From Labilithrix sp. (GTDB lineage: Bacteria > Myxococcota_A > Polyangia > Polyangiales > Polyangiaceae), in the NCBI GenBank assembly GCA_019637225.1, contig JAHBWC010000008.1, positions 62,001 to 126,000 on the forward strand: a stretch of DNA of 64,000 nucleotides, read 5' to 3'. Shown here piece by piece: positions 1 through 64,000 of this stretch. Position 1 is the stretch's first letter. Every line of letters starts with the position of its first letter. A program made the position numbers and the translations under genes. The notes beneath the pieces are model-generated. The model was given only the letters and a program-made list of their open reading frames with translations, was not told where the DNA came from and did no database searches.

Positions 1-571
1 GGATGCCGACGTGCACCTCGGTGGCCTTCACGAAGCGCTCGACGAGCGCGAAGCGATCGTGATCGAGTGCGCTCTCGAGGCCGGCCCTGAGCTCGCCCAG
101 ATCGTTCGCCATCGTGAGGCCGACGGACGAGCCCTCGCCGCGCGGCTTGACGATGACCGGGAAGCCGAAGCTCCCGTGCAGCGCCTCGAGCTCGAGGAGG
201 TCGGCCTCGGTCGCGACGTAGTACGGCGGCGTCGGGATGTTGTGGAGGCGAAACATCTCCTTCGCCTTCAGCTTGTCCATCGCGAGCGCCGAGCCGAGGA
301 CGCTCGAGCCGGTGTACGGGATGCCCATCATCTCGAGCATGCCCTGGATGCAGCCGTCCTCGCCGAGCCGACCATGAAGCGCGAGGAACGCGACGTCGAT
401 CGACGCCTCCCGCACCGCCTGATCGGCGGGCTTGCCCGCACCGAGGGCCACCCGGACCACGTCGTGGCCGCGCGACTCGAGCGCCTTCGCGACGCCCTCA
501 CCGGTGCGGAGGGAGATCTCCCGCTCCGCGCTCGTCCCGCCCATCAAGACCCCCACGCGCCGCTTGCTCAT
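1..571 (-). CDS. ddl: D-alanine--D-alanine ligase, N-terminal part (partial)
   Basis: This gene runs off the left edge, so only about the first 190 residues are present. Ddl joins two D-alanines with ATP in the cytoplasm to make the dipeptide for peptidoglycan precursors. The translation begins MSKRRVGVLMGGTSAERE, the classical Ddl N-terminus. It continues through the region with LALHGRLGEDG and the ATP-grasp lysine and loop in VIVKPRGEGSSVGL, near residues 140-153. The ATG at 571 is preceded by a GAGG sequence at suitable spacing. It lies downstream of the PP2C gene on the same strand, but 442 bases separate them. The family assignment is firm; the C-terminal catalytic half is outside the window. 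Confidence 0.93.
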   Translation of the reverse strand, partial: MSKRRVGVLMGGTSAEREISLRTGEGVAKALESRGHDVVRVALGAGKPADQAVREASIDVAFLALHGRLGEDGCIQGMLEMMGIPYTGSSVLGSALAMDKLKAKEMFRLHNIPTPPYYVATEADLLELEALHGSFGFPVIVKPRGEGSSVGLTMANDLGELRAGLESALDHDRFALVERFVKATEVHVGI

Positions 572-1013
572 CCGTGTTCACCTCGGGGTTTCTGCGGCTC
601 GGCGTTTCGCCGAACCTCGTCGACCTGCGTGGACGTCGCCCAGCACGCTGGACTCCGTCGCGTTCGGTTCTGGGAATCCAACTTCCGGGCCGCGTCCAAC
701 AGGCCGGAAAGACAAGGTCGCTGGTGTTCCCAGTGTGTCCCTCGAGACACGCCGGGCGGGTACTGCCAAGGTCGTTCGTCGGCGCGCGGCCCTGGGTAGA
801 GAGCACCGCGCAAGCTCGTTCTCACGTACCTAGGTCGAGGTCAAGAGGCCAAGTTTGTCGTCGAGGTCGCCGAAGCCCGCCGGGACAATCGCGCGCCCGT
901 GTACCGCTTCGACGCCTCCGTCGCGCGACGATGCCAGCTCCGGATCGCGCTCCGACCGCGGACGCCAGTCCGCAGCGCGGACGCCAGTCGGCAGCGTCCG
1001 CCGGAGCCGACCG
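572..1013. other. Intergenic region without a supported gene
   Basis: These 442 bases lie between ddl and the PP2C gene, both on the minus strand. Open frames here give arginine/proline-rich translations with no family character, and none has a convincing start. It probably holds the ddl promoter. The only structure seen is a 19-base tandem duplication at 958-995. Confidence 0.5.
958..995. repeat. 19-base tandem duplication
   Basis: Two adjacent 19-base copies (958-976 and 977-995) begin GCGGACGCCAGTC and differ at one position. They lie just downstream of the PP2C stop codon. No function can be read from them. Confidence 0.7.
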
Positions 1014-1793
1014 TCAGTCGATCTCGACGAGGATGGCGGTGATGTTGTCCTTGCCGCCGCGCTCGTTGGCGAGCGCGATGAACTTCTTCACGGCCTCTTC
1101 GCCCGTCAGCGCGACGATCGGCGCGATGTCGGAGTCGCGGAGGTAGCCGTGGAGGCCGTCGCTGCAGAGCAAGAAGCGATCGCCCGGCGCGAGCTTCACG
1201 AGCCCGGTGTCGACCTGGACGTAATCCCGGTTTCCGACCGCGCGCGTGATGACGTTCCTGTGAGGTGACTTCTTCGCTTCTTGCGGGGTGATGAGACCCT
1301 GCTTCAACTGCCACGCGATGAGCGTGTGATCTTCCGTCAGTTGTTCGACGGTGTCGCCCTGCACTCGGTAGATCCGGCTGTCGCCGACCTGCGCGGTGAC
1401 GGCGTACTCGCCGAGCACCAAGAGGGCGCTGAGCGTCGTGCCCATCCCCGTCTTGCCGCGGTCCATCTCGGCCATCGAGAAGACCATGTACGTCGCGGCC
1501 TGAATCGAGCTCTCCATGAGACGGCTCGCGGCGCGGACGTCCTCCTCGACGACGGGATCGGCGAGCTCGTGCAGGTTGCCGATGCCGCGCTTGACCATCC
1601 CGTAGACGGTCTCGACGGCCTCCTGACTCGCGATCTCACCGGCGGCGTGCCCGCCCATGCCGTCGCCGACGATGTAGAGGCCGAGCCGATCATCGAAGAA
1701 GAACGCGTCTTCGTTCGATTGGCGTTTTCGACCGACGTCAGAGAGACCGGTTCCGGTCCTACGGAGCGGGGGCTGGACTGGCTGGGTGCTCAT
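1014..1793 (-). CDS. PP2C-family serine/threonine protein phosphatase
   Basis: This 259-residue protein is a stand-alone bacterial PP2C (PrpC/Stp type). It removes phosphate from Ser/Thr residues, usually countering Hanks-type kinases in the cytoplasm. Metal-binding and core motifs are in order: NED near 27-29, GDGMGGH at 43-49, GMGTTLS near 117, GDSR at 137-140, SDG at 211-213 and KDNIT at 248-252. No membrane segment or extra domain is visible. I chose the ATG at 1793 because family members begin shortly before the conserved region. An in-frame ATG two codons upstream and a longer 278-residue form are possible. The gene is divergent from sctV across 349 bases. No kinase is adjacent; the nearest in the window is about 50 kb away. 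Confidence 0.9.
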   Translation of the reverse strand: MSTQPVQPPLRRTGTGLSDVGRKRQSNEDAFFFDDRLGLYIVGDGMGGHAAGEIASQEAVETVYGMVKRGIGNLHELADPVVEEDVRAASRLMESSIQAATYMVFSMAEMDRGKTGMGTTLSALLVLGEYAVTAQVGDSRIYRVQGDTVEQLTEDHTLIAWQLKQGLITPQEAKKSPHRNVITRAVGNRDYVQVDTGLVKLAPGDRFLLCSDGLHGYLRDSDIAPIVALTGEEAVKKFIALANERGGKDNITAILVEID

Positions 1794-2142
1794 CGCCATC
1801 GGCTTCGAGACAAGCGAAGCCCACATGATACCCGAGGAGCAGCCGGCCACACATCAAGAATCTTTGAGGCTTTTTGCCCGCAGCGTCGCTTTCACCCGAT
1901 ACCGGGCGCCCGCACCGGCTCGCCGCGGGTTATGGCGGATTTCCCGGAGAATCCGACGGCCCGTCCGCCTCCCCTGCGCGCCGAACGCCGTCGCCGGAGC
2001 TCGAGGCGGCCTGGCGAACGCACACGATTCGCCGGGCCGCCTCGTCGGAGGGGGCCCCGCTCTGGCCCAGATGAGATAGCGTCGAGCACGCGCGAGGGGG
2101 CGCGTTTCTCCCGCGCTCGGCGATCTTCGCGGAGATGCAGGA
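1794..2142. other. Divergent promoter region between PP2C gene and sctV
   Basis: These 349 bases separate two divergently read genes and should hold both promoters. I see no coding region with family character and no clear operator or sigma-70 hexamers. Confidence 0.4.
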
Positions 2143-4149
2143 ATGAACCGCTCGACACTCAAGCTTGGTGGTGCGCTCGGCGGCGGGAGCGCCCGCGCGG
2201 CGGGTCGGGGCCTCGGCGGCGCGGAGCTCGGGCTCGCGCTACTCGTCATCTCGGTCGTCGCGATGATGATCGTTCCGTTGCCGACGTGGCTGCTCGACGT
2301 CCTCATCGCGACGAACCTCTCGGTGTCGGTCGCGGTCCTGCTCGTCGTGCTCTACGTGCCGGACGCCCTCGCGATCGCGACCTTCCCGACGATCCTCCTC
2401 CTCACGACGCTCTTCCGCCTCGCGCTCAACGTCTCGTCGGTGCGCCTGATCCTGCTCCAGGCGAACGCCGGTGACGTGATCAAGGCGTTCGGGCAGTTCG
2501 TCGTCCGCGGCAACTACGTCGTCGGGGGCGTCATCTTCCTCGTCCTGACGATCATCCAGTTCATCGTCATCGCCAAGGGCTCCGAGCGCGTCGCCGAGGT
2601 GGGCGCGCGCTTCGTCCTCGACGCGATGCCCGGCAAGCAGATGGCGATCGACGCCGAGCTCCGGTCGGGCGCGATCGACGGCAACGAGGCCCGGCGCCGG
2701 CGCCGGATTCTGTCGAGAGAGAGTCAGTTCTACGGCTCGATGGACGGCGCCATGAAGTTCGTGAAGGGCGACGTCATCGCGTCGCTCGTCATCACGGTGG
2801 TGAACATCCTCGGCGGGCTCGCCATCGGCGTCGGCCAGAAGGGCATGCCCGCGGTCGACGCCCTCAAGCGCTACGGCCTCTTGACGATCGGCGACGGCCT
2901 CGTCTCGCAGATCCCCGCGCTCGTCCTGTCCACCGCCGCCGGCGTGCTCGTCACGCGCGTCGCGAGCGAGGACCCGGACACCCCGCTCGGCCAGGAGCTG
3001 GCGAGTCAGCTCTTCGGGATGCCGAAGGCGCTGCGCGTCGCGTCCGGCTTCGTCCTCTTGCTCGCGATCCTCCCCGGGCTACCGGCGGCGCCGTTCCTGG
3101 TGCTGGCGGCCGCGCTGTTCTTCATCGCCCGCTCCCGCGACCGCCAGATCGCGCGCGACGACCGCCGCGACGCGACCGAGCCCCGCCCGATCGCGCCCAC
3201 GGCGGGCGGCCGGCGGGCCGAGGCGCCGTTCGTCCCGATCGTCGTGCCCTGGAGCATCGAGGTGAGCGAGGACCTGGCCCCGGCGCTCGAGGACGCACCC
3301 GAGGACGAGCGCGTCGGCCTCCGCACGGAAGCCCTCGCGATGCGCGAGCTGCTCTTCTCGGAGCTCGGGGTGCCGCTCCCCTCGCCTCGCGTGCGGGTCG
3401 CGCCCGGCCTGCCGCCGCGCCACGCGGTGGTCTCGCTCTTCGAGGTCCCCGCGCGCGTCATGCCCGTGCCCGAAGGCACCTCCGACGCCGAGCTCGTCCG
3501 CGTCATCGGCGAGGCGACGAGCGAGCTCCTCCGCGGACGCGCCGCCGACTTCCTCGGCCTCGCGGAGACGCAGCGCCTGCTCGACGAGCTCGAGCAGTTC
3601 GCGCCCGCCACCGTGCGCAACGTCGTCCCGAAGCCGGTCTCGCTGACGCTCCTCACCGACGTGCTGCGCCGCCTGCTCGAGGAGCGGGTCTCGATCCGCG
3701 ATCTCCGCGCGATCCTCGAGGCGCTCGCGTTGCTCGCCGCCACGGAGAAGGATCCGCTGACGCTCACCGAGCTCGTCCGCGCCCAGCTGCGCCGCGCGCT
3801 CACGTTCAAGCTCACGCGCGGCGCGACGCACCTCGGCGTCGTCCTCGTCGATCCGACGATCGAGGACACGATCCGCCGAGCGATCCAGCGGACGCCCGCG
3901 GGCGCGTTCCTGACGCTCCCGCCGGCCGCCGCGCGCGACGTCATCGCCGCCCTCCGCCGCGCGGGCTCGGAGGCCGCCGCCGAGGCGCCCGGCGCCGTGG
4001 TGTTCCTCACGCAGCCGGACATCCGCCGCTTCATGCGGAAGCTCCTCGAGACCGAGGTGCCGGACGCGACGGTCGTGAGCTTCGCCGAGCTCCTCCCCGA
4101 GGTCACGCTCCGCCCGGTCGCGCGCGCGAACCTCGTCGGGATCGGCTGA
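2143..4149 (+). CDS. sctV: Type III secretion export gate protein (SctV/FlhA family)
   Basis: This 668-residue FHIPEP-family protein is the large export gate of type III secretion. It forms a nonameric ring in the inner membrane that hands substrates to the export channel. Residues about 30-330 form the multi-span membrane domain. The family signature region follows the second loop at about 145-190, with RFVLDAMPGKQMAIDAE. Residues about 355-668 form the cytosolic domain, including PKPVSLTLLTDVLRRLL and a C-terminal FLTQPDIRRFMRKLLE. The sequence resembles non-flagellar SctV at least as much as FlhA. A GGAG lies 8 bases before the ATG. No other secretion or flagellar gene is in the window, so this is a lone gate gene or a dispersed part of a system. 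It converges with the next gene. Confidence 0.9.
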   Translation: MNRSTLKLGGALGGGSARAAGRGLGGAELGLALLVISVVAMMIVPLPTWLLDVLIATNLSVSVAVLLVVLYVPDALAIATFPTILLLTTLFRLALNVSSVRLILLQANAGDVIKAFGQFVVRGNYVVGGVIFLVLTIIQFIVIAKGSERVAEVGARFVLDAMPGKQMAIDAELRSGAIDGNEARRRRRILSRESQFYGSMDGAMKFVKGDVIASLVITVVNILGGLAIGVGQKGMPAVDALKRYGLLTIGDGLVSQIPALVLSTAAGVLVTRVASEDPDTPLGQELASQLFGMPKALRVASGFVLLLAILPGLPAAPFLVLAAALFFIARSRDRQIARDDRRDATEPRPIAPTAGGRRAEAPFVPIVVPWSIEVSEDLAPALEDAPEDERVGLRTEALAMRELLFSELGVPLPSPRVRVAPGLPPRHAVVSLFEVPARVMPVPEGTSDAELVRVIGEATSELLRGRAADFLGLAETQRLLDELEQFAPATVRNVVPKPVSLTLLTDVLRRLLEERVSIRDLRAILEALALLAATEKDPLTLTELVRAQLRRALTFKLTRGATHLGVVLVDPTIEDTIRRAIQRTPAGAFLTLPPAAARDVIAALRRAGSEAAAEAPGAVVFLTQPDIRRFMRKLLETEVPDATVVSFAELLPEVTLRPVARANLVGIG

Positions 4150-4161
4150 TCGGCGCCGCGA

Positions 4162-4192
4162 CGCCCGCGAGCGACGAGCGGCCCCGCGGGCG
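4162..4192. terminator. Hairpin between convergent genes
   Basis: A perfect 8-base inverted repeat (CGCCCGCG at 4162-4169, CGCGGGCG at 4185-4192) with a 15-base loop lies between the stops of sctV and the gene on the other strand. It lacks a T tract, so it is a terminator only by position and structure. Confidence 0.4.
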
Positions 4193-4228
4193 ACGGCGTC
4201 GTCGCAGCCGCGACGACGCATCGCCGAG

Positions 4229-5218
4229 CTACATCTTCTGGCGCACCATCTTCCGCTGGACGATGCCGAGCCGGGCGACCATCTGCTTCGCCTCGCGCTC
4301 GAGCAGCGGGTGCACCTTCTTCTGCGGCGGGAGGAACATGCCGAGGAGGTGCGGGTTCACGTCGGCGAGCTTCTTCAGCGCGCGCGCGATCCCCTTGGTG
4401 TCGTTGACGGCGGCGTAGGCGAACGCACGCGCACGCCACATCTGGGCCTTCATCTCGGCGTGCTCGGGGGCGTCGGGGTTGAAGAGGTCGAGGGTGTCGA
4501 CCGCCTTCTGGCCCTGCCCGCTCCGCGCCCAGGCCTCGCCCGCGACCGCCGCGAACATCACGCGCGTCTTCGGCTCCTGCTGCTTGCCGAGCTCGAGCTT
4601 GTCGGCGAGCGCGCGCGCCTCGGCCGTCTCGCCGAGCGTGAGGTGGAGCATCGCGCGCATCGCGCGCACCTGACCGGCGATCGGGCCGAGCTCCTTGTCG
4701 ACGTTGACGCTCTCGAGCGTGGCGAGCGCGGCGCGGGGGTCCTCCTGCATCTGGAGCTGCGCCTTGGCGATGACCGCCTGCGTGTCGCCCTTCTTGAACT
4801 CCGTGTCGAGCCGCTCGAGCGCCTTCTTCCGCCCCTCTTCCGTGTCGGCGCCCTTCAAGATGGCGCCGAGCGCCTGAGTCTTCTTCACGTAGCGGTCGAG
4901 CCAGACCATGACGCCGATCGCGACGAGCGTCGCGACGCCCGCGACGGCCTTCGGGATGAAGCCCCCGACCGGAACGATGAACGCGATCACCCACACGACC
5001 GCGACGACGAGGCCGACGCGGACGTAGATCTTCTTGAGGTCGACCGGAGGACGGTCCTCCTGAGCCTTGCCGATCTCGGCGAGCTCCTTCTGGACCTCGG
5101 CGGCGCTCTTCTTCTTTTTCTTCGACTTCGCGGGCGGGGGGCGCGAGCTCGCCCGCGCGGCCGTCCCCTCGGCGTCGTCCTTCGCTCCTGCCTCGTCCTT
5201 GTCGCTCTCGGTGGCCAC
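4229..5218 (-). CDS. Membrane protein with TPR-like C-terminal domain, function unknown
   Basis: I do not recognise a named family for this 329-residue protein. It has a charged N-terminus with a lysine run (about residues 31-37). Two closely spaced membrane segments follow, at about 66-83 and 89-107. A long alpha-helical domain follows, with Ala/Leu-rich helix pairs resembling TPR units, for example near AVIAKAQLQMQEDPRAALATL. The helical domain probably mediates protein contacts. Whether it faces the cytoplasm depends on the hairpin topology, which would place both ends inside. It is read in the same direction as the AI-2E transporter upstream, with a 58-base gap, so the two may be co-transcribed. 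Confidence 0.75.
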   Translation of the reverse strand: MATESDKDEAGAKDDAEGTAARASSRPPPAKSKKKKKSAAEVQKELAEIGKAQEDRPPVDLKKIYVRVGLVVAVVWVIAFIVPVGGFIPKAVAGVATLVAIGVMVWLDRYVKKTQALGAILKGADTEEGRKKALERLDTEFKKGDTQAVIAKAQLQMQEDPRAALATLESVNVDKELGPIAGQVRAMRAMLHLTLGETAEARALADKLELGKQQEPKTRVMFAAVAGEAWARSGQGQKAVDTLDLFNPDAPEHAEMKAQMWRARAFAYAAVNDTKGIARALKKLADVNPHLLGMFLPPQKKVHPLLEREAKQMVARLGIVQRKMVRQKM

Positions 5219-5276
5219 GGCGCGTCCTTACCGCGACAGTCCGCGCCTGGCAAACCCTGCTGCCTCTCGGGCGCGC

Positions 5277-6611
5277 CTACGCCGGAGGCGGGGGCGGGAT
5301 GCTCCCGACGGGCTCGCTCGCCAGCTCGGGGTCCGCGGTCTGGATCTGCTGCCGAATGTGGATGAACACGCTCTGGGCGATCGACATGACCGGCACGGCG
5401 AGCAAGGCGCCGACGACGCCGAAGAAGTGCTCTCCCACGAGGAGCGAGAAGATGACGAGCAGCGGGTGAATCTTCGCGGCGTCGCCCATGATCTTCGGGT
5501 TCAGGAGGTTCGCCTCGAGCTGGTGGATCCCGATGATCCACACGAGTACGAAGACGCCCGTCCCGAACGACTGCGTCAGCCCGAGGAGCACCGCCGGGAT
5601 CGCGCTGATGATCGAGCCGAAGATCGGGATGAGGCTGAACACGGTCGCGATCAGCGCGAGCACCGGCCAGTACTTGAGGCCGACGATCGCGAAGCCGATG
5701 GCGCTGAGCACACCGTTGACGAGGCAGATGACGAGCTGGCCGCGGACGACCCCCGAGAGACCGCGGTCGATGCGCACGAGCAGCACCTGCCACGACGCGC
5801 GCGCCGACGGGCGGAGGAGCGACTCGAAGAAGCCGAGGATGCGCTCGCGCGTGAGGATGGAGTACGCCGCGAGCATCAGCGTCAGGCCGAAGATGAAGAA
5901 GAACCGGCTGACTCCCGCGATGATGTCGCGGCCGATCTTCACGATCTCGAGCGCGTTGTGCTGCGCGTACGCCACGCTCTTGCCGGCGATGTCGGCGACG
6001 AGCCTGTCGAGGTCGAACGCCTCGGCGCGCGGCTCGCGCATCGGCTCGATCGTGTAGCCGCCTCCCTTCGTCGGGTTGATCGCGAGCGGTCCCTCGATTT
6101 CGATGGCGAAAGAACCGTCGGCGCGCTGTCGCGCGACGATCGCCGGCGTGTCCTCCTGCCCGTCGCCGTCGCGATCCCGCTCGTGGTCGCGCTCGACCGC
6201 CTCGGGCTCTTTGCCCCCGAGCCCGAGCGCGCGGAGCCGCTGCTGGACCTCGGGCACCCACTCGGTCTTGATCGTCTTCGAGATGACCGGCAGCTCGCGG
6301 CGGAAGTTCGCGACTTCCTGCGCGACGCGCGGCGCCACGAGCCGCACGACGACCCCGAAGGAGCCGAGCACGACGACGTACACGAGGATGATCGCGAGCG
6401 CCCGCGGCACGCGCTTTCGCTCGACCCAGGCGACCGCCGGAGTGAGGACGTAGGCGATCACGAGCGCGAGCACGAACGGCAAGAGGACGGAGCGAGCCGC
6501 CACGAGCACGGCGACCGCGATCGCCGCGCTGACGGCGAGGAAGGTCGTGTGCCGCCGCCGCGCGCCGCGCGCGGTGTCCAAGATGAGCGGGGCCTCGGGC
6601 GACGGTTCCAT
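5277..6611 (-). CDS. AI-2E family transporter (PF01594-type membrane protein)
   Basis: This 444-residue integral membrane protein belongs to the AI-2E/TqsA/YdiK superfamily of putative exporters. Two membrane segments lie within residues about 22-95. A soluble loop follows, then a cluster of about six segments that includes GLVKYWP-like, IPIFGSIISAIPAVLLGL and the conserved NPKIMGDAAKIHPLLVI block. The loop (about 133-197) is unusually charged and contains an Asp/Glu/Arg-rich stretch with DRDGDGQED. The substrate cannot be deduced, since members include a sodium/proton antiporter and proposed signal exporters. The ATG at 6611 overlaps the TGA of the HIT gene in a TGATG junction, which fixes the start and implies translational coupling. 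The tail ends in proline-rich IPPPPPA. Confidence 0.88.
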   Translation of the reverse strand: MEPSPEAPLILDTARGARRRHTTFLAVSAAIAVAVLVAARSVLLPFVLALVIAYVLTPAVAWVERKRVPRALAIILVYVVVLGSFGVVVRLVAPRVAQEVANFRRELPVISKTIKTEWVPEVQQRLRALGLGGKEPEAVERDHERDRDGDGQEDTPAIVARQRADGSFAIEIEGPLAINPTKGGGYTIEPMREPRAEAFDLDRLVADIAGKSVAYAQHNALEIVKIGRDIIAGVSRFFFIFGLTLMLAAYSILTRERILGFFESLLRPSARASWQVLLVRIDRGLSGVVRGQLVICLVNGVLSAIGFAIVGLKYWPVLALIATVFSLIPIFGSIISAIPAVLLGLTQSFGTGVFVLVWIIGIHQLEANLLNPKIMGDAAKIHPLLVIFSLLVGEHFFGVVGALLAVPVMSIAQSVFIHIRQQIQTADPELASEPVGSIPPPPPA

Positions 6612-7162
6612 CAGCCGAGGCTTCCCCGGCTGTCCGTGGGCGCCGGGGCGCGCTGCCCCGGGAGATCGGCGAACGCCTGGTGGAGGCGCCGCCAGGCGTC
6701 GTCGAGGTACTCCGGCATCACGCGGACATCGGCGAGCACCGGCATGAAGTTCGTGTCGCCGGGCCATCGCGGCACGATGTGCCCGTGCAGGTGGTCGGCG
6801 ACGCCCGCGCCGGCGTCGGCGCCGAGGTTGAAGCCGACGTTCATGGCGGAGCAGCCCACCGCGCGACGGAGACGCTCGGCGCTGTCGCGAAGCAGCGTCA
6901 TCAGCGCGAGGTACTCCTCGCTCGACAGGTCGGACAGATCGCTCACGTGCCGGCGCGGCGTGACGAGCAGGTGCGACGGCGTGAACGGGTAGCGGTTCAG
7001 GCAGACGAACGCGTGCTCCTGGACGAGCAGGATCAGGTTCTCGCGGAAGCTCTCCTGGACGACAGGGTGCTCGCAGAGAAAACACGTGCCCTTCGCCCCC
7101 GCCGCCTTGTCCGAGCGGACGATGTACGGCATGCGCCACGGAGCCCAGAGCGGGGTCGCCAT
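6611..7162 (-). CDS. HIT-family nucleotide hydrolase/phosphorylase
   Basis: This 183-residue protein carries the histidine triad HLHGHIVP at about residues 124-131, which forms the nucleotide-binding catalytic site. It also has the N-terminal WAPWRMPYI and CFLC motifs (Cys27 and Cys30) typical of the diadenosine-tetraphosphate phosphorylase-like HIT branch. It probably cleaves dinucleoside polyphosphates or nucleotidyl conjugates in the cytoplasm. I placed the start at the ATG at 7162, since MATPLWAPWR matches the usual beginning; the open frame extends 22 codons further. Its stop overlaps the start of the AI-2E transporter gene (TGATG), so the two are co-expressed. Confidence 0.88.
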   Translation of the reverse strand: MATPLWAPWRMPYIVRSDKAAGAKGTCFLCEHPVVQESFRENLILLVQEHAFVCLNRYPFTPSHLLVTPRRHVSDLSDLSSEEYLALMTLLRDSAERLRRAVGCSAMNVGFNLGADAGAGVADHLHGHIVPRWPGDTNFMPVLADVRVMPEYLDDAWRRLHQAFADLPGQRAPAPTDSRGSLG

Positions 7163-7284
7163 CGCAGCGCACCATACACCAGCGCGAGCCAGGGTCGGAG
7201 CCCCGGGCGTCCGCGCGCGCCGCGGCACCGCTCGCGACGCCCGGTCGCCGCCGACGCGCCCCGCGACGGCATTCGAAATGCGAC

Positions 7285-7320
7285 GACGGCGGCTGCCTCC
7301 TTCCGGAAGCGGCCGCCGTC
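7285..7320 (-). terminator. Hairpin downstream of rpsA
   Basis: A 9-base perfect stem (GACGGCGGC at 7285-7293, GCCGCCGTC at 7312-7320) encloses a second self-complementary TTCCGGAA (7301-7308). It lies 37 bases past the rpsA stop and before the HIT gene, where a terminator is expected. No strong T run follows on the minus strand. Confidence 0.55.
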
Positions 7321-7356
7321 AGTCGGGTCTAGGTGCGAATCAGAGGCGAAGCGGGC

Positions 7357-9180
<1,824 letters not shown>

Positions 9181-9386
9181 GTGAATCTTGGATGAACCTC
9201 GTTTCGTCCACGCCGATGGTTCGGACGCGAACGCCTTCCTCCCCCAGGGAGTCGCGCGTTCCAGCGAGGAAAGCGCGGGTACCCGAAGGGGGCCGAGCGT
9301 TTAGCCCAGCGCCTCGGGGGAGTCAAAGGGCCGCGCTCACCCCGAAAACGCCGCCGATCCGGGGGCGCCGGGCGCGGGCCGCGCCG

Positions 9387-10337
9387 TCAGAAGCCGAAGT
9401 CGGCGCCGGAGGCGCTCGGGAGCTCTTCGAGGAGGCGCGGGGGCACGGCGACGCGGACGACGACGGTGTTCCCCTCGTAGGCGACCCTCGCGTCCTTGAG
9501 CCAGGCGGGCGCCGCGCCGCCCCGGCCGGCCGCGACGTCGTCCTTGGCGAGCTCGTCGATCAACCGCTTGACGTGCATCTCCGCCCACGCCGTCGCGTCG
9601 GCATCCGGGTACGAAAGCCCGACGACGAGGCCGCCCTTCCCCGGCTTCAGCGCGAAGGTCGCGCTCGAGAGCTTCTGCGTCACCGCGCCGTAGACCGGGT
9701 GCCGATCGAGCGCGTGCGCGAGCGGCCCGCCCACGCGCACCACCACGAGCGCGTCCGGATCGACCTCGGGCACGGGCCGCCCCCGCGGCGCCGCGAAGGC
9801 CTGCCGCGCGCGCTCGCGCGCGCCCCCGAGCGTCCCGACCCACGTGCGGTCGGGCAGGACGAAGAGCGCGCCGGCGTCGGCGCTCTTGCGGTCGTAGAGC
9901 TCGTACTCGACCGCGCGCGCGCGATCGCTCTTCGGGCGGAAGAGAACGTGGCCTTCGGCGTCCGTGATCTTCTGCGGATCGAGGCTCGCCGGCACGCCGC
10001 GGAGGACGAGGGCCGCGTCGAGGCCCTTGTTCAGCCCGACGATGATCTCCTCGGCCCCTTCGACCGCGCGCACCATCGTGTCGCCGCGCGCGATCCCGCG
10101 CGCCACGGCCGCGCGGACGAGCGCCTTGAAGAACGCGCCGTAGAGCCCGTCGCGTTTCATCGCCTGCGGGCGGATCACGGCGTAGAGATCGGGCGTGCCG
10201 TCGAAGGCGTCCGCCCACGCGGGAGCGCTCGCTCTCTTCGGCGCCGCCGCCGCCGGCGCGTCGCCGCCGCACGAGCATGTAGTCGCTGCGAGGACGAAGA
10301 GCGCGGCGACGTAGAGAGCCGCCGCGCGCCGTTTCAC
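9387..10337 (-). CDS. Predicted lipoprotein between cmk and rpsA, function unknown
   Basis: This 316-residue protein begins with MKRR, a hydrophobic stretch and a lipobox around TTCSCGG, so it should be a lipoprotein. The mature part starts with an Ala/Pro linker and then DLYAVIRPQAMKRDGLY. It has alternating beta and helical character with no catalytic motif I can name. Its layout resembles the lipoprotein at 14346-15299: a short linker, a first domain beginning with a hydrophobic strand and a D/R residue, and a long C-terminal domain ending near a repeated VxVxVxV strand. A 22-base gap follows cmk, so it is co-transcribed with the aroA-cmk genes. It may be an envelope protein unrelated to its neighbours. 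Confidence 0.75.
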   Translation of the reverse strand: MKRRAAALYVAALFVLAATTCSCGGDAPAAAAPKRASAPAWADAFDGTPDLYAVIRPQAMKRDGLYGAFFKALVRAAVARGIARGDTMVRAVEGAEEIIVGLNKGLDAALVLRGVPASLDPQKITDAEGHVLFRPKSDRARAVEYELYDRKSADAGALFVLPDRTWVGTLGGARERARQAFAAPRGRPVPEVDPDALVVVRVGGPLAHALDRHPVYGAVTQKLSSATFALKPGKGGLVVGLSYPDADATAWAEMHVKRLIDELAKDDVAAGRGGAAPAWLKDARVAYEGNTVVVRVAVPPRLLEELPSASGADFGF

Positions 10338-10359
10338 GGATGCCTCCGCCGCGCGCCCA

Positions 10360-11061
10360 TCAGAGCGCGGGCGCGACCTCGCGCACCTTGACGAGCATGA
10401 ACGCGACGGTCTCGTCGATCGTCAGCGGCGTCGAGTCGACGAGCACCGCGGTCTCCGCCTTGCGAAGCGGCGCGACCGCGCGGCCCTCGTCGCGCGCGTC
10501 GCGCTCCTTCACGTCGGCGAGCGTCTCGTCGAACGTGATGTTCTGGCCCTTGGCGACGAGCTCCTCGTGGCGGCGGCGCGCGCGGACCTCGGCGCTCGCG
10601 GTCAGGAAGAACTTCACCTCGGCGTCGGGGAAGACCACGGTGCCGATGTCCCGGCCCTCGAGGACGACGCCCCCGCCCTCGCCGGCTTGCCGCTGGAGAT
10701 CGAAGAGCACCGCGCGGACCTCGCCGTGGGCCGACACGGTGCTCGCGCCCTGCGCGATGTCCGGCGTACGAATCGCCTCGGAGACGTCTTCGCCTTCGAG
10801 CTTCACGCGGACGCCGAGCGCGCCGTCGCGCTCGAACGCGAGCGAGTGGGCGCCGACGATGCCGCGCGCGAGGCCCGCCACGCGCTCGCCGTCGTTCCAC
10901 GGGACGCCCGCGCGCGTCGCCGCGAGCGCGACCGCGCGGTACATCGCGCCCGTGTCGACGAGGACGTAGCCGAGCGCGTCCGCGAGACGGCGCGCGACCG
11001 TGCTCTTGCCGGCGCCGGCCGGTCCGTCGATCGCGACGATGGGACGCTTCCGCTCGCTCAT
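10360..11061 (-). CDS. cmk: Cytidylate kinase
   Basis: This 233-residue enzyme transfers phosphate from ATP to CMP or dCMP, recycling cytidine nucleotides in the cytoplasm. The P-loop GPAGAGKS is at residues 13-20. The CMP-binding DTGAMYRAVAL follows near 35-45, and the conserved EGRDIGTVVFPDA lies near 135. Arg-rich lid residues in VRARRRHEEL are present. The ATG at 11061 (MSERKRP) puts the P-loop at the normal distance; an in-frame start seven codons upstream is less likely. It follows aroA by 37 bases and precedes a lipoprotein gene and rpsA, all read together. Confidence 0.95.
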   Translation of the reverse strand: MSERKRPIVAIDGPAGAGKSTVARRLADALGYVLVDTGAMYRAVALAATRAGVPWNDGERVAGLARGIVGAHSLAFERDGALGVRVKLEGEDVSEAIRTPDIAQGASTVSAHGEVRAVLFDLQRQAGEGGGVVLEGRDIGTVVFPDAEVKFFLTASAEVRARRRHEELVAKGQNITFDETLADVKERDARDEGRAVAPLRKAETAVLVDSTPLTIDETVAFMLVKVREVAPAL

Positions 11062-11098
11062 GGCGCGAGGGGCTTCTACCACGCCGGGAGTCGCGCCG

Positions 11099-12448
11099 TC
11101 ACTCGACGTCGATCCGCGCGCCGAGCGCCCGGAGCGTACCGACGAACCGTGGGAAGCTCGTGGCGATGCAGTCGCAGTCGGTGATGCGCGTGGGGGCGCT
11201 GCCGTGAAGCCCGAGCACGGCCGCCGTCATCGCGATGCGGTGGTCGCCGCGGCTCTCGATCGTGGCCGGCGTGAGCGGCCCCTCCCTGCCCTGGATGACG
11301 AGACCGTCCGGGAGCTCCTCGCACGCGACGCCGAACGCGCGGAGCACGTGGACCATGGTCGCCACGCGATCGCTCTCCTTCACGCGGAGCTCCTCGGCGT
11401 CGCGGATCGTCGTCTCGCCCGCGGCGCGGACGGCCAGCGCGCACGCGATCGGGATCTCGTCGATCGCGCGCGGCACGAGCTCACCGCCGATGAGCACCCC
11501 GCGCGCCGGCTGGTGCCACGCCGTGATCTCCGCGACCGGCTCGCCCGCCTGATCGCCCTGCGGCACGACCTCGATCCCCGCGCCCATGTGCCGCGCGATC
11601 TCGAGGATGCCCGTGCGCGTCGGGTTGGTCCCGACGCCGCGAACCGTGACGCGCGAGCCCTCGGTGATCTGCGCCGCGACGAGGATGAACGCCGCGGCCG
11701 AGGCGTCGCCGGGGATGTCGATCGCGAAGCCGGGCATCTTCCCGCTCCAGCCGGCCGGATCGAGCTCGACCGCCGTCCCCACCGTCCGGAGAGGGACGCC
11801 GAGCGCGTGCATCATCCGCTCGGTGTGATCGCGCGAGAGCGTCGGCTCCTTGAACCACGTCGTCCCGTGCGCGTAGAGCCCCGAGAGGAGGATCGCGCTC
11901 TTCACCTGCGCGCTCGCGACCGGGCTCTCGTACTCGAGCTCCGAGAGCTCCTTGCCGGACGGCAGCGGCCCGACGAGGAGCGGAGGCGTGAGGTCGCCCT
12001 CCTTCTTCGGATGAGGCGTCCCCTCGATGATCGCACCGCGCGCGCGGAGAGGCGCCACGACGCGCATCATCGGACGGCGCGAGAGCGACGCGTCGCCGAC
12101 GAGCTTCGACGCGAAGGTCTGCGCCGCCAGCACGCCCGTGAGGAGACGCATCGTCGTCCCGGAGTTGCCGCAGTCGAGGGCGTCCTTCGGCGCGCGAAGG
12201 CCGAAGAGGCCCGTGCCCTTCACCTTCAGCGTGGTCTTGTCGACGTCCTCGACGACGGCCCCCATCGCGCGCATCGCGTTCGCCGTCGAGACGTTGTCCT
12301 CGCCGTGCGAAAAGCTCCGGATCTCGGACTCGCCCTCGCAGAGCGAGGCGAAGAGGAGCGCGCGGTGACCAATGCTCTTGTCGCTCGGGACCGGGACGCT
12401 CCCGACGAGGGGGGTCTTGCCGAGCGGGTGGACGACGAGGGTGCTCAC
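11099..12448 (-). CDS. aroA: 3-phosphoshikimate 1-carboxyvinyltransferase (EPSP synthase)
   Basis: This 449-residue enzyme joins phosphoenolpyruvate to shikimate-3-phosphate, the sixth step of the shikimate pathway. Substrate-binding motifs are intact: PSDKSIGHRALL near 22-33, CGNSGTTMRLLTG near 95, SAQVKSAILLSGL near 178, DEIPIACALA near 318 and LRVKESDR near 347. The DKSISHR-like N-terminal motif and GNSGTT loop resemble class II enzymes more than the E. coli class I type; that is a reading of motifs, not a measured trait. It heads the run aroA-cmk-lipoprotein-rpsA. Confidence 0.96.
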   Translation of the reverse strand: MSTLVVHPLGKTPLVGSVPVPSDKSIGHRALLFASLCEGESEIRSFSHGEDNVSTANAMRAMGAVVEDVDKTTLKVKGTGLFGLRAPKDALDCGNSGTTMRLLTGVLAAQTFASKLVGDASLSRRPMMRVVAPLRARGAIIEGTPHPKKEGDLTPPLLVGPLPSGKELSELEYESPVASAQVKSAILLSGLYAHGTTWFKEPTLSRDHTERMMHALGVPLRTVGTAVELDPAGWSGKMPGFAIDIPGDASAAAFILVAAQITEGSRVTVRGVGTNPTRTGILEIARHMGAGIEVVPQGDQAGEPVAEITAWHQPARGVLIGGELVPRAIDEIPIACALAVRAAGETTIRDAEELRVKESDRVATMVHVLRAFGVACEELPDGLVIQGREGPLTPATIESRGDHRIAMTAAVLGLHGSAPTRITDCDCIATSFPRFVGTLRALGARIDVE

Positions 12449-12540
12449 GCCTCGATGTTTACCTCAGGTCGCGTGCGACAAGGGCGGCTTCCGCGGCGCG
12501 AGCCGAGGCGCGGGCCGCGGAAGACCGAGCGCGGGCCGCG

Positions 12541-14238
12541 TCAGCGGACCCAGGCGTTGCGGAGGTTGTTCGCGCGGCCGGTCGACCACAAGACGCAGTT
12601 GGTCTTCGACCCCGGCACCTGGAACACGAGGACGTTCTCCTTCGACGGGCTCGCGTCCTTCAGGGACACGACGACGTCGAGCGTACCGTCGCCGTCGACG
12701 TCGCCGACGGTCGGCACGGCCATCGAGCCGCGGCCGGGCAGCGCGATCTTGTGCAGCAGCTCTCCCGCCGCCGACAGCACCCAGAGCGCGCCCGCGTCCG
12801 CGTCGGGCGAGTACGTGGCGAAGACGATCTCCGGAGAGCCGTCGGCCGAGAGATCGGCGACGACGACGCCACCGGTGAGCGCGCGGCCGTTCTCGGCGTA
12901 CGCGGTCGACCAGAGCTCGGTCTTGTCGGCCGCGACCGCGTGGATCTTGCCGTCGAAGCCCGCGAAGATCATCTCGAGCCCGGCCTTCTTCGCGTCGATG
13001 TCCGCGATCGTCACCTGATTCGTGAGGCCGACGAGGTTGCCGGCGTTCGGCACCGCCTCGCCCTCGAGCTCCGGGTTGAAGCCGTCACCGAGGCCCATGA
13101 CGTAGGCCGGGACGTGGAACGGCGTCTCCCAGCCCGGCCGGCGCGACGCGTCCGATCCCACGACCCAGAGCGCGACGCCTCGCTTTCGATCGTCCTGCGA
13201 CGCGTTCTGCACGCTGCCGACCATGACGACCTCGAAGGTCCCGTCCTTGTCGATGTCGGCGATCGCCGGAGGCGTGTTCGTGAAGTGCGCCTGGTTCGAG
13301 GCGGCCTCGTCGTTGGCGTAGCCCTGCTTGGCGAGCTCGAGGTCGTGGAGGTAGCGGACGCCGGCCGTCTTCGGTCGCTTGGCGAACATCGGGTTCGCGT
13401 CGAACACGGCGCCCGTCCCCTTGAAGAAGCTCGCGTACGCGTTGTCGTGAGGCGCGACGACGTCGTGCTTGCCGTCACCGTCGAGGTCGCCGATCGCGAG
13501 GTTCTGATCGTAGAGCCCGGCGAAGTAGCAGGGCCCCGGCGTGCAGCCCGCGCTGCTCGTCGCCACCGGGGGGAAGCCGGCGACCGCGGTCCCGTTGGCG
13601 TGGTAGGCGCTCACGATGTCCGCGGCGTCGCCCCTGCCGCTGCGGGCGCCCACGACGATGTCGAGCGCGCCGTCGCCGTCGACGTCGCCGGCCGCGATCG
13701 AGCGCGTCTCGTCGGCCCATACCTTCGGGAAGCCGTCGACGAGCGCGCCGGCGGCGTCGATAAGGTAGGCCGAGTCGCGCGCCGCGACCGCGATCTCGAG
13801 CTTTCCGTCGCCCGTGAAGTTGCCGACGATCGGGCTCGCCCAGATCCGGCCCTTCGTGGTGTCGAACGAGAAGACCCGCGTCCCGTCGGAGCGCCACGCG
13901 AGGACGCGACCGCCGCGGACGGCGACGATCTCGTTCTTGCCGTCGCCGTCGAGGTCGGCGATCGCCGGCGACGCGAGCCAGCCCTCGTTGCCGTCGTCCG
14001 CGAGCTTCCGCAGGAGCGCCGGTGCGGTGACCGTCGCGCCGCCGCCCGCCGCGGCGCACGACGCCGCGGGCGGCACGGTCGGCCCGGCGTCGTCCGGCGC
14101 GCCCGTGCCGCTCGTCCCCGGCGGGTTGCCGGAGCTCGCGGCCCCCGTCCCCGCCGGATCGTCGTCACCCCCGCACCCCCACGCCAGCGCCAGGACAGAC
14201 GCCACCCCGAAGACGAGCGATCCGCGGACGACGCGCAT
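12541..14238 (-). CDS. VCBS/FG-GAP repeat lipoprotein (predicted beta-propeller)
   Basis: This 565-residue protein is a predicted surface or periplasmic lipoprotein with a lipobox at LALAWGCGG after a hydrophobic signal. The linker is rich in Gly, Ser, Pro and Asp. The body carries about eight calcium-loop repeats of the form DxDxDGxxE/D, for example IADLDGDGKNEIVA, GDVDGDGALDIVV, IGDLDGDGKHDVV and VGDVDGDGTLDVV. Such repeats build integrin-alpha-like propellers that bind calcium and other molecules. I chose the ATG at 14238 (MRVVRG) because it gives a normal signal peptide; a start five codons upstream is possible. It lies 92 bases upstream of aroA on the same strand. The ligand is unknown. 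Confidence 0.85.
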   Translation of the reverse strand: MRVVRGSLVFGVASVLALAWGCGGDDDPAGTGAASSGNPPGTSGTGAPDDAGPTVPPAASCAAAGGGATVTAPALLRKLADDGNEGWLASPAIADLDGDGKNEIVAVRGGRVLAWRSDGTRVFSFDTTKGRIWASPIVGNFTGDGKLEIAVAARDSAYLIDAAGALVDGFPKVWADETRSIAAGDVDGDGALDIVVGARSGRGDAADIVSAYHANGTAVAGFPPVATSSAGCTPGPCYFAGLYDQNLAIGDLDGDGKHDVVAPHDNAYASFFKGTGAVFDANPMFAKRPKTAGVRYLHDLELAKQGYANDEAASNQAHFTNTPPAIADIDKDGTFEVVMVGSVQNASQDDRKRGVALWVVGSDASRRPGWETPFHVPAYVMGLGDGFNPELEGEAVPNAGNLVGLTNQVTIADIDAKKAGLEMIFAGFDGKIHAVAADKTELWSTAYAENGRALTGGVVVADLSADGSPEIVFATYSPDADAGALWVLSAAGELLHKIALPGRGSMAVPTVGDVDGDGTLDVVVSLKDASPSKENVLVFQVPGSKTNCVLWSTGRANNLRNAWVR

Positions 14239-14345
14239 GGAAGAGACCTCCACCCGCGATGGTAAGCGACGTTCGGGGGGCCGAGGAAGAGCTCAGCCCG
14301 TAAAGGTGGGGCCGGGCCCCGCGAGCGCGCTCGCGGCGCGCGCGT

Positions 14346-15299
14346 TCACTGCCCGAGCCAGGCCGGCGCCGACGCGAGGACCTGGCGGAGCGACTGGTCG
14401 TCGACCTCGAGCTTCACCTGCACGTCCTGCTTCTCCGTCTTGACGTCGACGTTCTGGACCTTCACGCCGATCAGCGCGAGCCACTTGGCCTGGTTCGCCA
14501 CCTGCTTGACGTGCTCGGACGCCGTCCCCGCCCCTTGCTCGTCGGGGTACGTCAGGCTGCCCGCGATCTGGAGCCCCGGCTCCTTGAACGTGACGAGGAG
14601 GCGGAGCGCCTTCATCGACTGGATGAACGGCACCGGGATCTGGCGAATCGCCTCGGCCGGCATCGGCTGCGTCGCGAAGTCGCCCGCGACCGCGCTCGCC
14701 GCGCCCGGCGTCTCGACGGTCTCGATCATCCACGGCGCGATGTCGCGCTTCACGCGGCTGTCCTTGATGCGCTCGAGCACGCGGCGGATGCCGCTCTCGG
14801 TGCCGGCGATCGCCTTCGTGCTCGAGAGGACCGTGAAGCCGACGTTGTTGACCGTGTAGACGTCGCGCCCGGCGTACTGCGACGCGACGAGCACGCCGCC
14901 GCTCTTCGTCGGCGTCTGCTTCATCGCGGCCTCCTTGACCTTCGCCTCGTCGAAGCGGCCGACCACGATCGCGGCCGCGTCGATGCCCGAGTACGAGTAG
15001 CTCGCCCACGTGATGCGATCGACGTCGCGCGAGGCCTGGAAGCCGGCCTCCTGCCCGACGGGCAGGTACTTCTCGACCAGCTTCGCGACCTCGGAGCCGA
15101 ACGTCTGGCTGCCGAAGAACGCCCGCGCGTCGACGGTCCCGACGGCGATCGCGTTGCCGGGCAGGAGCGCGAGCGCGTCGTCCATGCCGTTGTCGACCGC
15201 GGGGGCCTTCACTTCCTTCTTGTCGCCGCCGCAGGCGACGAGGAGCGAGAGGACGAGGACGGAGAGGAGCGCGACGAACGAAGGAGAGCTTCGCTTCAT
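14346..15299 (-). CDS. Predicted lipoprotein, function unknown
   Basis: This 317-residue protein starts MKRSSPS with a hydrophobic core and the lipobox LLVACGG (Cys23). A lysine-rich linker follows, and then a domain starting DALALLPGNAIAVGTVDARAFF, which resembles the N-terminal strand of the lipoprotein at 9387. No enzyme motif is visible. The last third has a regular KVQNVDVKTEKQDVQVKLEV strand pair. The ATG at 15299 gives the best signal; a 13-codon upstream extension has no signal character. It is 87 bases downstream of pheA on the same strand, so a shared transcript is possible. Confidence 0.75.
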   Translation of the reverse strand: MKRSSPSFVALLSVLVLSLLVACGGDKKEVKAPAVDNGMDDALALLPGNAIAVGTVDARAFFGSQTFGSEVAKLVEKYLPVGQEAGFQASRDVDRITWASYSYSGIDAAAIVVGRFDEAKVKEAAMKQTPTKSGGVLVASQYAGRDVYTVNNVGFTVLSSTKAIAGTESGIRRVLERIKDSRVKRDIAPWMIETVETPGAASAVAGDFATQPMPAEAIRQIPVPFIQSMKALRLLVTFKEPGLQIAGSLTYPDEQGAGTASEHVKQVANQAKWLALIGVKVQNVDVKTEKQDVQVKLEVDDQSLRQVLASAPAWLGQ

Positions 15300-15386
15300 G
15301 TGGCGCGCGAGCGTAACACGCCCGCCGCGTTCCCTCACCGTCCGCGGCGCGAGGAGGGCGCCGCGGCGGGGGCGGCGTCGCCCGGC

Positions 15387-16457
15387 TCAGGTGAGCTGGT
15401 ACGAGCCGAGGACCTTGAAGAACTTCGAGAGGCGCCGGACCTCTTCGATGGCGCCGATGATCGGGCGATCGGTGGCGTGGCCCTCGACCTCGATGAAGAA
15501 GAGGTACTGCCAGCTCTCGCCCGACGTCGGGCGCGACTGGATCTTCGTGAGGTTCACGCCACGCTCGGCGAACTGCCGCAGGATCTCGTGCAGGGCGCCG
15601 GGCGAGTCCTTGACCGCGACCACGAGCCCGGTGAGGTCGCTCCCGGTCCGGCTCGACGGCCGCGTCCCGATGATGGCGTAGCGGACGCGCTCGTCGCCGT
15701 CGTCGCGGACGTTGCGCTTGACCGTCTCGAGCAAGAACTCCGCGGTGAAGCCCTCGTGCACGAGCGCGGCCGCGCGCGGGTCGGCGGCGGCGAGCTGGCA
15801 CGCCCCGAGCGGCGTCTTCACGTCGAGCACCTGCGCGCCGGGCATCTCGCCGGCGAGGAACCGCTGGCACTGCGCCCGGTCCTTGGCGATCGCGTAGACC
15901 TTCTCGATCTCGCCGAGGCTCGAGGCCTTGCTGGCGAGCTGCAGGTTCAAGACGAGCTCGAACGCGCCGACGATCTTCGCGTCGCTCTCCGTGAGCGCGG
16001 CGATGGTCGACGCGAGCAGCCCGTCGTCCCGGGTCTCGAACGGGACCACGGCGTAGTTCGCGCGCTGGCGGTTCACCTCGTCGATGGTCGCGGCGACCGT
16101 GTCTGCGCCGAGGTACTCGGCCGCGACGCCGAAGCGGCTGCGCGCCGCGGCATGAGCGAAGCCGCCGTCGAGCCCGCAGTACGCCACGACGACCGGCTGC
16201 TCGAGCGAGAAGCAGGTCGCGAAGATCTCGCGGAAGATCTCGCGCAGCGCGGCCTGCGGGATGTCCCCGGCCGACTTGCCGACGAGCGCCTCGATCTGCC
16301 CGCGATCGGGCAGCGCCGGCGGAGCCGTCATCGACTTGCGGAGCTCGCCGACGCGCTTCGAGAGCTTGCCGCGCCGCTCGAGCGCGGAGAGCAGCTGCGC
16401 GTCGAGCTTGCCGATCTCCTGGCGGAGCTCTTCCACTTCACGGCGCTTGTCGGTCAT
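15387..16457 (-). CDS. pheA: Chorismate mutase / prephenate dehydratase-like / ACT protein with degenerate dehydratase domain
   Basis: This 356-residue protein has the P-protein layout: an AroQ chorismate mutase (about 1-88), a prephenate dehydratase-like domain (about 90-270) and an ACT domain (about 275-356) with GALHEILRQFAERGVNLTKI. In E. coli PheA these steps make phenylpyruvate, with Phe feedback through ACT. The mutase keeps the expected Arg/Asp positions. The dehydratase domain departs at three key places. VPIENS reads VPFETR, the usual HPQ-type motif reads AIAKDRAQC, and the catalytic TRF threonine motif reads RVRY. It may be a mutase with a non-catalytic regulatory domain, or an altered enzyme. 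The symbol is given for overall architecture only. Confidence 0.85.
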   Translation of the reverse strand: MTDKRREVEELRQEIGKLDAQLLSALERRGKLSKRVGELRKSMTAPPALPDRGQIEALVGKSAGDIPQAALREIFREIFATCFSLEQPVVVAYCGLDGGFAHAAARSRFGVAAEYLGADTVAATIDEVNRQRANYAVVPFETRDDGLLASTIAALTESDAKIVGAFELVLNLQLASKASSLGEIEKVYAIAKDRAQCQRFLAGEMPGAQVLDVKTPLGACQLAAADPRAAALVHEGFTAEFLLETVKRNVRDDGDERVRYAIIGTRPSSRTGSDLTGLVVAVKDSPGALHEILRQFAERGVNLTKIQSRPTSGESWQYLFFIEVEGHATDRPIIGAIEEVRRLSKFFKVLGSYQLT

Positions 16458-16515
16458 GTGTCCCGTTAGGATAGCAGCCAGAGGAGCCGAGGGATCCCGC
16501 CTCCGGCTCGTTCAC

Positions 16516-17073
16516 GTGAATCGAGCCGATCGCCAGGACCTCCGCGCGCTACGCGACAAGTACGAGCGCATGCTGTCGCTTCGTACCGCGCACGAACGCG
16601 CCCGCCGCGACGTGAGCTTCGTCGAGCCCGACCCGCGACCGGAGATGGCTCGGCTCGCCGCCGAGTATCCGGGCTCGCTCCGCGAGATCGATCGGCTCCC
16701 GCTCGACGTCATCGCCGCGCGGATCGCGGCGCTCTCCGCGGCCGAGCGGCGGCCGCTCGACGCCGAGCCCTGGATGATCGCGCAGGCTACGTTCCATCGC
16801 TTCGCGCGGGCGGCGCTCGCGACGAAGCGCTGGCTCGCCGGGCGAAAGGCGATCACGCCGGCGCTCCGGTCGGCGTTCACCCGAGCGACCGCCGGGCTGC
16901 CGCACGGCGCCGACGCGCGCCTCTTCGCAAGCGAGCTCGAGGCGATCGCGAGCCCGCCGCGCGGACGCTTGATGGACGTCGTGCACGCGCGGGTCGCGCG
17001 GACGCTCGACGTGACGCCGGCCGAGGCGCGGCGCCTCGTCTTCGACGCGGCGCCACCGCGCGCAAGGCGGTGA
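16516..17073 (+). CDS. Conserved hypothetical protein, helical
   Basis: I do not recognise this protein of about 185 residues. It is Arg/Ala-rich and mostly helical, with DVSFVEPDPRPEMARLAAEY near the start and a Trp-containing stretch WMIAQATFHRFA in the middle. It has no signal peptide or membrane segment. The start is uncertain: a GTG at 16516 sits just past the pheA promoter zone, and an ATG at 16456 would overlap the pheA start on the other strand. Neither has a good ribosome binding site. The open frame continues without a stop and its composition is balanced, so I consider it a real gene of unknown role. Confidence 0.5.
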   Translation: MNRADRQDLRALRDKYERMLSLRTAHERARRDVSFVEPDPRPEMARLAAEYPGSLREIDRLPLDVIAARIAALSAAERRPLDAEPWMIAQATFHRFARAALATKRWLAGRKAITPALRSAFTRATAGLPHGADARLFASELEAIASPPRGRLMDVVHARVARTLDVTPAEARRLVFDAAPPRARR

Positions 17074-17138
17074 CGCGACCGGCGCCCGCTCGGGGCCCGA
17101 CGCGGGCACGCGCGACGCTGGTGCGCCGGATCGCCGGG

Positions 17139-17537
17139 CTACTTCGAGGTCGACGAGCCGGATGACGTCGACCCCGACGACGACGACCCGGACGACGACG
17201 ACCCGGACGACGTCGAGCCGGACGACGTCGAGCTCGACCCGGACGACGCCCCCGACGAAGCTGAGGAGCCGCCGTCGGACTTCGCGGAGGACGCGGCGCC
17301 CTCGGACTTGCCGGACGACGCCGTCTCGGACTTCGAGTCGCCGCCCTTCTTCGGGGTCGACGAGTAGAGATCCGCGTACCAGCCGCCGCCCTTCAAGATG
17401 AAGTTGCCGCCGCTGATCTGACGCTTGGCCGTGGACTTGCCGCACTTCGGGCAGACCTCGAGCGGGTCTTCGGAGATCTTCTGCATCTCCTCCCATTGAT
17501 TCGCGCAGTCGGTGCAGACGTACTCGTACGTGGGCAT
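17139..17537 (-). CDS. FmdB-family zinc-ribbon protein with Ser/Gly-rich tail
   Basis: This 132-residue protein has an FmdB-type zinc ribbon in its first 45 residues: YVCTDC, then VCPKCG, giving two CxxC pairs that should bind one zinc. These proteins are proposed regulators or chaperones, and the exact role is not known. The ISGGNFILKGGGWYADLY segment is conserved in the family. The C-terminal half, from about residue 70, is almost pure Ser, Gly and Thr. It is encoded by 15-base repeats at 17158-17232. It is divergent from smc across 422 bases that contain several palindromes. Confidence 0.85.
   Translation of the reverse strand: MPTYEYVCTDCANQWEEMQKISEDPLEVCPKCGKSTAKRQISGGNFILKGGGWYADLYSSTPKKGGDSKSETASSGKSEGAASSAKSDGGSSASSGASSGSSSTSSGSTSSGSSSSGSSSSGSTSSGSSTSK
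17158..17232 (-). repeat. Five tandem 15-base units in the FmdB gene tail
   Basis: Five consecutive 15-base units occupy these 75 bases. Read on the minus strand they encode Ser-Ser-Gly-Ser-type pentapeptides of the zinc-ribbon protein tail. Further imperfect units continue beyond 17232. Such runs change length readily by slippage. Confidence 0.8.
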
Positions 17538-17681
17538 GTGTTCTCAGGGACCCCAATGGCCCTCCGTAAGAGCCAAGTCAAGAGGATCGCAGCGCGCTTA
17601 TCGAACAGAATACAGACGTTGCCCGCCGAGCCGCGGCGCGAACGCGTGGCGCCGCCCACTCGATGCGCACACAACCCTCGG

Positions 17682-17695
17682 TTTTCACGTGAAAA
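17682..17695. promoter_or_regulatory. 14-base perfect palindrome
   Basis: TTTTCACGTGAAAA is exactly self-complementary. In this GC-rich setting an AT-flanked CACGTG palindrome is unexpected. It is placed where a dimeric repressor or activator could control either divergent gene. The binder is unknown. Confidence 0.5.
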
Positions 17696-17732
17696 TCCGC
17701 TGAACAAAGTTTTCCTGCTTGCGTGCGCGTAC

Positions 17733-17753
17733 GTTCAGGCGTACCTACTGAAC
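17733..17753. promoter_or_regulatory. Inverted repeat GTTCAG-9-CTGAAC
   Basis: Six-base arms at 17733-17738 and 17748-17753 are separated by nine bases. A third CTGAAC copy lies at 17700-17705. The spacing suits a dimer binding one face of the helix, but function is inferred only. Confidence 0.35.
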
Positions 17754-17803
17754 AGTGACCGTATGTGAAGTGACGTGACGTCCTTCCTATGGCCATGTTC
17801 CGC

Positions 17804-17822
17804 ACCTTGCCGGTGGCAAGGT
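17804..17822. promoter_or_regulatory. Perfect 8-base hairpin before smc
   Basis: ACCTTGCC (17804-17811) and GGCAAGGT (17815-17822) pair perfectly around a 3-base loop. No T tract follows on either strand, so it is more likely an operator or leader hairpin than a terminator. Confidence 0.4.
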
Positions 17823-17959
17823 TGGGGAAAAGCTGAGCAAAGCCGGGCTGGCGTGATCGGCTTGGTCGCGGTACGTCCCGCGACGGCCGACGCGAGCCGC
17901 AGCCTTCCGCGGAAAAGGAAGCACGGGTCCTTCCCCACGACCCGGATGGGAACGCTGGA

Positions 17960-20900
17960 ATGAAGATCAAGCGCCTCGAGCTCTGCGGGTTCAAGTCGTT
18001 CGTCGAGCGGACGGTCGTGAACTTCGACCACGAGATCATGGGCATCGTCGGCCCGAACGGATGCGGAAAGTCGAACATCGTCGACGCCATCCGCTGGTGC
18101 ATGGGCGAGCAGAGCGCCAAGCACCTCCGCGGCAAGAGCATGGAGGACGTGATCTTCAACGGCTCCGAGTCGCGCTCGCCCGCCGACTACGCCGAGGTCA
18201 CGCTCACGTTCGAGAACGACGATCCGGTCGACGTCCCGCTCGAATACAAAGACTACGCCGAGATCGCCGTCACGCGCCGCCTCCATCGCAGCGGCGACAG
18301 CGAGTACTTGATCAACAAGACCCCCGTCCGCCTCAAGGACATCACCGACCTGTTCCTCGGCACGGGCGTCGGCACCAAGGCCTACTCGATCGTCGAGCAG
18401 GGCAAGATCGGCCTGATCGTCAGCGCGAAGCCGGAGGACCGGCGCCTCTTGATCGAAGAGGCCGCGGGCATCACGAAGTTCAAGAGCCGGAAGAAGCAGG
18501 CCGAGCGAAAGATGGAGCTCACGCAGCAGAACCTGCTGCGCGTCGGCGACATCGTCGGCGAGCTCGAGCGCAGCCTCGGGTCGCTCAAGCGCCAAGCCGC
18601 GAAGGCGGAGCGCTTCATCGCGTACCGCGCCGAGCTCGAGGATCTCCAGCTCTACGAGGCGTCGCACAAGTTCCTCGAGCTCCGCGGGTGGATCTACCTG
18701 GAAGAGTCCGAGGTCACCCGCCGGACCCTCGAGGCCGACGAGGCGCGCACGAGCCTCGCGGCCCGCGAGGCCGAGCTCGAGACCGCGCGCCTCGACGCCC
18801 ACACCGCCGAGGAGAAACTCGAGCAAGCGAACACCGCCGCGTTCGCGGCCGACAACGACGCCCGCGCCGAAGAAGCCGCGATCGAGCGCGCGAAGGACCG
18901 CATCGAGGCGCTGCGTCGCCGCGCGACGCAGGCCGAGGGTGAGCTCGCCGAGATCAGCGCGCAGGCGAGCGCGCTCGCGGCCGAGCGCGACGCCGTCGGG
19001 GCGGACGTCGCGATCCTCGAAGAGGGCGAGACCGGCGTGGCCGGCGCCGTCGCGCTCGAGGAGAGCAAGCTCGCGGACCTGTCGGCGTCGCACGAGGGGG
19101 CCGAGCGCGAGGTGGTCGAGTTCCGCCACGCGATGAGCCAGGCGCAGCAGGCGATCGCGAGCACCGAGGCGAAGCTCGAGGGCTTCGACCGGCGCAAGGA
19201 CGAGATGCGCGCGCGCGAGGAGAGGCTCGCGACGGAGCGCGAGCAGCGCGAGGGAAACCTCCTCGAGCTCCGCGCGCGCACCGAGCAGCTCGCCCTCGCC
19301 ATCGAGGACCTCAAGACCGGCAAGGTCACGAGCGCCGAAGAGAAGGCGCAGATGGAGGAGCGCCTCGGCGATCTCCGGCGGGCCATCGCCGAGAGCGAGC
19401 AGCTCCTCGACGAGGCGAAGGCCGACGCGAGCAAGAAGCGCTCGCGCCTCCACGCGCTGTCGGAGATGCACGCGCGACGCGAGGGCGTCGGCGCGGGCGC
19501 GAAGGCGCTCGTCGAGACGAAGGACCAGTCGCTCGCCGGCCTCCTCGCCGACCGCGTCGAGGCGCCGGCCGAGCTCACCGGCGCGCTCGCCGGCCTGCTC
19601 GGCAGCCACCTCGAGGACGTCGTCGTCGAGGACCTCGATCGCGGCGTCGCGCTCCTCGCGGACCTCGCGGCCGCGCGAAAGGGCCGCGCCACCATCGTCG
19701 CCCGCCACCCGGCGTACGTCGCGGGCCGCGCGACGAGGCCGCTCCCGGCGATCGACGGCGTCGTCGGTCGCCTCGTCGACGCGCTCCGCTTCGCGCCCGA
19801 GGACGAGGCGCTCGTCCGCGCCGTCGTCGGCGAGACCGTCGTCGTCCGTGACGTCGCGGCCGCCCTCGCGCTCCGGGTCGCCGTCCACGAGGGCACGATC
19901 GTCACGTGCGACGGAACGGTGTTCCACGCCGACGGGCGCGTCTCCGGCGGCACAGGTCAGGAAGCCGGCGCGCACATGCTCGACGTGCGCCGCGAGATGC
20001 GCGAGCTCGGCGACGAGGTCAGCCGCCTCGACGCCCTCGTCAGCGAGCGGCTCGCGACCCACCAGGGTCTGCGCACGCAGATCGGCGAGACGCAGGGCGC
20101 CCTCGAGCGCGCGCGACAGCAGGCGCACCAGAGCGAGCTCGCGCTCGTCCACGCCGAGAAGGACCACAAGAACGCCGAGGCCGAGGGCGCGCAGCACACG
20201 ACGCGCATCGCGGCGATCGACGGCGAGCTCGAGGAGCTCCTCCGCGCGATCGACGAGGCCGACGCCGAGCGCGCGGCCGCGCAAGAGGTCCTCGACCAGG
20301 CGCGCGAGGAGCTCGCCGGCGCCGCGGCCGAGATCGGCGAGGCCGAGGCCCGCGCCGCCGAGTGGCGCGAGCAGGTCAAGACGCAGCAGGAGCTCGTGAT
20401 GGAGCGCAAGGTCGCGCTCGCAGGCGCGCGGGAGAAGCTCACCGCCGCCCGCGGGACGCTCCAGCGCCTCACGCGCAGCGAGGCCGAGCTGTCGGATCGC
20501 GCGGGCCGCCTCGACGGCGAGCTGTGCGAAGGCGCGCGCGAGCTCGGCGAGACCGCCGCCACGCTCGTGAAGCACAAGGAGCGGCTCATCGACGCGCACG
20601 ACGCCGCCCGCGTCGCGGCCGAGGCGCTCGCCGAGGCGCGCACGGTGTTCGAGGCCTTCCGCGTGAGCCTCCAGGAGCGCGAGGCCGGCCTCAAGGATCT
20701 CCGCACGCGCGCCCAGGAAGCGCGCGAGGCGCTCGGCGCGCACGAGATGGCGCTCCGTGAGCGCGAGATCGCGATGGAGCACCTGCTCAACTCCGTCCGC
20801 GAGAAGTTCCGCGGGCTCGAGCTCGGTCGCGTCGTCGGCGACTACCACCTCCGTCCGCCGCCCGACGGCGAGACGCGCTCGCGCGTGCAGGAGCTCAGCG

Positions 20901-21565
20901 GTCTCATCGACCGCATGGGCTCGGTCAACCTCGACGCGATGCGCGAGCACGAGGAGGCCGAGAAGCGCTACGACTTCTACACGACGCAGAAGGCCGACCT
21001 CGACAAGGCCCTCGCCGACCTCGAGCGCGCCATCCAGCAGATGAACCGCGAGAGCAAGAAGCTCTTCGCGGACACGTTCACCGCCGTCAACGCGCGCTTC
21101 CAGGAGCTCTTCCCCAAGATGTTCCGCGGCGGCCGCGCCGAGCTCCGCCTGACGAACCCGGAGGACATGCTCGAGACGGGCATCGACATCATCGCGCAGC
21201 CGCCGGGCAAGAAGCTCTCGAGCATCGAGCTCATGAGCGGCGGCGAGAAGGCCCTCACGGCCGTCTCGCTCATCTTCGCGATCTTCTCGATCCGTCCGTC
21301 GCCGTTCTGCATCCTCGACGAGGTCGACGCCCCGCTCGACGAGGCGAACGTCGGTCGCTACTGCGAGGCGATCCGCGAGATGACCGATCGCTCGCAGTTC
21401 ATCTTGATCACGCACATCAAGAAGACGATGCAGATGGTCGACATCCTGCACGGCGTGACGATGGGCGAGCCGGGCGTCTCCCGCCTCGTGAGCGTGAAGG
21501 TCAGCGAAGCGGCCAAGGCCGGCAAGACCGCGTCGAGCGCGGACGGACAGGTCGCGGTCGCCTGA
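17960..21565 (+). CDS. smc: Chromosome segregation ATPase SMC
   Basis: This 1201-residue protein has the full SMC architecture. The N-terminal head carries Walker A GPNGCGKSN at residues 31-39. A first coiled coil is rich in Glu, Arg and Ala. The hinge spans about 520-670, closing with HADGRVSGGTGQ. A second coiled coil leads to the C-terminal head with the ABC signature LSSIELMSGGEKA near 1085-1100 and Walker B ILDEVDAPLDEAN near 1117-1130. SMC with ScpA and ScpB loops and compacts the chromosome. No scpA or scpB lies in the window. It is monocistronic in layout, with a hairpin before the convergent neighbour. Confidence 0.97.
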   Translation: MKIKRLELCGFKSFVERTVVNFDHEIMGIVGPNGCGKSNIVDAIRWCMGEQSAKHLRGKSMEDVIFNGSESRSPADYAEVTLTFENDDPVDVPLEYKDYAEIAVTRRLHRSGDSEYLINKTPVRLKDITDLFLGTGVGTKAYSIVEQGKIGLIVSAKPEDRRLLIEEAAGITKFKSRKKQAERKMELTQQNLLRVGDIVGELERSLGSLKRQAAKAERFIAYRAELEDLQLYEASHKFLELRGWIYLEESEVTRRTLEADEARTSLAAREAELETARLDAHTAEEKLEQANTAAFAADNDARAEEAAIERAKDRIEALRRRATQAEGELAEISAQASALAAERDAVGADVAILEEGETGVAGAVALEESKLADLSASHEGAEREVVEFRHAMSQAQQAIASTEAKLEGFDRRKDEMRAREERLATEREQREGNLLELRARTEQLALAIEDLKTGKVTSAEEKAQMEERLGDLRRAIAESEQLLDEAKADASKKRSRLHALSEMHARREGVGAGAKALVETKDQSLAGLLADRVEAPAELTGALAGLLGSHLEDVVVEDLDRGVALLADLAAARKGRATIVARHPAYVAGRATRPLPAIDGVVGRLVDALRFAPEDEALVRAVVGETVVVRDVAAALALRVAVHEGTIVTCDGTVFHADGRVSGGTGQEAGAHMLDVRREMRELGDEVSRLDALVSERLATHQGLRTQIGETQGALERARQQAHQSELALVHAEKDHKNAEAEGAQHTTRIAAIDGELEELLRAIDEADAERAAAQEVLDQAREELAGAAAEIGEAEARAAEWREQVKTQQELVMERKVALAGAREKLTAARGTLQRLTRSEAELSDRAGRLDGELCEGARELGETAATLVKHKERLIDAHDAARVAAEALAEARTVFEAFRVSLQEREAGLKDLRTRAQEAREALGAHEMALREREIAMEHLLNSVREKFRGLELGRVVGDYHLRPPPDGETRSRVQELSGLIDRMGSVNLDAMREHEEAEKRYDFYTTQKADLDKALADLERAIQQMNRESKKLFADTFTAVNARFQELFPKMFRGGRAELRLTNPEDMLETGIDIIAQPPGKKLSSIELMSGGEKALTAVSLIFAIFSIRPSPFCILDEVDAPLDEANVGRYCEAIREMTDRSQFILITHIKKTMQMVDILHGVTMGEPGVSRLVSVKVSEAAKAGKTASSADGQVAVA

Positions 21566-21576
21566 GCGCGCACGGC

Positions 21577-21612
21577 GAGCGCGCCGGGCGCGCGCCTCGA
21601 ACGGGCGCGCTC
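21577..21612. terminator. Hairpin between convergent smc and downstream gene
   Basis: GAGCGCGCC (21577-21585) and GGCGCGCTC (21604-21612) form a perfect 9-base stem around an 18-base GC-rich loop. It sits between two converging stops and reaches into the stop codon of the minus-strand gene, as expected of a shared bidirectional terminator. There is no T tract. Confidence 0.5.
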
Positions 21613-22252
21613 AGAGCGGCATGTGCGTGAAGACGTGACCCCCGCGCGCGATGGCCTCGCGCGCGAGCGCTCGTAGCGCGACGAGCGACGACGGCTCCGC
21701 CTTTCTCCGCGTGATCCGAAGCGCGGCGTTCCACTTCGTCACGAGCTCGGCGAGGGCATCGTCGGTGAGCTCGGCGAGAGGCGCGAGCGCCTCCGTCGGG
21801 AGGCCGTCGACGAAGCCGTCGTCGTCGAGGGGTTCGACGATCCGCGCCGGGGGCTTCTTCTCGCCGAGGAGGACGACCGTGAGCGCCTCGAGCTCGAGGC
21901 CGGTGATGCCGACGACCGCGGCGTGAGGGAGCGCCCGGAGGCGAAGCGGCGCGGTCTCCTCGAGCGCGATCGCCGGGCGCGACTCGGGCGACACGACGGG
22001 ATCGATCGGGTCTCCGCCGCCCCCGGCGTAGATCGACGCCGTCGCGCCGGGCTGCGGCGACGGGCTCCGCGACGAGATCGCGGCCTCCTCGTCGTCCTCC
22101 CCCGGATCCCACGACGAGGTCGCGAGCAGCTGGTGCATGACGGGGTTCTTCTTCACCGTCGTGATCGGCTGCTCGAGCGCGTGGCGGACGGCGACGAAGA
22201 GCCGGACGAGATCCTCGTCGGTGGCGACGAACAGCGTCGTGGCGCGCGCCAT
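21611..22252 (-). CDS. Conserved hypothetical protein
   Basis: This 213-residue cytoplasmic protein is not assigned to a family. It begins MARATTLFVATDEDLVRLFVAVRHAL. It has an acidic Ser/Pro/Gly-rich middle and a C-terminal half with strands such as AVVGITGLELEALTVVLLGEK followed by helices. The ATG at 22252 is favoured because the upstream 32 codons are Arg/Pro-rich and unlike a protein start. It converges with smc and is divergent from the Cys-rich lipoprotein gene. No signal peptide is visible. Confidence 0.65.
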   Translation of the reverse strand: MARATTLFVATDEDLVRLFVAVRHALEQPITTVKKNPVMHQLLATSSWDPGEDDEEAAISSRSPSPQPGATASIYAGGGGDPIDPVVSPESRPAIALEETAPLRLRALPHAAVVGITGLELEALTVVLLGEKKPPARIVEPLDDDGFVDGLPTEALAPLAELTDDALAELVTKWNAALRITRRKAEPSSLVALRALAREAIARGGHVFTHMPL

Positions 22253-22392
22253 ATCCCGATTGTGCCCGCGGGCCGGCGCCGGCGTCAACGCGGCCGGACG
22301 CGACCCCACGGCCGGACGACGTCGCCGCGGCGCCGCGGACGCGCTCACGCAGCGCGCCGTGCGCGAGCTGCGTGAGGTGCTATAGGCCGCTC

Positions 22393-23049
22393 GTGGTCCG
22401 CCGCCCCCTTGCCTGCACGTTCCTCGCCTGCGCCCTGCTCGTCGCGTGCGGCGAGCTCAAAACGGGCACCGCCGGCGGCGACGCCGGCACCGGCGCGGCG
22501 GACGACGACGGCTCGAGCGGCTCATCGGGCGCGAGCGGGCGGCTGCCGGACGATCAGGCGAAGAAGGACGCGCCGCCCGGGTTCGGCCCCGGTCCGTACG
22601 GCGCGCTCCCGAGCGGCTACTGCTGCAAGGACGACGGCGAGTGCCGCAGCCGACGCTGCGAAGACCTCGGCGGCGGCAAGATGTGCCGCGACGCGTGCCG
22701 CTCGGGCTCCACCTGCCAGCGCGCGCCGGAGCTCACGTGGACCTGCGACAACGGCGGGACGCCCGGGGACGAAGGCTTCTGCAAGCCGAGCGGCGCGTTC
22801 ACGTGCATCCCGGCCGCCGAGTTCGAGCTCGGGACGCGCATCGCCGGCGAGTGCTGCAGCCCCACCGGCGACGGCTTCGCCGGGCTCGAGTGCATCGGCG
22901 GGAGCTGCATCGCGATCGACGACAACCCCTACGTCTGCAATCACCGCTGCGTTCAGCCGAAGGATTGCCCGAGCGGGTTCGTCTGCCAGCCGATTACCGA
23001 GACGCGCAAGGAGTGCATCCCCGCGAATCGGCCGTACGTCTGCAAGTGA
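22393..23049 (+). CDS. Cysteine-rich predicted lipoprotein
   Basis: This 218-residue protein starts with a hydrophobic signal and the lipobox CALLVACGE, followed by a Gly/Asp/Ser linker. The mature part has about 18 cysteines arranged in pairs such as SGYCCKDDGECRS and CKPSGAFTC, implying disulfide-stabilised small domains outside the cell. No catalytic motif is seen. I favour the GTG at 22393 because it gives a compact signal peptide; a GTG at 22372 would add seven residues. It converges with the lipoprotein gene at 23077, with a hairpin between. Confidence 0.75.
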   Translation: MVRRPLACTFLACALLVACGELKTGTAGGDAGTGAADDDGSSGSSGASGRLPDDQAKKDAPPGFGPGPYGALPSGYCCKDDGECRSRRCEDLGGGKMCRDACRSGSTCQRAPELTWTCDNGGTPGDEGFCKPSGAFTCIPAAEFELGTRIAGECCSPTGDGFAGLECIGGSCIAIDDNPYVCNHRCVQPKDCPSGFVCQPITETRKECIPANRPYVCK

Positions 23050-23054
23050 CCGCA

Positions 23055-23075
23055 CGCGCGGTCGCGAGCCGCGCG
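23055..23075. terminator. Hairpin between convergent genes
   Basis: CGCGCGG (23055-23061) and CCGCGCG (23069-23075) pair around a 7-base loop in the 27-base gap between two converging stop codons. This suits a bidirectional terminator, without a T tract. Confidence 0.5.
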
Positions 23076-23076
23076 C

Positions 23077-23721
23077 TCAGCTCTTCGAGAAGACGACGAC
23101 GCCCGCGCAGCCCTGGCCGCGCATGCGCACCTCGAGCGGCGAGCCCGGCTTCATCTCGATCTGGCGGCTGTCGCCCTCGAGCGGCACCGCGCCCCCGACC
23201 TTCGGCAGCGTGATCGTGGCCGGCCCGTTCGTCACCTCGGCCTTGTACGACGAGCGCATCGTCGTCGCGGCGGCGTTGCCGGCGAGGGCGTCGAGCGACA
23301 CCTCCTTCGGCGAGAACGCGATCACGTGCACCTGCGTCCCCTTCCCGCTCAACGTGAGCTGGATCCCCTTGGCCGCCTCCGAGAGCGCGAGGACACGCTT
23401 GGTGAACGACTCGATCTTGAGCGGCTTGCCGTCCTCGGTCTTCGCCCGGACGTTGGCCTCGACCTCGTCGAGGAGCTTCTCGAGCGCCGCCTTGTGCTCG
23501 GGGTCGCAGCTGCCCGACTTCGCCTCCTCCGCGGTGAGCTTCTCGAGCGCCGCGGCGTCGACGCCGCCGGCGCTCGTGCCCGCCGCGCCCGCGTCGGGGG
23601 CGCTGACCGCGGGCGTCTCCGCCGGGGCCGGAGGCGGCGCGGCCGGCGGAGGGCTGCTGCCGCAGCCGGCGGCGACGGCGAGGAGGATTCCGGACGCGAG
23701 GGCTGCACGAACGCGGAGCAT
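23077..23721 (-). CDS. Predicted lipoprotein, function unknown
   Basis: This 214-residue protein has a signal peptide ending in the lipobox AVAAGCGS. A long Pro/Ala/Asp linker (about residues 24-55) follows, then a mixed helix-strand domain. The body includes EEAKSGSCDPEHKAALEKLL and a beta-rich end with VRMRGQGCAGVVV. Two cysteines could form a disulfide. It is not matched to any family I know. It is 95 bases downstream of another small lipoprotein gene on the same strand. Confidence 0.7.
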   Translation of the reverse strand: MLRVRAALASGILLAVAAGCGSSPPPAAPPPAPAETPAVSAPDAGAAGTSAGGVDAAALEKLTAEEAKSGSCDPEHKAALEKLLDEVEANVRAKTEDGKPLKIESFTKRVLALSEAAKGIQLTLSGKGTQVHVIAFSPKEVSLDALAGNAAATTMRSSYKAEVTNGPATITLPKVGGAVPLEGDSRQIEMKPGSPLEVRMRGQGCAGVVVFSKS

Positions 23722-23816
23722 GCCCGTGTTTCACCCAGCTCGGCGCTCGACGCAAGGCCGTTCGACGTGCGGCTCGCCCGGCGCCGCCCCGCGACGGCGC
23801 CGTACGCTGGCCGATG

Positions 23817-24194
23817 CTACTCGCAGTAGCCGGCGCTCTGCATCGACGCGAGCGCTTGCTTGCACGACGACTCGAAGGACGTCGTCGCGGTCCCCTTCTT
23901 CGTCGCGTCCTCGACGGACTTTCGCGTCGAGTCGCAGGATCCGGCGAGCGCGGGCTGCGACTCGGCGATCTCGTCGCAGCAGGCGAGGTAGCTCTTGCAC
24001 TCCGGACCGAGGCTCGAGCCCTCGTCGTCCGCGGGCTCGGTCCCGTCCGAGTCGGACGCCTTGGACGGCTCCTTGGTGTTCTGGGCCGACGTCGGCGCCG
24101 ACGTCCCCTCGTCGGGATCGGAGCCGCCGGAGCAGCCGGCGAGCGCGGCGAGGGAGAGCGAGACGAGGACGGTGCTGAGGGTCGAACGAAGCAT
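23817..24194 (-). CDS. Small predicted lipoprotein
   Basis: This 125-residue protein begins MLRSTLSTVLVSLSLAALAG with the lipobox LAGCSGG. The linker is acidic and Ser-rich. The C-terminal 60 residues contain five cysteines in a helical pattern (CKSYLACCDEI, GSCDS, SSCKQ, GYCE) suggestive of a small disulfide-linked helical domain. Function is unknown. It is downstream of the 24321 gene by 126 bases on the same strand. Confidence 0.7.
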   Translation of the reverse strand: MLRSTLSTVLVSLSLAALAGCSGGSDPDEGTSAPTSAQNTKEPSKASDSDGTEPADDEGSSLGPECKSYLACCDEIAESQPALAGSCDSTRKSVEDATKKGTATTSFESSCKQALASMQSAGYCE

Positions 24195-24320
24195 GTCGAG
24201 ACTCCTTGGAAGTGCGACGCTCCTTGCGTCGCCCTCCCAAGAGCCGGCTCGCCCCTCGAGGTCGCAAAAATAATCGCAACCGTCCGCGCATCGCCGGCGA
24301 GCCCGGCGTACGCGCCTCGC

Positions 24321-26153
24321 TCACTGCACGACCGGCAGCGGAGCCTCGTTGATGGGCCGCGCGCCCATTCCCCCGGCGTACCCGTAGCTGGCGTCCTTGC
24401 CGACGCCCCACACGGTGACGCCGAACGGGCCTTCGCTTCGCGCCTCCTGGCGGCCGTAGCCGCAGGTGCCGCCGGTGAAGGTCTGCGGCGCAAACCCGCT
24501 CGTGAGGCGGACCCACACGTACTCGAACTCGCCGCTCGTGCCGAGGGGCTCCCAGCCGGTGATCTCACCCGCGCACGCGAGCGTCACCGGCTTGAAGCCC
24601 GTCGACGTCTTGCGGCGCACGAGCGTGAGCGACGTGTCGGGGAACGTGAAGTCCGTGAAGAAGACGTACCGATCGAGGAACTGCTCGGACGGCACGACGT
24701 TGACGAAGTCGGGATCGCCGAGCGTCACGCCACGGCCGGCAACGCCGCCGCCCGCCGTCGCGCCGGTCATGTACACCGACGCGTGGAAGGGGTGCTTGGC
24801 GTCCTGGCTCTTCACCGTGACGAGCGCGTCGGTCCTGAAGCTGACGATCTGCCCTGCCTGGAGCGTCTCGGGGGCGCCCGACGGCTTCTCCGGATCGTAA
24901 GAGAGGACCGTCCCGTCGACCGCACCCACGAAGCTCCACGGCACGGTCTCGCGGATGGTCCCGCTGATCGCGTGGATGCGCGAGAGGTACGGCACCAGCG
25001 CGTACGACGTGCCCCACTGCGCGAACGGCGCGATCTGCTGCTGGCTCAGATCGCAGTACGGAGTGTCGGACGGAAAGAACGAGCAAGGCGATCCCCCGAA
25101 CACGCCCACCGGCTTGTTCGCGAGCAGCGGGCTGCCCGACGTCGAGCGCTCCTGCGTGATCTGGAGGACCTCGCCGCGCGAGAGCGTCCACTCGACGACC
25201 TCTCCGGCGACCGCGCGCGACACCTCCTCGCCGGGCGCGACGTCGACGGTCGGCCGCATCGACACCTTCGTGCCGTCCTCGTTCGCGACGATCTGGAGCG
25301 TCCGCCGATCGAGGACGGCCTTCGCCGGATCGCCGAACTTCGCCGGCGAGATCGCGAGGTAGCTCTTGTCCCACGAGGCGACCGGCAGGAGCAGCGTCGC
25401 CGTCGGAATCTCGCTCGGCGCTCCGCCGTAGGGGAAGATCGAGTAGGCCGCGACGGGAGCGTCGGCCTTCAGGTGAAACGCCCGCGTCTTCGCCGTGCCG
25501 TGCCGGATCGGGTCGACGTCGAGCGCCGGGACGACCCCTTTCGGGCAGAACGCCGCCGGCTTGCCGCCGGGTGGGTTCTGGAGGTTCGCCGACTGCGCCA
25601 GGAAGACGACCGCGACCTGCCCCGGAGGCAGGGCGCCGTCGAGCCTCGCATACGCCGGATCCCCCTTCGTACGCGTCACGGTGTAGATCGACTTCGAGAT
25701 GTCGAGCGCGTCGCTCCCGTAGTCGGCCGTCAGGTTGACGGGGACGTCCCAGGTGTTCGCGACCATCGCCACGAAACACGCGCCGGCGCCGTAGACGGCG
25801 TCGTCCGCGGGCAACGTCCAGAACGAGCACCCCGCCGATCCCTTCGAGAGCGCGGCGCTCTGACAGGCGTCGACGCACGTGTCCACGCCGCAGCCCTGGC
25901 CCTGCGGGCACTCGCGGATGACCTCGGCCTCGCCCTCGCCCTCGTCGGACTCGCAACCCTTCAGCACCTTCTTCAGATCGCGCGAGCAGCGAAACCCGCA
26001 CGTGGGCGCGTCGGGAACGTCGGCGTCGGGCCCGGTGAAGGGCGGTGCGGGATCTGCGAACGAGTCGCGGTCGGCGCTGCACGCGCCGACGATGACCGCG
26101 AGCAGCGCTCCCGGAGCGAAGACCGAGGCGTAGATGGAAGCGACGCGAGGCAT
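24321..26153 (-). CDS. IgGFc-binding-like secreted protein
   Basis: This 610-residue protein resembles the IgGFc-binding N-terminal domain family found in many myxobacterial surface proteins. Recognisable blocks are AYSIFPYGG, LLLPVASWDKSYLAISP, ANEDGTKVSM, NKPVGVFGGSPC and the FAQWGTSYALVPYLSR stretch. The N-terminus has a hydrophobic signal ending in AVIVGACSAD, a lipobox. Cysteines occur in pairs around residues 40-90. The ATG at 26153 is preceded by AGAGAGG and follows the RCC1 gene by 14 bases; longer open frame beyond it is the shadow of that gene. It is the last gene of the sigma-linked operon. The role is probably adhesion or surface binding. Confidence 0.8.
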   Translation of the reverse strand: MPRVASIYASVFAPGALLAVIVGACSADRDSFADPAPPFTGPDADVPDAPTCGFRCSRDLKKVLKGCESDEGEGEAEVIRECPQGQGCGVDTCVDACQSAALSKGSAGCSFWTLPADDAVYGAGACFVAMVANTWDVPVNLTADYGSDALDISKSIYTVTRTKGDPAYARLDGALPPGQVAVVFLAQSANLQNPPGGKPAAFCPKGVVPALDVDPIRHGTAKTRAFHLKADAPVAAYSIFPYGGAPSEIPTATLLLPVASWDKSYLAISPAKFGDPAKAVLDRRTLQIVANEDGTKVSMRPTVDVAPGEEVSRAVAGEVVEWTLSRGEVLQITQERSTSGSPLLANKPVGVFGGSPCSFFPSDTPYCDLSQQQIAPFAQWGTSYALVPYLSRIHAISGTIRETVPWSFVGAVDGTVLSYDPEKPSGAPETLQAGQIVSFRTDALVTVKSQDAKHPFHASVYMTGATAGGGVAGRGVTLGDPDFVNVVPSEQFLDRYVFFTDFTFPDTSLTLVRRKTSTGFKPVTLACAGEITGWEPLGTSGEFEYVWVRLTSGFAPQTFTGGTCGYGRQEARSEGPFGVTVWGVGKDASYGYAGGMGARPINEAPLPVVQ

Positions 26154-26167
26154 GATCTCGGACCTCT

Positions 26168-27634
26168 CTAGAAGACAATCGTCACGGGCGACGGGTGGTT
26201 GGACTCGTCCGGCTCTCGGCCGAGCTCGCCCTTCTCGTTGCTCCCCCAGCACTGGACCGATCCGTCGCGGACGAGCGCGCAGACGGCGCGGTTGCTCGTC
26301 GCGACCTGCACGGCGTAGCCGGTGAACGCGCTCGCCTTCGCCAGCCACGGCGAGAGGATCGCCACGCTCCCGGTCCCGAGCCGTCCGCGCGCGTCGCTCC
26401 CGCAGCAGAAAACGCTGCCGTCGGTCATGCGCGCGCACGTGATCTCGTCGCCGACCGCAACCTGCTGTGGCCAGGTCTTCGCCGAGACCGGCGCGAGGGC
26501 GGGCAACGGCTCGCGGTCCGGCCGTCCGGTGCAGAGGGCGCCGGCGTAGCTTCGGCCCCAGCAGTAAACCTCGCCGCCCGCGATCGCGCACGCGTGGGCC
26601 CGCGGCGGAGGAGGAGGTGGCGGCGGCGGCGCGCTGGGATCCCACGGGGGCATCTCGTAGGGCACCTCGACCGAGGCGCTCGCCGCGAAGCTCGTCAGCT
26701 TCGACAGGCCGGCGACGCGCTTCGGCGTACGCGCCGGGCTGAGCGACGCGATCCGACCCGACAGGACGCCGTCTTCGCCGGCGAGCGCGCCCCAGCTCCA
26801 GACCTCGCCAGCCGCGGAGAGGCCGAACGTCGTGAAGCTCCCCGCCGTCGCCCGCGTGAGCGTGAGCGCCTCGAGCGAGGCCGGCCCCGGTCCGCCGAAC
26901 GGATCCGGAAAGACCGGATCCGGACCGCCGCGGTCGCGCGCGAGCTGCAGCCTGTCGTCCCTGCCCCAGCACCAGACCTTGCCGCTCGCGAGCACGGCGC
27001 ACACGGTGCCGTGCCCGACGTCCACGCGAGTCGCGGCTTCCTCGAGCGCGACCGGCGCCGGCGTCGGGTGCGGGTCCCAGTCCGCGAGCGGCGGATCGAT
27101 CTCGAGCCCGAGCTCGCCGTAGCGGTTGTCGCCCCAGCAGCGCACGCCGCCGTCGTCGACGCGCGCGCACGTCGTCCCGCCGGCGGCGCTGAGCTGCGTC
27201 ACTCCGCCGAGGTCCGCGACGACGCGCGCCGTCGTTCCGCCGTCCGCGCCCTTCGAGTCGCCGGGATCGTCCGGATCGCCGGGCTCGCCCGCGCCGAGCG
27301 CGCCGAAAGTGTCGTCGCCCCAGCAGCGCACGGTGCCGTCGCTCATGCGGGCGCAGAAGTGATCGCCGCCCGCGACGAGCTCCGTGGCGCACGGCGAACC
27401 GTCGCACACGACCGGGACGTCGGCGGGGTCGAAGGCGCCGCGCGCGTCGGGATCGACACCCGCGTCGGACGGGCTCGCCGCGTCGTCTGCCGTGCTCGGC
27501 GCGTCCGGCGACGCGTCCGGCGCGGCGGCGTCCGGCGCATCTTCGCCGCAGCCGATCGCGAGGAGCGAGGCTGCCGAGCCGAGCACGGTCGAGAGCACCA
27601 GCGCGGAGCGCAAGCTCGAGTGAACGACGCTCAC
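26168..27634 (-). CDS. RCC1-repeat lipoprotein (seven-bladed propeller)
   Basis: This 488-residue protein has a signal with lipobox LLAIGCGED and a long Asp/Ala/Pro linker (about 30-68). Seven RCC1-type repeats follow, each of the form CARxxDGxVxCWGxNxxGxLG, as in HFCARMSDGTVRCWGDD, TCARVDDGGVRCWGDN and AVCALVRDGSVQCWGSN. RCC1 repeats form a seven-bladed beta-propeller, and bacterial secreted versions usually carry the paired cysteines seen here. A run of eight prolines (about 350) splits repeat five. The GTG start overlaps the stop of the upstream gene by four bases (GTGA), so translation is coupled. The ligand is unknown. Confidence 0.88.
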   Translation of the reverse strand: MSVVHSSLRSALVLSTVLGSAASLLAIGCGEDAPDAAAPDASPDAPSTADDAASPSDAGVDPDARGAFDPADVPVVCDGSPCATELVAGGDHFCARMSDGTVRCWGDDTFGALGAGEPGDPDDPGDSKGADGGTTARVVADLGGVTQLSAAGGTTCARVDDGGVRCWGDNRYGELGLEIDPPLADWDPHPTPAPVALEEAATRVDVGHGTVCAVLASGKVWCWGRDDRLQLARDRGGPDPVFPDPFGGPGPASLEALTLTRATAGSFTTFGLSAAGEVWSWGALAGEDGVLSGRIASLSPARTPKRVAGLSKLTSFAASASVEVPYEMPPWDPSAPPPPPPPPPRAHACAIAGGEVYCWGRSYAGALCTGRPDREPLPALAPVSAKTWPQQVAVGDEITCARMTDGSVFCCGSDARGRLGTGSVAILSPWLAKASAFTGYAVQVATSNRAVCALVRDGSVQCWGSNEKGELGREPDESNHPSPVTIVF

Positions 27635-28839
27635 TTGGCGCCTCCGTCCTTCCTCTGCGCCGGATCGTACCGGAGCGCGATCCCGTCACCCACGACCCAC
27701 CCCTCCTCCGCGCCGCGACTCCAGACGGCGCGGAACGTGTCGACCACCGGCAGCTTCGTCAACGTGATGGCGGCGGTGTTCCACTCGGCGCCGTCCCAGC
27801 GCCGGACGCGCCCGAGCTCGCCCACCGCCCACGCGTCGTCGGCCAACGTCCCGAACACCGCCGTGATCCGGGGTGCCAGGGGATCTCCGTCCGGGGCGTG
27901 TGTCCATGTGAACGTCATTCCGCCGTCGGCGCTCGTCCCGCGCCAGATCCCCGGGCCCTCGATCACGTTGTCTCCGTAGATCCAGATCCGGCTGTCCGCC
28001 GTCACGGCCATCGCGCGGACGCTCCCGATCTGCCCCATCGGCTCGTACGGCACCGGATCGTCAGGGAGCGTCTCGAGCGCGAACTTGCCCGCGCCCCTCT
28101 TGTGGAACAAGAGGATCTCGTTCAACCACGGCTCGTCGGGCCTCGGGCGCGCGCCGCTGATCCACACGCCGGCGCCGGCGCTGCCCGCGACGTGGGAGTA
28201 CTCCGCGCCTTCGACGGAGAGCGGATCGAGCGTCCACTCCGCCCCGGCGCCGGCGCCGAGGTGGAAGACCCTCCCCTGCCGTTCGCCGATCTCGTCCTCG
28301 AGCCAGCCCACCGCCCAGACGTCGGTCGCCGAGGCGCCCCAGATCGACGCGACCGTCGCGCTCTCGGGGAGCGCGCTCGGCGCGAACGCGAGCGCCGCGG
28401 AGGTCGCGCCGGTCCCGTGGTAGAGCCCGCTCTCGCCGCCGATCCACACGTCCGTCGGACCGCTGCCCCAGATCGCGCGCAGCGGTCCGAGCTTCGATGC
28501 GTGCACTTTCCACGCGTTTCCGTCCCAGCGGAGGACGTCGCCCTTGGCGGTCACCGCCCACGCGACGCCGGTGCCGTCGCCCCAGACGCCCGCGAGCACC
28601 TGGTCCGCCGGGACGCTCGTGTGGCAGAAGCCGTGATCGGAGCAGACGCGTGGCCCCGCCTCGGGCGAAGCGTCCGGCGCCGTATCCGCGGCGTCGACGC
28701 CGGGAAGCGCGGCGTCGCCGTTGTCGACCGGCGGCGGCGTGTACGGGTCGGCCTCGGTATCGGCGCACGAGATCGTCGCGGTCGCGACGGCTCCGAGCGC
28801 GAGGGCCAGCACGATCATGCGGTCACGTGACAGCTTCAC
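27631..28839 (-). CDS. Lipoprotein with tryptophan-rich WG repeats (predicted propeller)
   Basis: This 402-residue protein starts VKLSRDRMIVLALALG, with a lipobox ATISCAD, then an Asp/Ala/Pro linker. The body has about seven repeats related to VWGSxxxDVWAVGxxG, such as LRAIWGSGPTDVWIGG and ITAVFGTLADDAWAVGELG. They predict a propeller of about seven blades, widespread in Polyangia surface proteins and of unknown function. The GTG at 28839 is fixed by its four-base overlap (GTGA) with the upstream gene and by a GGGAGG six bases before. It is a paralogue of that gene. Confidence 0.85.
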   Translation of the reverse strand: MKLSRDRMIVLALALGAVATATISCADTEADPYTPPPVDNGDAALPGVDAADTAPDASPEAGPRVCSDHGFCHTSVPADQVLAGVWGDGTGVAWAVTAKGDVLRWDGNAWKVHASKLGPLRAIWGSGPTDVWIGGESGLYHGTGATSAALAFAPSALPESATVASIWGASATDVWAVGWLEDEIGERQGRVFHLGAGAGAEWTLDPLSVEGAEYSHVAGSAGAGVWISGARPRPDEPWLNEILLFHKRGAGKFALETLPDDPVPYEPMGQIGSVRAMAVTADSRIWIYGDNVIEGPGIWRGTSADGGMTFTWTHAPDGDPLAPRITAVFGTLADDAWAVGELGRVRRWDGAEWNTAAITLTKLPVVDTFRAVWSRGAEEGWVVGDGIALRYDPAQRKDGGAK

Positions 28840-30071
28840 TTCGCACCTCCCGTGAACCGGAGCGCGATCCCATCGCCGACGATCCACACGTCCTTCGGGC
28901 CGCTGCCCCACACGCCGTAGAGATGGGGGCGCCGACGGTTGACCGGGAACGCCGCCACCGATTCCTTCCACGTCGCACCGTCCCAGTGGAGGATCGTCCC
29001 GAGCTCGCCCACCGCCCAGACGTCGTTCGCCGCGGAGCCCCAGATCCCGCGGAGGTTCTCGCGAGTGGGCGCGCCGACGACGCTCCATTCCGCGCCGCCG
29101 GCGCCGACGTGGCGGACGGTGCCGTTGTCGCCGACCGCCCAGACGTCCGACGCCGCGCTCCCCCAGACGGCGCGGAGGACCACGTTCGCCTGGCTCTCCA
29201 CCGGCGTCCAGACGAGCTCGTCACCCACCCGCGTGCCGTGCGCCGTCCAGGCGCGCTGCCACGGAAGGCCGCCGAAGCTCTCGAGGCTGTTGTCGCCGAC
29301 GAGCCAGACGTCGTCGGCCGACGCGGCCCACATGCCGTTGACCGTGGCTGACCCCTCCGCCGTCTCCCAGGCGATCGGCCCGGCGCCGGGCTTCTTGGCG
29401 ATCCGGTTCCCCCACGAAAAGCTCTCGAGCAAGAACGGCTGGCCACCGAACGTGGGGTCGCCGCCCCCGCTGATGCCCGCGTAGATCGGCGCCGCGGCGC
29501 CCTCCGGCGGCGCCGCGCTGGGGACCCGCGTCCAGGCGGCAGTCCCGTTCTTGAAGCCGTCGGAGCGGAAGATTACGTCCGTCGCGGCGGCGACCCATAC
29601 GTCTCCAGCCCCGCTGCCCGTCACGACGCGGAACGTGTTCGTGAGCGCCGGATCCGGAGGCGTCGCCTTCCAGGCCGCGCCGTCCCAGTGAATGACCGTG
29701 CCGCCCGAGCCCGCGGCCCAGACGTCGGTCTTGCTCGATCCCCACACCGCCGTCAGCGGATAACCCGAGCTCACGTTGGTGGCGACCGGGCACCACGCGG
29801 CCTCGTCGCACGAGATCGGCTTCGTCACGCAGGCCGGATCCGACGCGTCGCAGCCGCCGTCCACGCCGGCTTCGGACGCGCCGTCCGTCGCGCCCGCCTC
29901 GGGCAGCGGCGCCGGCGCGATCGGGACGTCGGTGTCGCCGTCATCCGTAGCGGCGCAGCTCGACACGAGCCCGGAGAGGCCGACGAGGAACGGAAGGCCG
30001 CCCAGCGCGAGGCCCACCGCGACGAACGGGCCCCGCCGCGTCGCACCCGTCATCTTCGAGCGCGCCTTCAT
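28836..30071 (-). CDS. Lipoprotein with WG repeats (predicted six-blade propeller)
   Basis: This 411-residue protein has a signal peptide ending LVSSCAATD and an acidic linker. It carries six repeats of the form VWGSxxxDVWAVG (for example LRAVWGSAASDVWAVGDNG and LRGIWGSAANDVWAVGELG), each followed by a short HWDGxxW strand. The first repeats are more degenerate. Its final block GPKDVWIVGDGIALRF matches the end of the neighbouring paralogue. The ATG overlaps the upstream stop by four bases (ATGA), so it is coupled to the Cys-rich gene. The function is unknown, probably surface interaction. Confidence 0.85.
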   Translation of the reverse strand: MKARSKMTGATRRGPFVAVGLALGGLPFLVGLSGLVSSCAATDDGDTDVPIAPAPLPEAGATDGASEAGVDGGCDASDPACVTKPISCDEAAWCPVATNVSSGYPLTAVWGSSKTDVWAAGSGGTVIHWDGAAWKATPPDPALTNTFRVVTGSGAGDVWVAAATDVIFRSDGFKNGTAAWTRVPSAAPPEGAAAPIYAGISGGGDPTFGGQPFLLESFSWGNRIAKKPGAGPIAWETAEGSATVNGMWAASADDVWLVGDNSLESFGGLPWQRAWTAHGTRVGDELVWTPVESQANVVLRAVWGSAASDVWAVGDNGTVRHVGAGGAEWSVVGAPTRENLRGIWGSAANDVWAVGELGTILHWDGATWKESVAAFPVNRRRPHLYGVWGSGPKDVWIVGDGIALRFTGGAK

Positions 30072-31255
30072 CGCGGCACCCCCGCGTCACACTCGGTCAT
30101 CAGACAGGCTCCTTCGATGCACGGCTGCCCCGCGGCGAGGTCGCACGCGTTCCCGCACGCGCCGCAGTTCGCCGGGTGCACGGAGAGGTTGGTCTCGCAG
30201 CCGTCGGACGGATCGCCGTTGCAGTCGCCGAAGCCGGGCGCGCACTCGTAGGCGCAGATCCCCTTCGTGCAGACGCTGGCCTGGTTCGGTCCGGGCTCGC
30301 CGCAAGACGCCCCGCAGCTCCCGCAGTTTGCGCTGTTCGTCAGGAGATCGACGCAGCGGTCGCCGCAGAGGACCTTGCCGAACTTCACGCAGGGGATGCC
30401 GCACTCGAAGCCGTTGCCCTCGTCGATGCACGACAGGCCGGCTGCGCACTTGATCCCGCACGCGCCGCAGTTCTCGGTGGTGGCGAGGCTCTCGACCTCG
30501 CACCCGTCGCCGCCGCACTTGCTCTGGCCGAGGTCCCCGTTGCAGTCCGCCGGCCCATCCTGGCACTTCAGGACGGTGCACGCGCCGTTCGCGCATCCGT
30601 AGCGGGTCCGTGGCGGCATCGGGTCGCATCCGTCGGGCGGCGAATCGCAACCGTTCCAGCAGCCGCCGCAGTGGGCGTCGTTCGTCATCGGATCGACGCA
30701 GATGTCGTCGCACTGGAGCTGCCCCGCGGGGCACCCGCACTGGCCGCCGTTGCAAAGCAGCCCGGGCGCGCAGGCGTTCCCGCACGCGCCGCAGTGCTTC
30801 GGGTCGTGGTGGATGTCGACCTCACAGCCGTCGTCGACGAGGCCGTTGCAGTTTCGCCAGTCTGACGGATCGTACGCGGTCGGCGGGGTATAGCACTCGA
30901 CTTCGCACGCGCCGTCCACGCAGCGGGACGTCATGTGGAGCTGCTTGTAGTCGCGACACTTGTTCCCGCACGCGCCGCAGTGGTTCGGATCGCGCTTCAG
31001 GTCGGTCCCACACTTGTACGTCGGGCCGTCCTCCGTGATGCACGTCGTCCACGGCGACGGACACTCGGTCCCGATGCACTCGAGGCGGCCGCCACCCTCG
31101 AGGGCCGCGTCGCGGGAGCTCGGGTCCGTGAAGCTCGGCGGGCCGTCGGGGGGCCGCACCTCGCCCATGTAGATGCGCTCGGTGCACGCGACGGCGGCGA
31201 CGCCGAGGGCGACGATGCCGAACGTGACGAGGGCCTTCTTCGACGAAGATGACAA
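30068..31255 (-). CDS. Cysteine-rich CGACGNxC-repeat lipoprotein
   Basis: This 395-residue protein starts with a hydrophobic signal and a lipobox AVACTER. It contains six copies of a HCGACGNxC-type motif, namely HCGACGNKC, HCGACGNAC, HCGGCWNGC, NCGACGIKC, NCGSCGASC and NCGACGNAC. These alternate with CVDxxTNxxHCG and DCNGDxxxGCE blocks. Such proteins, often mislabelled in annotations, are abundant in Myxococcota and probably form disulfide-linked extracellular domains. It lies 60 bases downstream of the membrane regulator gene, so the sigma factor genes and the surface genes are likely one transcript. Confidence 0.83.
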   Translation of the reverse strand: MSSSSKKALVTFGIVALGVAAVACTERIYMGEVRPPDGPPSFTDPSSRDAALEGGGRLECIGTECPSPWTTCITEDGPTYKCGTDLKRDPNHCGACGNKCRDYKQLHMTSRCVDGACEVECYTPPTAYDPSDWRNCNGLVDDGCEVDIHHDPKHCGACGNACAPGLLCNGGQCGCPAGQLQCDDICVDPMTNDAHCGGCWNGCDSPPDGCDPMPPRTRYGCANGACTVLKCQDGPADCNGDLGQSKCGGDGCEVESLATTENCGACGIKCAAGLSCIDEGNGFECGIPCVKFGKVLCGDRCVDLLTNSANCGSCGASCGEPGPNQASVCTKGICAYECAPGFGDCNGDPSDGCETNLSVHPANCGACGNACDLAAGQPCIEGACLMTECDAGVPR

Positions 31256-31315
31256 GGATGACCTCAGGCGTCGCTCGGGGCGAGCGGCGGGCGAAGGGTT
31301 CGAGTCGAGCGAGGA

Positions 31316-32074
31316 TCAGGGCGCGGGCGAGGCCGCGAAGAGGCTTGCGAGGTGAACGCGGTGGCTCGACGACGGATACCGCCGCTGGAATTCGCTCCAG
31401 CGCCGCGCGGCGTCGTCCTTGTGGCCGAGGTAGACGAGCGCCTCGACGGCGACGGCCTCGCGCTCCTGGGCGAAGTGCCCGCCGGAGAAGCGCGCCTCGT
31501 GCTCCCGGCAGAGCGCGAGCGATCGGGCGGGATCGTCGTGGAGCGCGTCGTGCGCGCGGGCGAGCAGCGCGATCTCGTCGCTCTCGGTCGCCGAGGTCGT
31601 CGCGCGCGCGGTCTTCGCGGAGGGCGGCGGCGCAGGCGCGGTCGGGAGATCCGCCGGCGAGAGCGTCGCGATCGTCGGCTCGGCGGGACGCGGCTCGGGC
31701 TCACGTGGCGCGTCGGGCGCCGCGACGACCTCCGGACCGCGCTGCGGAGCGGGTCGGGTCGCCGGCGCCGGCTCGCCGCTGACCGAGAAGACCACGGCGA
31801 GCCCGCCCAACGTCGCCGCGGCGAGGAGCACGAGCGGCCCCTTCGAGGCCAATCCCCCTGCGGCGGGCTTCACGCTCGTCGCGCCGTCTGCGGGCGCCGA
31901 CGGCGGCGACGACGACGGCGGCGCGACGCCCGCGCCGATCATCGCGACGGCCTGCTCGATCCGGCGCAGGCGCGGCTCGTCGACGGCGTCGGCGCGCTCG
32001 GCCTCGAGCGCACCGCGGAGGAGCCCACTCGACTCGTCGCCCTCGAAGAGACGGCGCGGTCCTTCGAGGCTCAT
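31316..32074 (-). CDS. Predicted membrane-bound regulator of the adjacent ECF sigma factor
   Basis: This 252-residue protein has a short cytosolic part (about 1-78), one membrane segment around GPLVLLAAATLGGLAVVF, a Pro/Ala-rich periplasmic linker, and a C-terminal domain of TPR-like helices (IALLARAHDALHDDPARSLAL and following). This is the layout of an anti-sigma factor with a periplasmic sensor. It lacks the HxxxCxxC zinc motif of classic anti-sigma domains, so the call rests on context. Its ATG overlaps the sigma gene stop by four bases (ATGA at 32071-32074), so the two are translationally coupled. An alternative is a coupled envelope protein that does not bind the sigma factor. Confidence 0.7.
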   Translation of the reverse strand: MSLEGPRRLFEGDESSGLLRGALEAERADAVDEPRLRRIEQAVAMIGAGVAPPSSSPPSAPADGATSVKPAAGGLASKGPLVLLAAATLGGLAVVFSVSGEPAPATRPAPQRGPEVVAAPDAPREPEPRPAEPTIATLSPADLPTAPAPPPSAKTARATTSATESDEIALLARAHDALHDDPARSLALCREHEARFSGGHFAQEREAVAVEALVYLGHKDDAARRWSEFQRRYPSSSHRVHLASLFAASPAP

Positions 32075-32718
32075 CGCGACCTCCCTTTTCCGGCAGCGTG
32101 ACTCTCGGCGTGCTCGCGGTGCGCCTCGAGGCGCTTGGCGGCGGCGACGACGAGCTGGCGCGCCGAACGGAGGCGCGAGTAGGCCGTCGGGACCGGACAG
32201 CCGACGGCGGTAGCAACTTCTTCCATCGAGAGCTCTTCCACTTCGTAGAGGACGAACACCGCGCGGCGATCCTCGTCGAGCACCGCGAGGAGCCGATCGA
32301 AATCGGCGCGCGCCTCGCTCGCCTGCACCGCCTCCTCGGGCGACGAGCCGGACGGCTGGCTCAGCAGATCGACGTCGACGTTCGACGCCGGCGCGGGACG
32401 CTTTCGCCGGTGGCGCGACGCCTCGCGCACGCAGATCCGATAGAGCCACGCGCGCATCTGGTTTCGCTCCTCGTAGCGATCGAGGGAGCGATGCACGATG
32501 ATGAACACTTCTTGCGTGAGGTCGTCGAGGTCGGCATCCGGTACCCCGAGGCGGCGGAGCAGCCGGAACACGAAGGCGCCGTGCTCGCGGAACACGCCCG
32601 CCGACGTCGTGACCGCGGGCGCGGTCACCGCCGCGCCGCCGTCCACCGCGCTCGCGGCGACAACGGCCGGGGACGCCGGGATGGCCGGAGCCGGAGCGGG
32701 ATAGCCAAACGCTGCCAC
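32071..32718 (-). CDS. ECF-type RNA polymerase sigma factor
   Basis: This 215-residue protein is a sigma-70 family ECF factor, which directs RNA polymerase to its own promoter set. Region 2 lies at about 40-105, with DLDDLTQEVFIIVHRSLDRY and AWLYRICVREASRHRR. Region 4 lies at about 140-195, with EELSMEEVATAVGCPVPTAYSRL, the DNA-binding helix-turn-helix. A low-complexity Ala/Pro stretch precedes region 2. The start is a GTG at 32718. It follows the outer-membrane-like gene by 45 bases and overlaps the regulator gene. Targets probably include its own operon, which ends in surface proteins. Confidence 0.93.
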   Translation of the reverse strand: MAAFGYPAPAPAIPASPAVVAASAVDGGAAVTAPAVTTSAGVFREHGAFVFRLLRRLGVPDADLDDLTQEVFIIVHRSLDRYEERNQMRAWLYRICVREASRHRRKRPAPASNVDVDLLSQPSGSSPEEAVQASEARADFDRLLAVLDEDRRAVFVLYEVEELSMEEVATAVGCPVPTAYSRLRSARQLVVAAAKRLEAHREHAESHAAGKGRSR

Positions 32719-32763
32719 GGGTGGAGACCTCGCCCGACAAAAGGACCGCGCTCCGGGTTTTCA

Positions 32764-33840
32764 TCAAAGAAAATGCACGACGACACCGAAACCGGCCTGG
32801 AAGCTGGCCGGGGCCGGGAAAAGGAGCGTTCGCTCCCGTCCGGCGGCGTCCCGGTAGATGAACCGGTCGCGGCGCAAGATCGCCGACAGCTGCGGGGCAA
32901 GGTAGGGCTCGACGGCGACGCCATGCCGTAGGACCAGACGGTAGCCAAGGCGGCCCTCCGCGAGAACCCCGACGATCCACGAGCTCCTCGACGACGTCGT
33001 GAGGTTGGCCGAGCGCGCCGTGATCATGCCGGCGTCCACACCCGCGCACGCGCCGAAGGCGAGGCTCCCCGCGGCGAGGCTCCCCAAACGGTAGAGCTCG
33101 AGGCACCCGAGCGCCGCGCCGCCGATCCGATCGACCTCCGCCTGCGCCGGCGCCGCGAGCGTCCGCGGCGGCCAGTACGCCGCGCGCGCGATCAGCGCGA
33201 AGCGCGGGACGGGAGGCCGGACCACCGCCCCCGCCTCGACCGCCCAGGCCAGCGCGGGGAGGACGCCCGTCCCTCCCGCCACGCCGGCGAGCGGGCTCAC
33301 GCGCCAGCGGAGCGGCTCGGGCGGCTCGGGCGGCGTCGGGGGCCTCCGCGGCTCGCGCGGACGATCCGTGCCGCGGGGCGCGGGCGCGACGGGCGGCGTC
33401 TCGGCGCGCCGCGGAGGCTCGGTGGTCGCGCGCGGAGGGCCGACCATGATCGCGAGCACCACGGCCAGCGTGTCGAGGGCCTTCGGGCAGTCGGCGGCGG
33501 GCAGCGGAACGTCGCGCCTCCCGAGCTCCGCGCCGGCGCGATCCCGCTCGACGATCGCCGCGCGCCACGAGTCGACCGCGTCGTCGGCGCGCTCCGCGGC
33601 GATCGCGAACGCGATGTCGGCGGCGTCCTCGTCGGCGAAGACGGGGCGGCGCAGGCGCTCCTCGACCGCGCGCGTGAGCGCCTCGCGACCGCCGCAGCGA
33701 TCGAGCGGGCTCTCTCCGAGCGCGATCGAGAACACGATCGGCCGCTCCTCGGCCCCGGACGCCGTCGCAGGCGCACCGAGCGCCGCCGCGATCGCGATCG
33801 CGGCGAGCCGGGGTCGGGTTCTCGATCGCGTGCGCCGCAT
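32764..33840 (-). CDS. Predicted outer-membrane protein of the sigma operon
   Basis: This 358-residue protein has a cleavable signal (cleavage near ATASGAEE). Residues about 30-140 form a mixed domain with a conserved-looking Cys pair (DRCGG and AADCP). A Pro/Arg linker follows (about 145-178), and then a C-terminal half of alternating strands ending FGVVVHFL. That ending, with a terminal aromatic/Leu pair, suggests a small outer-membrane barrel. The function is unknown. It is 45 bases upstream of the ECF sigma gene, and its position suggests it senses or builds the envelope part controlled by that sigma factor. It is separated from parE by 77 bases. Confidence 0.7.
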   Translation of the reverse strand: MRRTRSRTRPRLAAIAIAAALGAPATASGAEERPIVFSIALGESPLDRCGGREALTRAVEERLRRPVFADEDAADIAFAIAAERADDAVDSWRAAIVERDRAGAELGRRDVPLPAADCPKALDTLAVVLAIMVGPPRATTEPPRRAETPPVAPAPRGTDRPREPRRPPTPPEPPEPLRWRVSPLAGVAGGTGVLPALAWAVEAGAVVRPPVPRFALIARAAYWPPRTLAAPAQAEVDRIGGAALGCLELYRLGSLAAGSLAFGACAGVDAGMITARSANLTTSSRSSWIVGVLAEGRLGYRLVLRHGVAVEPYLAPQLSAILRRDRFIYRDAAGRERTLLFPAPASFQAGFGVVVHFL

Positions 33841-33917
33841 CGACGAAGCCCGCCATGATACGGCAGAGCACGGGCGACGGTGCAGCGCCGAGCGCGGACG
33901 CCTGGTCGAGCGCCCGA

Positions 33918-35825
33918 TCAGACGTCGATGTCCGCGGCCTCTTGTGCGTGCTCCATGATGAAGTTGAAGCGCGCGGACGGGTCCTTGCCCATCAGGTCGT
34001 TGATCACGCGATCGGTCTGGAGGGCGTCGGCGACCTCGATCCGGAGCAGACGCCGCGACCTCGGCGAGAGCGTCGTCTCCCAGAGCACCTTCGGCATCAT
34101 CTCGCCGAGCCCCTTGAAGCGCGTGATCTCCACCTTGCTCTCGTCCTTGCCGGCTTCCTTCAGGATGCGCGCCTTGTCCGCGTCGTCGGCGGCCCAGTGC
34201 GTCTCCTTGCCGACGTCGATGCGGTAGAGCGGCGGCACGGCGACGAAGACCTTGCCGTTCTTCAAGAGCTCCGGGATGTGCCGGTAGAAGAACGTGAGCA
34301 GGAGCGTCGAGATGTGGTGACCGTCCGAGTCCGCGTCGGCGAGCACGATGATCCGCGCGTAGCGGAGGCGGGCGATATCGAAGTCCTTACCGACGCCGCA
34401 GCCCATCGCGACGACGAGGTCGGCGAGCTCCTTGTTCTCGAGCACCTTCGCGAGCGCCACCGACTCGGTGTTGAGCACCTTGCCGCGGAGCGGCAGGACC
34501 GCCTGCAGCTCGCGGTCGCGTCCTTGCTTGGCCGAGCCGCCGGCGGAGTCGCCCTCGACGATGAAGAGCTCCGTCTTTTCGCGGGCGTTGCTCGTGCAGT
34601 CGCTGAGCTTGCCGGGCAAGGTCAGTCGCCCGGTCGTCGCCGTCTTGCGCGAGACCGCCGCCGACGCCGCGCGCGACGCCTCGCGCGCGCGCGCCGCGAG
34701 GACGATGCGCGCGATGATCTGCTCGGCGACGCTGCGGTTCGAGTTCAGCCACTGCTCGAGCGCCGGGCGCACCGCCTGGTCGACGTAGGACTGGACCTCG
34801 GGGTTGTTGAGGCGATCCTTCGTCTGCCCCTGGAACTGCGGCTCCGCGATGTAGACGCTCAGGACCGACACGAAGCCTTCGCGGATGTCGTCGGCGGTGA
34901 GCGTTACGCCGCGCGGCGCGAGGTTGTGGGTGTCGATGAAGTTGCGGACCGCCTTGCCGACCGCGCTCCGCAGGCCGTTTTCGTGCGTGCCGCCCGACCC
35001 GGTGGGGATGCCGTTGACGTAGCTCCGGACGTGCTCGTCCGTCGACTCGGTCCACTGGAACGCGACCTCGACCTTCGCGCCGTTCTCCTTCACGAGCGTG
35101 AACGGCGCCTCGTGGATCGCCTTGTGGCCGCGCTCGCCGATGACCTTCTTCAGGTAGTCGACGATCCCCTGGTCGTGCTTGAAGGTCTCGTCGGTGCCGT
35201 GCGCCTGGTCGATGAAGCGGACCTTCACGCCGCGGTGGAGGAAGCTCGCGACCTCGAGGCGGTCGCGGATGAGCTGCGGATCGAACTCGGTGCGCGGGAA
35301 GATCTGCGGGTCCGGCTGGAAGAAGACGGTCGTTCCGCTGCCGCGCGCCGCGCCGACCTTCTTCAGCTGCCCCTGCGCGACGCCGCGCCGGAACTCCATC
35401 GTGTGCTCGGCCCCGCCGCGCTTCACCGTGACGACGACCTTCGTCGACAGCGCGTTGACGACCGAGGCGCCGACGCCGTGGAGGCCGCCGGACGTCTTGT
35501 AGTTGCCGCCCTCGAACTTCCCGCCGGCGTGGAGCGTCGTGTAGACGATCTCGAGCGCCGTCTTCTTGTGCTTCGGGTGCTTGTCGATCGGGATGCCGCG
35601 GCCGTCGTCCGAGACGGTGATGCTCGATCCGTCCTTGTGGAGCGTGACCGTGATCTCCTTCGCGTGGCCGTTCATGGCCTCGTCGACGGAGTTGTCCACG
35701 ATCTCCCAGACGAGATGATGGAGGCCGGCGCTGCCGACGCCTCCGATGTACATGCCCGGGCGCTTCCGGACCGGATCGAGACCCTCGAGGACCTGGATGT
35801 CTTTTGCGGTGTACTCGGTCGCCAT
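33918..35825 (-). CDS. parE: DNA topoisomerase IV subunit B
   Basis: This 635-residue type IIA topoisomerase subunit supplies ATP-driven strand passage together with ParC, mainly unlinking daughter chromosomes. The GHKL ATPase motifs are EIVDNSVDEA, DDGRGIPIDKHP and SGGLHGVGASVVNALS. The TOPRIM domain has IVEGDSAGGSAKQGRDR, LADADSDGHHI and ITRFKGLGEMMP. It lacks the extra domain seen in some GyrB proteins. Its neighbour is parC, 39 bases upstream on the same strand, which supports ParE over GyrB. The gyrA at 47721 stands alone, without gyrB in the window. Confidence 0.93.
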   Translation of the reverse strand: MATEYTAKDIQVLEGLDPVRKRPGMYIGGVGSAGLHHLVWEIVDNSVDEAMNGHAKEITVTLHKDGSSITVSDDGRGIPIDKHPKHKKTALEIVYTTLHAGGKFEGGNYKTSGGLHGVGASVVNALSTKVVVTVKRGGAEHTMEFRRGVAQGQLKKVGAARGSGTTVFFQPDPQIFPRTEFDPQLIRDRLEVASFLHRGVKVRFIDQAHGTDETFKHDQGIVDYLKKVIGERGHKAIHEAPFTLVKENGAKVEVAFQWTESTDEHVRSYVNGIPTGSGGTHENGLRSAVGKAVRNFIDTHNLAPRGVTLTADDIREGFVSVLSVYIAEPQFQGQTKDRLNNPEVQSYVDQAVRPALEQWLNSNRSVAEQIIARIVLAARAREASRAASAAVSRKTATTGRLTLPGKLSDCTSNAREKTELFIVEGDSAGGSAKQGRDRELQAVLPLRGKVLNTESVALAKVLENKELADLVVAMGCGVGKDFDIARLRYARIIVLADADSDGHHISTLLLTFFYRHIPELLKNGKVFVAVPPLYRIDVGKETHWAADDADKARILKEAGKDESKVEITRFKGLGEMMPKVLWETTLSPRSRRLLRIEVADALQTDRVINDLMGKDPSARFNFIMEHAQEAADIDV

Positions 35826-35864
35826 GGGTGCTGCTCTCTTGTTCCGAGGTGGCGGACTCTATCG

Positions 35865-38342
<2,478 letters not shown>

Positions 38343-38561
38343 AGGAGATCCCTCGGGTAACCCTGCGGGAACTCACCAGCTCACTGTACGAACGTCAAGT
38401 TTCCGGTGCCCGTTCGCAGGACGAGCTCGAGCGTTGCGTAGGCGTTCAGCCCGAGCGCAATTTTGCGCCACGACGGCGACGGAAGAACGCGTCTCTATTG
38501 GGTTTCTTCGGTCCGCGCCGATGGCGCGCCGCGCTGCGGCACGTACCTTACCCGCAGCCCC

Positions 38562-38828
38562 ATGCCCCCCACCGTGGCCACCTTCCCGTACGCAGCGCCC
38601 GACTCGGACGCGGACGCCTACTCGGACGGCTCCTCCGACGATCGCGGCTCGTCGCGCAGCCTCGACGAGATCGGCGCGGTCGCCGTGCTCGGAGCGATGG
38701 TCGAGCAGCGCCGCCGCTCGTCGAGCATCCCGTCGCCGAGCGAGCTCGACGTCGACGCCGACGCGATCGCGACCCAGCGGCGCCAGCGGCTCGATCCGAA
38801 CGACGACGTCTTTCAGAAGATCCGGTGA
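38562..38828 (+). CDS. Small acidic protein, function unknown
   Basis: This open frame gives 88 residues starting MPPTVATFPYAA, then a Ser/Asp-rich stretch and a more ordered DEIGAVAVLGAMVEQRRR segment. It ends LDPNDDVFQKIR. I do not recognise it. It lies 28 bases upstream of the small alarmone hydrolase gene and is read with it, which supports it being real. The start is uncertain; an earlier TTG in frame is possible. Codon use is as in its neighbours. Confidence 0.5.
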   Translation: MPPTVATFPYAAPDSDADAYSDGSSDDRGSSRSLDEIGAVAVLGAMVEQRRRSSSIPSPSELDVDADAIATQRRQRLDPNDDVFQKIR

Positions 38829-38856
38829 GCGTCACGCTCCGCCGCGACTGACGTCG

Positions 38857-39417
38857 ATGCCTGCTCCCGTCCGTCCGCCCCTGCTCAAGGCAGCCTTCGA
38901 CTGGGCCGCCGTCTGGCACAAGGACCAGCGCCGGAAGTACCCGGACGCCGAGGTTCCTTACGTCAGCCACGTCGCAGGCGTAGCGAGCATCCTCTCGCGC
39001 CACGCCTTCTCCGAGGAGGTCGTCGCCGCCGGCGCGCTCCACGACGTGATGGAGGACTGCGGCGTGACCTACGACGAGCTCGCGACGAAGTTCGGCGCGC
39101 GCGTGGCCGACCTCGTCCGCCACGTGAGCGAGGAGGACAAGTCGCTCTCGTGGGAAGAGCGAAAGCGCCTCTACCTCGAGCACTTCTCGCAGAAGCCCTG
39201 GGAGGCGCAGGCGATCACGCTCGCGGACAAGATCGACAATCTGCAGTCGATCGTCGTCTGCGCGATCTCGTTCGGCGATCCGTGGAAGATGTTCAAGCGC
39301 GGGCGCGACGTTCAGCTCGCCCGCTTCCGCGAGCTCGAGGAGCGCGCAGGAAAGCTGCCGAGCCACCCGCTGATCGCCGAGTACGCGAGCACGCTCGCCG
39401 ACGTCATCGCGCTCTGA
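38857..39417 (+). CDS. Small alarmone hydrolase-like HD-domain protein
   Basis: This 186-residue protein is a single HD domain of the RelA/SpoT/MESH1 hydrolase type. The metal-binding set is His38 in YVSHVAG, His62-Asp63 in ALHDVMEDCG, and Asp124 in LADKIDNLQ. The entry helix WHKDQRRKYPDAEVPY is typical of the family. Such proteins remove pyrophosphate from (p)ppGpp, ending the stringent signal, or act on related nucleotides. It lacks synthetase, TGS and ACT domains, so it is a stand-alone hydrolase. It follows the small acidic gene by 28 bases and converges with the FGE-like gene. Confidence 0.85.
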   Translation: MPAPVRPPLLKAAFDWAAVWHKDQRRKYPDAEVPYVSHVAGVASILSRHAFSEEVVAAGALHDVMEDCGVTYDELATKFGARVADLVRHVSEEDKSLSWEERKRLYLEHFSQKPWEAQAITLADKIDNLQSIVVCAISFGDPWKMFKRGRDVQLARFRELEERAGKLPSHPLIAEYASTLADVIAL

Positions 39418-39423
39418 GTCCAC

Positions 39424-39461
39424 GCGCCGCGCGGGCGGCCCCGTCGACGCGAGCGCGGCGC
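39424..39461. terminator. Hairpin between convergent genes
   Basis: GCGCCGCGC (39424-39432) and GCGCGGCGC (39453-39461) form a perfect 9-base stem around a 20-base loop in the 58-base gap between two converging stops. Position and stem suit a bidirectional terminator; no T run is present. Confidence 0.45.
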
Positions 39462-39475
39462 CGGATCCCTTCTGC

Positions 39476-40300
39476 TCAGGGCGAGCAGCAACGAAACCCG
39501 ACGTCCGGGCCGCGGAACGGGAGCGTCGCCTGGACGAGGCTCCCGCACGTCGTGCTCGTCGGCGGGTGGCCGTAGCCGCCTCCGATCATGAACACCGCCG
39601 GCGTGGCGCCGTCCCGCTCGCCGACGTACTCGATCCACTCCCACACGTTGCCGACCATGTCGACGAGCCCGCGCACGCCGCCCTGGCAGCCCGAGCCGGC
39701 GGCGCGCGGGCCGCTCGCGCCGAGCTGGCAACCGCCGTCGGACAGGAGCGGGTGAGGGTCGGCCGTCCCGCCGGTGCACGCGTTGAACCACGCCGCCTGC
39801 TGCGTCGTCGGCCCGCTCGAGGGTCCCGTCGTGGGGATCGGCCCGCCGCCGACCTTCCCGCACAGGCGCTTGCCGGCCCACGCGCAGAACGCCCGCGCCT
39901 CGCAGAAGCTCACCTGGGTCATGGGCAGCGACTCGTCCGGACGCGCGCCGAGGAGGCCCACCGTCACGGGTGGACACGGCGCCCCGACCTCGAGGGTCGT
40001 GCCCTGCACGCTCTCGGTGAACGCGCGAAAGTCGGCGACGGTCACCTCCGTCGCGTCGATGCACGTCGGCCCGGCCCGGACGGCGCACGGGCCGCCGCTT
40101 CCCGGGCAGCCGGAGTCGCACCGCCCCGCGTCGAGCGGCGCGTCGGCGGGCGCGTCCGGCCTCGCCTCGTCGAGGGCCGGCGCGTCGTCGAGCTCCGAGG
40201 CGTCGGCGCCCGCGTCGCCGGGCACGCTCTCGAAGGACGAGCAGCGCACGAGCGCCGCCGCGAGCGCGACGCCCCCGAAGATTCCAGCGACTCCCCGCAC
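39476..40300 (-). CDS. Lipoprotein with formylglycine-generating-enzyme-like (SUMF1) domain
   Basis: This 274-residue protein has a hydrophobic signal and a probable lipobox AALVRCSS, then an Asp/Ala/Pro-rich linker. Residues about 80-274 match the FGE-sulfatase/SUMF1 fold, with ATEVTVADFRAF, MTQVSFCEARAFCAWAGKRL, the family mark NVWEWIEYV, and a final DVGFRCC. The C-terminal RGGSW-type region is replaced by IGGGYGHPP, so formylglycine-generating activity is doubtful. Many such proteins in Myxococcota are secreted with no known substrate. It is divergent from the MFS gene. Confidence 0.8.
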   Translation of the reverse strand: MRGVAGIFGGVALAAALVRCSSFESVPGDAGADASELDDAPALDEARPDAPADAPLDAGRCDSGCPGSGGPCAVRAGPTCIDATEVTVADFRAFTESVQGTTLEVGAPCPPVTVGLLGARPDESLPMTQVSFCEARAFCAWAGKRLCGKVGGGPIPTTGPSSGPTTQQAAWFNACTGGTADPHPLLSDGGCQLGASGPRAAGSGCQGGVRGLVDMVGNVWEWIEYVGERDGATPAVFMIGGGYGHPPTSTTCGSLVQATLPFRGPDVGFRCCSP

Positions 40301-40368
40301 TGCGCGGAGTCTAGCGTCGCCCCGGCGCGCCGTACAACTCGCCCCTTTTTCCCTGTACCTTCCCCCGC

Positions 40369-41646
40369 GTGATCCGACGACCCGGGACCGTCCTCGCGCT
40401 CTTGACGGGGCTGAACCTCCTCAACTACCTCGATCGCCTCGTCGTCTCGGCGGTCCTGCCGAAGGTGCAAGAGGAGCTCGCGCTCTCGAACTTCCAGGGT
40501 GGGCTGCTCGCGACGGTCTTCCTCGTCGGCTACTTCCTGACGTCGCCGATCTTCGGCTCGCTCGGCGATCGTCTGCCGCGAAAGGGCCTCATCGCCGCCG
40601 GCGTCCTCGTGTGGAGCCTCGCGACGATGGGCTCCGGCGTCGCGGTCGGCATCGGCTCGCTCCTGCTCGCGCGCGCGCTGGTCGGCGTGGGAGAGGCGAG
40701 CTACGCGACGCTCGCGCCGACGATCATCGACGACGTCACGCCGAGCCGCCGCAAGGGACGCGCGCTCGCCGTCTTCTACATGGCCACGCCCGTCGGCGCC
40801 GCGCTCGGCTACCTCGTGGGCGGCTTCGTCGAGAGCCGCTGGGGGTGGCGGACGGCGTTCCTCGTCGCGGGCGGCCCGGGCGTGCTCCTCGCGGGGACGT
40901 GCCTCTTCATCGCCGAGCCCGAGCGGAAGCTCGCGACCGAGAAGGCCGACCTCCTCCGCGACGTGAAGAAGCTCGCTCGCGTCGACCTCTATCGAAAGGG
41001 CGTCGTCGGCTACTGCGCGTACACCGCCGCGATCGGAGCCTTCTCCTACTGGGCGCCGAAGTTCCTCTACGCGCGCTATGCACTTCCGCTCGCGACGGCG
41101 AACTTCCGCTTCGGCATCGTCACCGTGCTCGGGGGCGCGATCGGCACGATCCTCGGCGGGCGCTGGGCCGACCGGAGCTCGAACGCCGCCCTCCCGAAGG
41201 CGAACGCCGAGGACGCCGCGTCCTACAACGGCGATCCCGAGGCCGCCCAGGCCCGCGAGCGGGAGGCCGAACGCCTGCGCGTGAAGAGGCTCCTCCGGAT
41301 CTGCGCGACAGGCAGCGCGATCGGCGCCCCGCTCGCCGCGGGCGCGTTTCTCTCGCCGAGCCCGACGGTGTTCTTCGCCCTGGTGTTCCTCGCGATCACG
41401 GCGCTCTTTCTGAACACGTCGCCGATCAACGCGGTCATCCTCCAGGCGGTCCCGACCGAGCTCCGCGCGAGCGCGATGGCGCTCAGCATCTTTTCGATCC
41501 ACATCTTCGGCGACCTCTGGTCCCCGCCCCTCGTCGGGCTCCTCGCCGACCACGCCCCGATCGAGCTGGCGATGCTGACGCTGCCGGTGGCGATCGCCGG
41601 GAGCGCGTGGCTCTGGTGGCCGCGCCGCGCCGCGGCGGCGACCTGA
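40369..41646 (+). CDS. MFS transporter (Spinster-like)
   Basis: This 425-residue protein has the twelve-segment pattern of the major facilitator superfamily. The first half opens with LLTGLNLLNYLDRLVVSAVL, a Spinster-like start, and keeps the inter-helix GSLGDRLPRKG motif and ARALVGVGEASYATLAPTII. A central cytoplasmic loop (about 185-215) precedes the second half, which has a long charged loop (about 275-310) before YVLVF-type segments. Spinster-type carriers move lipids or other small molecules; the substrate here is not known. The start is a GTG at 40369. Confidence 0.88.
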   Translation: MIRRPGTVLALLTGLNLLNYLDRLVVSAVLPKVQEELALSNFQGGLLATVFLVGYFLTSPIFGSLGDRLPRKGLIAAGVLVWSLATMGSGVAVGIGSLLLARALVGVGEASYATLAPTIIDDVTPSRRKGRALAVFYMATPVGAALGYLVGGFVESRWGWRTAFLVAGGPGVLLAGTCLFIAEPERKLATEKADLLRDVKKLARVDLYRKGVVGYCAYTAAIGAFSYWAPKFLYARYALPLATANFRFGIVTVLGGAIGTILGGRWADRSSNAALPKANAEDAASYNGDPEAAQAREREAERLRVKRLLRICATGSAIGAPLAAGAFLSPSPTVFFALVFLAITALFLNTSPINAVILQAVPTELRASAMALSIFSIHIFGDLWSPPLVGLLADHAPIELAMLTLPVAIAGSAWLWWPRRAAAAT

Positions 41647-41871
41647 CGCGTCGCGCCGCCGCCCTCGAATGCGGGCTGACGTCGGTGCAACGGTCACGCA
41701 GAGCCACGCCCTCGCGCGCGCCGCTTCGGCCGCCCGCGAGAGTCCGCGCGTCTTTGGGACCCAACACGCCAGGATCTCGGCGGAAATCTTTGCGTCTGGC
41801 TGGAATCGCTCGGTTGACCTACGAGGCGATCGTCGAGTACTGAGGGACCCCCGCAGCTTCTCTTTCTGGCG

Positions 41872-44571
41872 ATGCTCTTTATCCTCGAGAAGGCCCGATG
41901 GTTCGCGCGCGGGCTCTTGCTCGCCGTCGCGATGTTCGGGGCGACCGTCGCGCTGGGCCTGCTCGGCACGCCCGAGGCGCTCGCGCAGGGAAATGACGCG
42001 GGGATCGGCGACGCCGGACCGCGTCCGCGGCCGAACGGCGCAGGCCCGACGGGACCGAGCGACGCCGGAGCCCCGGCCGCCGACGGAGACGCCGGGGCGA
42101 CCGCCACCGACGAAGAAGAGGAGCACGGCGGGGCGACCGGGCCGTCGACGCAGGCCGCGGGCCCGACGATCAACATCCCGCAGAGCGAAGCGGAGCGCGC
42201 CGAGGGCTCGCCGATCCTCCGCATCGACATCAGCGGCAACCGGCGCGTCGCGAAGGAGGACATCATCTCGTACCTCCGCGAGAAGCCGAAGCACCTCTTC
42301 AAGGTCGAGAACCTCGCGAGCGACGTCCGGGCCCTCTGGGACTCGGGCTTCTTCGACGACATCGAGGTCGACATGATGCGGGAGGACCACGGCATCATCC
42401 TCCGCTTCCTCGTCCGCGAGCGCCCGAACATCAAGGCCGTCGAGTTCGAAGGCAACAGCGAGATCGAGAACGACAAGCTCCAGGAAGCGATCGAGATCAA
42501 GGCGAACACGATCCTGAGCGTCCCGGCGGTCCGGCGGAGCGTCCAGAAGATCAAGGACGCCTACGCCGAGAAGGGCTACTTCCTCGCCGACGTCGAGAGC
42601 GCGATCGAGCCGCAGCGCGACAACGAGGTGATCGTCAAGTTCACGATCACCGAGCACCAGCCCGTCACCGTTCGCCGCATCACCTTCGTCGGCAACTACA
42701 ACGTGCCGGAGGACGAGCTCCGCGCCGTCATGCAGACGGGCCAGGGCGGCTTCTTCGCGTTCGGCTCGGGCGGCCCGTACCGCCAGGACGTCTTCGAGCG
42801 CGACGTCCTCATGCTCAACGCCCTTTATTACGACAAGGGCTACATGAACGTGTCGATCGGGACGCCGCGCGTCATGCTGACGCCCGATCGCGAAGGCATC
42901 GAGATCACGCTCCTCATCCACGAGGGGCCGCGGTTCAAGATCCGCCAGCTCAAGGTCTACGAGCGCGACGCCGACGGCAGGGAGGTCGAGCCGCTCGGCG
43001 GACGCCGCGCGCTGCGCCAGCTCGTCCGCGCGAAGAGCGGCGACTACTTCAACCGCGCCGAGCTCGTGAAGGACCTCCAGGCGGTCCGCACGCTCTACCG
43101 CGACGCCGGCTACGCGAACGTCGAGGCCGAGCCGGAGACCGAGCTCGATCCGGTCAAGAAGGAAGTCGACATCATCATCCCGATCCGCCGCGGACCGCTG
43201 GTCTACGTCGAGCGCATCGAGGTGAAGGGCAACACGAAGACGCGCGACAAGGTCCTCCGCCGCGAGATGGAGATCGAAGAGGGCAACCTCTTCAGCGAGA
43301 CGAAGCTCGAAGACAGCAAGCGCCGCATCGTCGCCCTCGGTTACTTCGAGCGCGTCGACGTCTCGACCGAGCAGGGCTCCACGCCCGAGTCGATCAACAT
43401 CAACTTCGAGGTGACCGAGCGCCCGACGGGCACCTTCCAGGTCGGCGCCGGCTTCTCGAGCATCGAGAACTTCATCGCGACCGCGCAGATCCAGCAGGCG
43501 AACCTCTTCGGCAACGGCCAGTCGCTCGCCCTCCAGGCGCAGATCTCGGGCCTCCGCCAGCTCATCAGCATCCGCTTCTTCGAGCCGTACTTCCTCGACT
43601 CCGACTGGTCGTCCAGCGTCGAGCTCTACGACAACCTCCTCGTCTTCCCGGACTTCGCGCGCAGGACGCTCGGCGGCGCGCTCACGTTCGGCTACGCGCT
43701 GATCCAGCCGTGGCTCCGCATCGGCCTGACGACGACGGTGCAGCACGACGCGGTCGACACGAACCAGGTCAACACCTTCTTCGGCTCGACCTCCGGCTTC
43801 GTCAGCATCTTCCAGCGGCTCCCGCTCGCGAACTTGTTCAACGCCGGACGCACGGTCTCGCTCCGCCCCGCGATCACCTACGACACGCGAAACAACCGCC
43901 TCTTCCCGTCGAGCGGTCTGTTCCTCCAGGCGTCGACGGAGCTCGCGACCTCCGCGTTCGGCAGCGAGATCGAGTTCCTCCGCCACGAGCTCGTCGGCCG
44001 CTTCTACTACCCGCTCTTCGGACAGGGCGAGCAGCCGGGCTCGGGCTTCATCCTCAAGATGAACAACAAGGTCGGCGTCATCACGAGCCCGCTGTCGCAG
44101 GGCGTGCCGATCTTCGCGCGCTACTTCCTCGGCGGCATCCTCGACGTCCGCGGCTACCGACTCCGCACGCTCGGCCCGCGCCTGCCGCTCAACTCGTCGC
44201 TCGACGTCAACGCGCCGCCGATCCCGAACGGCGCGAACATCGGCGGTAACCTCCAGTACTACTCGAACCTCGAGTTCGAATTCCCGATCATCGACAAGGT
44301 CGGCATCCGCGGCGTCACGTTCCTCGACGCCGGCAACACGTTCAACCTCGAGCAGCAGTTCTGCAAGACGACGCCGGCGCCCCAGTTCTCGCCGCTCGTC
44401 AGCCCGTGCTTCGACGCCGGCAGCATCACGAACCTCCGTCTCTCGAGCGGCATGGGCATCCGCTGGTTCTCGCCGCTCGGCCCGCTCCGCTTCGAGTGGG
44501 GCTTCCCGCTGAACAAGCTGTCGTACGAAGAGTCGAGCGTCTTCGAGTTCACGATCGGCAACTTCTTCTGA
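41872..44571 (+). CDS. bamA: Outer membrane protein assembly factor BamA
   Basis: This 899-residue Omp85 protein folds and inserts beta-barrel proteins in the outer membrane as the core of the Bam complex. A signal peptide ends near ALAQG (about 38). An acidic linker rich in Asp, Ala, Gly and Pro follows (about 40-95), which is longer than in E. coli. Five POTRA domains run to about 500; their starts include LRIDISGNRRV, IKAVEFEGNSEI, RRITFVGNYNV and VERIEVKGNTKT. The C-terminal barrel holds the VRGY motif (GILDVRGYRLRT) and ends with Phe-Phe. No lipoprotein partner (bamB-E) or skp lies next to it. Confidence 0.95.
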   Translation: MLFILEKARWFARGLLLAVAMFGATVALGLLGTPEALAQGNDAGIGDAGPRPRPNGAGPTGPSDAGAPAADGDAGATATDEEEEHGGATGPSTQAAGPTINIPQSEAERAEGSPILRIDISGNRRVAKEDIISYLREKPKHLFKVENLASDVRALWDSGFFDDIEVDMMREDHGIILRFLVRERPNIKAVEFEGNSEIENDKLQEAIEIKANTILSVPAVRRSVQKIKDAYAEKGYFLADVESAIEPQRDNEVIVKFTITEHQPVTVRRITFVGNYNVPEDELRAVMQTGQGGFFAFGSGGPYRQDVFERDVLMLNALYYDKGYMNVSIGTPRVMLTPDREGIEITLLIHEGPRFKIRQLKVYERDADGREVEPLGGRRALRQLVRAKSGDYFNRAELVKDLQAVRTLYRDAGYANVEAEPETELDPVKKEVDIIIPIRRGPLVYVERIEVKGNTKTRDKVLRREMEIEEGNLFSETKLEDSKRRIVALGYFERVDVSTEQGSTPESININFEVTERPTGTFQVGAGFSSIENFIATAQIQQANLFGNGQSLALQAQISGLRQLISIRFFEPYFLDSDWSSSVELYDNLLVFPDFARRTLGGALTFGYALIQPWLRIGLTTTVQHDAVDTNQVNTFFGSTSGFVSIFQRLPLANLFNAGRTVSLRPAITYDTRNNRLFPSSGLFLQASTELATSAFGSEIEFLRHELVGRFYYPLFGQGEQPGSGFILKMNNKVGVITSPLSQGVPIFARYFLGGILDVRGYRLRTLGPRLPLNSSLDVNAPPIPNGANIGGNLQYYSNLEFEFPIIDKVGIRGVTFLDAGNTFNLEQQFCKTTPAPQFSPLVSPCFDAGSITNLRLSSGMGIRWFSPLGPLRFEWGFPLNKLSYEESSVFEFTIGNFF

Positions 44572-44753
44572 TCGGCGCGGCCCGGCGCCGGCGTGCGCGT
44601 CGTGGCGATGCTGGATCTCGACGTCCTGTCGCCCCGGTCCGACAGCGCCCTTCGCCGCGGGCGCGCGACGGCGCGAAGGGCAGGCGCTCGCGTCACGGTC
44701 GATCCACGAGAGGTGTGGCGCCGGACGTCCCGTTGTGCGAGAGATGAGCCGCC

Positions 44754-45416
44754 GTGCCTCATCGCCTCCTTCCCTTCCCGCGCGCGCTCACCACGACGTT
44801 CTTCTCGGCGCTCCTGACGGCCGCCGTAGGAGCGGGAGGCTGTACGACGACGACCGTCGTGAAGAACGACGGCACCAGCGGCGCGGCGCCGGCCGGACAG
44901 GAGCGGCGCGAGTCGATCCCGTGCAAGTCGGGCGACACGACGCTCCCCATCGAGGCGTTCGACATCAGCTCCGACGAAGCGACGGGCGCGGCGTGCAACG
45001 TCGGCAACGTCCTCGACGACGACGGCAGCTTCGCGGCGCTCGACTGGCAGGGCGGCGGCACGCACAAGCTCGACGGCCGCGACGTCACCGGCTGCCTCGC
45101 CGCGGAGTTCGGCGACGACATCACGCTCTCCTCGCTGTCGATGAAGATGCGCCCGGTCGGCACCGGCTGCGGTCACGCCTGCACGCCCGGTGACGAGGGC
45201 TGCGGCTCGGGCTGGAAGGTCTCGATCTTCGCCGGCCCGTCGATCGCGAAGCTCGGATTCCTCCAGCAGCTCTCGCTGACGACGGGCGACTTTTTCGAGT
45301 ACCGCATCGCGGTCTACGACCGCTTCAAGGCGAAGTTCATCGCGATCTGCCGCGAGCCGACCCCCGCCGAGGGCGACGACGTCGCGATCGACTCGATTTA
45401 CGGCTTCTGCCGCTGA
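44754..45416 (+). CDS. Predicted lipoprotein, function unknown
   Basis: This 220-residue protein begins with a signal peptide and a lipobox AVGAGGCTT. After a short linker it has a compact region with CKSGDTTLPIEAFD and cysteines at roughly regular intervals, ending YGFCR. It looks like a disulfide-bonded soluble domain on the outer or inner membrane. It is not a family I can name. The start is a GTG at 44754, and the gene begins 182 bases past bamA. It converges with the Gly-rich gene. Confidence 0.7.
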   Translation: MPHRLLPFPRALTTTFFSALLTAAVGAGGCTTTTVVKNDGTSGAAPAGQERRESIPCKSGDTTLPIEAFDISSDEATGAACNVGNVLDDDGSFAALDWQGGGTHKLDGRDVTGCLAAEFGDDITLSSLSMKMRPVGTGCGHACTPGDEGCGSGWKVSIFAGPSIAKLGFLQQLSLTTGDFFEYRIAVYDRFKAKFIAICREPTPAEGDDVAIDSIYGFCR

Positions 45417-45448
45417 GCCGCCCGACGGCCCGCGGGGTGGGCGCGAGG

Positions 45449-45481
45449 ACATCACGGGCGGCGCGCGCCGCCTCGTGATGT
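45449..45481. terminator. Strong hairpin between convergent genes
   Basis: Fifteen bases beginning ACATCACGGGCGG pair with the 16 bases ending CGTGATGT, with one unpaired base and a loop of two bases. The stem is longer and more regular than other candidates in the window. It sits midway between two converging stops, so it should end transcription from both sides. Confidence 0.7.
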
Positions 45482-45496
45482 GACGCTCGCGCTGAC

Positions 45497-47152
45497 CTAG
45501 AAGGAGTGCTCCTGCTTGGCGACGCCGACCACAGCCGGACGCGTCTTTCCGGCGGAGGTCGTCGCGGGAACGCCATCGCCGGGCTGGCCCACGAAGATCC
45601 CCGTCGTCGCCTGATCGATGGCGACCCGACTTCCGTTGTAGACAAGCGCTAGCGACGGGCCAGGAGAGCCATTGCCGCTCATGCCCGCCGCGCCGCCGTT
45701 GCCACCGTTTCCTCCACCGAGGCCGTAGACATTCTTGGGTCGGAGATCGCCACCGTCATCATAGCGCCCTCTGCCGCTAAACCCTCCGCCCAGGCCTGGG
45801 GTTCCGAGGGCGCCCACGCCAGCCCGTCCTCCCTTCCCCGACTCGATCCGACTGTGGGCGATCTTGATCGCCGTCGACGAGACGATGAAGAGGCCGACAC
45901 TTCCACCGCCCCCGGTGCCCGGAGTACCGGCGACACCGCCGCATCCGCCCGCGCCGCCACCGGCGCCGTAGAGCCCGTACAAGGGAGCCGTCGACGCAAC
46001 GGCGCCCGAACCGTAGGACTCGGTATACCAGTAATGTCCACCGCCTCCGCCGCCTCCCCCCTGACCGGGCTGGCCGTTCGTGCCCGCCGTGCCGTTACCC
46101 GGCGCGATCCCGTCCTCGTTAACCGACCACCCACCGTTCTCACCCAGATTCCCGGTCGGTCCTGGCGTCCCGTCCTGCCCGAGCGCCGTCGGTGTCGCTG
46201 CCGACGCGCCGCCTGCACCTCCAACGGCGGTCGGAGTGTTCTTTGGTGCAGCCCTTCCCGTCGCCTGCGCTGTCGTGACCGCGGCAACCAAGAACCCATT
46301 CCTGAAGAACGGACCGTCACCGCCGCGCCCACCTGCCCCCCCGTTGGGGGCGATCAAACATTGACTCGTGCCCCCGGCGCTTCCGGTTGTCGACGCATGA
46401 TTGAAGCACAACTCGCCCACACACGCCGCCCCCTGCCCGCCTGCCGAGCGGCCGGATCGGGTGGCGAGGTCGTTGCGCTCCTGGTTCGGAGCCGGCTGCA
46501 CGCCGTCGACGCCGTCCTGTCCCTTGCCGCCGCGCAGCGTGACCTCGTCCATCCAGAGGTTCGACGATCCCCGGATGATCATCGCGTAGGAGGTCTGGGC
46601 GACGACGTCCGCCGATCCCGGCGAGGTGAGGTCTGGACCACGAACCTCGAAGCCCTCGAAGCGCGTGATGAGGCTCATTCCTTCGACGAGGACCGCGGGG
46701 CTCGTCGGCGATTCGATCACCGCGCGCGTCGTGATCCGCTTCCACTCCTCGAGGTTCGCGCAGTCGAAGTAGCCGAACATCGTGACGCCGTCGGACAGCG
46801 TCACCGCCTCCGGATACGTCTCCGCGCAGGCGATCACCGGCATCTTCTTCTGCTTCGCGAGCGCGATCGCGTCCGCGAGTGTCTTCAGCGGCCGCCGCTG
46901 CGCTCCGTCGTTCCCAGGCGCCCCCTTCGACGCGGAGACGAACACGCCTTCGGGCGGAGCGGTGCCCCCGACCTCAATAGGCGGCGGAGGCGGCGGCGAC
47001 TCGGCCTTGCCGCCGTCGGGGAGGTCGATCACGACCGTCTCGCCCTCCGGCGTTCCCGAGTCGGCAGCCAGCGGCGCCGCGTCCGAGCCCCCACAGCCCA
47101 GAGCGACGAGCAACGCGAGCGCGGTCAGCGCTCCCCCTCGAGAGAAGTTCAT
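45497..47152 (-). CDS. Glycine-rich surface lipoprotein (parallel beta-helix-like)
   Basis: This 551-residue protein has a signal with lipobox LVALGCGGS and an acidic/proline linker (including six prolines). Residues about 85-210 have a right-handed beta-helix character, with a DUF1565-like opening that ends in DAIALAKQK and a repeating strand pattern. Residues about 215-500 are dominated by GGxGGxG runs resembling PGRS regions of mycobacteria. A short ordered C-terminal part follows. The ATG at 47152 has an AGGGGA sequence upstream; an upstream in-frame ATG would add 26 charged residues. It is read divergently from gyrA. Confidence 0.82.
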   Translation of the reverse strand: MNFSRGGALTALALLVALGCGGSDAAPLAADSGTPEGETVVIDLPDGGKAESPPPPPPIEVGGTAPPEGVFVSASKGAPGNDGAQRRPLKTLADAIALAKQKKMPVIACAETYPEAVTLSDGVTMFGYFDCANLEEWKRITTRAVIESPTSPAVLVEGMSLITRFEGFEVRGPDLTSPGSADVVAQTSYAMIIRGSSNLWMDEVTLRGGKGQDGVDGVQPAPNQERNDLATRSGRSAGGQGAACVGELCFNHASTTGSAGGTSQCLIAPNGGAGGRGGDGPFFRNGFLVAAVTTAQATGRAAPKNTPTAVGGAGGASAATPTALGQDGTPGPTGNLGENGGWSVNEDGIAPGNGTAGTNGQPGQGGGGGGGGHYWYTESYGSGAVASTAPLYGLYGAGGGAGGCGGVAGTPGTGGGGSVGLFIVSSTAIKIAHSRIESGKGGRAGVGALGTPGLGGGFSGRGRYDDGGDLRPKNVYGLGGGNGGNGGAAGMSGNGSPGPSLALVYNGSRVAIDQATTGIFVGQPGDGVPATTSAGKTRPAVVGVAKQEHSF

Positions 47153-47720
47153 GATGTCCCCTTTGGCGATGGTGCCGCGCACGGCAAAGCGAGCGCGACC
47201 GGCAGCGGTCGAGCGAGACGGATGGTTCATGGGCCGCCCCGTCGGCCTCAGCAGATTGAACGTTGCTTCCTAACTCGGGACAACGCGAAAAAAAGGAAAA
47301 TTCGCACGCGACGTCCGACGACTTCTCGGTGTCCTCCGCTGTTCGGATCTGCAACGAAAGCGGCACGCCCTCAAGGCCCTGAAATCCGCCGCGAAGGTCT
47401 TGTCCGTTCCGAACAATGCACGCCTCGCGCCCGGTCCGTGCCGGCGCTCCGGGTGGCAACAACACCGTCCAACCACCGTCCCGCGCGGGCCCGGCCGTGC
47501 GATCCGGACGCCTTCGACGCGACGCCGAAGCGCAGGCGCGCGCCGCCGATTCCATGAGCCCTCCACCCGCGTCGCAAGCCCCCTCGCGACCGTCTCGCCG
47601 CCGCGGGCGCCGCCCGTCGCCGAGCGGCTGAGCCGCTCCTCCAAAGGCACGAGATCAGGCCCCAAATCTGCGCCGTTTCCTCTTCACGCACGACCCCCAC
47701 CGGTCTAAGAACCGTGTCCG
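47153..47720. other. Large divergent region upstream of gyrA
   Basis: These 568 bases separate the Gly-rich lipoprotein gene and gyrA. Short open frames here lack family character. The 47279-47305 stretch is AT-rich with a purine run flanked by GCGAA and TTCGC. A 7-base perfect hairpin (GAGCGGC at 47622-47628, GCCGCTC at 47632-47638) lies about 80 bases before the gyrA ATG. It probably holds the gyrA promoter and leader. Confidence 0.45.
47622..47638. promoter_or_regulatory. Hairpin in the gyrA leader
   Basis: A perfect 7-base stem with a 3-base TGA loop lies 83 bases before the gyrA start. There is no T tract, so it is less likely a terminator; an attenuator or leader stabiliser is possible. 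Confidence 0.3.
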
Positions 47721-50408
<2,688 letters not shown>

Positions 50409-50423
50409 CGGCTCCCCGTCTGG

Positions 50424-50460
50424 TCTCCTCCTCTTCGAGTCTCATCTCCTCCTCTTCGAG
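50424..50460. repeat. Exact 16-base direct repeat after gyrA
   Basis: TCTCCTCCTCTTCGAG occurs at 50424-50439 and again at 50445-50460, five bases apart. It lies in the 207-base gap between gyrA and the DUF4398 gene. On the minus strand it is a purine-rich run. No function is evident. Confidence 0.7.
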
Positions 50461-50615
50461 ATCCGAGCCCTCGCCGAGGCCAGCGCGACCGTCTGCGTGC
50501 GGCGCGCACGGCACGGCGGGGCATGCCGCCACGCGGCGGGCTGCCTAACGACGCGAAGTCTCGTCGTTCGGAGCGGTCCGCTTGTTGCGGTGGAAGGTCA
50601 ACCATGGAGGAACAC

Positions 50616-50972
50616 ATGAAGACCGTCGCCTCGATGATCGCGCTCGCGGGCCTGGGGCTCGTTGTCGCGTGCGGCAGCAGCTTCCAGCCGCCCACCGATC
50701 GCCTCGCCGCGTCCGAAGCCGCCATCCGCAGCGCGCGTGAGCTCGGCGCCGAGCACAACCCGCAGGCCGCGCTCCACGTGAAGCTCGCAGACGAGCAGGT
50801 CGCTTCCGCGCGCACGTTGATGAGGGACGGCGACAACGAGCGCGCCGACATCGTCCTGCAACGCGCCAAGTCCGACGCCGAGCTCGCGGTCATGCTCACG
50901 CGCGAGCAGGCCGCGAAGACGAGCGCCGATCAGGCCCGGAAGAACCTCGACGACCACAAGGCGGGAAAGTGA
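50616..50972 (+). CDS. DUF4398-type small lipoprotein
   Basis: This 118-residue lipoprotein begins MKTVASMIALAGLG with lipobox LVVACGS. The mature helical domain, about residues 24-105, contains ASEAAIRSARELGAEHNPQ and the matching KLADEQVASARTLMRDGDN, the two-helix pattern of DUF4398 proteins. These are typically paired with OmpA-like lipoproteins in the same operon, as here. The ATG at 50616 is set by a GGAGG five bases upstream; two earlier ATG codons are less well placed. Its stop lies eight bases before the next ATG. Confidence 0.85.
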   Translation: MKTVASMIALAGLGLVVACGSSFQPPTDRLAASEAAIRSARELGAEHNPQAALHVKLADEQVASARTLMRDGDNERADIVLQRAKSDAELAVMLTREQAAKTSADQARKNLDDHKAGK

Positions 50973-50980
50973 GGACGACG

Positions 50981-51916
50981 ATGCGTAGCCAGAACACCAC
51001 CAAGGTCCTCCTCGGCAGCGTCATCGCGTTCGCCCTCGGCGCCATCGCGTGCGGTCCCACGCTCCCGCCGAAGGAGCTCGTCGACGCGCGCAGCGCCTAC
51101 ACGCAGAGCGCGAACGGTCCGGCGGCGGCCGAGACGCCCGCGCAGGTCCACACCGCGAAGACCGCGCTCGACCAGGCGGAGCAGGCGTTCGCGGACGACG
51201 GCGACAAGCCTCACGTGCGCGACCAGGCGTACATCGCGCTCCGCAAGGCGCAGCTCGCGGACGCGAGCGCACAGCTCCAGATCGCGCAGAAGGCGAAGGC
51301 CACGGCGGACCGGGAGGCCCAGGCGCTGCAGGCGGACATGCTCGCGCAGACCCGAACCGACCTCGCGAGCAGCCAGCAGAACCTCTCGAAGACGCAGGAG
51401 CAGCTCGACGCCGAGAAGAAGGCGCGCGCGGAGGCGGAGCGGAAGCACGCGCAGGCGATGAGCGATCTCCAGAAGATCGCGAGCGTCAAGCAAGAGACCC
51501 GCGGGATGGTCATCACGCTCTCGGGCTCGGTCCTCTTCAAGACGAACGAGTCGACGCTCCTCCCCGCCGCCGTCGTGAAGCTGAACGAGGTCGCCGAAGC
51601 GCTCGTCAAGGGCAACCCCGACGCCGACATCACGGTCGAGGGGCACACCGACTCGCAGGGTGCGCGCGACTACAACGTCCAGCTCGGTCAGCGCCGCGCC
51701 GAAGCGGTCAAGGCGCAGCTCGTCGCGCACGGCGTCGCGAGCGACCGGATCAAGGCGATGGGCGTCGGCCCCGATCGCCCCCTCGCCGACAACAAGTCGG
51801 CCGAGGGCCGAGCCAACAACCGCCGCGTCGAGATCATCGTGGACGGCGCGCGAGGCGCGGCGGGGGCTCCTGGGACCCCGGTAGACGCGCCGGCGAGCAC
51901 GACGCCGCGCCGCTGA
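50981..51916 (+). CDS. OmpA-family lipoprotein with DUF4398 domain
   Basis: This 311-residue lipoprotein has lipobox GAIACGP (Cys24), an N-terminal DUF4398-like helical part (about 30-110), a coiled coil rich in Gln, Lys and Ala (about 110-180), and a C-terminal OmpA domain (about 190-295). The OmpA peptidoglycan-binding motifs are ITVEGHTDSQGARDYN and RRAEAVKAQL. A final Ala/Pro tail follows. It tethers the outer membrane to the cell wall. The ATG at 50981 has GAGG six bases before it; a GTG at 50969 would overlap the DUF4398 stop. Probably co-transcribed with that gene. Confidence 0.88.
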   Translation: MRSQNTTKVLLGSVIAFALGAIACGPTLPPKELVDARSAYTQSANGPAAAETPAQVHTAKTALDQAEQAFADDGDKPHVRDQAYIALRKAQLADASAQLQIAQKAKATADREAQALQADMLAQTRTDLASSQQNLSKTQEQLDAEKKARAEAERKHAQAMSDLQKIASVKQETRGMVITLSGSVLFKTNESTLLPAAVVKLNEVAEALVKGNPDADITVEGHTDSQGARDYNVQLGQRRAEAVKAQLVAHGVASDRIKAMGVGPDRPLADNKSAEGRANNRRVEIIVDGARGAAGAPGTPVDAPASTTPRR

Positions 51917-52149
51917 CGGTTCCTCGCGCGAGGGGCGGCGTCCGCGTCGACGTCGCCCTTCGGCGCGACGCCATCCTCCCCGCGGCCCGGCCAGTCACCC
52001 CTCCGGGCGGCCACCCCGCGGAGCCGCCCCGAGGACCGCTCCCATCCACACGGTCGACGGCATCGCACAGTGAAGGGACGGCACGCCACGACGCGCGGCA
52101 GGCCATCCACATCACTGGCGAATGCCATGGTACGCTCGAGAGGCTGCGC

Positions 52150-53823
52150 ATGGCTGGTCAGGACGGAGGAGCGGGTCGGGTCGAGCGGAAGGGCTCGCGC
52201 GATCCTCTCGTGGGGACCGTCATCAACGGCAAGTTCCGCGTCGATCGGGCGATCGCGCGCGGCGGCATGGGGCGCATCTACTACGGCACGCAGGCGCCGC
52301 TCGATCGTCCGGTCGCGCTCAAGATCGTCAAGGCCGACTCGGTGAACGAAGAGGAGTCGCAGTTTCTCAAGCGATTCCTCCTCGAGGCGAGCATCCTCGC
52401 GAAGCTCCAGCACCCGAACGTCGTGACGCTCTTCGACTACGGGCGCATCGAGGGCGCTTCCGTCGAGATGTACTTCATCGCGATGGAGTACCTGGACGGC
52501 GAGACGCTCACCGAGCGGCTCCGCACTCGGGGAGCGCTGCCCACGTTCGAGGCGCTCGCGCTCTTCCGGCAGATCGGGCGCGGGCTCCGCGAGGCGCACA
52601 TGCGCGGGATCGTGCACCGCGATCTCAAGCCTTCGAACATCGTCATCGTGCCCGAGGCCGACGGCGAGATCGTCAAGCTGGTGGACTTCGGCATCGGCAA
52701 GGACGAGCGCGGCGGCGAGGATCTCACGCGCGACGGCGTGCTCGTCGGTACGCCGAAGTACATGGCGCCGGAGCAGTTCGACGGAGCATCGTCCTCCGCG
52801 AGCGACGTCTACGCGCTCGGAATCATCGTCTACCAGCTGCTCACCGGCTCGCTCCCCTTCGCAGGGAGCTCGATGGCGGACTTCATGATCGCGAAGCTCC
52901 AGCACGCGGTCCCGCCGATGCGCGAGGTGAATCCGATCTGCGACGTCACCGAGAGCCTCGAGTCGCTCGTCTACCGGATGCTCGCGCGCCATCCTCAGGA
53001 GCGACCGACGCTCGACGAGGTCTTCGCCCAGCTCGCGCACTGCGAGGAGGAGATCTACGGCTCGTCGGGCGCGCGCCTCGCGCTCACGGGGCACCTGGGC
53101 TTCGCGACGAGCTCGCGTCCGCTCTCCATCGGCGGGCTGCCGGTCTCGCACACCGTCATCGCCCCACAGCCCGCGCTCCACACGCCGCGACCCGCCGGGG
53201 GAAACACGACCTCGGGACCGCCGATCACGGTGCTCACGCCTCGCCCGATGGCAACCTCGGCGCGGCCGGAGACGGCGGGCCGCGCCAGCTTCCCCGTCGC
53301 CGCGCTCGTCGCGCTCCTCCTCATGCTCACGTCGGCGGGGGCGGCGGGTCTCTGGTTCGCGAAGACCCATCTCTTCGCCAAGGACGACGTCCCGGCGGAT
53401 CCGACCCAAGCCGCGTCGGCCACGTCGTCCGCGGCGGCGGCCTCCGCGACGGCGACGGCGACGGCCGCGCCCACGTCCTTCGTCCTCCACCTCGACTCGA
53501 CGCCATCCGGCGCGACGGTCCTCGAAGACGGCAAGGTCCTCGGCGAGACCCCGCTCGACGTCCCGATCGACCGGTCGAGCGTCGCGAACGGCGCGGCGCG
53601 CGGCTTCCAGCTGAAGATGGCCGGCTACACGACCACGGCGTTCGCGCAGGGCTCGTCGGAGGCCGACGTCGCGCACACCGTGCCGCTTGCGCCGGAGACC
53701 GCGCGCACCGTAAAGTCGGGTCCCTCGCACGCGTCGGGCGGCAGCAAGTCGCCGGCGAACGGCGGCGGAAAGGGGCCCTCCACCGGGCCCACCGGCGAGT
53801 CGGACATTCGGCTGAAGAGATGA
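52150..53823 (+). CDS. Transmembrane Ser/Thr protein kinase with periplasmic PEGA domain
   Basis: This 557-residue Hanks-type kinase has its catalytic domain at about 28-300. The ATP loop is IARGGMGRIYYG, the lysine is Lys58 in ALKIV, the catalytic loop is HRDLKPSN (Asp158), the metal site is DFG at 179-181 and the activation segment ends GTPKYMAPEQ. A Pro/Thr-rich linker leads to one membrane segment around FPVAALVALLLMLTSAGAAG (about 380-402). The C-terminal part carries a PEGA domain in the periplasm, with LHLDSTPSGATVLEDGKVLG. GAGAGG lies six bases before the ATG at 52150. Its last codons overlap the start of the TonB receptor gene (ATGA). It may sense that receptor. Confidence 0.9.
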   Translation: MAGQDGGAGRVERKGSRDPLVGTVINGKFRVDRAIARGGMGRIYYGTQAPLDRPVALKIVKADSVNEEESQFLKRFLLEASILAKLQHPNVVTLFDYGRIEGASVEMYFIAMEYLDGETLTERLRTRGALPTFEALALFRQIGRGLREAHMRGIVHRDLKPSNIVIVPEADGEIVKLVDFGIGKDERGGEDLTRDGVLVGTPKYMAPEQFDGASSSASDVYALGIIVYQLLTGSLPFAGSSMADFMIAKLQHAVPPMREVNPICDVTESLESLVYRMLARHPQERPTLDEVFAQLAHCEEEIYGSSGARLALTGHLGFATSSRPLSIGGLPVSHTVIAPQPALHTPRPAGGNTTSGPPITVLTPRPMATSARPETAGRASFPVAALVALLLMLTSAGAAGLWFAKTHLFAKDDVPADPTQAASATSSAAAASATATATAAPTSFVLHLDSTPSGATVLEDGKVLGETPLDVPIDRSSVANGAARGFQLKMAGYTTTAFAQGSSEADVAHTVPLAPETARTVKSGPSHASGGSKSPANGGGKGPSTGPTGESDIRLKR

Positions 53824-56774
53824 CCCTATCGACCTCGAGGAGCCGCTCTAACCTCGCGCTCCTCCTCGTCGTCGCGCTCTTCACGACGATCATGGCTCCC
53901 GGCGTGGCGCGCGCGGACGACGTCGCCGACGAGGCCGATCACCTCTTCACGCTCGGCGCGGAGCACTACCAGTCGAAGGACTACAAGAGCGCGCTCCAGT
54001 ACTTCCTGGCCTCGAACCGCCTCGTTCGAAACCGCAACGTGATGTACAACATCGCGCGGACGTACGAGCACCTCCAGCAGCCGTCCGACGCGTACCGCTA
54101 CTACCAGCGCGCGCTCGAGGGCGAGACCGACAACGCGGTCAAGCAGCGCATCAAGGACTCGATGCAGCGGCTCGGATCGAGCGTCGCGCTGCTCAAGGTC
54201 GAAACCGAGCCTCCCGGCGCCACGCTCTACTTGAGCCGCAAGGACCTCGGCGAGCGCGGAACGGCACCGCAGACGATCGCGCTGACGCCCGGCTCCTACA
54301 CGGTCATCGCCGAGCTCGCCGGCTACGACGACGCGACGTCGAAGGCCGTCGACGTGCGCATCGGCCGGGAGACCGCGATCACGCTGAAGCTCACGCGCGT
54401 CGTCGGGACCCTCCGCGTCATCGGCGCGAAGGGAGCCACGGTCCGCCTCGACGCCGACGACGGGCCCGTGCTCTGCGAAGCGCCGTGCGACGCGCCCGCG
54501 CCTCCGGGGCAGCACGTGCTCATCCTGTCGAAGCCGGGCTTCCGCACGACCCGGCAGAACGTCCAGGTCCGCGCCAACAAGGTCACCGAGGTCACGCCCG
54601 AGATCGAGGCCGAGACCGGCTCGCTCGTCGTGAACGCCGACGAGCGCGACGCCGTGATCGAGATCGACGGCAAGACGATGGGCTTCACGCCGTCGGTGCT
54701 CACCGTCCCCGTCGGCCCCCACGACGTCCGCGTGACGTTGCGGGGCTTCCGCCCCGTCGAGCGCAAGATCGACGTGAGCGCGAACGCCCAGACCGAGCTC
54801 GACCTCCAGCTCGTCAGCGCCGAGGCCGTCGAGGCCGCGTCGCGTGTCTCGGAGCCGATCGAGGACGCGCCCGCGTCCGTCTCGCTCGTCACGAGCCCCG
54901 AGCTCCGCGCGATGCGCTACCCGACCGTCGCCGAGGCCGTGCGTGGCGTCCGCGGTCTCTTCGTCTCGGACGACACCGCCTACAAGACGATCGGCTTTCG
55001 CGGCTTCGGTCGACCCGGCGACTACGGCAACCGCGTCCTCGTCCTCATCGACGGCCATCCGGCCAACGACAACTGGCTCTGGTCCGCGTACACGGGCTAC
55101 GACCTCCGCGCCGACATCGAGGACGTCGAGCGCATCGAGGTCGTGCGCGGCCCCGGATCGGTCCTCTACGGTACCGGCGCGTTCTCGGGCGTCATCAACC
55201 TCATCTCCCACACGCGCGACACCCCCGACGGGCGCGAGGTCGGCGTCTCCGCCGTCGGCGACGGCGTGATGCGCACCCGCGCGCGGCTCACGCACCACTG
55301 GTCGCGCGACGCCGGGGTCACCACCTCGATCGCCCTCGCGAAGGGCGCCGGCCGCGACTTCTTCATCCGCGAGTACGTCCCGGACGGTCCCCCGTCCGTC
55401 GCCGGTCACTCGCGCGGCCTCGACGGCTTCCGCGTCGGCACCTGGAGCGGGCGCGTCTTCTACAAGGCGCTCTCCGCCCAGTGGAGCGTCAACCACCACG
55501 ACAAGGGCATGCCCGCGGGGCAGTTCGACACGCTCTACGGCGACGAGCGGACCCACCAGGCCGATACGCGCGCGTTCGTCGAGGTGAAGCTCGACCCGAA
55601 GCTGAGCGAGCAGGTCACCAGCGTGACCCGCGTTCACGCCAACGCGTTCCTCTACCGCGGGATCTTCGCGCGCTCGCCCGCCGGCGGCGGCATGGAGCGC
55701 AGCACGTACGACGGCGCCTGGGTGGGCGGAGAGCAGCGGCTCATCTACTCGCCGCTCGAGCAGCTCCGCATCACCGGCGGCGGCGAGTTCCAGTACCACG
55801 CGCTCGTCCACCAGCAGGGGTCCGACCAGGTCAACGGGACGTTCTACGACGACAAGGACCCGTTCACCCTCGCCGCCGGTTACGCGCTCGCGGACGTCTC
55901 CCCCACCCGCTCCGTCAAGCTCACCGGCGGCGCGCGCCTCGACTCGTACTCGTTCGCCGACGCGTCGGTGAACCCGCGCCTCGCCGCGATCTTCAAGCCC
56001 TACGCCGGCGGCAACCTCAAGGTGATGGCCGGCAAGGCGTTCCGCGCGCCGAGCGTCTACGAGCTCTACAACAAGGCCGGCGGCGGCCAGCAGCAGAACA
56101 CGAACCTCCGCCCCGAGAACCTCTACTCGGGTGAGGTCGAGTACAGCCACCGCTTCTCGCCGACGGTCATCGCCTCGGCGACCGCGTACGCGAACTACAT
56201 CACGGACCTCATCGCGCTGCGCGATCTCCCCGACGCGACGCCGACGAACCCTTTGTACGCGTACCAGAACACCCGCGCCCCCGTCGGGACGCTGGGGGCC
56301 GAGCTCGAGCTCCGCCGCGAGTGGAAGGAGGGCTGGATGCTCGGCGGCTCGTACTCGTTCCAGAAGAGCCGCTACCTCGCGTCCGACTCGCTCGGCGACT
56401 TCTTCGCGTTCGAGCAGGCCGCGGACCTCCGCGAGGTGCCGAACTCGCCGAACCACCTCGCCTCGCTGAAGGGCGGCGTGCCGATCCTCTCGCGCGCGCT
56501 CATGCTGATGAGCCGCCTCACGTTCGAGGGGCCGCGCTTCGATCGCAACGACACCGAGGGCCCCGGCGAGCCGGCGCAGCGCGCGACGTCGAGCGCCGTC
56601 CTCTGGGACCTCGTCTTCTCGGGCTCCGAGGCGCGCTGGGGGCTGTCCTACGGCGTCGGCGTCTACAACGCGTTCGACGCCCGCTGGCGCGTCCCGGTCA
56701 GCGCCGAGTTCCGGCCCACCACCATGGTGCAGAGCGGCCGCACGCTGCTCGCCTACGCGGCGGTCACGTTCTGA
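53820..56774 (+). CDS. TonB-dependent receptor with N-terminal TPR and PEGA domains
   Basis: This 984-residue outer-membrane protein has a signal peptide (about 1-32, ending GVARADD), a TPR helical part (about 36-110) and three PEGA units (about 120-198, 199-268 and 269-338). These units include EPPGATLYLSRKDLGERG, GQHVLILSKPGFRTTRQN and VIEIDGKTMGFTPSVL. A TonB plug follows (about 345-465), with RIEVVRGPGSVLYGTGAFSG, then a barrel ending in Phe. The three PEGA domains mirror the PEGA of the adjacent kinase. Its ATG at 53820 overlaps the kinase stop (ATGA). The ligand is not known, and no clear TonB box was found. Confidence 0.88.
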   Translation: MTLSTSRSRSNLALLLVVALFTTIMAPGVARADDVADEADHLFTLGAEHYQSKDYKSALQYFLASNRLVRNRNVMYNIARTYEHLQQPSDAYRYYQRALEGETDNAVKQRIKDSMQRLGSSVALLKVETEPPGATLYLSRKDLGERGTAPQTIALTPGSYTVIAELAGYDDATSKAVDVRIGRETAITLKLTRVVGTLRVIGAKGATVRLDADDGPVLCEAPCDAPAPPGQHVLILSKPGFRTTRQNVQVRANKVTEVTPEIEAETGSLVVNADERDAVIEIDGKTMGFTPSVLTVPVGPHDVRVTLRGFRPVERKIDVSANAQTELDLQLVSAEAVEAASRVSEPIEDAPASVSLVTSPELRAMRYPTVAEAVRGVRGLFVSDDTAYKTIGFRGFGRPGDYGNRVLVLIDGHPANDNWLWSAYTGYDLRADIEDVERIEVVRGPGSVLYGTGAFSGVINLISHTRDTPDGREVGVSAVGDGVMRTRARLTHHWSRDAGVTTSIALAKGAGRDFFIREYVPDGPPSVAGHSRGLDGFRVGTWSGRVFYKALSAQWSVNHHDKGMPAGQFDTLYGDERTHQADTRAFVEVKLDPKLSEQVTSVTRVHANAFLYRGIFARSPAGGGMERSTYDGAWVGGEQRLIYSPLEQLRITGGGEFQYHALVHQQGSDQVNGTFYDDKDPFTLAAGYALADVSPTRSVKLTGGARLDSYSFADASVNPRLAAIFKPYAGGNLKVMAGKAFRAPSVYELYNKAGGGQQQNTNLRPENLYSGEVEYSHRFSPTVIASATAYANYITDLIALRDLPDATPTNPLYAYQNTRAPVGTLGAELELRREWKEGWMLGGSYSFQKSRYLASDSLGDFFAFEQAADLREVPNSPNHLASLKGGVPILSRALMLMSRLTFEGPRFDRNDTEGPGEPAQRATSSAVLWDLVFSGSEARWGLSYGVGVYNAFDARWRVPVSAEFRPTTMVQSGRTLLAYAAVTF

Positions 56775-56776
56775 TC

Positions 56777-57214
56777 ATGAAGCGCGCGCCTCGCCTCCCC
56801 GGCCCCGCGCTCCGCCGCGCCGCGCTCGGCGCGCTGACGCTGGCGCTCGTCGCGGCCGCCGCGTGCGAGGGCGCAGGCTCGTACGTCTTCACGGCGCAGA
56901 GGTTCGACGCGAGCGCGGCGTGCCTCGAGCCGTACCGCGCGGTCGAGGTCGTCGAGGGACCGGGCGTCGCCGCGACCTGTCCGGCGAGCTGCCTGACGGT
57001 GGGCGCCGAGGTCTTCGTCACGACGATGTGCCCGCCGCTGCCGACGATCGCGACGGAGCTCGCGGAGGGTGACGAGGCGTGCGTCGCCGCGCGCGCCGCG
57101 CTCGGGACGACCTGCGGGGAGGAGCCGGCGACCGCCACGGACGGCTCGGCTCCGGACGGCTCGGGTCCGAGCGACCTCGACGCGAACGCGGAAGACGCCG
57201 GCGACGGCGCGTGA
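56777..57214 (+). CDS. Small Cys-rich lipoprotein following the TonB receptor
   Basis: This 145-residue protein starts two bases after the TonB receptor stop, so it is in the same operon. It has a signal with lipobox AAAACEGA, a compact domain (about 25-115) with nine cysteines, for example AACLEPYRAVEVVEG, TCPASCLTVG and MCPPLP, and an acidic/Pro/Gly tail. It may sit at the membrane with the receptor as an accessory. No family is recognised. Confidence 0.75.
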   Translation: MKRAPRLPGPALRRAALGALTLALVAAAACEGAGSYVFTAQRFDASAACLEPYRAVEVVEGPGVAATCPASCLTVGAEVFVTTMCPPLPTIATELAEGDEACVAARAALGTTCGEEPATATDGSAPDGSGPSDLDANAEDAGDGA

Positions 57215-57253
57215 CGCTTGACGGCCCACCCCGGGCCGCGACACGGTGCGATC

Positions 57254-58147
57254 GTGCCGACGACGAACCTGAAGGCGAGAAGAGCGACGAGAGCCGACCG
57301 GCCGGCGGCGAAGAGCGGCGCCGTGAAGCGCGACGCGAAGAGCAGCGCCGTGAAGCGCGACGCGGCCACGGTCGCGGTGACGAAGAGGACGACGCAAGGT
57401 GGAGCGGCCAAGCGCGGCGCCGCGAAGGCCTCCGCACCGCGAGGATCCGCGCGGCGCGCCAAGATGGCGCCGCCGGTGGAGACGCTCGACAAGCTCCGCA
57501 CGATCCACCCGGACGCTCACTGCGAGCTGGATCACGACGGCCCGTTTCAGCTCCTCGTCGCGACGGTGCTGAGCGCGCAGACCACAGACGTCAACGTCAA
57601 CAAGGCGACCCCCGGGCTCTTCGCGCGCTTCCCGGACGCAGAGAGCCTCGCCCGCGTCGATCCGAAGGAGGTCGAGCCGCTCGTCTCGACGCTCGGCTTC
57701 TTCCGCCAGAAGGCGAAGAGCCTCGTCGGCCTCTCGAAGATGCTCGTCGAGGACTTCGGCGGCAAGGTCCCGCGTCGGCTCGACGACCTCGTCAAGCTCC
57801 CGGGCGTCGGCCGCAAGACGGCCAACGTCGTGCTCGGCGTGATCTGGAACACCCCGGAGGGCGTGGTCGTCGACACCCACGTCCAGCGTATCTCCCAGCG
57901 GCTCGGCTGGACCAAGAACACCGACGCCGCGAAGATCGAGCAAGACCTGATGCGCTTGATCCCGCGGGAGCAGTGGGACCCGACCTCGCACCTCCTCATC
58001 TTCCACGGGCGCCGGATCTGCTTCGCGCGGAAGCCGAACTGCGAAGGGTGCGGCCTGAGCGAGGTCTGCCCGAGCGCGTTCGAGGCCGAAAATGTCGGCC
58101 GCAAGCCGAAGCGCGATCGGACGGCCTACCTGCAGCGCGAGGACTGA
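57254..58147 (+). CDS. nth: Endonuclease III with basic N-terminal extension
   Basis: This 297-residue base-excision glycosylase and AP lyase removes oxidised pyrimidines. The helix-hairpin-helix reads LPGVGRKTANVVL, holding the catalytic Lys, and the catalytic Asp is in VVVDTHVQR. The iron-sulfur ligands are spaced Cys-x6-Cys-x2-Cys-x5-Cys in the C-terminal CFARKPNCEGCGLSEVC. The first roughly 70 residues are a Lys/Ala/Arg-rich tail with two SAVKRDA repeats, similar to histone H1 tails, absent from most Nth proteins. The start is uncertain: a GTG at 57254 or a TTG at 57218, both in frame. It is 39 bases past the small lipoprotein gene. Confidence 0.9.
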   Translation: MPTTNLKARRATRADRPAAKSGAVKRDAKSSAVKRDAATVAVTKRTTQGGAAKRGAAKASAPRGSARRAKMAPPVETLDKLRTIHPDAHCELDHDGPFQLLVATVLSAQTTDVNVNKATPGLFARFPDAESLARVDPKEVEPLVSTLGFFRQKAKSLVGLSKMLVEDFGGKVPRRLDDLVKLPGVGRKTANVVLGVIWNTPEGVVVDTHVQRISQRLGWTKNTDAAKIEQDLMRLIPREQWDPTSHLLIFHGRRICFARKPNCEGCGLSEVCPSAFEAENVGRKPKRDRTAYLQRED

Positions 58148-58238
58148 GCGCGGACCGAGCTCTGCCGTAATCTCAAGGCGTTGCCTCGCCAACGCTCGTG
58201 CCCCCGGCAGAGCTGCCGTGTACGCTCGTCGTCACCTC

Positions 58239-58742
58239 ATGGGTGCGTTCGAGTTCCTGGCCGAGTTCAAGGCGCTCCACGACAAGGTCAAGAACGGGAC
58301 GCTGCCGACGGCGGATCGACCGCGTTACGAGATGGCGCGGAGCCAGTTCGCCCGCATGGTCCTGGTCGCGCAGCAGCTCGGGCACACCGGGCAGACGCTT
58401 CGCTCGAGCCTGCGCATGGCGAAGATGCTCAAGGTCGAGCTCCGGCCCGACGAGGGCGAGCCCGCCCGCGGATCGACGATCGACCTCGCGTCCGGCGGCT
58501 TCGCGGTCCTCTTGCCGAACGGCCTGCGCGTCGGAAAGAAGGCCGGGTTCACGCTCTACCTTCCCGGAGCCGGCGGCGGGACCGCGCCCATCTCCGGCCG
58601 CGTCGTCGTCGCGAGCTCGCGCCCGCAGACGTCGCTCTTTCGCGTGAGCTTCCACTTCGACAACCTCGAGCCGCGCGCAGCGGAGCAGCTCGACGTCGCC
58701 CTCATCGACGCGGTCCTCGAGCGATTCGCGCACAAGATGTAG
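58239..58742 (+). CDS. PilZ-domain protein
   Basis: This 167-residue cytoplasmic protein begins MGAFEFLAEFKALHDKVK, with a helical start (about 1-60). A PilZ-type beta barrel follows, with a partial cyclic-di-GMP motif STIDLASGGFAVLL near residue 85. The upstream RxxxR is weak (RPDEGEPARGS). It could bind cyclic-di-GMP or be a degenerate PilZ relative. The ATG at 58239 was chosen because the 49 codons upstream are Arg/Ser-rich. It follows nth by 91 bases and converges with meaB. Confidence 0.75.
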   Translation: MGAFEFLAEFKALHDKVKNGTLPTADRPRYEMARSQFARMVLVAQQLGHTGQTLRSSLRMAKMLKVELRPDEGEPARGSTIDLASGGFAVLLPNGLRVGKKAGFTLYLPGAGGGTAPISGRVVVASSRPQTSLFRVSFHFDNLEPRAAEQLDVALIDAVLERFAHKM

Positions 58743-58835
58743 TCCGCACGCCACGAGCGACCGCCGCGCCCCGACCTCGTCACGAAGACGGATCGCGCGG
58801 CGCGGGCGTGCGACGGCCGGTCGTCGTCCGAACGC

Positions 58836-59900
58836 TCAGGAAGACGCCTTGAAGCGCGCGAGGAGCTGCTCGGTGGCGGTGTACGGATCGAGCGCGCGTG
58901 CGTCGACGGCGGCCGCGGCCTCGTCGAGCTCGCGGGCGAGCGCGCTCGTCGCCGCGTCGATGAGCGTCTCGCGGAGAGCTTCGCGCACCTCCTCGACGAG
59001 GCGGGCGCGGCGACGCTCGCGGCCCGCGTCCGTCGTCGCGATCCACGCGTGGTGGGCCTCGAGCGCGCTCACGAGATCGGCGATCCCCTCCCCGCGCGTC
59101 GCGACGCATTTCCGGATCGGCGGCGTCCAGACCTCGCGCGCCGCGTCGCCGGTCGCTTCGGCGCTCGGAAGCGCGTCGATCTTCACGCCGCCGTGGACGA
59201 CGTGTCCGCGCCTCTTGCCCGACGCGACGATCGCCTCGCTGCCGAGGGCGATCATCAGCTCGAGATCGCGCACGGTCGCGTCGGCGCCGTCGCGGTCGGC
59301 CTTGTTCACGGCGAAGACGTCGGCCGTCTCGAGGAGCCCGGCCTTGATCGCCTGCACCTCGTCACCGAGCCCCGGCGCCATCACGACGAGCGTCGAGTGC
59401 GCCGTCCGCGTGATCTCGAGCTCGTCCTGTCCCACGCCGACCGTCTCGACGAGGACGACGTCGAACCCGGCCGCGTCGAGCACGCGCACCATGTCGCGCG
59501 CCGAGCGGGAGAGCCCGCCGAGATGGCCGCGCGTCGCGACCGAGCGGATGAACACGCCGTCGTCGTTCGTGTGCCGGCTCATCCGGATGCGATCGCCAAG
59601 GATCGCGCCGCCCGTGTACGGGCTCGACGGATCGACGCAGAGGACGCCGACCTTCTTGCCCGCCGCGCGCAGCGCCTGGACGAGGCGATCGGTCAGCGTG
59701 GACTTCCCCGCGCCGGGGTTGCCGGTGACGCCGACGACCCACGCCTTGCCGGTGCTCGGGAAGAGCGCCTTCAGGAGCTCGAGGTAGCCGGGGACGCGGT
59801 CGTCGACGTTGCGGAGCGCGCGCGCGACGGCGCGCGTCTCGCCGGCGACGACGCTGGCCGCGAGGACGGACGCCTGGGCCCGAGGATCAGCGGGGGACAT
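58836..59900 (-). CDS. meaB: MeaB-family GTPase (methylmalonyl-CoA mutase chaperone)
   Basis: This 354-residue G-protein protects and reactivates methylmalonyl-CoA mutase and helps load its cobalamin, coupling GTP hydrolysis to the enzyme. The Walker A is GVTGNPGAGKST (about 57-68). Family marks are CVDPSSPYTGGAILGDRIRM, FIRSVATRGHLGGLS, VETVGVGQDELEI and the NKAD base-recognition motif. The mutase genes are not in this window. It is read in the same direction as the TPR gene, which lies 77 bases upstream. Confidence 0.93.
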   Translation of the reverse strand: MSPADPRAQASVLAASVVAGETRAVARALRNVDDRVPGYLELLKALFPSTGKAWVVGVTGNPGAGKSTLTDRLVQALRAAGKKVGVLCVDPSSPYTGGAILGDRIRMSRHTNDDGVFIRSVATRGHLGGLSRSARDMVRVLDAAGFDVVLVETVGVGQDELEITRTAHSTLVVMAPGLGDEVQAIKAGLLETADVFAVNKADRDGADATVRDLELMIALGSEAIVASGKRRGHVVHGGVKIDALPSAEATGDAAREVWTPPIRKCVATRGEGIADLVSALEAHHAWIATTDAGRERRRARLVEEVREALRETLIDAATSALARELDEAAAAVDARALDPYTATEQLLARFKASS

Positions 59901-59977
59901 GACGCCTCCCTCTTAGTACCGCGCGCCCGAAGTTCGTACCGCTTTCGCCCCAATCCCTGCCGCGTGGGCGCCAGGAC

Positions 59978-61297
59978 TCACCGGAGGCGGGAGAGCTTGC
60001 CGTCGATGAGCGCCGCGTCGGCGCCCCTCGCCTTCTTCGCGGCCTCGTAGGCGGTGCGCGCCGCCTTGGCGTTGCCGTCGGCGGCCAGCGCGTCGCCCTG
60101 CGCGACCCACGACGGCGCGTGGTTCGGGAAGTCGAGCACGGCGCGCTGCCCGAAGGCCTTCGCGCTCGTGAGGCGGCCCGCCGCGATGCACGCGTTGGTC
60201 GCGTTCACGAGCGGCGCCGGATCGAGCGGATCGAGGCCGCTCGCCTTCTGGTAGGCCTCGAGCGCCAGATCGATCTCGCCCTTCTTCGCGTACGCGTCCG
60301 CGATGAGGAGCTTCGCCTTGCCCTCGTTCGGCATCAGCTTCAGCGCCGCCTCGCCGGCCTCGATCGCCGCGTCGACCTTGCCGTCGGCGAGCGCCACGCG
60401 CCCCGACACGACATGCGCCAAGACGTCGTTCGGCGCGACCTTGAGGACGGACGCGGCGACCCGCTTGGCGTCCGGCAGCCGTCCCGCGAGGAGGTAGGCC
60501 TCGGTCAGCGCGCGCAGCGCGTCGACGAGCGTAGGCCGCTCGGCGGCTGCCTTCTCGAAGGCGGCGATCGCGTCGGACCGCCGCGCCGGATCGGACGCGA
60601 GGGCCCGCCCGTACTCGAGCGCTGCGATCGGATCGTGCGGATCGAGATCGACGGCGCGACGGAGCGAAGGGACGCCGTCCTTGCCGGTCCGATGGAGCAT
60701 CGCGCCGAGAAGGAGGTGCCCCTCGAAGCGATCCGGCGCGAGGCGGATCGCCTCGCGGTACGAGGCCTCGGCGTCCGCGTCCTTCGAGTCGAGCTCGCGC
60801 GATCGGCCCTCGGCGAGCTTGGCGTGGAAGCGCACGTCGGCGCTCGCGTCCGGGAGCTTCGCGAGCTCGGCGAGCTCGGCGAGCGCCTCGGTCCCGCGGC
60901 GCCAGAGGAGGTGCGCCTCGGCCGCGCAGACGCGGCTCGCGGCGGCGCCGTTCGCGACCTTCGCGACGGACTTGCAGGCGGACATCGCGGGGGCGAAGTC
61001 GCGCCGGGCGATGTGCGTCCGGGCGATCTCCCAGCCGACCGCGATCGCAGCGTCGCCCTTCGCGAAGACCTGAGCGCGCTTGAGCTCGGCGAGCGCCTCC
61101 GCTTCTCGCCCCGCGCGACGCAGGGCGCGCCCGTAGGCGGTCGCGGCCTCGGGGCTCGCCGGAGCCTTCCGCGCACCGTCCCTCGCGGCCGACACCGCGG
61201 ACTCCTGCGCCGACGCGTCTCGGGTGGTGGAAACGATCCCCCCCAGCGTGGCGATCCCCGCGAGCGCAAAGGCGCAGAACCGTGAAGTCCTCATCAT
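59978..61297 (-). CDS. Secreted TPR-repeat protein
   Basis: This 439-residue protein has a signal peptide (about 1-32, ending RDASAQE) and about ten TPR-like units, such as AEAHLLWRRGTEALAELAEL, LHRTGKDGVPSLRRAVDLDP and LEAYQKASGLDPLDPAPL. They form an alpha superhelix that binds partners. The location is probably periplasmic. The ATG at 61297 has a GGAGG five bases upstream; an adjacent GTG at 61300 also begins the frame. It is 77 bases upstream of meaB on the same strand. Confidence 0.8.
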   Translation of the reverse strand: MMRTSRFCAFALAGIATLGGIVSTTRDASAQESAVSAARDGARKAPASPEAATAYGRALRRAGREAEALAELKRAQVFAKGDAAIAVGWEIARTHIARRDFAPAMSACKSVAKVANGAAASRVCAAEAHLLWRRGTEALAELAELAKLPDASADVRFHAKLAEGRSRELDSKDADAEASYREAIRLAPDRFEGHLLLGAMLHRTGKDGVPSLRRAVDLDPHDPIAALEYGRALASDPARRSDAIAAFEKAAAERPTLVDALRALTEAYLLAGRLPDAKRVAASVLKVAPNDVLAHVVSGRVALADGKVDAAIEAGEAALKLMPNEGKAKLLIADAYAKKGEIDLALEAYQKASGLDPLDPAPLVNATNACIAAGRLTSAKAFGQRAVLDFPNHAPSWVAQGDALAADGNAKAARTAYEAAKKARGADAALIDGKLSRLR

Positions 61298-61385
61298 CAC
61301 GCCCTCCAGGATTTGGCGTAGAGGAGGATACGTGCAGCGTGCATGCCATCCGGCAGGGCGCGGCCGGGGCGAAGGCGCAACGCCG

Positions 61386-62456
61386 CTACGCCGATCGCGG
61401 GCGACGCCGGATCTGCTCGAGCGCCCACCCGGCTGCGTCCCGGACGACCGCCGAGTCGTGCTTGGTGCGGGCCTCCTCGAGCGCCGGAATCGCGGCCTCG
61501 TCGCCCTCGTTGCCGAGGATCAGCGCGGCGTTCCGCGCCAGCCCCGCGCGCGTCGCCCGGCCGATCGGGCTCCCCTCGCGGAGGCGGACGAAGCCGTCGT
61601 CGTCGAGCGCGAGCAGCTCGCCCACCGCGGATCGGCGACGAAGCGGGCGTCGATCTCGCTGCTCGCGCGTCTCGCGCGCGTGGCGTTGAACGGGCAGACG
61701 GTCTGGCAGTCGTCGCAGCCGAACAGGTGCGCGCCCACGCCGGGACGGAGCGCGTCGTCGATCGCGCCGCGGTGCTCGATCGTGAGGTACGCGACGCAGC
61801 GGCGCGGATCGAGCACGAACGGAGCCTCGAACGCGCTCGTCGGGCACGCGTCGAGGCAGCGCGTGCACGAGCCGCAGCGCTCGGCGATCGGGGGATCGGG
61901 CTCGATCGCGAGCGTCGTGACGACCTCGCCGAGCAGGACGAACGATCCGACGCCGGGCACGATCAGGAGGCCGTTCTTCCCGACGAAGCCGAGGCCCGCG
62001 CGCGCGGCCCACGCCCGCTCGAGCACCGGCTCCTCGTCGCAGAGCGGGCGCGCGCGCACGTCGTCGCCGAGCGTCCGCGTGAGCGCCGCCAGCTTGCGGA
62101 GCTTCTTCCGCATCCCGTTGTGGTAGTCGCGCCCGCGCGCGTACCGCGCGATGCGCTGCGCGGTCGCGGCGACGTCGGGCCCGTCCTCGGCGGTGCGGGC
62201 GTAGCGACGCGCGAGGCAGATGACCGTGCGCGCGCCGGGCAGCACGTGCTCGCCGTCGAGGCGCCGGCGCGCCTCCGCGACGCGAGCCACGTCATCTCGC
62301 CGTGCTTTCCGTCGGCGACGAACGCCTCGTAGCGCTCGAAGTCGGCGTCGAGCGGCAGGTCCGCGCGCGCGAACCCGACCGCCTCGAAGCCGAGCCGCGC
62401 GGCCTCGGCGACGATGCGCTTTCGCGGAGGGTCGGGGATGTCAGCTCGGGTTGCAT
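61386..62456 (-). pseudogene. queG: Epoxyqueuosine reductase, frameshifted
   Basis: QueG reduces epoxyqueuosine to queuosine in tRNA anticodons, using cobalamin and two 4Fe-4S clusters. The clusters are carried by CGSCTRCLDACP and CDDCQTVCPFN. The full product is only recoverable across three reading frames. The N-terminus (VGFARADLPLD to HGEMTWLA) is in one frame. The central part (RVAEARRRLDGEH to DPRWA) is shifted by one base near 62290. The C-terminal HEAT-like end (ELLALDDDGFVRLREGSP to WALEQIRRRPRSA) is shifted again near 61622. A third shift near 62415 is likely before the ATG at 62456. Each is explained by one missing base. It could be a broken gene or sequence error. Confidence 0.75.
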
Positions 62457-62483
62457 CGATGGAGGCGATGTTGAACGCCCCTC

Positions 62484-62503
62484 AACGTATCATGTCATAC
62501 GTT
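62484..62503. promoter_or_regulatory. Inverted repeat in the divergent promoter region
   Basis: AACGTAT (62484-62490) and ATACGTT (62497-62503) are perfect arms around a 6-base spacer, making a 20-base site in the 111-base gap between divergently read queG and the next gene. The arms are AT-rich within GC-rich DNA, a typical form for a dimeric repressor operator. The regulator is not identified. Confidence 0.45.
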
Positions 62504-62567
62504 CTGCAGCTTCAGGAGCGTGTCGCGCTGGTCGCGGGATCGGCGGCATCGGTTATGAAGGGCGACC

Positions 62568-63625
62568 ATGAGAGCGACCTCTTCCTTTGGTCCGGCCCTG
62601 TTCGTCTCGGTCCTCGCGCGCTGGCGGCGCCGCCTGCAATGACGGCGACGCGGGCTCCACCCCGGCGACCGGGAACCAGAACTCGCGTGCGAGCAGGCGC
62701 CCAGGTCGAAGGCGCGTTCTGCAGAGTCGTGCCAGATGTCGCCGACCGCGCAGCCGGCGACGTGCAAGGCGCCCCGCACGGTCAACGCGTGCTGCACCTG
62801 GGTCGCCCCGCCGTCGAAGCCGCTCGAGCGCGGCGTCGGCCTCAACCGCTACTCCGGGAGCGATCCGACGATCCAGCTCTCGTGCCTCGACGATCCGGGG
62901 ACGGTCGGCACGCCGACGACGGTGACGCTCAAGGGCTTCGTCCGCCTCTTCTCGAGCGGCGGCGACTCGACGGGCGTGACGATCGAGATCTTCCGCGAGG
63001 GCGAGGACGGCTCGCTCGGCGAGCGGATCGGCAGCCCCGCCACGACGACCTCCGACGACGAGAGCGCGAAGAAGGAGGACTGGCTCGAGAAGTGTCCGGA
63101 CGGCGGCTGCACCTTCCGCGGGTACACGTACCCCGGCGTCCCGACGGAGACGCGCCTCATCGTGAAGACGTCGGACGCGACCGGCAGCGCGCAGTGGGCC
63201 GCGCTCTACGACTACAACATCTTCTTCCCGACCGCGTCGGCGGTCGACGGCGTGATCGAATACGATCCGTCGGTGGTCGCCGCGACCGATCTCAACACGG
63301 TCGCCTCCGCGGCCGGCGGCTTCTCGCCGAGCCAGGACAAGGGCATGCTCGCCGGGGAGGTCCACGACTGCGGCGACGTCCGGCTCTCGGGCGCGACCGT
63401 CGACATCGACGCGGCCCACGAGGGCGACATGTTCTACTTCGGCGAGAACGAGTCGAACCCGCTCCCCGACAAGACCCGCACGAGCGCGGGCACGAGCAAG
63501 CTCGGTCTCTTCGGGACGCTCAACGTGACGACGGGCGTTCCGATCCGCATCAGCGCCATCAGCGACAACGGTCAGACGGTCCTGCTCGCGACGCACACCG
63601 TACGGCGTTCAAGGCCTCCCCGTGA
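62568..63625 (+). pseudogene. Predicted lipoprotein, frameshifted
   Basis: An ATG at 62568 starts a signal peptide (MRATSSFGPALFVSVLA), but the following lipobox GGAACNDGD is one base out of frame. The next block LACEQAPRS to CQMSPTAQPATC is in another frame, joined near 62685. The long central part from 62736 reads without interruption, with IQLSCLDDPGTVG, IEIFREGEDGSLGERIG and IDAAHEGDMFYFGENESN. It breaks again near 63600 so that a natural end TAFKASP is reached at 63625. The exact end is uncertain. The fold may be beta-rich; function is unknown. A single reading frame would give a secreted lipoprotein of about 350 residues. Confidence 0.6.
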
Positions 63626-63699
63626 CGTCGCTGCGCCTCCGCGGTCGGCGCCCCTGGCAAGTGAGCGTGTCGGGACCATCCGCCCCGGTGGCAGTCGCC

Positions 63700-64000
63700 T
63701 CGAGGCACGACGAACGTAACCCACGACCGGCTCTTCGCGGGCACGCTCGGCACTCCGTCAGCCGCGCGGCCCGGAAGCGGGCTATCGCGTCAACGTCGAC
63801 GCCCTCTTGCTCAGCGCGTTCGCGGCGGGCGTCCTCATGCGGCGGTGCGTACGCGTCCGCCTCGCGCGGCCCGCGCTCGACACGCGGTCGATCTCGGCTG
63901 GGCGTCAGCGCCGTCGGGCTCACGCTGCTTCACTCGGCGCGTCTCGCGGGTGACGTTCGTCGGGCTCGACGAGGCCCTCGCGCACCTCGCCGCCGAGAGA
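63700..64000 (+). pseudogene. TrmN6-like SAM-dependent methyltransferase, partial and frameshifted
   Basis: The 5' part of a class I methyltransferase is visible. It opens VTHDRLFAGTL, then LRQPRGPEAGYRVNVDALLLSAFAAG in another frame, then motif I split as VDLG and GVSAVGLTLLHSARL, and VTFVGLDEALAHLAAER to the window edge. The GYRVNVDALLL and LRQPR elements match the tRNA1(Val) adenine-N6 methyltransferase family (TrmN6/YfiC). Three single-base shifts lie within 250 bases. The right end is cut by the window, and the start codon is not certain (GTA or upstream GTG). The role would be modifying a tRNA adenosine. Confidence 0.55.

Follow-up and report, generated by a model that had tools for sequence, protein, structure and literature searches.

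In Labilithrix sp., a Hanks-type Ser/Thr kinase and a TonB-dependent receptor are encoded by overlapping genes, and the pair, which recurs among myxobacteria, suggests a so far undescribed route by which signals at the cell surface could reach the cell interior. The partner kinases end in a conserved C-terminal tag and, as judged from sequence comparison, this tag tracks the receptor, not the lineage of the kinase. The two genes probably encode a single envelope-spanning signalling unit, in which the tag would serve as a docking peptide that is read by the tetratricopeptide repeat (TPR) part of the receptor.

The locus lies in the window, the whole stretch of 64,000 nucleotides that was analysed, and all features described here are on the + strand. 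The kinase gene (52150..53823, 557 aa), identified from its open reading frame, Pfam and the HRD, DFG and APE motifs, overlaps the start of the receptor gene (53820..56774, 984 aa; ORF and Pfam) by the four bases ATGA (53820..53823). A transmembrane Ser/Thr kinase and a TonB-dependent receptor sharing this ATGA had been described in the first-pass annotation, and the open reading frames and Pfam matches confirm it. The protein kinase domain comprises residues 30-293 (52237..53028; PF00069, E 2.7e-50) and is followed by a predicted transmembrane helix at about residues 383-401 (53296..53352; hydropathy). The periplasmic tail contains a weak PEGA domain, the core of which is encoded at 53482..53568; it stays below the Pfam cut-off of 20.8 bits when the whole protein is scanned (18.4 bits, E 0.0021) and passes it when the tail is scanned by itself (21.1 bits, E 0.0003). 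After a Pro/Gly/Ser-rich linker, the protein ends exactly in the tag ESDIRLKR (53797..53820), which is conserved in the partner kinases. As in the PASTA-type kinases PknB and Stk1, a transmembrane Hanks kinase is joined to a C-terminal extracytoplasmic part; however, no PASTA repeats were found among its Pfam matches, and the score for the NCBIfam PknB_PASTA model, 249.6 bits, falls short of its cut-off (450).

The receptor carries an N-terminal periplasmic extension of one TPR part and three PEGA domains ahead of its plug, an arrangement that had been proposed earlier and was borne out by Pfam (TPR_2, and PEGA in three stretches with a whole-protein E of 9e-34). The TPR part spans about residues 32-120 (53913..54179; TPR_2, E 1e-6, with profile matches to solved TPRs) and is followed by the PEGA domains at 54192..54398 (E 1.6e-8), 54429..54608 (E 6e-9) and 54618..54818 (E 9e-14), all PEGA coordinates being contig coordinates minus 62000. 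The plug domain corresponds to residues 347-458 (54858..55193; PF07715, E 3e-20), and the beta-barrel, matched by Pfam at residues 537-950 (PF00593, E 8e-25), was extended to the end of the protein (55428..56771). In NCBIfam, the barrel scored best with models for haem, siderophore and similar receptors, though far below cut-off in every case. A TonB box would have its place between the third PEGA domain and the plug. The structure model of a relative (L187) contains five helices in the TPR part and many long strands past the plug.

The first-pass annotation had made the link between both proteins depend in part on conservation of the pair in related genomes, and the pair is indeed conserved: a kinase gene on the same strand, ending no more than 1.5 kb ahead of the start of homology, was found just upstream of 54 of the 66 distinct TPR-PEGA receptors with enough upstream sequence. 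Such pairs are present in Labilithrix, Polyangiaceae, Sorangium, Polyangium and other myxobacteria and reach receptors of only 33% identity (L199). No upstream same-strand kinase was found at 30 receptors lacking the extension (32 with enough room, minus two frameshifted halves of extended receptors), most of which, however, belong to other phyla, which may have fewer kinases. No kinase is encoded in the 4.6 kb upstream of L302, a TPR-only receptor from this genome. The 12 TPR-PEGA receptors without an adjacent same-strand kinase are L057, L058, L060, L180, L192 and those of seven Myxococcus/Corallococcus-type loci; a tagged kinase was found elsewhere only for M. xanthus and L060, the search having covered a minority of the others; in Sorangium So ce26 (L192) it took in some 50 of the 554 hits to the tag pattern and 150 of the 386 candidate kinases.

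Apart from the kinase, no further neighbour family was found to be conserved in 38 loci. The largest neighbour cluster (15/38 loci) and the next few were rejected as a conserved third gene, as they are reverse-strand shadows of the kinase gene, a call made by eye from strand and position. The third open reading frame of the locus (56777..57214, 145 aa) starts two bases past the receptor stop and encodes a Cys-rich small exported protein, probably a lipoprotein. Its position and seven Cys residues agree with the lipoprotein annotated before, whereas the lipobox (AAAC) is only weak; both Cys count and lipobox were read by eye. Neither Pfam, searched up to E 0.1, nor NCBIfam, up to E 0.001, yielded a match to the protein. 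Among 40 loci, tblastn detected a relative next to the receptor in seven, each time in Labilithrix, and the small protein is therefore placed outside the conserved unit.

The partner kinases share more than their position. The HRD, DFG-type, Lys and APE motifs are each present in 54 or 55 of the 55 proteins, and hydropathy predicts one transmembrane helix in 53 and two in the remaining two. At the exact end, following a Pro-rich tether, the commonest residues are D-I-R-L-E-R and the general form of the tag is D-I-R-x-x-R, with Arg as the last residue in 54/55 and Ile at -5 in 49/55. The strict tag ([ILF][RKHYNQ]xxR-end) occurs in 50 and the loose tag ([ILF]xxxR-end) in 53 of 54 adjacent kinases, as compared to 2 and 3, respectively, of 81 sampled unpaired kinases (Fisher p 1e-29 for the strict and 1e-32 for the loose form, kinship being ignored). 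L196 is a pair without the tag, its kinase ending in DDLYACPK. L060 has a tagged kinase on the opposite strand, and second kinases with the tag lie near the receptors of L037, L043 and L045; other opposite-strand kinases have different ends (L199, DEWRVH; L052, KKKDEM; L064, KDTIGF), and those of L052 and L064 have TPR-PEGA-like genes of their own.

The partner kinases do not form one lineage. Nine changes were reconstructed on the tree, at least five of which are forced by well-supported branches, and a single clade of partner kinases was rejected (lnL loss 351, p-AU 7e-47). Since the partner kinases stem from several lineages, the tag goes with the receptor and not with the kinase lineage. 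These data bear on the idea that the operon is shared only for common expression and that the kinase senses something else without touching the receptor. Neighbours in an operon need not interact, and kinases are abundant in this genome (at least 152 Ser/Thr kinase matches after scoring 150 of the 224 candidates). However, the repeated replacement of the kinase lineage with retention of the tag is hard to explain without contact, and receptors without the extension are unpaired, so that mere co-expression is considered very improbable.

The conserved kinase end could also be a by-product of translational coupling, reflecting the ribosome-binding site or the start codon of the receptor gene. 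In 32 pairs, for which start codons were picked by script, six overlap by four bases as in the window, and 20 have gaps of no more than 10 bp (overlaps counted in). The overlap is thus not a general rule, and five pairs are more than 100 bp apart. The tag is nevertheless retained at gaps of 104-241 bp (L037, L045, L051, L056, L059), at about 1 kb from the receptor (L185), where the next gene downstream encodes a second kinase and not the receptor (L167), and in an M. xanthus kinase that is not linked to the receptor. Given the long gaps and the unlinked kinase, a ribosome-binding-site artefact was rejected, and coupling as the source of the tag is hardly credible.

The M. xanthus kinase is encoded on another contig than the receptor, ends in GGGLGIKTGR and is 50-51% identical to the receptor-near kinases of L185 and L188, which have similar ends. 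It was retrieved, among about 100 of 374 matches listed, with a search pattern that had been widened after GIKTGR was seen in L185 and L188; the narrower pattern, with Asp or Glu before Ile, gave nine matches, none of them at a kinase end.

Both membranes had been proposed to carry the same small fold in the periplasm, with the receptor TPR/PEGA part contacting the kinase PEGA. PEGA is indeed present in both window proteins, and a recognisable PEGA was matched in 16 of 30 partner-kinase tails. However, sharing this fold says little, because there are 39 PEGA matches in this genome, and 14 of the 30 tails lack PEGA at E 0.01. As L196 alone of the 30 lacks the tag, at least 13 of the PEGA-less tails are still tagged. 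The structure models described below bear on tag docking and not on a PEGA contact. PEGA-PEGA contact was therefore set aside as a general link, and a unit held together by the shared fold, with the tag being secondary, is quite improbable. Of the proposed path, the conserved pair is supported and the PEGA contact is not; the C-terminal tag had gone unmentioned.

The tag is instead more readily connected to the TPR part of the receptor, which resembles peptide-binding TPRs according to profile and fold comparison. It belongs to the same TPR family as HOP TPR2A, CTPR390 and Tom71, with profile matches to the designed CTPR390 (E 1.2e-8), whose solved structure includes an Hsp90 peptide, and to HOP TPR2A (E 0.0013), and the Foldseek list for the model includes 3kd7 and 3fp4. 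Its invariant polar residues are S65, R67, N71 and N77; the Asn of the M. xanthus receptor equivalent to N77 aligns with an Asn of designed consensus TPRs, and in HOP this position is one of the clamp residues. Known HOP ligands end in EEVD, whereas the tag, as the putative ligand of the receptor TPR, ends in Arg. We infer from these sequence features that tag and TPR meet across the periplasm. The predicted interface asked for by the first-pass annotation was only addressed by a makeshift run: in two AlphaFold2 read-through fusion models the tag did not dock and lay where pLDDT is below 50, and these models are a weak docking test because the free C-terminus is absent and the signal peptide was left in place.

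The lack of direct contact in the fusion models would fit a different reader, namely a third envelope component common to such kinases, for instance a chaperone, a protease or the TonB/ExbD machinery; alternatively, the tag might shield the tail from proteolysis. In either case the receptor would only be co-expressed. Degradation and quality-control signals are in general short, basic and exactly terminal, and so is the tag. However, the class of the tag varies with the neighbouring TPR protein, since kinases beside barrel-less TPR-PEGA proteins have other end tags (e.g., xLAPR or LPIKTGL); moreover, the tag goes with the receptor across kinase lineages, and its strict form is absent from 79 of the 81 sampled unpaired kinases. 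A third reader or a protective role is thus regarded as unlikely.

By sequence, the outer-membrane receptor has its TPR and three PEGA domains on the periplasmic side, and the periplasmic part of the inner-membrane kinase is a Pro-rich tether, often with one PEGA, with the tag at its very end. In the proposed model, the TPR would capture this C-terminal tag across the periplasm in the way in which TPRs read the C-termini of other proteins. Upon substrate binding or import, the receptor may hold, or release, the kinase through the tether, thereby setting its oligomeric state, stability and cytoplasmic activity.

Such a unit would be the kinase counterpart of FecA-FecR surface signalling. In transducers of the FecA-FecR-FecI and FpvA type, a TonB receptor with an extra periplasmic N-domain signals to an inner-membrane protein encoded nearby, and the Labilithrix pair shares with them the outer-membrane TonB receptor, the additional N-terminal domain and the inner-membrane partner encoded close by. 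In contrast to these systems, the extension consists of TPR and PEGA, no STN signalling domain was matched in the receptor among Pfam families up to E 0.1, the partner is a Ser/Thr kinase instead of an anti-sigma factor, and a C-terminal tag appears to make the link. Among five scanned neighbours in the window, no Pfam match to FecR anti-sigma or ECF sigma factors was found. A transmembrane Ser/Thr kinase with a periplasmic part is also known from PpkA. This part binds a periplasmic protein, either RtkS, which is needed for kinase stability, or TagR, which is thought to activate PpkA, both of which serve type VI secretion and are not receptors (PMC6082577). PpkA systems differ from the present pair in that they contain no TonB receptor; RtkS-PpkA (9k1u) came up only at rank 24 of the Foldseek search, its fold matching the model weakly. 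The earlier statement that no kinase-receptor pair of this form has been described agrees with searches of open-access PMC, in whose listings no described pair of a kinase and a TonB receptor came up.

More tentatively, and with somewhat less than even confidence, the tags may belong to a myxobacterial periplasmic address code, in which kinase C-terminal tags on Pro-rich tethers would each be read, class by class, by the TPR of a matching partner. The classes would comprise D-I-R-x-x-R for TonB receptors, LAPR and IKTGL/M for others and perhaps the ends DGFKGxY, VFE and DPY. If this holds true, the partner could be a TonB receptor, a small outer-membrane barrel or a membrane-anchored TPR-PEGA protein, and kinase domains would be swapped behind a conserved tag, thereby rewiring receptor inputs to new kinase outputs.

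Ser/Thr kinases are very numerous in myxobacteria, with 104 matches in M. xanthus, and for most of them no sensed input is known to us. The kinase sets of M. xanthus and S. cellulosum are described as the highest among the genomes then analysed (PMC2887360). The receptor-kinase pair with its tag would provide a concrete input for one class of these kinases, and the C-terminal tag a simple rule by which other kinases could be assigned to sensors. With a kinase and a receptor in M. xanthus, the pair becomes testable in a species that is genetically tractable and harmless. If the proposed unit is real, signalling by an outer-membrane receptor would here end in protein phosphorylation rather than in a sigma factor.

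The kinase and receptor genes of the pair lie on the forward strand and overlap by the four bases ATGA (53820-53823). The transmembrane Ser/Thr kinase of 557 amino acids is encoded at 52150-53823, the TonB-dependent receptor of 984 amino acids at 53820-56774, and a Cys-rich exported protein of 145 amino acids follows on the same strand at 56777-57214. Pfam searches revealed a kinase domain and a weak PEGA match in the tail of the whole kinase, which exceeds the Pfam cut-off when the tail is scanned alone. The receptor consists of a TPR, three PEGA stretches, a plug and a barrel; the overlap and the N-terminal TPR-PEGA extension described in the first-pass annotation are therefore correct. The closest named receptor, that of Labilithrix sp. 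ACE_MYX5, is 92% identical. An endonuclease III-type protein (Pfam) is encoded downstream of the three genes, and an OmpA-family protein with a DUF4398 domain (50969-51916; Pfam) immediately before the kinase. Of 40 loci fetched around receptor matches, L031 and L061 alone have a close relative of this OmpA-family protein upstream of the pair. In searches of the open-access PMC literature, no listing pointed to a kinase-TonB receptor pair of this form.

Kinase and receptor genes form a genuine unit that is conserved. A receptor search of 58 genomes, including the genome of the window, gave a match at E 1e-20 in 39 of them; many matches are full length, and some genomes possess paralogues. In 32 of the 40 loci first fetched, tblastn placed a same-strand kinase directly upstream of the receptor. 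Four of the other eight (L034, L053, L054, L068) reach a contig edge within 640 bp, L062 proved on reading to have an upstream same-strand kinase from another kinase subfamily, and no adjacent upstream kinase was found on reading L057, L058 and L060. Another 80 loci came from scanning named genomes. One rule was then applied throughout: a receptor needs more than 1.3 kb ahead of the homology start, and it counts as paired if a kinase on its own strand ends within 1.5 kb. There are 75 distinct receptors with the extension, 66 of which have enough upstream room; 54 of these 66 are preceded by a kinase, compared to 0 of 30 receptors without the extension (32 entries with room, minus L197 and L223, which are frameshifted second halves of extended receptors; these controls are mostly from other phyla). 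The adjacency noticed in the first-pass annotation is thus kept in related genomes. Among nearer controls, the barrel-only homologues of the same family or order (L085-L090), one of six has an upstream kinase (L090). For 19 other plug proteins of the own genome, no kinase was seen within the 1.5 kb around the plug, which is a short reach. Wider stretches were inspected for three of these 19: L304 has no kinase, and L302 and L303 are described below. No third conserved gene accompanies the unit among 38 loci. A myxobacterial-type pair is also present in L178 (CAMAWH010000006.1), titled as a Klebsiella pneumoniae MAG, a title which is probably misassigned.

The first-pass annotation had proposed that the TPR/PEGA part of the receptor contacts the kinase PEGA; however, the element common to the pairs is not PEGA but a tag at the very C-terminus of the kinase, most commonly D-I-R-x-x-R. 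The tails of the partner kinases are very different, while their ends are alike (ESDIRLKR, LDIRMTR, PLEIKMER, ENEIRHER, LGIKTGR). Among 55 distinct partner kinases, including that of M. xanthus, 54 end in Arg. Ile occupies position -5 in 49 of them, with Leu there in four, Phe in one and Tyr in one; Arg or Lys occurs at position -4 in 45, and Asp or Glu at position -6 in 39. The stretch from residue -40 to -9 contains 24% Pro and 16% Ala. The strict form, [ILF][RKHYNQ]xxR-end, is found in 50 of 54 adjacent kinases, three more fit only the loose form, [ILF]xxxR-end (DIIPKR, DITFDR, DIILNR), and L196 is the sole misfit to both. Unpaired kinases carry the strict form in 2/81 and the loose form in 3/81 cases; these 81 are a non-random set from the own genome, G047 and M. 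xanthus (closed distinct frames of the best-scoring kinases plus ten loci near PEGA proteins), and the Fisher comparison ignores kinship among kinases. The L196 kinase (L196:2270-3937) ends in DDLYACPK, and the TPR of its receptor contains SHR, all others in the same alignment having SNR or SYR. In L061, a receptor paralogue of 626 amino acids (L061:6659-8536; G006:C15) keeps the TPR start and lacks about query residues 87-427, so that the PEGA stretches and a large part of the plug are missing; the kinase upstream of it retains the tag.

The tag follows the receptor rather than the kinase lineage. A first tree of 110 kinase domains, which treated the window kinase and four additional tagged kinases from around receptors as unpaired, showed 13 paired/unpaired changes, at least nine of them forced by supported branches; the corrected tree of 104 domains showed nine, at least five of them forced. 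On the 104-domain set, a single partner-kinase clade was rejected by the AU test (lnL loss 351, p 7e-47). The kinase has thus been exchanged more than once with its end retained. Four further kinases near receptors are tagged, namely the second kinases of L037, L043 and L045 and the opposite-strand kinase of L060. As counter-evidence, three other opposite-strand kinases in the fetched stretches, those of L199 (DEWRVH), L052 (KKKDEM) and L064 (KDTIGF), are untagged, the latter two having their own TPR-PEGA-like gene each. Two successive kinases precede one receptor in L167:94-3702 (the same locus as L045), and both are tagged (DSDIRRSR, ETEIRRER). A rival explanation, that the tag is a by-product of the start of the downstream gene, was rejected. 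In Myxococcus/Corallococcus-type loci, which make up 7 of the 66, the receptor has no adjacent kinase, and M. xanthus encodes a PEGA-type kinase ending in GGGLGIKTGR on another contig than the receptor. It is 50-51% identical to the L185 and L188 kinases, which both end in LGIKTGR and lie about 1.1 kb and 0.1 kb ahead of the receptor homology start, respectively. This unlinked tagged kinase rules out the by-product explanation.

TPR-PEGA proteins without a barrel adjoin a kinase in 12 of 14 loci; the two exceptions, L076 and L077, have less than 0.7 kb upstream. The ends of these kinases are unlike those of the receptor partners: one group has PALAPR (in three), PTLAPR, EPLVPR or PQLADH, another PIKTGL, PIKTGM, PMKTEL or THKMTF, and two further ends are DITIQP and VDRQFD. 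In the own genome, kinases followed by a TPR-PEGA-like gene end in LDMGIK, DTKIKN, GLQDNR and others, of which GLQDNR happens to fit the strict form. A TPR Asn, as in VLFN, is common to all eight TPR partners examined; by eye, the residues just before it differ, the TonB class having S[NYH]R and two partners of the LAPR class having EQR or AAR. The TPR is named as the reader of the tag mainly because the tag class goes with the TPR partner. The L072, L075 and L078 kinases end in LAPR and that of L073 in LADH; each adjoins one or two TPR-PEGA proteins, some of which are encoded on the opposite strand, and two C-terminal transmembrane helices are predicted for the partner in L072. Across different genomes, unpaired transmembrane kinases (L110, L280) share VFE-type ends (SNYGVFE, PDISVFE), and others (L109, L286, L254, L249) have DPY/SPY ends (DDPYAH, KDDPY, RDPYERFD, YRDSPY); these may represent further tag classes.

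The extension profile matches HOP TPR2A and designed TPRs including CTPR390, which according to its structure title (3kd7) was solved with an Hsp90 peptide. Receptor residues S65, R67, N71 and N77 do not vary across 29 sequences, and the M. xanthus Asn equivalent to N77 aligns with an Asn of designed consensus TPRs. N77 would correspond to one of the clamp residues of HOP. HOP binds EEVD ends, and the binding chemistry of the receptor TPR would therefore differ. For single-chain folding, the in-frame gene pair of L187 allowed read-through from the kinase tail across the signal peptide into the receptor. The shorter model shows the kinase PEGA, five TPR helices and three receptor PEGAs with confidence, 353 of its 468 residues reaching pLDDT >=90. 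No tag interface was predicted in the fusion models, which hide the free C-terminus and have few paired rows (7 and 6) and so speak neither for nor against docking, since the tag stretch (residues 130-136) is below pLDDT 50 both in the shorter model and with the whole receptor.

The upstream kinase of L090 (G021) ends in QVDGFKGAY, and its TonB receptor (L090:4266-8659) has an N-terminal TPR without PEGA. The own genome encodes a receptor with a similar TPR-only extension (L302:2084-4582), for which no kinase was found in 4.6 kb upstream. A different contig of this genome carries a kinase that ends in PDGFKGQPY (L147:1791-3521) and is the nearest relative of the L090 kinase on the kinase tree. 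TPR-only TonB receptors and DGFKG-ended kinases may make up another receptor-kinase class, marked by a tag of its own. In L303 (G000:C52:2000-10968), a kinase ending in KLDRSEVF lies tail to tail with an opposite-strand TonB-plug protein.

Against NCBIfam models the barrel scores highest with haem, siderophore and other receptors, in every case far under the cut-off. Control of a transmembrane Ser/Thr kinase by proteins in the periplasm has a precedent in PpkA: in Serratia its stability requires RtkS, which binds its periplasmic domain, and in Pseudomonas it is reported to be probably activated by TagR (PMC6082577). The proposed contact between tag and receptor TPR is well motivated, and we infer that ligand binding or TonB-driven transport would alter how the extension presents the TPR. 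The tag would then be bound or released by the TPR, and the tethered kinase would change its pairing, stability or activity. A signalling role of the kinase-receptor pair is likely.
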